Below are positions 1 to 41,827 of a DNA stretch of 41,827 bases, in pieces (position 1 is the stretch's first letter; each line of letters begins with the position of its first letter). The DNA comes from Oscillospiraceae bacterium. Lineage in GTDB: Bacteria; Bacillota; Clostridia; Oscillospirales; UBA929. A program made the position numbers and the translations under genes. The stretch is taken from contig JAIRTA010000060.1 of assembly GCA_031255175.1 (NCBI GenBank), positions 1 to 41,827 of the forward strand, read 5' to 3'. The notes below the pieces were generated by a model, which saw only the letters and a list, made by a program, of their open reading frames with translations, was not told where the DNA came from and made no database searches.

Positions 1-1301
1 AACGCCATCATCTCCTTCGCCATATCCACGTCGCGGATGCGGCTCTCCGCCGAGGTCAGGTTCTCCGCCACCGTGTCGAGGTTCGCCACTGTGTGCTCCA
101 ACCGGTTCTGCACCGCGCCCAAGTTACCGCGCTGGGTGGAAACCTTGTTGATGGCGTTTTCAATGGAGTCGATGGCCGACTGGGACTTGGTGTGGTTCGA
201 CACGTCCAGGGCGGACAGGCCCAGGGATGTGGCGCTCAGGGAATCGATGCCGATGGAGATCGTCTGGCTGCTGCCGGAGTTCGCGCCCACCTGGAGGGTG
301 AGCGGCGCGCCCTTGCCCACCGTGACGACGGCTGTGTTAACCACGGACGGGTCGTCTATGACGAAGCTCATTCCATCTGCGGAAGAAAAATGTTTACCGT
401 CGGTAGACGAGACAGTTACGGCACCACCTGGGCCTGCAACCGCAGCGGTGGCGTCGGAGCCGGCTACCGAAGTGGCAGCGCCCACTAGAGTGCCGCCACT
501 TGTCTGAGTAGTGACAGCACTAAATAACGTTGTCTGCAGCCCAACTTCCTTCGCCGCGATGAGGACTTCGCCAGTGCCGCCAATGGTCACACTATACTTG
601 TCGCCGGCCTCTTTCGCCAGGAACGCTTGGATGGTGTTGGCGGTGGTGTCAACGTCATTCTCATCCGCGTTGAACACCAGGGTTCGCTCCCGACCGTCTG
701 ACAGTGTGAACTTAATCATGTCACCTTTTTTAGCTGCAACCGTTGCTTTATATGTCCCAGAATCGTTTTTGCCCGCAGTGGTTGTGATGGTGTATTCGCC
801 CTCAGTGAGGCTGGACGACGCATCGACTGTCACGCCGGAGATTCCACCGCCGGAGCTCACGCGGCCGGACAGGTTGGCCGACAGCGAACCGTCGAGCAGG
901 GTCTTTTTGTTGAACTCGGTGGTGTTGGCGATGCGGTCCACTTCGGACGTGAGCTGGCCGATCTCCGCCGCGATCGCGTCGCGGTCGAGCACCTCGTTGG
1001 TATCGTTCGCCGCCTTGACGGCCAGTTCGCGCATTCTCTGGAGAATGCTGTGGGTCTCCTGCAGCGCGCCTTCGGCCGCTTGGATCAGGCTGATGCCGTC
1101 CTGCGCGTTTGCCGAGGCCTGGTTCAGGCCGCGGATCTGCGCCCGCATTTTCTCGCTGATCGACAGGCCCGACGCGTCGTCCGCCGCGCGGTTGATGCGA
1201 TAGCCCGACGAGAGCTTTTCCGTCGATTTGGACTGGTTCAGGTTGTTCACCGCGAGCTGCCGGTGGGTGTTCAGCGCCATGATGTTGTTTTGGATTCGCA
1301 T
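1..1301 (-). CDS. hag: Flagellin (3' end cut by window edge)
   Basis: Structural subunit of the flagellar filament, exported by the flagellar type III apparatus and polymerised outside the cell. The reverse strand stays open from the ATG at 1301 to the window edge, about 433 codons. The N-terminus starts MRIQNNIMALNTHRQL and continues into the conserved D0/D1 helices (SKSTEKLSSGYRINRAADDA, ISEKMRAQIRGL), roughly residues 1-170. A Ser/Thr/Gly/Ala-rich central region of about 200 residues is the variable surface-exposed part. The conserved C-terminal D1 returns near the edge (ESRIRDVDMAKEMM), so only about the last 30 residues are missing. An AAGGAGG ribosome site lies just upstream of the ATG, and a sigma-D-type promoter lies about 140 bases further up. 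Family assignment is very secure; whether this is the only flagellin of the genome cannot be told. Confidence 0.97.
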   Translation of the reverse strand, partial: MRIQNNIMALNTHRQLAVNNLNQSKSTEKLSSGYRINRAADDASGLSISEKMRAQIRGLNQASANAQDGISLIQAAEGALQETHSILQRMRELAVKAANDTNEVLDRDAIAAEIGQLTSEVDRIANTTEFNKKTLLDGSLSANLSGRVSSGGGISGVTVDASSSLTEGEYTITTTAGKNDSGTYKATVAAKKGDMIKFTLSDGRERTLVFNADENDVDTTANTIQAFLAKEAGDKYSVTIGGTGEVLIAAKEVGLQTTLFSAVTTQTSGGTLVGAATSVAGSDATAAVAGPGGAVTVSSTDGKHFSSADGMSFVIDDPSVVNTAVVTVGKGAPLTLQVGANSGSSQTISIGIDSLSATSLGLSALDVSNHTKSQSAIDSIENAINKVSTQRGNLGAVQNRLEHTVANLDTVAENLTSAESRIRDVDMAKEMMA

Positions 1302-1443
1302 AGTTTTTCCTCCTTGAAATTTCTGGTACAACGTCTTGTCATACCCATGTTGTCGCACCCCTGCGGGGCGTTGGGCCTCTCTGGCGGTTTCCGCAGAGCC
1401 GGCGCGTTCCCCGGCGCCTGGGTCCTTCGCCTGCCCACTTCTT

Positions 1444-1471
1444 ATATCGACGGAGTTCATACCCCGCTTTA
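1444..1471 (-). promoter_or_regulatory. Sigma-D (sigma-28) promoter of the flagellin gene
   Basis: Reading the minus strand, TAAA (1471-1468) is followed after 16 bases by GTCGATAT (1451-1444). The Bacillota sigma-D consensus is TAAA-N14-16-GCCGATAT, so only one base of the -10 element differs. Transcription would start near 1437 and give a leader of about 135 bases before the flagellin ATG. This places the gene in the late flagellar class controlled by sigma-D and FlgM, as is usual for flagellins. The 1302-1622 stretch without a gene holds this promoter, the leader with its ribosome site, and the inverted repeat at 1486-1533; nothing else is seen in it. Confidence 0.8.
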
Positions 1472-1485
1472 GCGGATTTTGGCAT

Positions 1486-1533
1486 GAAAATGTTCCCTAT
1501 CCGCCCATTTTGGTGATGATAGGGAACATTTTC
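1486..1533 (-). terminator. Perfect 16-bp inverted repeat, probable murC terminator
   Basis: Arms 1486-1501 and 1518-1533 are exact reverse complements (GAAAATGTTCCCTATC) around a 16-base loop. On the minus strand the 3' arm ends in ATTTTC, so the short U-tract forms part of the stem. It lies about 90 bases after the murC stop and just upstream of the flagellin promoter, where a transcript boundary is expected. On the plus strand it is followed by TAATTTTT, but no plus-strand gene runs into it. A regulatory palindrome for the flagellin promoter is the alternative. Confidence 0.55.
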
Positions 1534-1622
1534 TAATTTTTACATAAAATTGGATTTTTCGTCGGCTGCACGGATTGCCCGTCGGGATTTCTCCGTATAT
1601 TAAAGACTTGTTTTTATAACCC

Positions 1623-3032
1623 TCAGCCCTGTGCGTCGGGCTGGGCCAACAGGAGCTCACCGGCGCGCCAGATGTCGCCGGCGCCCATTGTCAAAATCAG
1701 GTCGCCCGGTCTGGCCTCGGCGGCCAGCGCGGGGGCGACGTCCGCCGGTGTGGGGAAGAACCGGGCGCCCGGCAGCGCCTCCGCCAGGGTGGCGGCGGAA
1801 AGTCCCGCCTTGTTTTGCTCCCGCGCGGCGTAGATCTCCGAGAGGAAGACGAGATCGGCGCCCCGCAGGGCCGATACAAAATCGTCGAAGAGCGCCGCCG
1901 TGCGCGTATAGGTGTGCGGCTGAAAGGCGCAGAGGATCCGCGAAAACCCCATGCCGCGGGCCGCGGTCAGCGTCGCGGCGATCTCCGTGGGGTGGTGCGC
2001 GTAGTCGTCCACGACGCACGCGCCTCTAAAAGTTCCCTTTTTTTGGAAGCGTCGGGCCGCGCCGCGAAACGCGCCCAGCCCCCGGGTCACCGCCTCGCCC
2101 GGAAGGCCCAGGCAGTGCGCGGCGGCGGCGGCGGCCAGCGCGTTGGTCACATTGTGCGCGCCCGGCACCTGCAACGCGACCGGCGCGTAAGGCACGCCCC
2201 CGGCGGTCACGGTGAAGGCGGCGCAGCCCCGCGCCCAGCGCAGGTCCTCCGCCCGTATATCCGCCGACGGCGAGACGCCGAAGGTGCGCACGCGCCGGGG
2301 CAGGTCCTCCGCCAGGCGCATCGCGCCCGGGTCGTCCGCGCACAGCAGCACAAGGCCCGTCTCGGGCGGCACGCGCAGCGCGAAGCGCCGGAAGGAATCG
2401 ACAATGGCGTCCAGATTCTCAAAATAGTCCAAGTGGTCGGCCTCGATGTTGAGGACGACGGCGAGGGTCGGGAAAAAATGCAAAAACGAGTCGCAGTACT
2501 CGCAGGCCTCCAAGATGAACGTGCCGCCCCCGCCCACGCGGTGCCCCGCGCCGATCAGCGGCAGCGTGCCCCCGATCATCACGGTGGGATCGAGGCCGCC
2601 CTCCAGCGCCACATGGGTGGCCATTGAGGTGGCGGTGGTCTTGCCGTGCGTTCCGGCGACGCACAGCGCCGTGCCGCAGCCCCGCATCAAAAAGCCCCAG
2701 ATCTGCGCGCGCTCAAACACCGGCAGACCGAGCCGGCGGGCCTCCGCCACCTCCGCGTTGTCGTCCCGGGCCGCGGCGGTGCGGATGACGCACTCCGCCC
2801 CCCGCACATGCCGGGCGTCGTGGCCGATGGCCACCGTCACGCCCTGCGCCCGCAGGCGCTTTGTCGCGGCGCTCTCCGAGAGATCGGAACCTGTCACCGA
2901 CAGGCCCCGCGCCGCAAGCACATCGGCCAGCGCGCACATGGACACGCCGCCGACGCCGATCAGATGGACGCGCCGCCCCGGCTTGAGATAGGAGGCCGGC
3001 TGCGCCGCGCCCCCGGATGCGCTGAGATTCAT
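1623..3032 (-). CDS. murC: UDP-N-acetylmuramate--L-alanine ligase MurC
   Basis: Cytoplasmic Mur ligase that adds L-alanine to UDP-MurNAc with ATP, the first step of the peptidoglycan stem peptide. The 469-residue length is usual for the family. The N-terminal Rossmann-like domain shows HLIGVGGVSM and GSDLSESAATKRL. The ATP loop is AGTHGKTTATS at residues 126-136. The middle domain contains the substrate-site region EACEYCDSF and NIEADHLDYF, and the C-terminal domain has DDYAHHPTEI. A G/A-rich ribosome site precedes the ATG at 3032, though not at ideal spacing. It is not next to other mur or division genes; the flagellin gene lies downstream on the same strand behind its own promoter. The divergent upstream region also serves a small plus-strand membrane protein. 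Assignment is very secure. Confidence 0.97.
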   Translation of the reverse strand: MNLSASGGAAQPASYLKPGRRVHLIGVGGVSMCALADVLAARGLSVTGSDLSESAATKRLRAQGVTVAIGHDARHVRGAECVIRTAAARDDNAEVAEARRLGLPVFERAQIWGFLMRGCGTALCVAGTHGKTTATSMATHVALEGGLDPTVMIGGTLPLIGAGHRVGGGGTFILEACEYCDSFLHFFPTLAVVLNIEADHLDYFENLDAIVDSFRRFALRVPPETGLVLLCADDPGAMRLAEDLPRRVRTFGVSPSADIRAEDLRWARGCAAFTVTAGGVPYAPVALQVPGAHNVTNALAAAAAAHCLGLPGEAVTRGLGAFRGAARRFQKKGTFRGACVVDDYAHHPTEIAATLTAARGMGFSRILCAFQPHTYTRTAALFDDFVSALRGADLVFLSEIYAAREQNKAGLSAATLAEALPGARFFPTPADVAPALAAEARPGDLILTMGAGDIWRAGELLLAQPDAQG

Positions 3033-3198
3033 ACAGCAAACCCTTCCTCTTCCCGTTTCCGCCGCACACGGCCGGCGGCGGGCGGGATTTTTGACACCCG
3101 AATCATACAGTCACTATACGCCAAAACGGCGCGCGATAAACACAAAACATAAAAATAAGCGGCCGCGCCGGCTTGTCCCCGCGCGGGCAAAATGGGAA

Positions 3199-3227
3199 TT
3201 GCCAACCCGGCGCGGTTGGTATACAAT
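3199..3227 (+). promoter_or_regulatory. Sigma-A-type promoter for the small membrane protein
   Basis: TTGCCA (3199-3204), a 17-base spacer and TACAAT (3222-3227) lie about 90 bases before the ATG at 3320. A second plausible plus-strand promoter lies upstream: TTGACA at 3091-3096, 18 bases, then TATACG at 3115-3120. The 287-base gap between murC and the small gene holds both. No equally convincing minus-strand promoter for murC was found. Confidence 0.6.
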
Positions 3228-3319
3228 GAGAAATGTGGGGAAACTGTCATCGCAAAGCCGGCACGCCGGCCCGTTGCCCCGCAAATTGTCCCACAAGACT
3301 ACCGTTAGGAGGCATTCCC

Positions 3320-3553
3320 ATGAAACATCCCATCAAAATTTTGGTCGCTCTGTTCCTGCTGGCCGCCTCGGCGGCGGCGGCGCTGCTGCTCGTGATCCGC
3401 TATATGGATGTGCTGCAAAAGCAGTTCGAAGTGCTGCGGGAACTGCTTTTCAAGCGCCAGGGGCGGCTGCGGGACAACCCGGACACGCCGACGGACGTCT
3501 TTGACGCGGACGAGGACGACGAACCGGCCCTCGACAAGAGCGGCGCGTTCTGA
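3320..3553 (+). CDS. Small single-helix membrane protein, unknown function
   Basis: A 77-residue protein not assigned to any family. The ATG at 3320 was chosen because AGGAGG stands at 3307-3312 and a clear promoter lies upstream; the reading frame extends further 5' but without a better ribosome site. Residues 5-27 form one hydrophobic, Ala/Leu-rich segment (ILVALFLLAASAAAALLLVI) that fits a signal anchor. A short amphipathic stretch (VLQKQFEVLRELLFKRQ) follows, then a strongly acidic tail (FDADEDDEPALDK). The likely topology is a membrane anchor with a small charged domain, with the side not determinable. It stands alone between minus-strand murC and metG, so context gives no role. It is a likely real gene because promoter, ribosome site and protein character agree. 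Confidence 0.7.
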   Translation: MKHPIKILVALFLLAASAAAALLLVIRYMDVLQKQFEVLRELLFKRQGRLRDNPDTPTDVFDADEDDEPALDKSGAF

Positions 3554-3598
3554 AAACCCGTCAAAAGCAAGCGGCGCGGCGGGCGTGACGCCGGCCGG

Positions 3599-5524
3599 TC
3601 AGCGCACTTTGGCGCCCGGGGCCAGGTCGTCGGGCGCGAACAGCGCGAACACCCCACCGTCGCTGTTCTCCCCGCAGAGGATCATGCCCTGGCTGAGGAC
3701 GCCGCGCAGCTTCACCGGCTTTAGGTTGGCCACCAGCAGCACGCGGCGGCCGACGAGGTCCGCGGGGGCGTACCACTGCGCGATGCCGCTCACGACCTGC
3801 CGCGGCTTTCCGCCGTCGAGGGCGCCCGTATCCAGTTCGAGGCGCAGCAGTTTGTCGGACTTCGGCACCGGCTCGCAGGCCGTCACGAGGGCGACCCGTA
3901 CGTCCGTGCGGAAGAATTCGTCAATCGTGATCTCCGCGGGCGCTTTGTCGGGGCTTTCCGGCTCTTCCGCTTTCGCCGGCACGGGCGGCGCGGGCGGCAC
4001 GGACCCGGGCGCGGCCTCCGCCGGCGATTCGTCCGGACGGATGCGGGGGAAGAGCGCCGGCCCCTTTCGGACAACCCCGGTCTCGGCGCCGATCTGCGCC
4101 CGAAGCGCCTGCGCGCTGCGGGGCATGATGGGGTCGAGCGAGGGCGCGAGCGTCAGCAGCACGGCGCGCAGCGTGTGCAGCACGGCGGCCAGACGGGGCC
4201 TGTCCTCCTCGCGGCGGCCCAGCACCCAGGGCTCTGTCTCGTCGATGTATTTGTTGGCGCGCCCAATGAGACGCCACAGTTCCGTGAGCGCCGCGGCCGT
4301 CTGCAGGGCGTCCATCGCCGTGCGGTAGCGCCGCGTGACGTCCTCGGCCATCGCCAGAACCTCGGCATCCAGCGGCGCGCCCGCGCGCGCCTCCGGCAGA
4401 CGCCCGTCGAAGTATTTTTCGATCATCGCCACCGTGCGGGAGAGCAGGTTGCCCAGGTCATTGGCGAGGTCGGCGTTGATGCGCGTGATGAGCTGGGTGC
4501 GCGTCAGCACGCCGTCGGCGGCGAAGGGCATCTCCCGCAGCAGGTAATAGCGCACGGCGTCCACGCCGAATTCTTTCACGAGGTCCTCGGCATAGACCAC
4601 GTTGCCGACGGATTTGGACATCTTGTCGGTACCGGAGAGCAGCCACGGGTGCCCGAACACCTGCCGGGGCAGCGGCAGATCCAGCGCCATCAGTAAAATG
4701 GGCCAGTAGATCGTGTGAAAGCGCAAAATGTCCTTGCCGATGACGTGCACGTCGGCCGGCCAATACTTGCGGAATGTCCCGGACGGCCCGTCCGGGTCGT
4801 AGCCCAGCGCCGTGATATAGTTCGACAGCGCGTCGATCCACACATAGACGATGTGCCCCGGGTCAAAATCCACCGGAACGCCCCAGGTGAAGGACGTGCG
4901 CGACACGCACAGGTCCTGGAGCCCCGGGTCCAGGAAGTTTTTGATCATCTCGTTCTTGCGCGACTCCGGCTGGATGAACGCGGGGTGCGCGTCGATGTGC
5001 GCCCGCAGCCGGTCGGCGTATTTGGACAGCCGAAAGAAGTACGCCTCCTCGGAGGCCGGCTCGACGGCGGCGCCGCACTGCGGGCAGACGCCCCCGGCGT
5101 CGGAGACCTGCGTCTCGGTGTAAAACGCCTCGCAAGAGAGGCAGTAGAGACCCTCGTAGGCCCCTTTATAGATGTCGCCCTGCTCGTAAAGGCGCTTGAA
5201 TTCTTTTTGGACGATCCGCTTGTGCGCCGGGTCCGTCGTCCGGATGAACCGGTCGTAGCTCACGTCCATCATGTCCCAAATGCGGCGCACCTCGGCCGCG
5301 ATGCGGTCGACGTGTTCCTGCGGCGTGCGACCGTCGGCCTCCGCCTGCTTTTGGATCTTCTGCCCGTGCTCGTCCGTGCCGGTGAGGAAGTACACGTCGT
5401 AGCCGCGCGTTCTCTTGTACCGCGCGATGGCGTCGGTAAACACGGCCTCGTACGTGTTCCCGATGTGGGGCACCCGTGAGGTGTAAGCGATGGCGGTCGT
5501 GATATAGTAGGGGCGAGCGCTCAT
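3599..5524 (-). CDS. metG: Methionyl-tRNA synthetase with C-terminal tRNA-binding domain
   Basis: Charges tRNA-Met with methionine using ATP in the cytoplasm. The ATG at 5524 is preferred over an in-frame start 12 codons upstream because GGGAGG stands at the right distance and the protein then begins MSARPYYITTAIAY, as in the family. It has 641 residues. The class I catalytic core shows the HIGH-type motif HIGN at residues 20-23 and KMSKS near residue 303. A zinc knuckle is visible as CLSCEAF and CPQCG. The anticodon-binding helical domain follows. After a Pro/Ala/Glu-rich linker, the last ~100 residues (ITIDEFFRTDVRVALVTAC onwards) are the EMAPII/Trbp111-like dimerising tRNA-binding domain. 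It is a single-gene unit with its own promoter; no T-box motif was recognised in the roughly 110-base leader. Confidence 0.97.
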   Translation of the reverse strand: MSARPYYITTAIAYTSRVPHIGNTYEAVFTDAIARYKRTRGYDVYFLTGTDEHGQKIQKQAEADGRTPQEHVDRIAAEVRRIWDMMDVSYDRFIRTTDPAHKRIVQKEFKRLYEQGDIYKGAYEGLYCLSCEAFYTETQVSDAGGVCPQCGAAVEPASEEAYFFRLSKYADRLRAHIDAHPAFIQPESRKNEMIKNFLDPGLQDLCVSRTSFTWGVPVDFDPGHIVYVWIDALSNYITALGYDPDGPSGTFRKYWPADVHVIGKDILRFHTIYWPILLMALDLPLPRQVFGHPWLLSGTDKMSKSVGNVVYAEDLVKEFGVDAVRYYLLREMPFAADGVLTRTQLITRINADLANDLGNLLSRTVAMIEKYFDGRLPEARAGAPLDAEVLAMAEDVTRRYRTAMDALQTAAALTELWRLIGRANKYIDETEPWVLGRREEDRPRLAAVLHTLRAVLLTLAPSLDPIMPRSAQALRAQIGAETGVVRKGPALFPRIRPDESPAEAAPGSVPPAPPVPAKAEEPESPDKAPAEITIDEFFRTDVRVALVTACEPVPKSDKLLRLELDTGALDGGKPRQVVSGIAQWYAPADLVGRRVLLVANLKPVKLRGVLSQGMILCGENSDGGVFALFAPDDLAPGAKVR

Positions 5525-5643
5525 AGCGGTTTCCTCCCAACCTCGGCCGGGCACAAACACAGACCCCCGCGCCGCCGGGAGCGGGCCGAGGGGCCAACCG
5601 CCGGCGTTTCGCCGGTTTTGTGCCGGAGCCTCTTGATTTTCTT

Positions 5644-5673
5644 AGTATACCATTTGGCCCGGGTGAAAGGCAA
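5644..5673 (-). promoter_or_regulatory. Sigma-A-type promoter of metG
   Basis: On the minus strand TTGCCT (5673-5668), an 18-base spacer and TATACT (5649-5644) point toward metG, giving a leader of roughly 110 bases. The 424-base gap 5525-5948 between the divergent metG and groES genes holds this promoter, the groES promoter, the CIRCE operator and the two leaders. The remaining part, about 5674-5848, shows nothing recognisable. Confidence 0.65.
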
Positions 5674-5848
5674 TTCTTTTTCCGCGCGTCCCGGCGAGGG
5701 CCGGCGTCGAGACGCGCGCAAAGGGCGGTTGTCCCGCCAAAACAAGAGCTATTCGGAGTAAAACGGAGATGTTAAAAGCAAAAACAAGATAATCGAATGT
5801 AAACGGCAATTTTGTGGAGAAACGGCGGTTTTTTCGCACCGCCAAGGA

Positions 5849-5877
5849 TTGCATAATCAAACCCGAGTCGATATGAT
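5849..5877 (+). promoter_or_regulatory. Promoter of groES-groEL
   Basis: TTGCAT (5849-5854), a 17-base spacer and TATGAT (5872-5877) give a good vegetative promoter. The predicted start near 5884 puts the CIRCE palindrome at about +4 to +30, where bound HrcA would block the polymerase. Confidence 0.8.
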
Positions 5878-5887
5878 AAGTAATAGT

Positions 5888-7907
<2,020 letters not shown>

Positions 7908-7913
7908 GTTGCA

Positions 7914-7957
7914 TCAAGAAGAAGCGGAGAGCGTTTGCGCTCTCCGCTTCTTCTTGA
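7914..7957. terminator. Two-way terminator between groEL and the dehydrogenase
   Basis: A 20-bp perfect stem (left arm 7914-7933, right arm 7938-7957) encloses the four-base loop TTTG. The right arm ends CTTCTTCTTG and the left arm mirrors this, so a U/C-rich tail emerges on both strands. It separates the convergent groEL and dehydrogenase genes, so it should serve both. Confidence 0.85.
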
Positions 7958-7965
7958 ACCTCTCA

Positions 7966-8796
7966 TTACACCCCGCGCAAATACAGCAGCGTCAAGACCC
8001 ATTCGACCACGCGGGCGGGGAGAAAGCGTTTGGCAAAGAGCAGGAGCTTGTAAGAAAGCCCGATGACGCGCCGGACGGGGGGGCGCCGGCGGCCGGCCAG
8101 CGCCAGCGCGGCGCGGGCCGTCTTGGCGGGGTCGTGGCCGCGCGCCTCGTCGCGCGCCATGCGGGCCACGGCGCGCGCGCAAGCCTGGGCGTAAGGGGAG
8201 CCCGGCGGGCCGGCCGGTGTCCGCGCGGCGGTGAAGCCCGTCTTTGTGTCGCCCGGCTCCAGCAGCGCGGCGCGCAGGCCAAACGGCGCGCCCTCCATGC
8301 GCAGCGCCTCCACGTAGGCCTCCAGCGCGTACTTCGACGAGGCGTAGTGGCTCTGAAACGGGATCGCAACATGCCCCGCCACCGAGCCGACCACCAACAC
8401 GAGCCCGCCCCCCCGCGCGCGCATGAGCGGCAGGATGTGGCGGTTTACCCGCAGCACGCCGAGATAATTGGTCTCCATCTGCGCCCGCGCCGTCTCGGGG
8501 GGGACATCCTCGGCGGCGCCGGAGATGCCGAAACCGGCGCTGTGCAGCACGAGGCCGACGGCGCCCTCCCGCGCGGCGATATGGGCCACGGCCGCGCGCA
8601 CCGAGTCCTCGTCGCACACGTCGCAGGCGAGCGGCGTGAGACACCCGCCCGCGGCGGTCCGCGCCGGCGGCCCGGCGGCCCGGCGGGACAGCGCCCACAC
8701 CGAGTACCCGCGCGACGCAAACAGCTCCGCGCAGGCGCGCCCGATGCCGGACCCGGCCCCGGTGATCACCGCCACCCGCCCGTATAAAAATCGCAT
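7966..8796 (-). CDS. Short-chain dehydrogenase/reductase (SDR), substrate unknown
   Basis: NAD(P)-dependent oxidoreductase of the classical SDR type, 276 residues from the ATG at 8796. The frame extends 19 codons further up, but MRFLYGRVAVITGAG fits the family start. The cofactor loop is TGAGSGIG (residues 12-19). The usual NNAG element reads HSAG (85-88), a variant. Catalytic residues fit N110, S138, Y151 and K155 in YASSKYAL. The C-terminal third is rich in Arg and Ala. The ribosome site is weak (GGGGGAA). It is convergent with groEL and lies 53 bases downstream of a membrane-protein gene on the same strand, with which it may be co-transcribed. The substrate cannot be inferred; SDRs act on sugars, steroids, lipids and many others. 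Confidence 0.9.
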   Translation of the reverse strand: MRFLYGRVAVITGAGSGIGRACAELFASRGYSVWALSRRAAGPPARTAAGGCLTPLACDVCDEDSVRAAVAHIAAREGAVGLVLHSAGFGISGAAEDVPPETARAQMETNYLGVLRVNRHILPLMRARGGGLVLVVGSVAGHVAIPFQSHYASSKYALEAYVEALRMEGAPFGLRAALLEPGDTKTGFTAARTPAGPPGSPYAQACARAVARMARDEARGHDPAKTARAALALAGRRRPPVRRVIGLSYKLLLFAKRFLPARVVEWVLTLLYLRGV

Positions 8797-8849
8797 ACCG
8801 TTCCCCCGTCTCTCAGGCGGCGCCGCCCCACCGCGGCCCCGCGGGCAAG

Positions 8850-10199
8850 TCATGACGTCCCGTCAACCGTACGGCGCCCGACCGACATCACCTCTTTTGT
8901 CAGGAGACAGACGACGGGCAGCAGAAGCAAGGCCGGCAGCCACATGGAGAGCGGGAGATAAGCGCCGAACAGATAGGCGTGGTAGCCGGCGTAGGAGGCG
9001 TAGATCGTGAGCGGCGCGAGATACCAGCGGCGCGGCCGGAGCATGACATAGAGCAGGGAGAGCACATCGGCCATATAAAAGTAGCGCTCGTGCATACTGG
9101 GCAGCATCCAGGGCAGCCCCACGCAGCAGAGAAACGACAGTGTCACAAGACTCTCGCCGGACAGCGGCCGGGCCGGGTCGGAGAACCGATAGAACAAAAA
9201 CCCCGCAAACAGGGCCGCGCAGGCCAGCCCCGCCATAAAGAAAGGCGCCGTCGGCGCCGTATCCGGCACCAGCGCGAAGAGAGAGGGCGCGTTCAGGTTC
9301 AAATATTGGCTGTATTGGTTTACCTGCGTGTAGTAGACGGAAAACAACGACGCAAAGGGCCGCCCCACAAGCAGCGCCGGCAGCGACACGACGAGAAACG
9401 CGACCGGGCACCAGAGCGCGTGCACCCAGCGGATCCGCCGGCGAAAGAACAATATGGCGAGCACCGGGAAGAAGAACACCGCCTGGAGCTTGAAGGCGAC
9501 GGCGAGCCCCGCCATGACCATCGCGGCCGCCGGCCTCTCCCCCAAAATGAAGCAGAGGCACAGCACCACAAACAGCGTATACATGGCGTCGCACTGCGCC
9601 CAGAAGGCGCTGTTCATCCAGACCGTGGGGGCCATCAGCGTGAGCGCCAGCAGCCCCAGCCGGTGTTCGCCGCCGAGGCCCAGCCGGCGGCCCAGCGCGC
9701 AGACCGCAAAGGCAAGCAGCACGTCGGCCGCAACGGAGGCGAGCTTGATGAGGTACAGGTCGCGCAGCGGAATGGCGGCAAAGAGCGACAGCAAGTAGAG
9801 GTAGGGCACGTTGTAGTCGCTCGGCAGCGTCGCGAGGGCGGAAAACCCGCCGTATTCCCGAAGGTACGAGACCCAATAGGAGAGAAAGGCGTCGTAGTCG
9901 TTGGTGCGGTGGTCGAGACAGGCGGCGCGCACGAGCAGCGCCGCCGCGAGGATGGCGGCAGCCGCCAGCGCCGTGCGGAGGGAGACCGGCGCCCGGCGGC
10001 GCAGCAAAAAGACGCCGAGCGCGCCGGCAAAGAGGAGCCCGAAGAAAACGAAGACCCAGAGGCGGTCCGCCCGCCCGCCCTCGGAGAGCGCGCGCACGGG
10101 CCAGGAGAGCGGGATGAGAAAGAGCAGGCTGAGCCCGCCCCACAGCGACGCCCGCGGGATGACGTCCCTCTCCAACAATCCACCCGGCCGTTCTTTCAC
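8850..10199 (-). CDS. Multispanning membrane protein, GT-C glycosyltransferase-like
   Basis: About 449 residues with around ten hydrophobic segments, resembling integral-membrane GT-C mannosyl/glucosyltransferases that use lipid-linked sugars. Supporting features are the acidic loop after an early helix (DHRTNDYDAFLSYWVSYL), a further loop with NSAFWAQCDAMYTLF, and the late motif LPSMHERYFYMADVLSL, common in this class. The start is uncertain. A TTG at 10316 opens the frame, but it coincides with the -35 of a good promoter, so a downstream GTG at 10199 (VKERPGGLLERD) is used here; TTG codons just after it are also possible, and no ribosome site is convincing. Its role could be envelope glycan or glycolipid assembly. 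The family is fairly likely, but donor and acceptor are unknown. Confidence 0.7.
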   Translation of the reverse strand: MKERPGGLLERDVIPRASLWGGLSLLFLIPLSWPVRALSEGGRADRLWVFVFFGLLFAGALGVFLLRRRAPVSLRTALAAAAILAAALLVRAACLDHRTNDYDAFLSYWVSYLREYGGFSALATLPSDYNVPYLYLLSLFAAIPLRDLYLIKLASVAADVLLAFAVCALGRRLGLGGEHRLGLLALTLMAPTVWMNSAFWAQCDAMYTLFVVLCLCFILGERPAAAMVMAGLAVAFKLQAVFFFPVLAILFFRRRIRWVHALWCPVAFLVVSLPALLVGRPFASLFSVYYTQVNQYSQYLNLNAPSLFALVPDTAPTAPFFMAGLACAALFAGFLFYRFSDPARPLSGESLVTLSFLCCVGLPWMLPSMHERYFYMADVLSLLYVMLRPRRWYLAPLTIYASYAGYHAYLFGAYLPLSMWLPALLLLPVVCLLTKEVMSVGRRTVDGTS

Positions 10200-10287
10200 A
10201 CAATCACACCCAACGAAACAGCGCGCCGCCGGCCGCGGCGCCCTGTCGACTTTCGGTTTGTTGACGGTTGGCAAGTTGTCCAGGGAT

Positions 10288-10316
10288 AGTTTACAGGAAA
10301 ACGCGCGGAAAAGCAA
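10288..10316 (-). promoter_or_regulatory. Promoter of the membrane glycosyltransferase-like gene
   Basis: On the minus strand TTGCTT (10316-10311), a 17-base spacer and TAAACT (10293-10288) form a sigma-A-type promoter. Because it overlaps the most upstream possible start codon, the protein must begin further down. The 10200-10566 gap holds this promoter, a palindromic operator pair, the rnfC promoter and the rnfC leader. Confidence 0.6.
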
Positions 10317-10339
10317 ACAAAACGCGCGCGGGCGCGCGG

Positions 10340-10377
10340 GCTACTATATCTGGCATATACCCACTATATATAGTATG
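10340..10377. promoter_or_regulatory. Paired palindromic sites upstream of rnfC
   Basis: ACTATATATAGT (10363-10374) is a perfect 12-bp palindrome, and CTATATATAGTATG (10364-10377) is identical to 14 bases of the larger palindrome before rnfB. A degenerate copy (TACTATATCTGGCATA, 10342-10357) stands exactly 20 bp upstream in the same phase. The same two-site arrangement is present at 15018-15057. Such AT-rich dyads resemble operators of GntR/YtrA-type regulators, but the protein is unknown. The pair lies about 95 bases upstream of the rnfC -35 element and about 25 bases upstream of the divergent minus-strand promoter. Confidence 0.5.
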
Positions 10378-10470
10378 CCGGGAGCGGCAGCGCGGGAAGA
10401 GCCGGCGGCGAAATCCGGAAATGTTTGAAGCGTAATACTTATTTTTCCAGCGCGGAATCGCCGGAAGGGC

Positions 10471-10499
10471 TTGCCTTTTGGCACGATTTTAAGTATACT
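10471..10499 (+). promoter_or_regulatory. Promoter of the rnf operon
   Basis: TTGCCT (10471-10476), a 17-base spacer and TATACT (10494-10499) give a good vegetative promoter. The transcript would start near 10506 and reach the rnfC ATG after about 60 bases, with CGGAGGA as ribosome site. Confidence 0.75.
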
Positions 10500-10566
10500 G
10501 ATATATTGTGATACCGGCTTCGATACAGCCTTCTTCGAGGGGAGGCAAATTACGGAGGAATGTGCC

Positions 10567-11892
10567 ATGACCTTCCCGTTTCAGGGCGGCGTCCATCCGG
10601 AGGGGCACAAAGACGCCACCCAGCAAAAGCCGATCGAACTCCTGCCGCCCCCGGCTCAGGTTGTGCTGCCCGTCTCTATGCACATCGGCGCGCCCTGTGA
10701 GCCGCTTGTCAAGGTGGGGCAGCATGTGCTACTGGGAGAAAAAATCGCCATGAGCGCGTCTCCGGTGTCCGCGCCCATCCACGCCAGCGTCTCGGGCACG
10801 GTGGCGGCCGTGGAGCCGCGCCCTCACCCCAACGGGGGCCGCGTGCCCGCCATCGTGCTGGAAAACGACGGCGCCGACACCCCGCACCCCGACATCCGCC
10901 CGTTTGGTTCGGCGGAGGCGCTGACGGCTGAAGACCTGATCGCCGTCATTCGCGAGGCCGGGCTGGTGGGGCTGGGCGGCGCGGCCTTCCCCACCCACAC
11001 AAAGATCGCCTCCGGCCTTGGGAAGATAGACACGCTGATCGTAAACGGCGCCGAGTGCGAGCCCTACATCACATCCGACCACCGCGTCATGCTGGAGACG
11101 CCTGAGGAGATTCTGGGAGGGCTGCGGGCCCTGATGAAGATCTACGGGCTGGAGAGCGCCGTGATCGCCGTGGAGACCAACAAGCCGGACGCCGTGGAGA
11201 CACTGCGCCGCACCCTGCCGAAGCGGGGCGGCGGCGTGCGTGTGGCGCCGCTTGCCACCCGCTACCCGCAGGGGGCGGAAAAACAGCTCATCCGCGCCGT
11301 CACGGGCCGGGAGGTGCCGCCGGGGGCACTGCCGGCCGCAGTGGGCGCCGCCGTCTTCAACGTGGACACCGTCGCCTCCATCCACCGCGCCGTCACCGCC
11401 GGGACCCCGCTGCTGCGGCGCGTCGTCACGGTGTCCGGGTCCGCCGTCTCCAACCCGAAAAATCTGAGCGTGCGGCTCGGCACCCCGCTCAGGGCCGTGT
11501 TTGAAGCGACGGGCGGATTTCGGGAACAGCCCTTCAAGATCATCATGGGCGGGCCCATGATGGGCGTGGCCCAGCACAACCTGGACGCGCCGGTCATCAA
11601 GGGCACAAACGCGCTGCTCGCGTTTTCACGCGAGGAGGGCAAGCCCGAAAAAGAACCTGTCTGCATCCGCTGCGGCCGCTGCGTGTCGGCGTGCCCGATG
11701 CGGCTGCTGCCGGTGTATCTCTACCACTACGAACAAAAAAACATGCTGGCGGAATGCGAACGGATGCGGATAAGCGACTGCATTGAGTGCGGAAGCTGCG
11801 CCTACATCTGCCCCGGGCGGCTGCATCTGGTCCACTCCTTCCGCACGGCCAAGCAAAAACTCCGGGAAGCGCAAAAGAGAGGGGGGAACTGA
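10567..11892 (+). CDS. rnfC: Rnf complex subunit RnfC (NADH and Fe-S subunit)
   Basis: Peripheral subunit of the ferredoxin:NAD+ oxidoreductase that couples electron flow to Na+ or H+ export; it carries the NADH/FMN site. The 441-residue protein starts at the ATG at 10567 with CGGAGGA upstream and the family's GGVHPEGHK signature. A nucleotide-binding segment GLGGAAFPTHTKI and NGAECEPYITSDHRVM follow in the SLBB-containing core. Two [4Fe-4S] motifs end the protein: C366-x2-C369-x2-C372-x3-C376 (CIRCGRCVSACPMRL) and C405-x2-C408-x2-C411-x3-C415 (CIECGSCAYICPGRL). It is the first gene of rnfCDGEAB, the usual clostridial order; rnfD begins five bases after its stop. Confidence 0.96.
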   Translation: MTFPFQGGVHPEGHKDATQQKPIELLPPPAQVVLPVSMHIGAPCEPLVKVGQHVLLGEKIAMSASPVSAPIHASVSGTVAAVEPRPHPNGGRVPAIVLENDGADTPHPDIRPFGSAEALTAEDLIAVIREAGLVGLGGAAFPTHTKIASGLGKIDTLIVNGAECEPYITSDHRVMLETPEEILGGLRALMKIYGLESAVIAVETNKPDAVETLRRTLPKRGGGVRVAPLATRYPQGAEKQLIRAVTGREVPPGALPAAVGAAVFNVDTVASIHRAVTAGTPLLRRVVTVSGSAVSNPKNLSVRLGTPLRAVFEATGGFREQPFKIIMGGPMMGVAQHNLDAPVIKGTNALLAFSREEGKPEKEPVCIRCGRCVSACPMRLLPVYLYHYEQKNMLAECERMRISDCIECGSCAYICPGRLHLVHSFRTAKQKLREAQKRGGN

Positions 11893-11897
11893 CCAAT

Positions 11898-12914
11898 ATG
11901 CCCGATACCCGTCTTGTCGTCTCCTCCTCCCCCCACATCCGGGCCGAGGAGGACACCCATTCGATCATGTTGGATGTCTGCATCGCCCTTGCCTTTCCGC
12001 TGGTGATCGCCGTCTATTTTTTCGGGCTGCGCGCGCTGACGGTCACCGCCGTGAGCGTGGCGGCCTGTGTGTTCTTTGAGTGGGCCTACCGCAAACTGCT
12101 CAAAAAGCCCTCGTCGGTGCGGGATCTCTCGGCCGTGGTCACGGGGCTGCTGCTGTCGTTCAATCTGCCGGTGTCCGTTCCGTACTGGCTTCCGGTGGTG
12201 GGCGCGTTTGTCGCCGTCGTCGTCGTCAAGCAGCTCTACGGAGGGATTGGTAAAATTTTCCTAAACCCCGCGCTGGCGGCCCGCGTGTTCCTCTTCTCCT
12301 TCCCCGTGTGGATGACCAGCTTCCCCAAGCCGCAGCCGGGCCAGTGGAACGCGCTGCCGCTGTGGGGCGCGGTGGACGCCGTGTCCGCCGCCACGCCGCT
12401 GTCCTTTTTGAAGCACGGCGCCCTGCCCGCCGACACATACAATTTGCAGGACCTGGTGCTGGGGCAGATACCCGGCAGTCTGGGTGAGGTGTCGGCCCTG
12501 ATGCTGCTGCTTGGCGGGGTGTATCTTGTCGTGCGCCGCGTGATCACGCCGCGCATCCCGGTCGCGTACCTTGGCACGGTGGCGGCACTCACCTTCCTGT
12601 TTCCGAAGGGGAACGTGGCGCTGGACTGGATGCTCTACGAGGTGCTCTCCGGCGGGCTCGTCCTCGGGGCCGTCTTCATGGCCACCGACTACGCCACGTC
12701 GCCCGTGACCAAGCGCGGCCAGTGGATCTTCGGCGTTGGCTGCGGCCTGCTCACGGTCTTCATTCGCTACTTCGGCGCCTACCCGGAGGGGGTCTCTTAC
12801 GCGATTCTCGTGATGAACGCCTGCGTGTGGCTGATCGATAAGATCTCCCTGCCCCGCCGGTTCGGGATCCCGCGTCTGGCGCGCTTCATCCGGAAGGGGG
12901 GTGGCAAGGCGTGA
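11898..12914 (+). CDS. rnfD: Rnf complex membrane subunit RnfD
   Basis: Integral membrane subunit that carries covalently bound FMN and forms part of the ion-translocating core. It has 338 residues from the ATG at 11898, with a G-rich ribosome site overlapping the rnfC stop region. The start MPDTRLVVSSSPHIRAEEDT matches the family (SSSPH). Around nine hydrophobic segments follow. The flavinylation site is VSAATPL, with T166 as the expected FMN-linked threonine. It overlaps rnfG by four bases (GTGA), so the two are translationally coupled. Confidence 0.95.
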   Translation: MPDTRLVVSSSPHIRAEEDTHSIMLDVCIALAFPLVIAVYFFGLRALTVTAVSVAACVFFEWAYRKLLKKPSSVRDLSAVVTGLLLSFNLPVSVPYWLPVVGAFVAVVVVKQLYGGIGKIFLNPALAARVFLFSFPVWMTSFPKPQPGQWNALPLWGAVDAVSAATPLSFLKHGALPADTYNLQDLVLGQIPGSLGEVSALMLLLGGVYLVVRRVITPRIPVAYLGTVAALTFLFPKGNVALDWMLYEVLSGGLVLGAVFMATDYATSPVTKRGQWIFGVGCGLLTVFIRYFGAYPEGVSYAILVMNACVWLIDKISLPRRFGIPRLARFIRKGGGKA

Positions 12915-13645
12915 GCGAACGGAAACGCAACGCCCCGCGTCCGGCCTCCAAATCGCCGCAGTCCAAGACGCCGGACGCAAAGGCGTCCGACGCAAAGACT
13001 CTGAAGACAAACACTTCGAAACCGGAGACGCCAAAAACAAAGACGCCGGACGCAACGGCGACCGACGCCGCGAACCGGCGTGCCAAGCGTCCGCTGTCCG
13101 CCGCCCATCCGGTTCTCTACATGGTGATCATGCTGACGTCGCTGACCGCCGTGCTCGCGTTCCTGCTCGGCTTTGTCAACGGGATCACGGCGCCCATCAT
13201 CGAGCGACTCCGGCAGGAGGCGCTGGTGGCGTCCGTGACGGAGGTGCTGCCGGAGACGGTGGGAGAACCTGAGATCGTGGAGGGCACCTGGACCGCTCCG
13301 GTGCAGACGGTGCGCCGCGCCTACGACGGCGCGCGCAACCTCATCGGCTACGCGGTCGAGGTCGCGCCCGGCGGCTTTGGCGGGCCCATCACCACCGTGG
13401 TGGGCGTCAACCCCGACGGGACGATCACAGGCGTGCGGATCATCGATATGAAGGAGACGCCGAACATCGGCACCAAGGCCCAGGAGCCCGCGTTTTTAGA
13501 CCAGTTCGCCGGCAAGGCCCCCGGGTTTGCCCTGGGAGCGGGGGCGAGCGACGTCCACGCCATCTCGGGCGCGACCGTCTCCTCCACCGCCGTGTACAAC
13601 GGGGTCGCGGCGGCGTCCGCCGCCGTGCTGGCCCTCGCGCAATAA
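12911..13645 (+). CDS. rnfG: Rnf complex subunit RnfG with long low-complexity N-terminus
   Basis: Membrane-anchored flavoprotein subunit of Rnf, 244 residues, GTG start overlapping the rnfD stop. The FMN-binding domain holds HAISGATVSST with T222 as the flavinylation threonine, and IIDMKETPNIGTKA is typical of the family. One helix (VLYMVIMLTSLTAVLAFLLG) begins near residue 68. Unusually, about 65 residues precede it, made of Lys, Pro, Thr, Ala and Asp with recurring TPDA units; the usual RnfG begins almost directly with the helix. Two 27-bp DNA copies encode part of it (12967-12993 and 13042-13068, 25 of 27 identical). A frame-open start closer to the helix is not obvious, and the GTGA overlap supports the long form. 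The tail should be cytoplasmic. Confidence 0.92.
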   Translation: MSERKRNAPRPASKSPQSKTPDAKASDAKTLKTNTSKPETPKTKTPDATATDAANRRAKRPLSAAHPVLYMVIMLTSLTAVLAFLLGFVNGITAPIIERLRQEALVASVTEVLPETVGEPEIVEGTWTAPVQTVRRAYDGARNLIGYAVEVAPGGFGGPITTVVGVNPDGTITGVRIIDMKETPNIGTKAQEPAFLDQFAGKAPGFALGAGASDVHAISGATVSSTAVYNGVAAASAAVLALAQ

Positions 13646-13665
13646 AAAGCAGGCAATAAAAAGCA
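13639..13665 (+). repeat. Tandem 13-bp repeat over the rnfG stop, in an AT-rich spacer
   Basis: GCAATAAAAAGCA occurs at 13639-13651 and 13653-13665; the first copy contains the rnfG stop codon. A second degenerate repeat (ATCTCTCAAT, ATCTCAACAT, ATCTCAACTG) follows at about 13701-13730. The 102-base spacer before rnfE is far more AT-rich than the flanking genes. No terminator or promoter is clear in it. Confidence 0.75.
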
Positions 13666-13747
13666 ATTAAACATCAATATGAAGAAAATCGACATGATTG
13701 ATCTCTCAATATCTCAACATATCTCAACTGCGAAAGGGGGGAGCGCG

Positions 13748-14356
13748 ATGAACCAGACGTTGCGGCAGTTCAAAAACGGCCTGTTGGACCAAAACCCCAC
13801 GCTGGTGCTGCTGCTCGGCATGTGCCCGACTATGGCCATCTCCACGTCCCTGGCCAACGGACTGGGCATGGGCATGTGCGCCACTCTCGTGCTCATCTGT
13901 TCCAATTCCGCGATCTCCCTGATGCGAAAGCTCATCCCGGAGAAGATCCGCATCGCCGCCTACGTCGTGATCATCGCCGGGTTCGTCACGCTGGTCGACA
14001 TGCTGCTGGGGGCCTTCCTGCCCGCGCTGTCGCAAAGTTTGGGGCTGTTTATCCCGCTCATCGTCGTAAACTGCATCATATTGGCGCGGGCGGAGGCATA
14101 CGCCTCCAAAAACGGCGTCGTCCGGTCGGCGCTCGACGGGCTCACAATGGGCCTCGGGTTTACGGCGGCGCTCTCCGTCGTGTCCGTCATTCGCGAGATC
14201 CTCGGGAGCGGCACGCTGCTGGGGCAGCGCGTGCTGCCCGACTCGTTCCCCGGTGTGCTGCTTCTCGTGCTGCCCACCGGCGGGTTTTTGACGCTGGGTT
14301 TTGTCATCGCGGCCGCGCAGAAGCTGATGGCCGGCCGGAAGGGGGGGAAGTCCTAA
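13748..14356 (+). CDS. rnfE: Rnf complex membrane subunit RnfE
   Basis: One of the two homologous membrane subunits (RnfE and RnfA) that form the core through which electrons pass via a membrane [2Fe-2S] cluster and ions are moved. It has 202 residues from the ATG at 13748, with AAAGGGGGGA as ribosome site; an upstream in-frame ATG at 13679 has none. Family features are FKNGLLDQNPTLVLLLGMCP near the N-terminus, with the cluster cysteine in GMCP, and VNCIILARAEAYASKNG in the second half with the second conserved cysteine. About six helices are predicted. It is separated from rnfG by an unusual AT-rich repeat spacer but clearly belongs to the same operon. Confidence 0.96.
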   Translation: MNQTLRQFKNGLLDQNPTLVLLLGMCPTMAISTSLANGLGMGMCATLVLICSNSAISLMRKLIPEKIRIAAYVVIIAGFVTLVDMLLGAFLPALSQSLGLFIPLIVVNCIILARAEAYASKNGVVRSALDGLTMGLGFTAALSVVSVIREILGSGTLLGQRVLPDSFPGVLLLVLPTGGFLTLGFVIAAAQKLMAGRKGGKS

Positions 14357-14383
14357 GGGGGAACCTCCCGCGGGACGTGTGCT

Positions 14384-14974
14384 ATGGATCTCACGCGGCT
14401 GCTCTCCATCGCGCTGGGCGCGATTCTCATTGAAAACTTTGTGCTCGTGAAATTTTTGGGCATCTGCCCCTTCCTCGGCGTCTCAAAAAAGATGGACACG
14501 GCGCTGGGGATGAGCATGGCCGTTGTCTTTGTCATGGGCGCGGCGTCGGCGGCCACCTGGTGCGTCAACACCTGGCTGCTGACCCCGCTCTCGCTCGGTT
14601 ATATGCGCACGGTGGCCTTCATCCTTGTCATCGCGGCGCTTGTGCAGCTCGTCGAGATGTTTTTGCAAAAGGCGGCGCCGGCGCTTTACAGCGCGCTGGG
14701 GATCTATCTGCCGCTCATCACGACAAACTGCGCCGTGCTCGGCGTCGCCATCTTAAACGTGGACAACTCGTATTCGTTTCTCGAGAGCGTCGTCTACGGC
14801 GTGACGGCGGCGCTGGGGTTCGCGCTGGCGATCCTGCTGTTTGCCAGCATCCGGGAGCGGCTGACGTTCGCGGACTACCCCGCCCCGTTCGAGGGCTTCC
14901 CCATCGCGCTCATCACCGCCGGCCTTCTCGCAATGGCGTTCATGGGCTTCAGCGGGCTCAAAGTGTTCCCGTAA
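14384..14974 (+). CDS. rnfA: Rnf complex membrane subunit RnfA
   Basis: Membrane subunit paired with RnfE, 196 residues, six predicted helices. Family signatures are [20 protein letters not shown] (cluster cysteine in GICPF), [16 protein letters not shown] (second conserved cysteine), and [26 protein letters not shown] at the end. The ribosome site is weak and embedded in GC-rich sequence 27 bases after rnfE, so coupling to rnfE is possible. rnfB follows after a 127-base gap that holds a conspicuous palindrome pair. Confidence 0.96.
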
Positions 14975-15017
14975 CACGGCGCCGGAGGCCGTGTGAAAAC
15001 CGGAAAATTCCCACCCG

Positions 15018-15057
15018 CACATACTATATATAGTATGTGTATACAACATATAGTATA
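15018..15057. promoter_or_regulatory. Paired palindromic sites upstream of rnfB
   Basis: 15018-15039 is a perfect 22-bp palindrome centred on ACTATATATAGT. A weaker copy (ATACAACATATAGTAT, 15041-15056) follows exactly 20 bp later, two helical turns. Fourteen bases of the first copy are identical to the site upstream of rnfC (10364-10377), where a degenerate partner also stands at 20 bp. A shared regulator binding as a dimer pair is the simplest reading. A possible weak promoter (TTCCCA 15008-15013, 17 bases, TAGTAT 15031-15036) would overlap the first palindrome. Confidence 0.55.
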
Positions 15058-15064
15058 TACCGCG

Positions 15065-15086
15065 ATTTTGCATTCATTTTGCATTC
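15065..15086 (+). repeat. Tandem 11-bp repeat in the rnfB leader
   Basis: ATTTTGCATTC is repeated exactly and without gap at 15065-15075 and 15076-15086, directly before the AAAGG ribosome site of rnfB. It could be a small slippage duplication or part of a regulatory leader. Confidence 0.8.
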
Positions 15087-15101
15087 AAAGGTGTGGCTGC
15101 T

Positions 15102-15932
15102 ATGACGATCAATGTGTTGTTTGCCGTGTTGGTGCTGGGCGGGCTCGGAGGCGTGCTGGCGCTGGTGCTGGGCGGCGCGTCCCAGGTGCTGGCCGTCGAA
15201 AAAGACGAGCGGTTGGGCGATGTGCTGGCGGCGCTGCCGGGCGCGAACTGCGGCGGCTGCGGCTACGCCGGCTGCGCGGCGCTCGCGGAGGCGCTGGTGG
15301 CCGGGCAGGCCGACATCAACGCCTGCCCGGTGGGCGGGGAGGCGACGGCCGAGACGCTGGCGGCGCTCCTCGGCGTGGAACGCAAAAAAAACACCCGCCT
15401 AACGGCGCTGGTGCGCTGTTCCGGCGGCGTGCGCGCCCGGCGGAAGTTCGACTACGTGGGGCTGCCCGACTGCGTGGCCGCCATGCGGCTCGGCGAGGGC
15501 GGGCCGCTTGAGTGCCCGCACGGCTGCATCGGCCTCGGGAGCTGCGTGGCCGCCTGCCCCTTCGGCGCGATCTCGGTCCGCGAAGACGTGGCCGTGGTCG
15601 ACCACGAGCGCTGCACGGGCTGCCTGACCTGCGCGCGGACCTGCCCCAAGTCTCTCATCATCCCCGTTCCCTACTACGCCGACATCGTGGTGGCCTGCTC
15701 CTCCCACGAGCGGGGCGGCGTGCTGCGCAAGGTGTGCGACATCGGCTGCCTCGGCTGCCGCATCTGCGAGAAGATCTGTAAGCACGGCGCCATCACCATC
15801 ACCGACAGCCTCGCCTCCATCGACTACGAAAAGTGCGTGAGCTGCGGCGACTGCGCCGAAAAGTGCCCCCGCCATCTGATCGTCGACACCAACCTGGACC
15901 GCGGCCCCCGCCTCCTCTCGGAGACCGACTGA
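15102..15932 (+). CDS. rnfB: Rnf complex ferredoxin-like subunit RnfB
   Basis: Entry point for electrons from reduced ferredoxin into Rnf; a membrane-anchored iron-sulfur protein of 276 residues. The ATG at 15102 is chosen because AAAGG lies ten bases before it; a GTG at 15093 is too close. A single N-terminal helix (INVLFAVLVLGGLGGVLALV) is followed by the Fes domain with C50, C53, C58 and C75 (NCGGCGYAGC), then four ferredoxin-type motifs: CIGLGSCVAACPFGAI, CTGCLTCARTCPKSL, CLGCRICEKICKHGAI and CVSCGDCAEKCPRHLI. At least five [4Fe-4S] clusters are therefore expected. It is the last gene of rnfCDGEAB, but the palindromes upstream suggest extra control at this point. Confidence 0.96.
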   Translation: MTINVLFAVLVLGGLGGVLALVLGGASQVLAVEKDERLGDVLAALPGANCGGCGYAGCAALAEALVAGQADINACPVGGEATAETLAALLGVERKKNTRLTALVRCSGGVRARRKFDYVGLPDCVAAMRLGEGGPLECPHGCIGLGSCVAACPFGAISVREDVAVVDHERCTGCLTCARTCPKSLIIPVPYYADIVVACSSHERGGVLRKVCDIGCLGCRICEKICKHGAITITDSLASIDYEKCVSCGDCAEKCPRHLIVDTNLDRGPRLLSETD

Positions 15933-16081
15933 CGGGGGAGACCGGCGGACGGCGATCGGCCGGCGGAAACCGGCTGGCGGAGCCCCCAAGACGCCCCCGC
16001 GCGGCGGGATGAGACAGGAAACCCCACATGTCCGGCGGGGCTGTTATGGATAATTTTTCCATCTCTCTTTGGAAAAAGGGC

Positions 16082-16110
16082 TTGTATCCCCGCGTCGGAT
16101 AGTGTATAAT
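16082..16110 (+). promoter_or_regulatory. Promoter of gap
   Basis: TTGTAT (16082-16087), a 17-base spacer and TATAAT (16105-16110) form a strong vegetative promoter. The leader to the gap ATG is about 90 bases and ends in AAAGGAGG. The 276-base gap between rnfB and gap shows no clear intrinsic terminator; a weak A/T stem (TTTTTCCA / TGGAAAAA) stands near 16054-16076. Confidence 0.85.
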
Positions 16111-16184
16111 AATCCCGTATTTTGTGAAACAGGCCCCTCATCACTTCTGCCGGACGCAATGCAGACGGATTTTTCGGCAGATGA

Positions 16185-17222
<1,038 letters not shown>

Positions 17223-17240
17223 GCAAACACGTTGAACTTT

Positions 17241-17285
17241 ACAACCCCCAGCCTCTCTCCGTCACCGGAAGAGGCTGGGGGTTGT
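17241..17285 (+). terminator. Terminator of gap
   Basis: Arms 17241-17256 (ACAACCCCCAGCCTCT) and 17270-17285 are exact reverse complements around a 13-base loop. No long U-tract follows, but the 16-bp GC-rich stem 18 bases after the gap stop makes a terminator likely. Further stems follow (GCGCCCC/GGGGCGC near 17306-17321, and a 10-bp stem at 17347-17372). Confidence 0.8.
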
Positions 17286-17402
17286 CGATGCCGTGACGCC
17301 GGACGGCGCCCCGCGGGGGCGCGTTATGTAAATATTTTGTGAACAATGCGCCTTTGACCGGCCAAAGGCGCAAAAAAGATGCAAAAACAACAATCACACC
17401 CC

Positions 17403-17431
17403 TTGACAGCCTGTTGGGGGTGTGATATAAT
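17403..17431 (+). promoter_or_regulatory. Consensus promoter of rpoB-rpoC
   Basis: TTGACA (17403-17408), exactly 17 bases, then TATAAT (17426-17431): both hexamers match the sigma-A consensus fully. The start near 17438 leaves a long leader of about 195 bases before rpoB, in which no known leader motif was recognised. The 411-base gap 17223-17633 holds the gap terminator, extra stems, this promoter and the leader. Confidence 0.93.
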
Positions 17432-17633
17432 TTTAACTCCATGTTGTGATAAAAACGCACTTTACTCCGATTATGGTTTCATCATAGCACACCTTGTCGC
17501 AAAGCACAAGAGCGGGACGGGTAAAAACATCAACGCCGCCGTGTGTGTCGCGTCGGGACGGCCGGTAAAACGGCGAAAAACGAACCAAACGAACGATGGA
17601 TGAACCGCAGGGCGGTACTTGGGAGGGATGCAT

Positions 17634-21332
<3,699 letters not shown>

Positions 21333-21347
21333 AGAAAGGATGTTCGC

Positions 21348-24902
<3,555 letters not shown>

Positions 24903-24906
24903 CGCC

Positions 24907-24995
24907 GCGCGGACACGCGGCGCGGCCCCCAATTGTCATCTGATAACTGCCGGCCGCCCATCGTCGGGGGACGCCCGCGCGGATACGCGGCGCGG
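24907..24995 (+). repeat. Two near-identical GC-rich hairpin units after rpoC
   Basis: A 19-base unit occurs at 24907-24925 and 24977-24995 with one base difference (GCGCGGACACGCGGCGCGG and the same with GGATAC). Each can fold back on itself (CGCGG or CCGCG arms). No U-tract follows either copy. The first stands directly after the rpoC stop, so it may weaken read-through toward the downstream promoter. The segment between contains CAATTGTCA, also found in the rpsG-fusA spacer. Confidence 0.7.
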
Positions 24996-24998
24996 CGC

Positions 24999-25027
24999 TT
25001 GACGAACGCGCGGAAATATGCTAATAT
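24999..25027 (+). promoter_or_regulatory. Promoter before the L7Ae-rpsL-rpsG-fusA genes
   Basis: TTGACG (24999-25004), a 17-base spacer and TAATAT (25022-25027) give a strong internal promoter. It allows the ribosomal-protein genes to be made in excess over rpoBC. Confidence 0.8.
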
Positions 25028-25081
25028 TATTACTTGCGCGACCCGATATCCGCGGGCGGACATTTTGGAGGTGTGCTGTCG

Positions 25082-25327
25082 TTGCTGGAGGAACTCAAAA
25101 CCGCGCCGAAAAAGACAGTGGGCCTCAAACAGACGCGCAAGGCGCTGGTAGACGGCGCGGCCGCATCTGTGTTTGTGGCCCGTGACGCCGAGGCGCGCGT
25201 CAGGCAGCCGGTGCTCGCCCTGTGCGAAGAGACGGGCGTTCCCGTTTTTTGGGCGGACACAATGCTGGAACTCGGCCGCGTCTGCGGGATCGAAGTGGGC
25301 GCCGCCGTGGCGGCTGTCCTGCGTTAG
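25082..25327 (+). CDS. rplGB: L7Ae-family RNA-binding protein (YbxF-like)
   Basis: Small kink-turn RNA-binding protein related to archaeal L7Ae and to Bacillus YbxF, which sits at this same place just before rpsL. It has 81 residues if started at the TTG at 25082, ten bases after TGGAGG at 25066-25071; a GTG at 25073 is too close to that site, and longer starts lack one. Family motifs are [21 protein letters not shown] and the strongly conserved [16 protein letters not shown]. Its exact role is not settled in this family; k-turn binding in rRNA or in leaders is established for YbxF. The promoter at 24999 drives it. Confidence 0.9.
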
Positions 25328-25419
25328 CTGCGTTTTGCGGAATATACCATGTATGTTCCGGAAACAATACAGGGCCGGACAAGGCCCGGACAAAACCGAC
25401 AGAAAGGAGGAGAACATCC

Positions 25420-25854
25420 TTGCCGACCTTTAATCAGCTCGTGCACCACGGACGGGAGAAGGTGACGTACAAGTCGACGGCCCCCGCGCTGCAAAAAGGG
25501 CTCAACACCCTCAAACGGCGCCAGACCGACATCTCCAGCCCGCAGAAGCGCGGCGTGTGCACCGCGGTGAGAACGGCGACGCCCAAGAAACCGAATTCGG
25601 CGCTGCGCAAGATCGCCCGTGTGCGCCTGTCGAACGGCATCGAGGTCACGGCGTATATCCCCGGCGTGGGGCACAACCTGCAAGAGCACAGCGTGGTCAT
25701 GATCCGCGGCGGCCGCGTGAAAGACATCCCGGGCGTGCGCTACCATCTGATCCGCGGCACGCTGGACACCCAGGGCGTGAGCGGACGCCGCCAGTCCCGG
25801 TCCAAGTACGGCGCCAAGCGCCCGAAGCCCGGCGCGGCCAGCGGCAAGAAGTAA
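25420..25854 (+). CDS. rpsL: 30S ribosomal protein S12
   Basis: Decoding-centre protein of the small ribosomal subunit, 144 residues from a TTG start at 25420 with AAAGGAGG at 25403-25410. The N-terminus [15 protein letters not shown] matches S12, and the frame upstream overlaps the L7Ae gene, so the TTG is the natural start. Conserved segments are [32 protein letters not shown] (the loop holding the streptomycin-related lysine, here the wild-type KKPNS form), [15 protein letters not shown] and [19 protein letters not shown] basic tail ends in GAASGKK. It is the first gene of the classical str operon. Confidence 0.97.
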
Positions 25855-25883
25855 TCGAAACAACAGGGACTGTTTTTGTCCCG

Positions 25884-25896
25884 TTACCCATAAATG
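25884..25896 (+). repeat. Spacer repeat TTACCCATAAATG, copy 1 (before rpsG)
   Basis: The 13-mer at 25884-25896 recurs exactly at 28714-28726 before tuf. Here it sits inside a stem-loop (CCCGTT 25880-25885 pairing with AACGGG) right after another short stem (GGGAC/GTCCC). Function unknown. Confidence 0.6.
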
Positions 25897-25973
25897 CGGC
25901 AACGGGGCACAAACGGGAGCGGGCATGCTTTCGAGTACCTATGAAATTCATTGTTGTGAAGGAGGGAAGCTGA

Positions 25974-26444
25974 GTGCCCAGAAGAGGATTCGTACCCAGG
26001 CGGGACGTCCTGCCTGATCCGCTGTACAACTCCAAGCTCGTCACCAAACTGATCAACGGCATCATGTTGGACGGCAAGAAGGGTGTGGCCCAAAAGGTCG
26101 TGTACGGCGCCTTTGACATCATCAAAACCAAAACAGGCAAAGAACCGCTTGAGGTCTTCACCAAGGCGTTGGAAAACATCATGCCGACGCTGGAGGTCAA
26201 GGCCCGCCGCGTGGGCGGCGCCACCTACCAGGTGCCGCTGGAAGTCCGGCCCGAACGCCGGCAGACTTTGGGGCTGCGCTGGCTTGTGACGTACGCGCGC
26301 AACCGCGGGGAAAAGACCATGCGGGAACGGCTGGCGGGCGAGCTCATGGATGCCGCCAACAGCCTCGGCAACGCCGTCAAAAAGCGTGAAGACACGCACA
26401 AGATGGCCGACGCAAACAAGGCCTTCGCCCACTATCGCTGGTAA
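25974..26444 (+). CDS. rpsG: 30S ribosomal protein S7
   Basis: Primary binder of the 16S rRNA 3' domain that starts assembly of the small-subunit head. It has 156 residues, with a GTG start at 25974 behind AAGGAGGG. The N-terminus [20 protein letters not shown] and the segments [39 protein letters not shown] and [20 protein letters not shown] identify S7; the tail [20 protein letters not shown] is typical. It is 119 bases downstream of rpsL across a repeat-containing spacer; fusA follows after 122 bases. Confidence 0.97.
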
Positions 26445-26500
26445 CAAGGCGGTCCCGCAGGGCCGTCGCTTGCCGGGCAAGAGAGCCCATCACACTTCAT

Positions 26501-26552
26501 CCGCCGCAGGCGGTCGCGCAATTGACAATGGCCCGCTGTCAATTGTCAATTG
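26501..26552 (+). repeat. Repeats in the rpsG-fusA spacer
   Basis: CCGCCGCAGGCGG (26501-26513) is a small dyad that recurs exactly at 28738-28750 before tuf. It is followed by an inverted repeat CAATTGACA (26519-26527) / TGTCAATTG (26537-26545) and a further TCAATTG (26546-26552). The CAATTGTCA-type element also appears near 24930 after rpoC. These look like modular dispersed intergenic repeats. Confidence 0.65.
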
Positions 26553-26566
26553 AAAGGAGCAATACA

Positions 26567-28645
26567 ATGCCACGCCAGGTACCACTCGAACGTACGCGAA
26601 ACATCGGCATTATGGCCCATATTGACGCGGGGAAGACCACCACCACGGAGAGAATTCTGTTCTATACGGGCCGCAACTACAAACTCGGCGAGGTCCATGA
26701 GGGCACCGCCACCATGGATTGGATGGAACAGGAGCAGGAGCGCGGCATCACCATCACCTCGGCGGCCACGACCTGCCTGTGGAAAGATCATCGGGTCAAC
26801 ATCCTCGACACCCCCGGCCATGTGGACTTCACCGTCGAGGTGGAGCGCAGCCTCCGCGTCCTCGACGGCGCCGTGTGCGTGTTTTGCGCAAAAGGCGGCG
26901 TGGAACCGCAATCCGAGACCGTGTGGCGTCAGGCCGACCGCTACGGAGTGCCGCGCCTCGCGTACATCAACAAGATGGACATCATGGGCGCCGACTTCCA
27001 CCGCGCGGTCGACATGATGCGTGACCGGCTCAAGTGCAACGCCATTCCCATCCAACTCCCGATCGGCGCCGAGGCCGAGTTCAAAGGCCTCATCGATCTC
27101 ATCTCCATGCGGGCGTACATCGCCTACGACGAACTCGGCAAGGACATCCGCGAGGAGGAGATCCCGCCGGCGCTTCAGGCGGAGGCGGAGACGCACCGTC
27201 TGAAGATGATCGAAGAAGTCGCGGGTTTCGACGACGACCTCATGGAGCGCTATCTGGAGGGCGAGGAGATCTCGGCCGAAGAGATCCAAACGGTGATCCG
27301 CCGGGCGGTGATCGGCGTCAAAATGGTGCCGGTTCTCTGCGGCACCGCTTATCGCAACAAGGGCGTGCAGAATCTTCTCGACGCCATTGTGGCCTACCTG
27401 CCCTCCCCTCTCGACATCTCCTCCGTGACGGGCATCCAGCCGGACACCAACGAGCCGGAGAGCCGCGAGGCCTCCGACGAGGCGCCGTTTTCGGCGCTGG
27501 CGTTTAAGATCATGACGGACCCCTTTGTGGGGAAACTCTGTTTCTTCCGGGTATATTCCGGCACGGTCACGTCCGGGTCCACGATCATCAACTCCACCAA
27601 GGGCACGCGGGAGCGGCTCGGCCGCATTTTGTTGATGCACGCCAACCATCGGGAGGACGTGGAGCAGATCTACGCCGGCGACATCGCGGCGGCGGTGGGT
27701 CTCAAAAACACGACGACCGGCGACACGCTGTGCGACGACAAACACCGCATCGTGCTGGAGTCGATGGAGTTTCCCGAACCGGTCATCCGGGTGGCCATCG
27801 AGCCGCGCACCAAGGCCGGGCAGGAAAAGATGGGCCTCGCGCTGATGAAGCTGGCCGAAGAGGACCCGACGTTCAAAACTTACACCGACGAAGAGACGGG
27901 CCAGACGATCATCGCCGGCATGGGCGAACTGCATCTCGAGATCATCGTCGACCGTCTGCTGCGTGAGTTCAAGGTGGAGGCCAACGTGGGCAAGCCCCAG
28001 GTCGCCTACAAGGAGACGATCCGCGGGTCGGCCAACGTGGACCACAAATACGCCCGGCAGTCGGGCGGACACGGCCAGTACGGCCACGTCAAGATCACCG
28101 TGGAGCCGAACGAGTCCGGCAAGGGCTACGAGTTCATCAACAAGATCGTCGGCGGCACGATCCCGAAAGAATACATCCCGGCTGTCGACGCGGGTATCCA
28201 GGGCGCGATGCAGTCCGGCGTGCTGGCCGGTTACCCGGTGGTAGACGTAAAGGTCACGCTCTACGACGGTTCTTTCCACGAGGTGGACTCCTCGGAGCTC
28301 GCGTTCAAAATCGCCGCGTCTATGGCCTTCAAAGAGGCCTGCCGCAAGGCCGGGCCCGTGTTGCTCGAACCGATCATGAAAGTCGCGATCACGGTGGCGG
28401 AGGAGTACATGGGCGACGTCATCGGCGACCTGAACGGCCGCCGGGCGCAGATCCAGGGTATGGAGGCGCGCGGGGGGGCACAGCAGATCGAGGCCTTTGT
28501 GCCGCTCTCCGAGATGTTCGGCTACGCCACGGATTTGCGCTCGCGGACACAGGGCCGCGGCGTGTACGCAATGGAACCCAGCCACTACGTCGAACTGCCG
28601 AAAGGCATACAGGAAAAGCTCACGGAATCGCAGCGCCGGGGCTGA
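26567..28645 (+). CDS. fusA: Elongation factor G
   Basis: GTPase that drives ribosome translocation and, with RRF, ribosome recycling. It has 692 residues from the ATG at 26567 (AAAGGAGC upstream); a frame-open start 15 codons earlier lies in the repeat spacer. The P-loop is [19 protein letters not shown], switch II is [20 protein letters not shown], and the guanine motif is NKMD. Domain IV has [20 protein letters not shown] and [14 protein letters not shown]. Domain V ends with [20 protein letters not shown]. It is the third gene of the str operon. Confidence 0.98.
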
Positions 28646-28669
28646 CCCGCGCCGCCTGAAAATTGGGGC

Positions 28670-28698
28670 TTGCAAAAACCGCGCCGCCCCTGTACAAT
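28670..28698 (+). promoter_or_regulatory. Promoter of tuf
   Basis: TTGCAA (28670-28675), a 17-base spacer and TACAAT (28693-28698) stand in the 166-base fusA-tuf spacer. This gives tuf its own promoter in addition to read-through from the str operon, fitting the high demand for EF-Tu. Confidence 0.78.
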
Positions 28699-28713
28699 AA
28701 CTTCGTACCCCTA

Positions 28714-28750
28714 TTACCCATAAATGTGAGGGCCGCCCCGCCGCAGGCGG
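28714..28750 (+). repeat. Spacer repeats before tuf
   Basis: TTACCCATAAATG (28714-28726) repeats the element before rpsG, and CCGCCGCAGGCGG (28738-28750) repeats the element before fusA. Both modules thus occur together in the tuf leader, downstream of its promoter. Confidence 0.65.
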
Positions 28751-28811
28751 GCGCCGCCCGATTTGAGGCTGAACCGTATAGTATGAAAGATAAAAAGGAG
28801 GACACCAAGTC

Positions 28812-30011
<1,200 letters not shown>

Positions 30012-30020
30012 TTTATTTCG

Positions 30021-30055
30021 GTCTGTCGGCCGCGCCTCCGGCGCGGCCGACAGAC
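30021..30055 (+). terminator. Stem-loop after tuf, probable terminator
   Basis: Arms 30021-30036 (GTCTGTCGGCCGCGCC) and 30040-30055 are exact reverse complements with a TCC loop, nine bases after the tuf stop. No U-run follows. Two more stems come behind it: TTCAGGCG/CGCCTGAA (30061-30091) and CCCATA/TATGGG (30103-30119). The 219-base spacer to smpB holds these stems and no recognised promoter. Confidence 0.7.
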
Positions 30056-30230
30056 AACGGTTCAGGCGGCGGGCGAGGCCCGGCGCCTGAATGTAAAAAA
30101 TACCCATATTTTGTATGGGCAGCCGCGGCCCAACGGGGCGTTCGCGCACGGCCGCGGCGTCGGGTGAGGTGGCCGAAGGGCGGTCTCATTTTTTCTGCCG
30201 GGGCCGCGCCGGGCCCTGGGGGAGGGTGCT

Positions 30231-30695
30231 ATGCCGGAGCCGGTCCAAAAACAGGTGGCGGAAAATCGAAAAGCCCGGCACGACTACTTCATCTCGGAAC
30301 GTTTTGAGGCCGGCATTGAGCTGCGCGGCACCGAGGTCAAGTCCATCCGCCAGGGCACGGTGAACCTCAAAGATTCTTTTTGCGCGGTCAAAGACGGGGA
30401 ACTGTTTGTGCGCGGCCTGCACATAAGCCCGTATGAAAAAGGAAATATATTTAACGCGGACCCCGTGCGGCCCCGGCGGCTGCTCATGCACAAGCGGGAG
30501 ATCCGGCGGCTTGAGGCCCGCGTTAAATTGGAGGGTTTCACGCTGATCCCGCTCAAGATCTACTTCCTCGGCCCCCGCGTCAAGCTGGAGGTTGCGCTTT
30601 GCAAGGGGAAGAAACTGCACGACAAGCGCGAGGCGGAGGCCGGTCGCGCGGCGCGGCGTGAAATGGAGCAATTGTTAAAGGAGAAGAACCGATGA
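30231..30695 (+). CDS. smpB: SsrA-binding protein SmpB
   Basis: Binds tmRNA and brings it to stalled ribosomes for trans-translation. It has 154 residues, with the ATG at 30231 behind GGGGAGGG. Conserved parts are KARHDYFISERFEAGIELRG, GTEVKSIRQGTVNLKDSF, HISPYEKGN and PRRLLMHKREIRRL. The C-terminal tail KGKKLHDKREAEAGRAARRE is the part that enters the mRNA channel. It overlaps the next gene by four bases and lies 770 bases upstream of ssrA, its RNA partner. Confidence 0.97.
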   Translation: MPEPVQKQVAENRKARHDYFISERFEAGIELRGTEVKSIRQGTVNLKDSFCAVKDGELFVRGLHISPYEKGNIFNADPVRPRRLLMHKREIRRLEARVKLEGFTLIPLKIYFLGPRVKLEVALCKGKKLHDKREAEAGRAARREMEQLLKEKNR

Positions 30696-31429
30696 AACAT
30701 AACAAATACATCCTCACGGCGCTGGCCGCCCTGACACTGGGCGCGGCGCTTTTTGTCGCTTGTGCCCCGACGAACGGCACAAACACCGCGACTCCCCCGG
30801 CGGAGACCCCGCCGCCCCCCGGCGGAGACGCGCAGGATACGCAAGGCAATGATTCCCAAAATAATTCCCAAAGTTCGGAGGAAAACGCAGTGAGCAATCC
30901 AGACAACCCCCTCGTGACGATTGAGATGGAGAACGGCACGCAGATCGTGCTGGAGCTCTACCCCGACAAGGCGCCGAACACGGTGAACAACTTCATCTCC
31001 CTGATCCAGCAGGGCTTTTACAACGGCCTCAAATTCCACCGCGTGAGCGACGGGTTCATGATCCAGGGCGGAGACCCGCAGGGCACCGGCGCGGGTGGCC
31101 CCGGCTACAGCATCGCGGGGGAGTTTGCGGCGAACGGATTTGACGTCAACGACATCTCCCACACAGCGGGCGTGCTGTCGATGGCGCGCACGGGTGACCC
31201 CGACTCCGCGGGCAGCCAGTTCTTCATCTGCGACGGGGACGCGAGCTTCCTGGACGGCCAGTACGCCGCCTTCGGCTGCGTGACCTCCGGGATCGAAGAA
31301 GTCCACCGCATCGCGGACATGGTGCTCGAGCCAAACGGCGGGCCGCCGCCGACGGACCAAGTGATGAAAAGCGTCACCGTGGACACGCGCGGGAGAGAAT
31401 ACCCGGCGCCGGATACCATACCGGAATGA
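30692..31429 (+). CDS. Lipoprotein cyclophilin-type peptidyl-prolyl isomerase
   Basis: Predicted membrane-anchored foldase that catalyses proline cis-trans isomerisation in exported proteins. It has 245 residues. A lipoprotein signal peptide ends in the lipobox LFVAC, with C24 as lipidated cysteine, followed by a Pro/Thr/Gln/Ser linker to about residue 68. The cyclophilin fold follows: KAPNTVNNFISL, FHRVSDGFMIQGGDPQGTG with the catalytic Arg and Phe/Gln residues, GVLSMARTGDPDSAGSQFFI, and LDGQYAAFGCVTSG. The ATGA overlap with smpB (30692-30695) makes the two translationally coupled, although the functions are in different compartments. ssrA follows 36 bases after its stop. Confidence 0.93.
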   Translation: MKHNKYILTALAALTLGAALFVACAPTNGTNTATPPAETPPPPGGDAQDTQGNDSQNNSQSSEENAVSNPDNPLVTIEMENGTQIVLELYPDKAPNTVNNFISLIQQGFYNGLKFHRVSDGFMIQGGDPQGTGAGGPGYSIAGEFAANGFDVNDISHTAGVLSMARTGDPDSAGSQFFICDGDASFLDGQYAAFGCVTSGIEEVHRIADMVLEPNGGPPPTDQVMKSVTVDTRGREYPAPDTIPE

Positions 31430-31464
31430 GCGCACACGGCACGGCGTGTGCCGTGCCGTAACAA

Positions 31465-31821
31465 GGGGGCGTACCGGTTTCGACGGGGATGGCCAGTCGA
31501 GATAAGCGGGTCGTGGGGCCGAACCACGATAAAAGCGGGCTTTATAAATCAAAGAACAACAACAACGACTACGCTTTGGCGTACGCGGCCTAACTAAAGG
31601 CCGCCGTCCCGCCCGGGAGGACCACGAACCGGGATGTGGGCGTGACTCAGTGGTGCACATGACCGCGGTAAGCTTTGCCCGCGGCAGGTAACATGAAGCT
31701 ACCAAGTCGCACAGCCTGACAGCCGGCGGCGCGGCAAGGGAATGTAAACGACTGTCTGCACCCGGAGAAAGTCTCGATGAACTGTTTTCGGACAGGGGTT
31801 CAACTCCCCTCGCCTCCACCA
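31465..31821 (+). ncRNA. ssrA: tmRNA (SsrA), single-chain
   Basis: A 357-base transfer-messenger RNA that rescues stalled ribosomes. The 5' end GGGGGCGTACCGGTTTCGAC is diagnostic, and its first seven bases pair with CGCCTCC before the encoded ACCA at 31818-31821. The T-arm AGGGGTTCAACTCCCCT stands near the 3' end. The tag-coding frame reads SKNNNNDYALAYAA before the stop at 31591-31593; the exact resume codon (about 31546-31552) is uncertain. Most tags end in ALAA; here the end is ALAYAA. Its partner smpB lies just upstream, and an intrinsic terminator follows. Confidence 0.97.
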
Positions 31822-31831
31822 GACAAAAATC

Positions 31832-31860
31832 GCGGCAGGACGCGAATCCTGCCGCTTTTT
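31832..31860 (+). terminator. Intrinsic terminator of ssrA
   Basis: GCGGCAGGA (31832-31840) pairs with TCCTGCCGC (31847-31855), followed by TTTTT (31856-31860) and preceded by AAAAA. This is a textbook rho-independent terminator ten bases after the tmRNA CCA end. Confidence 0.95.
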
Positions 31861-31904
31861 ACTTTGACGAACAACACATTTTACAACACACTTTTTCAGA
31901 GTTC

Positions 31905-31913
31905 TGCTATAAC
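31905..31913 (+). promoter_or_regulatory. Extended -10 promoter candidate before the YhcG-like nuclease
   Basis: TGCTATAAC is an extended -10 element in an AT-rich stretch; no good -35 hexamer is seen at 17 bases. A start near 31920 would put both 26-bp palindromes inside the 5' leader. Confidence 0.4.
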
Positions 31914-31930
31914 GACCATAAATTGTTTCT

Positions 31931-31992
31931 AATTACGACCGCGCGCGGTCGTAATTGGCAATATCAAATTGCGTCCATGCGCGGTCGCAATT
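31931..31992. repeat. Two related 26-bp palindromes before the YhcG-like nuclease
   Basis: 31931-31956 is a perfect 26-bp palindrome (arms AATTACGACC and GGTCGTAATT around GCGCGC). 31967-31992 is a second, imperfect copy (AATTGCG ... CGCAATT), identical to the first at 21 of 26 positions and itself paired at 10 of 13 positions. Start-to-start distance is 36 bp, and the nuclease ATG lies 15 bases after the second copy. They could be operators, RNA hairpins in the leader, or REP-like elements. Confidence 0.85.
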
Positions 31993-32006
31993 GAAGGGTA
32001 AGCATT

Positions 32007-33029
32007 ATGAGTGAGCTGCAAAAAACGAATCCTGCGTTTTACACCGATATGCGGCACATTATCATTGAAGCGCAAAGAACCGCCGTTCGCGGTGCTGAGT
32101 ATGTGCGGATGATGATGTATTGGCATCTTGGCGAACGTATTTTCGTCGAAGAGCAGCACGGCAACAACCGCGCCGCATACGGCGAATACACGTTAAACAA
32201 TCTTGCGAAGCGGCTCGAAGCTGAATTTGGCAGTGGGTTTTCAAAAAGACAGCTTGAGCGCGCCCGTTTGTTTTATCGTGTTTATCCGACTGAAAGCAAT
32301 TTGCGAAAACAACTGAACTGGTTGCAGTATCGATTGCTTTCAAGTATTGACGATGATTACAAGCGTGAATATTATGAGCTTGAAGCGGCGAATCACGGAT
32401 GGACGGGCCGTGAGCTTGAACGGCAGATAAATTCCCTGCTCTATGAGCGGTTGTTGCTCAGCAATGACAAGGAAGCCGTGCTTGCCGTAGCCCGCAAGGA
32501 ACGCATACCCGAGAAGCCTGCTGAGATTGTTAAAGATCCAATGTTTTTGGAATTTCTTGGGCTGAAGCGCGAAGCGCCTTACTATGAGAATGACATAGAA
32601 TCCGCATTAATCACTCATTTACAGGAATTCCTGCTTGAACTCGGCAACGGGTTTTCGTTCATTGCAAGACAGAAGCGGTTATTGCTTGAAGATGACGAAT
32701 TTTTCGCAGATATGGTCATGTATAACCGACTGCTCCGTTGCTTCGTAGTGATTGAAATCAAGACACATAAAATGACACATGCAGATATCGGACAGCTCCA
32801 AATGTACGTCAATTACTTTGACAGGTTCGAGAAGTTGCCGGACGAAAATCCAACGGTTGGCATATTGCTCTGCACAGCGAAGAATGATCTGCTCGCAAAA
32901 ATTACTCTGCCGGAGGATAACACAAATATCCTGACCAGCAAGTATGAACTATACTTACCAACTGAGAATGAATTGATAGAGGAAATTAAAGAGGTTATGG
33001 ACCTTGCGGAAGGTGAGATTCAAGAATGA
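32007..33029 (+). CDS. YhcG/DUF1016-family PDDEXK nuclease
   Basis: Predicted DNA endonuclease of the YhcG family, 340 residues. The N-terminal DUF1016 helical domain (about 15-160) shows YWHLGERIFVEEQ, AAYGEYTLNNLAKRLEAEFG and GFSKRQLERARLFYRVYP. The C-terminal PDDEXK domain (about 175-330) holds D235 in DDEFFADMVMYN and the E250-I-K252 pair in FVVIEIKTHKMTHADIGQLQ, so the catalytic set looks intact. Base composition is clearly more AT-rich than the neighbouring genes, suggesting acquisition. Members are often found in accessory regions and near restriction systems, but the cellular role is not established. It overlaps the next ORF by four bases, and a palindrome pair stands directly upstream. 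The ribosome site (GAAGGG at 31993-31998) is acceptable. Confidence 0.9.
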   Translation: MSELQKTNPAFYTDMRHIIIEAQRTAVRGAEYVRMMMYWHLGERIFVEEQHGNNRAAYGEYTLNNLAKRLEAEFGSGFSKRQLERARLFYRVYPTESNLRKQLNWLQYRLLSSIDDDYKREYYELEAANHGWTGRELERQINSLLYERLLLSNDKEAVLAVARKERIPEKPAEIVKDPMFLEFLGLKREAPYYENDIESALITHLQEFLLELGNGFSFIARQKRLLLEDDEFFADMVMYNRLLRCFVVIEIKTHKMTHADIGQLQMYVNYFDRFEKLPDENPTVGILLCTAKNDLLAKITLPEDNTNILTSKYELYLPTENELIEEIKEVMDLAEGEIQE

Positions 33030-33385
33030 ACGAAGCCGTTATAAAGTCAGGCAAAGACGTGCCAGCGGACGCTTTCCCGGATAATGCGATGTGTCACAGG
33101 GAGTGGCTTGAAAACTTGCTGATCTCCATGATTTTCTTTCCGAATGAGCAAATGAACAACTTAAAGACGGAAATTCGTGAAAGCCATTCCGTTGTGTTTC
33201 CGATATGCTTAGGGCATCCATACAGCGATGTCCTCAGAGAATGGGTGAGAGGTTCGTCGCACCCCTTTGGTGCAGACGGGGTGCATGGACTGCACACGGG
33301 TGCGCATGCCGATGAATATGCCGCTGGTCGGATTGTATTCTTTTCTGAGGCTATTGCCAAGGAGCGTGCAATCCGAACTCTTTAA
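33026..33385 (+). CDS. Small unknown protein coupled to the nuclease gene
   Basis: A 119-residue ORF whose ATG overlaps the nuclease stop (ATGA), suggesting translational coupling. No family was recognised. The first ~60 residues look like an ordinary soluble protein (AMCHREWLENLLISMIFFPN, NNLKTEIRESHSVVFP). From about base 33190 the DNA becomes rich in overlapping inverted repeats (GCACCCC 33259-33265 with GGGGTGC 33278-33284; GCACC with GGTGC 33269-33273), and the coded sequence there (HPFGADGVHGLHTGAHADE) is low in hydrophobic residues. The second half may be non-coding sequence joined by a lost stop. It could be a truncated partner of the nuclease. Confidence that it is expressed as drawn is limited. 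Confidence 0.4.
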   Translation: MNEAVIKSGKDVPADAFPDNAMCHREWLENLLISMIFFPNEQMNNLKTEIRESHSVVFPICLGHPYSDVLREWVRGSSHPFGADGVHGLHTGAHADEYAAGRIVFFSEAIAKERAIRTL

Positions 33386-33589
33386 TCCCCATTGGGGAGG
33401 GGTTTGGATTCTTCTTGTACGCCGTGTCACCTAAATATTTACAAATCGCCGGTCTTTTTTTCGCCATACTACGTTGGCGGAAAAAATCCACGTCGCTTTA
33501 TGACAAGATTTAGATGGCACGGCGCACTTGTATCCGATAGGGGTTTAGCCACATGGCCATTGGTGAGAGAATACGGAGAATTTTGCCCT

Positions 33590-34309
33590 ATGACTGACCT
33601 GACAGACAATCTTGATGCCCTGCACACGACCGAACTGGGCGCGGAGCGGATAAAGCGCAACCTCGGCCTGCAAGTTGACGATGTTGTTTTGTGGTGCAAG
33701 GAAACCATAAGACAGGCCGACATCATCATCAGAAATGGAAAAAACTGGTATGCTTACCGAAAAGGCGTGGCCATCACCATAAACGCCCGAAGCAATACGC
33801 TTATCACCGCCCACCCGATCGACGCAAAGGTTCGTGTTATGCGTGAATCAGAATACCCGTGTTTGCGCGAATTCCTCTATCAAGCGGTTTTCATTCCGGA
33901 AGGCGCAAAACCGCCGCCGCGGAGCATCGTAAATGATCCGGAAATATTCCTCTACATCAAAGATTTCGGAACGGGTCCCGGAGACATTGGCGTTGTCGCC
34001 GAACAGGACAGACAGACAATCGGCGCGGCATGGACACGGATCATTCCCGCCTACGGCCATGTGGATTCCGAAACGCCCGAACTCGCCGTCTCTATCTTGC
34101 CGGCATTTCGGGGTTACGGCATCGGCACGAAGTTGATGAACAAGCTGTTTGCGGTGCTGCGTGAAAATGGATACGCAAGGACTTCGCTGTCCGTCCAAAA
34201 AGGCAATCCGGCCGTTCGCTTCTATCAGCGACTTGGATACAGAGTTATAGACGACAAACCCAACAGCGCCGGGCACGAGGATTGCATCATGATCAAGGAC
34301 TTGGGGTGA
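33590..34309 (+). CDS. DUF3781-GNAT acetyltransferase fusion
   Basis: A 239-residue protein joining two families. Residues 1-82 match the DUF3781 pattern (LDALHTTELGAERIKRNLGL, DDVVLWCKETI, GKNWYAYRKGVAITINARSN, LITAHP). Residues 83-239 are a GNAT N-acetyltransferase, with the acetyl-CoA loop in FRGYGIGTKLMNKLF, SLSVQKGNPAVRFYQRLGY and a C-terminal beta strand. DUF3781 proteins are normally small and free-standing. The ATG at 33590 was chosen because DUF3781 begins there and GGAG lies upstream; the frame is open 66 codons further but unrelated to either family. Substrate unknown. The 204-base gap before it holds no recognised element. It belongs to the AT-richer block, although less extreme than the nuclease gene. 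Confidence 0.85.
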   Translation: MTDLTDNLDALHTTELGAERIKRNLGLQVDDVVLWCKETIRQADIIIRNGKNWYAYRKGVAITINARSNTLITAHPIDAKVRVMRESEYPCLREFLYQAVFIPEGAKPPPRSIVNDPEIFLYIKDFGTGPGDIGVVAEQDRQTIGAAWTRIIPAYGHVDSETPELAVSILPAFRGYGIGTKLMNKLFAVLRENGYARTSLSVQKGNPAVRFYQRLGYRVIDDKPNSAGHEDCIMIKDLG

Positions 34310-34439
34310 AGCGTGCGGCCGGCTTGCTATTTTGCCGGCCATGACGCGAAACTGCCGGTGCACACCCCTCGACGGCAGGGCTGTGCGTTGTATCATTTGA
34401 GGCGGACATGCGATTTATCCCCGCAAGGAGGAATGAGCA

Positions 34440-35441
34440 ATGGACGACGGCGACCGGAATAAGATCATCCTCTATCAAGATAAAAACGGCCTCACAAAGG
34501 TATCGGTGCGTTTTTCTGATGAGGATTTGTGGCTGACGCAGGTTCAGATGGCTGCGGTTTATGATACCACGCAGCAGAACATCGACCAGCATATCAAAAA
34601 CATCTATGCGGATGGGGAACTGACGCCGGAGTCAACCTACAAGAAATTCTTGTTAGTTCGAACCGAAGGGAAACGGCAAGTAAATCGCAACATCGACCAC
34701 TACAACCTCGATATGATCATCGCTCTCGGATACCGCGTCCAGTCGCAGATAGCCACGCGGTTCCGACGCTGGGCGACCGAGCGGCTGCACGAGTATATTC
34801 AAAAGGGCTTCAGCATGGACGACGAGCGGCTGGGGCAAGGGGGCTCCCGCTATTTCCGGGAGCTGCTGCAGCGCATCAGGGACATCCGCAGCAGCGAGCG
34901 CAATTTCTATCAACAGGTGACGGACATCTATGCCACGGCCACGGACTACAACCCCCGCGCGGACATGACGAGAAAGTTCTTTGCCACTGTGCAGAACAAG
35001 CTGCACTTTGCGGTGCATGAACATACAGCCGCCGAGCTTATCTACGACAGAGTTGACAACGAAAAACCGCTGGTGGGGATGACCAACTTCAAAGGCGACT
35101 ACGTAACCAAGGACGATGTGAAGATAGCCAAGAACTATCTGTCTGAGATAGAACTCACACGGCTCAATCTGCTTGTGTCCCAGTTTCTCGACTTTGCCGA
35201 GTTCCAGGCACTGGAGCAAAATCCCATGACGATGGCGGATTGGATTGCGTCTTTGGACAGCCAGATATTGGCACTGAAAAGAAAGCTGCTCACAGACAGC
35301 GGCGCTGTCTCACATAAACAGGCGATGGAAAAGGCGGAGCGCGAATTTGAAATATACCGGGTGCGGGAAATGAAACAGCTTGAGAGCGACTTCGACAAAG
35401 CGGTCAAGTTGCTCTCGCTGGCTGAGGACGATAGGCGATGA
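34440..35441 (+). CDS. RhuM-family protein
   Basis: A 333-residue protein of the RhuM (virulence RhuM) family, widespread in accessory regions and of unproven function. The N-terminal DNA-binding-like segment is typical: DEDLWLTQVQMAAVYDTTQQ, NIDQHIKNIYADGEL, then NIDHYNLDMIIALGYRVQSQ and FRRWATERLHEYIQKGFSMD. The middle has FYQQVTDIYATATDYNPRA and FFATVQNKLHFAVHEHTAAE; the C-terminal part is helical and charged. AAGGAGGA stands before the ATG. It closes the accessory block behind ssrA. RhuM genes are often seen near restriction-modification genes, which are not present here. Confidence 0.9.
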   Translation: MDDGDRNKIILYQDKNGLTKVSVRFSDEDLWLTQVQMAAVYDTTQQNIDQHIKNIYADGELTPESTYKKFLLVRTEGKRQVNRNIDHYNLDMIIALGYRVQSQIATRFRRWATERLHEYIQKGFSMDDERLGQGGSRYFRELLQRIRDIRSSERNFYQQVTDIYATATDYNPRADMTRKFFATVQNKLHFAVHEHTAAELIYDRVDNEKPLVGMTNFKGDYVTKDDVKIAKNYLSEIELTRLNLLVSQFLDFAEFQALEQNPMTMADWIASLDSQILALKRKLLTDSGAVSHKQAMEKAEREFEIYRVREMKQLESDFDKAVKLLSLAEDDRR

Positions 35442-35505
35442 TACCCATCTCCGCATTCGGGCGCCGCCCGTCTCTGCGGCCAAAAATATAAAAGTGTTGA
35501 AATTA

Positions 35506-35534
35506 CTGAAAAAAGTGATAGGATATGATATAAT
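35506..35534 (+). promoter_or_regulatory. Promoter of the GH13 gene
   Basis: CTGAAA (35506-35511), a 17-base spacer and TATAAT (35529-35534), with TGA directly before the -10 (extended -10). It stands in the 186-base gap after the RhuM gene and leads to a leader of about 85 bases. Confidence 0.75.
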
Positions 35535-35627
35535 AGGCGCGAAGGCGCTGTGGGGCACTGTCCCGCGCCGGTTTTTCGCAAAATTTGGGGTGTGGCACCT
35601 CGTACTATCTGCCAAAGGGGGTTTTGC

Positions 35628-37559
35628 GTGTCTCTCATGTCTTTTTATGATGCCCGCGACAGCGCTTACAAAGACCCGTTCGGAGCGGTGACTGCGGGGA
35701 CAGACGTCTCCCTCTCCATCCGTGTGCCCCGCGCGCAGGCTGTTTCTCACGCCTTTTTGTGCGTGTCTTTTGAATTTGACCGGGAGAGCGCGGAGATTCT
35801 GATGGACTGGTGCGGGCTGGACAGGGACGAGGACGTCTACCGCGCCGTACTGCCGACCACGGGGCGGCTGGGCCCCGTGTGGTACCGGTTTCGCGTGGAG
35901 CGTTTCGACCGCTCCGACCTTCACATCGGCGTGAACACCGAGACAATGGACGGCAAGGGCATATCCTCAGAGGAGATTTTGCCTCCGTTTCAACTCACTG
36001 TATATGATGAGGCGCTTTTTGTGCCCGATTGGTACGGGCGTGGGATCACCTACCACATCTTCCCCGACCGCTTCCGCCGCACCGACGTCCCCGACCCGGC
36101 CGGCCTTGTGGGCCGGCGCGTGGTGCACGAGGACTGGGACGACGTGCCGGACTTCAAGCCGGACGAGCACGGCGAGATCCACAACCGGGATTTTTTCGGC
36201 GGCTCGCTGGCGGGCGTGCGGGAAAAGCTGCCCTACCTCGCCTCCCTCGGCGTCACGACGCTGTATTTCAGCCCGATCTTCGAGGCGGCCTCAAACCACC
36301 GCTACGACACCGCCGACTACAAGCGCGTCGATCCCATGTTCGGCTCGACGGAGGCCTTTTCGGAACTGTGCCGCGCGGCGCGCGCGCTGGACATACGTGT
36401 GATGCTCGACGGCGTATTTAACCACACGGGCTTCGACTCCCGCTACTTCAACGGCCGCGGGACCTACGACGAGGTCGGCGCCTTCCAATCGAAGGAGTCC
36501 CCCTACTACAACTGGTATGACTTTCAGGAGTGGCCGCACCGCTACGCCTCCTGGTGGGGCATCTACACGCTGCCGCAGGTGAACGAGTCGAACTCCGATT
36601 ATCTCAAGTACATCATAGAAGACGACGACAGCGTGATCCGCCACTGGCTGCGGGCGGGCGCTTCGGCCTGGCGGCTGGATGTGGCCGACGAACTGCCGGA
36701 CGATTTTTTGGTCCGTCTGCGCGCCGCGGCGCGGGCGGAGGCGGCGGACGCCGTCATCATCGGCGAGGTCTGGGAGGACGCCTCCCACAAGACCGCCTAC
36801 GGGGTGCGCCGCCGCTACCTGCTGGGGCACGAGCTGGACGGTGTGATGAACTACCCCTTCCGCAACGCGCTGCTCGGATACCTGCTGGGCGGAGACGCGG
36901 TGCGCTTTCGGTGCGAGATGGAGACGCTGCGCGAAAATTACCCGGCGCCGGTCTTTTACAGCCTGATGAACATTGTCGGCACGCATGACACACCCCGCGC
37001 GCTGACGGTCCTCGGCGTGGACGAGAGCCTGTACGGCCGACCGCGCGAGGAGCGCGCCGCGTACACGCTACCGCCCGAGCGGTATGCGCGCGCGTGCGCG
37101 CGCCTCAAGCTGGCCTCGCTCATCCAGTACGCCTTTCCGGGCTCACCCTGCGTCTACTACGGGGACGAGGCCGGGATGGAGGGGTTTGAAGACCCCTTCA
37201 ACCGCCGCGGGTTCCCCTGGGACCGGGAGGACGCGTCCCTCACCTCGTGGTACACGGCGCTCGGCGCGTGCCGGCGCCGCCACGAGGCCTTGCAGAGCGG
37301 AGCGCTCTCCTACTTGCAGGCCGAGGGGCCGCTGCTGGCCTTTGCGCGCACCGCGCCGGGGGAATACCTGGCGGCGGTGACAAACCGCGCCGAGACGGCT
37401 TGCCCCTGTTCCCTGCCCTGGCCGGCCGCCGCCGCCCGCGATCTGCTGAGCGGCGAGGTCTTCACGGCGCGGGACGGGGTCGTCTCTCCGGCAATGGGCC
37501 CCTTGCGGGGGCGCCTGCTGCTGGCCGAACCCGGCGCGGCCGGCGGCCGCTCCGGCTGA
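35628..37559 (+). CDS. GH13 cyclomaltodextrinase/neopullulanase-type glucanohydrolase
   Basis: Hydrolyses alpha-1,4-glucosidic bonds in maltodextrins, cyclodextrins or pullulan, probably in the cytoplasm because no signal peptide is present. It has 643 residues. The GTG at 35628 sits six bases after AAAGGGGG; an ATG three codons later is the alternative. An N-terminal beta-domain of about 130 residues precedes the (beta/alpha)8 barrel, which starts GITYHIFPDRFRRTDVPD. Conserved regions are LDGVFNHTGFDSRYF, WRLDVADEL with nucleophile D351, IGEVWED with acid/base E380, and NIVGTHDTPRALT with D454. YADEAG-type FPGSPCVYYGDEAG follows. It is a single gene with its own promoter; the usual sugar-transport partners are absent. 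Exact specificity cannot be told. Confidence 0.92.
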   Translation: MSLMSFYDARDSAYKDPFGAVTAGTDVSLSIRVPRAQAVSHAFLCVSFEFDRESAEILMDWCGLDRDEDVYRAVLPTTGRLGPVWYRFRVERFDRSDLHIGVNTETMDGKGISSEEILPPFQLTVYDEALFVPDWYGRGITYHIFPDRFRRTDVPDPAGLVGRRVVHEDWDDVPDFKPDEHGEIHNRDFFGGSLAGVREKLPYLASLGVTTLYFSPIFEAASNHRYDTADYKRVDPMFGSTEAFSELCRAARALDIRVMLDGVFNHTGFDSRYFNGRGTYDEVGAFQSKESPYYNWYDFQEWPHRYASWWGIYTLPQVNESNSDYLKYIIEDDDSVIRHWLRAGASAWRLDVADELPDDFLVRLRAAARAEAADAVIIGEVWEDASHKTAYGVRRRYLLGHELDGVMNYPFRNALLGYLLGGDAVRFRCEMETLRENYPAPVFYSLMNIVGTHDTPRALTVLGVDESLYGRPREERAAYTLPPERYARACARLKLASLIQYAFPGSPCVYYGDEAGMEGFEDPFNRRGFPWDREDASLTSWYTALGACRRRHEALQSGALSYLQAEGPLLAFARTAPGEYLAAVTNRAETACPCSLPWPAAAARDLLSGEVFTARDGVVSPAMGPLRGRLLLAEPGAAGGRSG

Positions 37560-37618
37560 GACGCCCGACAGACTTAAAAGACGGGCCCGCGCGGGCCCCA
37601 TGACACCCGAAGGGAGAT

Positions 37619-38482
37619 ATGGCCGTGGCTTCAAAAAACGCGGGATTGGGCCGTGGGCTGGGCGCGCTGCTCGGCAGCGACGCGCTGCGCGCCGGAGAGG
37701 GCGGCAGCGTGACGCTGCGCATGGCCGAGGTGGAGCCGAACACGGCGCAGCCGCGCCGCCGCTTTGACGAGGCGGGGCTCCAAGACCTGGCCGAGAGCAT
37801 CCGCACGCACGGCGTCTTGCAGCCGCTGCTCGTGCGGCGTCTGCCCACCGGTTACTACCAGATCGTCGCGGGGGAACGCCGCTGGCGGGCGGCCCGGCTG
37901 GCGGGCCTCGCGGAAGTTCCCGCGCTGGTCATAGACGCCGACGACCGCAAAGCCGCCGAGATCGCGCTGATCGAAAACCTTCAGCGCGAAGACCTGAACC
38001 CCATAGAGGAGGCCGAAGGGCTCCGCTCTCTGGTGGAGGAGTACGGGCTGACGCAGGAGGAGGCCGCCGAACGGGTGGGCCGCTCCCGCCCGGCGCTGGC
38101 CAACAGCCTCCGCCTGTTGGCCCTGCCCGAGGCGGTGCGCGCACACCTCATCGAAGGGCGCCTCTCGGCCGGGCACGCCCGCGCGCTGCTGCCGCTCCCC
38201 GGCGCGGCGCTGATTGAAAAAACCGCGGCGCGCGTCGTCTCCGACGGGTTGTCGGTGCGCCAAACCGAGGCGCTCTGCCGGCGGCTCCAGACGGAGGCCG
38301 AGGCGGCGCCCGAGACCCGCCGTGAGCCGAATTATCTCGCGGAACACGAGCGCCGCCTCTCCGAAGGGCTGGGGCGCCGCGTCTCCATCGCCGCGGGACC
38401 GAAAAAGGGCCGTCTCACGATCGAATTTTACGGTCCGGAAGACCTGGACGCGCTGATGACGCAGCTGATTCAACCCGAATGA
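37619..38482 (+). CDS. parB: ParB/Spo0J-type partition protein
   Basis: CTP-dependent DNA clamp that loads at parS sites and helps segregate the chromosome. It has 287 residues; the ATG at 37619 follows AGGGAG. The start ASKNAGLGRGLGALLGSD is typical. The CTP-binding motifs are present: NTAQPRRRFDEAGLQDLAES, GERRWRAARLAGL and ENLQREDLNPIEEAEGLRSL. The helix-turn-helix follows (YGLTQEEAAERVGRSRPALA), then a linker and a dimerising C-terminus (KKGRLTIEFYGPEDLDALM). No parA/soj is next to it, which is unusual for spo0J; a Noc-type paralogue remains possible. A GGGCCCGCGCGGGCCC palindrome stands at 37583-37598 between it and the GH13 gene. Confidence 0.93.
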   Translation: MAVASKNAGLGRGLGALLGSDALRAGEGGSVTLRMAEVEPNTAQPRRRFDEAGLQDLAESIRTHGVLQPLLVRRLPTGYYQIVAGERRWRAARLAGLAEVPALVIDADDRKAAEIALIENLQREDLNPIEEAEGLRSLVEEYGLTQEEAAERVGRSRPALANSLRLLALPEAVRAHLIEGRLSAGHARALLPLPGAALIEKTAARVVSDGLSVRQTEALCRRLQTEAEAAPETRREPNYLAEHERRLSEGLGRRVSIAAGPKKGRLTIEFYGPEDLDALMTQLIQPE

Positions 38483-38557
38483 GACGCCGTCCGGCTGATA
38501 CTCCGCGGCGTGGATTGCGGGGCGTCGGACCCAACGAGACTGAAAAGGCGGGGTGGC

Positions 38558-39199
38558 ATGAAACCGGATTCGAAAATTGTGGAGCTCCCGCGCCCGCCGG
38601 CGCCGCAGGACGGCGCCGCGCCGGAGACCCCGACCCGGGCGCCGGGGAACGCGCGCTTCCTGTTTAAGTATGTGATCATCCTGATGGGCGCCGCGCTGTT
38701 CTTCGTGTTTTTGTCTTATCTCTCCCACATGCAGCGGCAGAGCGAGCTGGGCTGGGCCGAGGTGGAACGGCAGACGGAGTTCTCCGTGTCGGCGCTCGAG
38801 AGTATGGAAAAACTGCGGGACAAAAACGAGTCTCTCGCCGCGCAGACCGCACGGGACGCCGCGCGGGTCGACGCGCTGGAGGACGAGGCCGCGGCACTGC
38901 GCCGCGAGCAGGCGGACCTGACGGCCGCCGCCGAGGCGCAGGCGGCACGGCTGGCGGAGGAACGCGCCGCCGCCGAAGCGGCCGCCGCGGACGCGGAGAA
39001 CCGGGAACGGGCACTCGAACTGCTGTGGCGGATCGAACGTCTCGTCGCGGCGCGGCGGCACACACAGGCCCGCGAGACCCTGGCGGCCATGACGGAGGCG
39101 GGCCTCGACGCGTATCTCTCCGACCGGCCCGACGCGCTGTTTTCCGACGGGCTGTCGGCCCGGGAGGAACTCGCTCGCCTGGCGGAGATCTTGGACTGA
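38558..39199 (+). CDS. Single-pass membrane protein with coiled coil, unknown function
   Basis: A 213-residue protein with no recognised family. Residues 1-33 are Pro/Ala-rich and probably cytoplasmic. One helix follows at about 36-56 (YVIILMGAALFFVFLSYLSH). A long Ala/Glu/Arg coiled coil occupies about 70-165 (RDAARVDALEDEAAALRREQ and similar), and a small helical end (ELLWRIERLVAARRHTQARE, YLSDRPDALFSDGLSAREEL) completes it. The architecture resembles envelope or division coiled-coil proteins. The ATG at 38558 is preferred to one 16 codons upstream because GGCGGGG precedes it and the longer N-terminus looks random. It lies 75 bases after parB on the same strand and may be co-transcribed. 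Confidence 0.75.
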   Translation: MKPDSKIVELPRPPAPQDGAAPETPTRAPGNARFLFKYVIILMGAALFFVFLSYLSHMQRQSELGWAEVERQTEFSVSALESMEKLRDKNESLAAQTARDAARVDALEDEAAALRREQADLTAAAEAQAARLAEERAAAEAAAADAENRERALELLWRIERLVAARRHTQARETLAAMTEAGLDAYLSDRPDALFSDGLSAREELARLAEILD

Positions 39200-39236
39200 C
39201 TCCGGTTCGATTTTCGAGGCGCAGCCACAAAACCAC

Positions 39237-39279
39237 GGTGTCAAAGGCCCCGGCTGCCGCCGGGTGCGCGTCTGACACC
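39237..39279 (+). other. Stem-loop between the coiled-coil and Asp23 genes
   Basis: GGTGTCA (39237-39243) pairs with TGACACC (39273-39279), with an inner stem CCCGGC (39249-39254) / GCCGGG (39259-39264). It stands in the 129-base spacer and may separate the two genes transcriptionally. No U-tract follows. Confidence 0.45.
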
Positions 39280-39328
39280 CAACAGACCGCGGATTCTGCC
39301 GAATCACAAGAAAGGGGCGGTTTTTGCA

Positions 39329-39682
39329 ATGAAGATACAAACAGACCTGGGCGTCATTGATATCAGCGCCGACGTGTTCACCACCATCAGCGGTTGGGCG
39401 GCCAACAACTGTTTCGGCGTCAAGGGCATGGCCACCCGCTCGGTGTCGGACGGTCTCGTTTACCTGCTGCGGCGGGACAGCCTGTCCAAAGGCGTCAGAG
39501 TGAGCGTCGCCGAAGACGACGCCGTGAACATCGAGCTGCACATTGCCGTGGACCACGGCGTCAACATCCCCGCCGTCAGCCGGTCGATCATCTCCGAAGT
39601 GCGTTACGTGGTGGAGAAACTGACCGGCGCGCGGGTGGCCCGCGTGGACGTCTGCGTGGATTCCATCATGACCGAATCCTAA
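39329..39682 (+). CDS. Asp23/Gls24 (DUF322) family protein
   Basis: A 117-residue protein of the Asp23/Gls24 family, comparable to YloU of Bacillus, which precedes the FakA homologue in many Bacillota. Visible features are MKIQTDLGVIDISADVFTTI, NNCFGVKGMATRSVSDGLV, VSVAEDDAVNIELHIAVDHG and ISEVRYVVEKLTGARVARVD. AAAGGGG precedes the ATG. The family is linked to envelope stress and membrane association, but the molecular function is not defined. It is 92 bases upstream of the FakA-like gene, and the conserved pairing supports the assignment. Confidence 0.93.
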   Translation: MKIQTDLGVIDISADVFTTISGWAANNCFGVKGMATRSVSDGLVYLLRRDSLSKGVRVSVAEDDAVNIELHIAVDHGVNIPAVSRSIISEVRYVVEKLTGARVARVDVCVDSIMTES

Positions 39683-39774
39683 TTTGCCATTCGGGTCCCT
39701 CCCACCACGCCTGCCCGATGTCACATCCGGCAGCGGTGATGAGAGACACCCATTTCTTCCTGGAGGTGTCTGCT

Positions 39775-41421
39775 TTGATTGAGCGCATTGACGGCGCCCT
39801 GTTCACCAAAGCGGTCCTGTCCGCCGCCGCCGCCATCGAGGTCGAGCGGCAGCAGATCAACGAACTGAACGTCTTCCCCGTGCCGGACGGAGACACCGGC
39901 ACCAACATGTCGCTCTCCCTCGGCGCGGCGGCGGCGGAGCTCTCCCAACACGCCTATCCGGAGGCCGGTCAGGCGGTCGAAGCCGCCTCGCAGGCGCTGC
40001 TGCGCGGCGCGCGGGGTAACTCGGGCGTCATTTTGTCCCTGTTGTTCCGCGGGTTTGCCAAAGCGGTCAAAGACCGCGCGGCGCTCGACGGCGCCGATTT
40101 GGCGGCCGGTCTCTCCACCGGCGTCGATGTGGCGTACCGCGCTGTCATGAAGCCGGCGGAGGGCACCATACTCACCGTGTCCCGCGTTTCGGCCGCCCGC
40201 GCGGTGAAGGCCACGGAGGAGAACCCCGCCGCCGAATTTGTCCTGATACAGGCGCTGGCCGCCGCCGAGGCGGCGCTGCTGGAGACCGTCCACCAAAACC
40301 CCGTGCTGGAGAAGGCGGGCGTCGTTGACGCCGGCGGCCAGGGCTTCTGCGTGATCCTCTCCGGCATGTTGGCCGCCCTGCGGGGCGAGCCGTTCGTCTC
40401 CGCTCTCCCCGCGGAGGGGCAGCCCCCGCGCGTGCGGGCGGATTTTTCGGAGTACATGTCTGAGGACATCAAATTTGATTATTGCACGGAATTCATCGTC
40501 ACCCGCCGAAAGAAGCGCGACGCCATGCGTCTGCGGGCCTTTCTGGAGGCGATCGGCGACAGTCTGGTCATCGTGGATGACGAGCAGGTCATCAAAGTGC
40601 ATGTCCACACAAACCACCCCGGCCGCGCGCTGGAGGAGGCGCTGACATACGGGCCGCTCTCGTCGGTCAAGATCGAAAACATGCGCGTCCAGCACACGGA
40701 ACAGGTGATCCGGCAGGCCGCCGCGGCACCGGAGGCGGAGGTGCGCGTCATCGCGCCGCCCACGCGCCGGTACGGCTTTGTGACCGTCTGCGCGGGCGAC
40801 GGACTCACGCGGGTGCTGCGGGACCTGGGCGCCGACCAGGTGATCGAAGGCGGCCAAACGATGAATCCCAGCACGGAGGCCATCCTGAAGGCCGTCGACG
40901 CGACGCCGGCTGAGGTGGTTTTCATCTTGCCCAACAACAAAAACATCATCATGGCGGCCGAGCAATGCCTGCCGTTGTCTGAAAAAGAGCTTGTCGTCAT
41001 TCCGACCACATCCGTCCCGCAGGGCATTGCGGCACTGCTGGCCGTGGACACCCGCGCCGAGTGCTCTGAGAACCGCGAGGCGATGCTGGCGGCTCTCTCC
41101 AAAGTGAAGAGCGGCGCCGTCACCTACGCGGCGCGTGATTCGTCCTTCGACGGCCGCCGCATCGCCTCCGGCGACCACATGGCGCTCGTCGACGGCACGC
41201 TGCTCTACCACCACCTGGACCGCGCGCAGGTCGTCTCCCGCTTGGCCCGCACCTTCGGAGAAGAGGCGCCCTCCTTCGTCACGATCTTCTCCGGCGAGGG
41301 CGTGGACGAGGAGGAAGCGGCCCAGACGCGCGCCGTGTTTGAAGAAAACTGCCCGGGCGCCGAGATTCAACTCATCGCGGGCGGCCAGCCGGTGTATTCC
41401 TACCTGGTTTCGTGCGAGTGA
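39775..41421 (+). CDS. fakA: FakA-like fatty acid kinase (DAK2 domain, YloV family)
   Basis: Kinase that phosphorylates fatty acids held by a FakB protein, feeding exogenous fatty acids to phospholipid synthesis. The 548-residue protein starts at a TTG at 39775, eight bases after TGGAGG; the frame is open far upstream but overlaps the Asp23 gene. The N-terminal DAK2 domain holds the nucleotide/Mg site VPDGDTGTNMSLSLG and RGARGNSGVILSLLFRGFAK, with GQGFCVILSGM further on. The central domain includes YCTEFIVTRRKKRD and VHVHTNHPGRALEEALTYGP. The C-terminal domain resembles a FakB/DegV-like fold (ADQVIEGGQTMNPSTEAIL, FILPNNKNIIMAAEQ). No fakB gene is in the window. It is probably co-transcribed with the Asp23-family gene. 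Confidence 0.93.
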   Translation: MIERIDGALFTKAVLSAAAAIEVERQQINELNVFPVPDGDTGTNMSLSLGAAAAELSQHAYPEAGQAVEAASQALLRGARGNSGVILSLLFRGFAKAVKDRAALDGADLAAGLSTGVDVAYRAVMKPAEGTILTVSRVSAARAVKATEENPAAEFVLIQALAAAEAALLETVHQNPVLEKAGVVDAGGQGFCVILSGMLAALRGEPFVSALPAEGQPPRVRADFSEYMSEDIKFDYCTEFIVTRRKKRDAMRLRAFLEAIGDSLVIVDDEQVIKVHVHTNHPGRALEEALTYGPLSSVKIENMRVQHTEQVIRQAAAAPEAEVRVIAPPTRRYGFVTVCAGDGLTRVLRDLGADQVIEGGQTMNPSTEAILKAVDATPAEVVFILPNNKNIIMAAEQCLPLSEKELVVIPTTSVPQGIAALLAVDTRAECSENREAMLAALSKVKSGAVTYAARDSSFDGRRIASGDHMALVDGTLLYHHLDRAQVVSRLARTFGEEAPSFVTIFSGEGVDEEEAAQTRAVFEENCPGAEIQLIAGGQPVYSYLVSCE

Positions 41422-41422
41422 C

Positions 41423-41523
41423 AGGCGTAGATTAGGCGTAGATTAAGAGAAACCACATGGGAGAAAGAGCGAACGCGATAGAGAGAGAAATTAAAGAGAT
41501 AGAGTAAAGAAATTAAAGAGATA
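41423..41523 (+). repeat. Tandem and spaced repeats in a purine-rich spacer
   Basis: AGGCGTAGATT is repeated exactly without gap at 41423-41433 and 41434-41444, starting right after the fakA stop. GAAATTAAAGAGATA occurs at 41487-41501 and 41509-41523. The stretch 41457-41550 is almost all A and G, with few T and C, quite unlike the GC-rich genes on both sides. A 16-codon ORF (MGERANAIEREIKEIE) begins at 41457 but has no clear ribosome site. No sigma-A promoter is clear. Confidence 0.75.
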
Positions 41524-41561
41524 AAGAAAGAAATAGAGAAAGAAGAAGGTGTACCCCCCCT

Positions 41562-41827
41562 ATGAAACGTGTGATTGCGCGCAAATTTTTGTCTCTGGCG
41601 CTGGCGCTTGTGACGCTGGCTTCCTTCGCGCTGCCGGCGGCGCAGGCCGCGGAGAGCGATATCGGCGGCCACTGGGCCGAAGGTACGCTCACGGAGTGGA
41701 TCTCCCTGGGCCTGCTGAGCGGCTACACCGACGGCACCTACCGCCCGGGCGGCTCCATCACCCGCGCGGAATTCGCGAAACTGGTAAACGGTTTGAAAAA
41801 TTACACCGACGCCGCGGGCGACGTCTC
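41562..41827 (+). CDS. SLH-domain exported protein (3' end outside window)
   Basis: The first 88 codons of a secreted cell-surface protein. A signal peptide MKRVIARKFLSLALALVTLA ends near the AQA-A site at about residue 29. Mature sequence goes directly into an S-layer homology repeat: DIGGHWAEGTLTEWISLGLL, SGYTDGTYRPGGSITRAEFA, KLVNGL. SLH domains bind pyruvylated secondary wall polymers of Gram-positive envelopes. AGAAGG is the likely ribosome site, though 13 bases before the ATG. The remaining domains, and so the function, lie beyond the window. Confidence 0.9.
   Translation, partial: MKRVIARKFLSLALALVTLASFALPAAQAAESDIGGHWAEGTLTEWISLGLLSGYTDGTYRPGGSITRAEFAKLVNGLKNYTDAAGDV

Follow-up and report, generated by a model that had tools for sequence, protein, structure and literature searches.

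In the window, the 41,827-nt stretch of an Oscillospiraceae contig (JAIRTA010000060.1) analysed here, two palindromes stand directly before a gene encoding a YhcG/DUF1016 nuclease, and these palindromes are local copies of an element that is found throughout the YhcG family. Computational comparison of the family established the palindrome itself, its conservation at the DNA level, the covariation of its arms with a predicted DNA-reading helix of the encoded protein, and the fit of the window copies to the resulting code. From these patterns we infer physical binding, dimerisation, and autorepression by YhcG. Thus, the window palindromes are probably paired cognate sites of YhcG, the local form of a cis site carried family-wide, at which a bound dimer would lower transcription of its own gene.

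The YhcG/DUF1016 nucleases are a widespread family that occurs in most Escherichia coli genomes and on many plasmids. To our knowledge, no function or solved structure has been described for it, nor any target since the nuclease prediction of 2005. If the proposed reading is true, the recognition sequence can be taken from each yhcG gene itself and three bases follow from three residues, so that specificity would be directly testable and perhaps reprogrammable. The family would also provide a natural record of joint change in protein and DNA specificity.

The yhcG leader in the window

The features of the locus, in window coordinates, are as follows.

31832-31855, forward strand: ssrA intrinsic terminator, which sets yhcG apart from the gene 5′ of it
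31908-31913, forward strand: possible -10 box (TATAAC) of the yhcG promoter, 5′ of the palindromes, read by eye
31931-31956: palindrome copy 1, a perfect 26-bp dyad (13+13), AATTACGACCGCGCGCGGTCGTAATT; predicted YhcG site in the leader
31967-31992: palindrome copy 2, imperfect, AATTGCGTCCATGCGCGGTCGCAATT; second predicted YhcG site
31993-31998, forward strand: GAAGGG, probably the Shine-Dalgarno sequence, located after copy 2 and before the ATG; from the sequence
32007-33029, forward strand: yhcG, 340 aa, with DUF1016_N and PD-(D/E)XK nuclease domains (Pfam PF17761, PF06250)
32175-32282, forward strand: codons of residues 57-92, a predicted helix-turn-helix (HTH; helices 57-74 and 80-92; AlphaFold2)
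32247-32261, forward strand: codons of R81, Q82, L83, E84, and R85, where the recognition helix begins; covariation involves R81, E84, and R85
32289-32315, forward strand: codons 95-103, the usual place of the coding palindrome in relatives; no palindrome here
32709-32762, forward strand: nuclease motif D235 ... E250-I-K252, intact

The original prediction of a perfect 26-bp dyad and a 21/26-identical copy, 36 bp apart and preceding an intact nuclease gene, is borne out. Copy 2 matches copy 1 at 21 of 26 positions, the two lie 36 bp apart from start to start, and 14 bases separate copy 2 from the yhcG ATG at 32007. The tmRNA gene (ssrA) lies upstream at 31465-31821 and has its own terminator at 31832-31855, so the leader palindromes are not that terminator. 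The TATAAC -10 box is tentative, since it was read by eye and is absent from the output of the consensus scan. A degenerate palindrome pattern gave no match in 100 dinucleotide shuffles of the window; in the 2.5-Mb genome it was found at the window locus only, and allowing two mismatches added a single unrelated-looking site. Scattering of the palindromes through the genome, which had been named as grounds for rejecting a link to YhcG, was therefore not what the genome search found. A DNA similarity search with the leader against plasmids and E. coli returned nothing relevant, and scans of viral contigs with patterns for the window palindrome and two others returned only unrelated or already known sites.

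The window protein matches both the C-terminal YhcG PD-(D/E)XK domain (PF06250; E 2e-53, 180.7 bits against a cut-off of 32.5) and DUF1016_N (PF17761; E 2e-34, 119.2 bits against 32.8), and with both domains and the E-D-ExK motif it belongs to the YhcG family (COG4804). D235 and K252 are invariant in alignments of 16 and 49 sequences. PADLOC assigns the protein to a candidate family, PDC-S02. YhcG was predicted to be a nuclease with an E-D-ExK active-site motif by Kosinski et al. (2005; PMC1189080), where the N-terminal domain was of unknown role. A sequence search for relatives of YhcG with solved structures found none. Two further yhcG genes, with differing coding palindromes, occur in the same genome (L023, G000:C109; L030, G000:C90).

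Downstream, a 119-aa open reading frame (ORF; 33026-33385), which overlaps the stop codon of yhcG (ATGA), was matched by nothing in Pfam, PADLOC, or NCBIfam; it might encode a partner of YhcG. Next, at 33392-35441, come a DUF3781/GNAT gene and a RhuM gene (PADLOC candidate PDC-S05). Beside ssrA, yhcG and the GNAT and RhuM genes thus make up a small defence-like cluster, the PADLOC families being candidates. Neither an integrase nor a repeated tmRNA 3′ end, the mark of an integrated island, was seen in 31700-36500, and no inverted repeats were seen around the GNAT and RhuM genes. Elsewhere in the window, a perfect inverted repeat with 20-bp arms lies at 7914-7957 (TCAAGAAGAAGCGGAGAGCG-TTTG-CGCTCTCCGCTTCTTCTTGA), with no T run directly after it.

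The palindromic element across the YhcG family

The family sample comprised approximately 170 yhcG genes, for which the window protein and contigs of viral and metagenome-assembled origin served as seeds, and start codons were estimated. Nearly every gene carries a coding palindrome of 21-39 bp near nt 255, in Bacillota, Bacteroidota, Pseudomonadota, and others. A 27-bp dyad occurs within the coding sequence of 138 of 166 sampled genes, represented by 132 distinct 27-mers and always in one frame; it is located at codons 83-94, nearly always 86-92. Examples include ATTGCGAACGCACTGCGTTCGCAAT (L004), ATTCGGCAGACAGTGTCTGCCGAAT (L218), and AATTGTGCAGACAGTGTCTGCACAATT (L020). The ends (AATT) and the centre of the palindromes are conserved. 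Most of the other genes without a dyad at the main site have one that is shifted within the coding sequence, of even length, or imperfect, and in four genes (L145, L163, L072, and L080) the coding palindrome lies near nt 152, about 100 nt earlier than in most.

Leader palindromes are present in some relatives (L005, AATTACGAACGCACGCGTTCGCAATT; L003, L013, L008, L029, and others) and absent from most. Between the leader of L005 and the coding sequences of its relatives L004, L006, and L148 the palindrome is almost unchanged, which indicates that one element occurs in both places. In the window gene, L003, and L005 the coding palindrome has been lost and leader copies are present instead, and several relatives retain both. 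Conservation upstream of homologues, which the original prediction had expected, thus holds for a minority of leaders, most homologues carrying the element in their coding sequence. A survey confined to upstream regions, with coding copies outside its scope, scored 11 of 168 yhcG leaders at 9 compared with 4 of 281 control genes. Taking a lack of conservation upstream of close homologues as a refutation would have misled, because most homologues hold the element within the gene.

The element is constrained as DNA. Palindrome scores of at least 10 were reached by 101 of 164 real genes compared with 29 of 3280 synonymous-codon shuffles, and scores of at least 12 by 70 of 164 compared with 3 of 3280; centre selection and thresholds favour palindromes by construction, a bias that does not affect the codon-shuffle control. 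Arm positions ±3 to ±8 are 92-100% Watson-Crick paired, using several pair types. On the protein tree, each position from ±3 to ±9 underwent 20-46 changes of pair state; within ±3 to ±8 the figure is 20-38, and the two arms changed about equally often there. Among 53 independent sister pairs, 113 positions had changed on both sides and 68 on one. Arm mismatches comprise 9 G.T, 21 A.C, and 43 others. Since shuffled genes fail to reproduce the palindrome, and since the arms change in a compensatory manner without an excess of G-U pairs, the constraint acts on double-stranded DNA.

Paralogues within one genome differ in their palindrome arms, and in one genome (G006) L013 and L028 share 84% of their DNA, including promoter and start, while their leaders are fully different and equally palindromic; the yhcG gene of L028 is truncated. 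A generic Bacteroidota pattern found six sites in 118 genomes, three of them within yhcG genes. Of the remainder, two are not dyads in the middle and one (L239; G676:C82:27752-27776) is a YhcG-type quasi-palindrome, ATTGTGCGGACACTGTCGGCACAAT, outside any recognisable yhcG, which may be a relic, another target, or a chance occurrence.

E. coli offers a within-species view, with a yhcG match in 4,420 of 5,426 genomes and the palindrome family at the yhcG locus only. The K-12 gene (L146) holds three coding palindromes in tandem at 39-40 bp spacing and one just past the stop codon (record positions 3368129-3368236 and 3368970-3368994). The O157 and O111 alleles have one coding copy and one after the stop, and other alleles two and one. 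Copy number of the tandem in-frame array thus varies among strains (L146, L230, L236); the O157:H7 and O111 alleles, about 80 bp shorter at the array, are annotated as frameshifted. Between alleles whose flanks are identical, the palindrome past the stop codon shows a symmetric double change. K-12, which has K81, carries C(-7), and the other main allele (R81, W84, Q85) carries G(-7), T(-8), and A(-5) at the first coding copy.

Covariation of the palindrome arms with the recognition helix

Outside the palindrome's own codons, the strongest residue-base coupling in the family joins residue 81 with base -7. R81 occurs with G(-7) in 54 of 55 genes, compared with 8 of 61 that lack R81, the best of 19,025 residue-by-base tests. 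K81 is found with C(-7) (8/8) and T81 with T(-7) (8/11). Two further positions behave likewise: E84 pairs with C(-8) in 13 of 13 cases and Y, W, or G84 with T(-8) in 25 of 25, and R85 accompanies C or T(-5) in 22 of 23 cases and Y, N, L, Q, or F85 accompanies A(-5) in 72 of 76. Residues 81, 84, and 85 are spaced as i, i+3, and i+4 where the second helix begins.

Shared ancestry was addressed with phylogenetically independent contrasts on a tree built without the HTH region. These were 13 concordant and none discordant for R81 and G(-7), and 7:0, 5:0, 12:0, 6:0, and 7:0 for the other residue-base pairs, which were never discordant. With so few contrasts, no single one among 19,025 tests passes the Bonferroni threshold, and the case for covariation rests on the pattern of all contrast tests together. 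Base -7 falls on the third position of a codon. Where that codon is four-fold degenerate, G accompanies R81 in 39 of 40 genes and other residues in 7 of 38, and among valine codons alone GTG is used in 18 of 18 genes with R81 and 0 of 9 without it. As the coupling persists at four-fold degenerate third positions, it is not a coupling between amino acids. Similarity of helices 57-92 also tracks arm similarity beyond overall relatedness (partial r 0.29), and similarity of the nuclease domain does not (-0.02).

The code was derived with the window gene, L003, and L005, which have no coding copy, left out. The window protein (R81, E84, R85) faces G(-7), C(-8), and C(-5) in all half-sites. Copy 1 has the half-site AATT-ACGACC, in which C(-8), G(-7), and C(-5) match the code for E84, R81, and R85, and copy 2 has AATT-GCGTCC and AATT-GCGACC, both of which obey it. 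The leaders of L005 (R, E, L; bases G, C, A) and L003 (R, A, Y; bases G and A) are likewise as predicted. For eight fresh plasmid genes, drawn from six phyla, the code gave the right base at 17 of 21 scorable positions. Exceptions are the coding copy of L013, with G(-7) and S81, the extra E. coli copies, with C(-7) and R81, and L245, in which two of three bases were missed. Since the letters of the arms shift with the residues of the putative DNA-reading helix, the nuclease very probably recognises its own gene.

AlphaFold2 models place the HTH at residues 57-92. Compared with solved structures, the N-terminal domain has ParB, Noc, Spo0J, and SopB DNA-binding domains in its first 13 rows (Z 4.8-8.0; Foldseek E ~1.5), followed by unrelated structures at Z 4.4 and below. 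Given that a Z of ~8 is middling for helical domains and that the Foldseek E is ~1.5, the ParB-like match is suggestive and no proof. The C-terminal nuclease domain resembles the DNA endonuclease EndoMS/NucS (Z 12.7).

Proposed role, alternatives, and known systems

It is proposed that the YhcG family carries its site in cis, mostly in frame and right after the codons of the recognition helix, and that in the window gene and two relatives a leader site has taken the place of the vanished coding site. YhcG would act as a symmetric dimer in which the N-terminal part of helix 80-92 of each subunit reads one half-site, with R81 contacting G at -7, E84 contacting C at -8, and R85 contacting the base pair at -5. 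In the window, where its predicted sites lie between promoter and start codon, YhcG most likely reduces transcription of its own gene, which would restrain a potentially harmful, defence-type nuclease. With the pair placed 3′ of the probable promoter and 5′ of the ribosome-binding site, autorepression is the simplest reading. In relatives, the site in the coding sequence could serve as a roadblock or, with several copies, form a loop. The original suggestion of an operator pair or of the nuclease's own target has thus gained support from the covariation of the recognition helix and from the window copies, with autoregulation following as an inference. Several points weigh against this explanation: an operator would be unusually placed some 270 nt into a coding sequence, the match to known structures (Z 8.0) is modest, sites deviate from the code in L013, L245, and the extra E. 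coli copies, several relatives keep both coding and leader palindromes, and the window promoter was read by eye.

A role beyond mere repression is a doubtful extension, in which YhcG would be a self-addressed nuclease acting on rival or invading copies with a matching address, or policing its own copy. If so, protein specificity and address would evolve together inside one reading frame. It is also unlikely that the palindrome is a target for cleavage or nicking by YhcG, with a function in spread or gene conversion, or in competition among elements that bear yhcG, in place of regulation. The intact nuclease motif, the EndoMS/NucS-like C-terminal domain, the varying number of sites among E. coli alleles, and the presence of yhcG on plasmids and viral contigs would fit such a role. 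However, yhcG is stable on chromosomes despite carrying the site, as its frequency in E. coli illustrates, making constitutive cutting unlikely, and a search for mobile-element boundaries and other insertion sites found none. Because genomes hold site and nuclease together, any cutting of the site must be conditional.

Reading of the dyad by shape, as an extruded cruciform or DNA hairpin resembling a Holliday junction, is very unlikely. The arms are long and perfect, and the nuclease domain was found closest to YraN-like Holliday-junction resolvases (Kosinski et al., 2005; PMC1189080), but the base-specific covariation with the helix, together with conservation of the centre and of the AATT ends, suggests that duplex DNA is read by its sequence. 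Binding by another host or partner regulator, with covariation reflecting shared ancestry only, would accord with arms that also track overall protein relatedness (Spearman 0.29); the 13 to 0 contrasts for R81 and G, the lack of discordance for the other pairs, and the difference in partial correlation between helices and nuclease domain make it highly improbable.

RNA hairpins in the messenger, among the meanings originally offered, are barely credible: although the window copies lie directly 5′ of the ribosome-binding site and the leader is folded somewhat more stably than its shuffles (z -2.7), G-U pairs are not in excess among the arm mismatches, tmRNA is the sole Rfam family in the window and none matches in eight yhcG loci, and most members carry the element in the coding sequence, where it covaries with the HTH. 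Insertion by chance of a dispersed selfish palindrome, whether REP-like as first suggested or of the Rickettsia coding type, is effectively refuted by the single-locus distribution in the window genome and E. coli, by the one homologous position and frame across phyla, and by covariation with the host protein, even though in-frame coding palindromes are known (RPE, cited in PMC4316617; PARCEL, PMC2996958).

The autorecognition proposed for YhcG has its closest parallels in ParB-parS and Noc-NBS, where an HTH domain, of a fold that YhcG may share by prediction, binds its palindrome as a symmetric pair. One Bacillus subtilis parS lies inside the spo0J/parB gene. In ParB and Noc, residues of the recognition helix set base preference (PMC7383237), and covariation suggests that YhcG likewise reads a cognate palindrome with its recognition helix. 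Unlike ParB and Noc, YhcG bears a PD-(D/E)XK nuclease, each yhcG has its own arm sequence, and nearly every member has a site in cis. No Pfam match to the ParB/Srx-type N-terminal CTPase domain was found in the window YhcG at E 0.001; with that domain missing and the rest of the protein being the YhcG nuclease domain, YhcG is not a ParB family member.

HTH regulators, including the controller proteins of restriction-modification systems, use paired palindromic autoregulatory operators between promoter and start codon. The window locus shares with them the paired leader palindromes, and the family the paralogue-specific sequences, but in YhcG the regulator would be the nuclease itself and the site is mostly in frame within the coding sequence. 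Translation of palindromic DNA in frame is shared with Rickettsia palindromic elements and PARCEL. However, the former are dispersed among many genes, whereas the YhcG element occupies one homologous position, and PARCEL consists of tandem 25-residue repeats in surface-type proteins (PMC2996958); the YhcG palindrome differs from both in belonging to one family and covarying with its own reader. As in REP/RAYT, a nuclease-type gene is flanked by palindromes, but REPs are high-copy and dispersed, whereas the window palindromes are two leader copies in 2.5 Mb. No Y1 transposase (RAYT) was found beside them, the neighbours being YhcG, the 119-aa ORF, DUF3781/GNAT, and RhuM.

None of the openly accessible papers found for DUF1016 or YhcG describes the palindrome, and within the same scope the E. 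coli core sequence was not found in a relevant context. Autorecognition of a palindrome by an HTH protein is of a known kind. Its embedding in frame within the reader's own gene across phyla appears undescribed and would, if true, be an unusual instance of a protein-binding site kept in frame in the gene of the protein that reads it.
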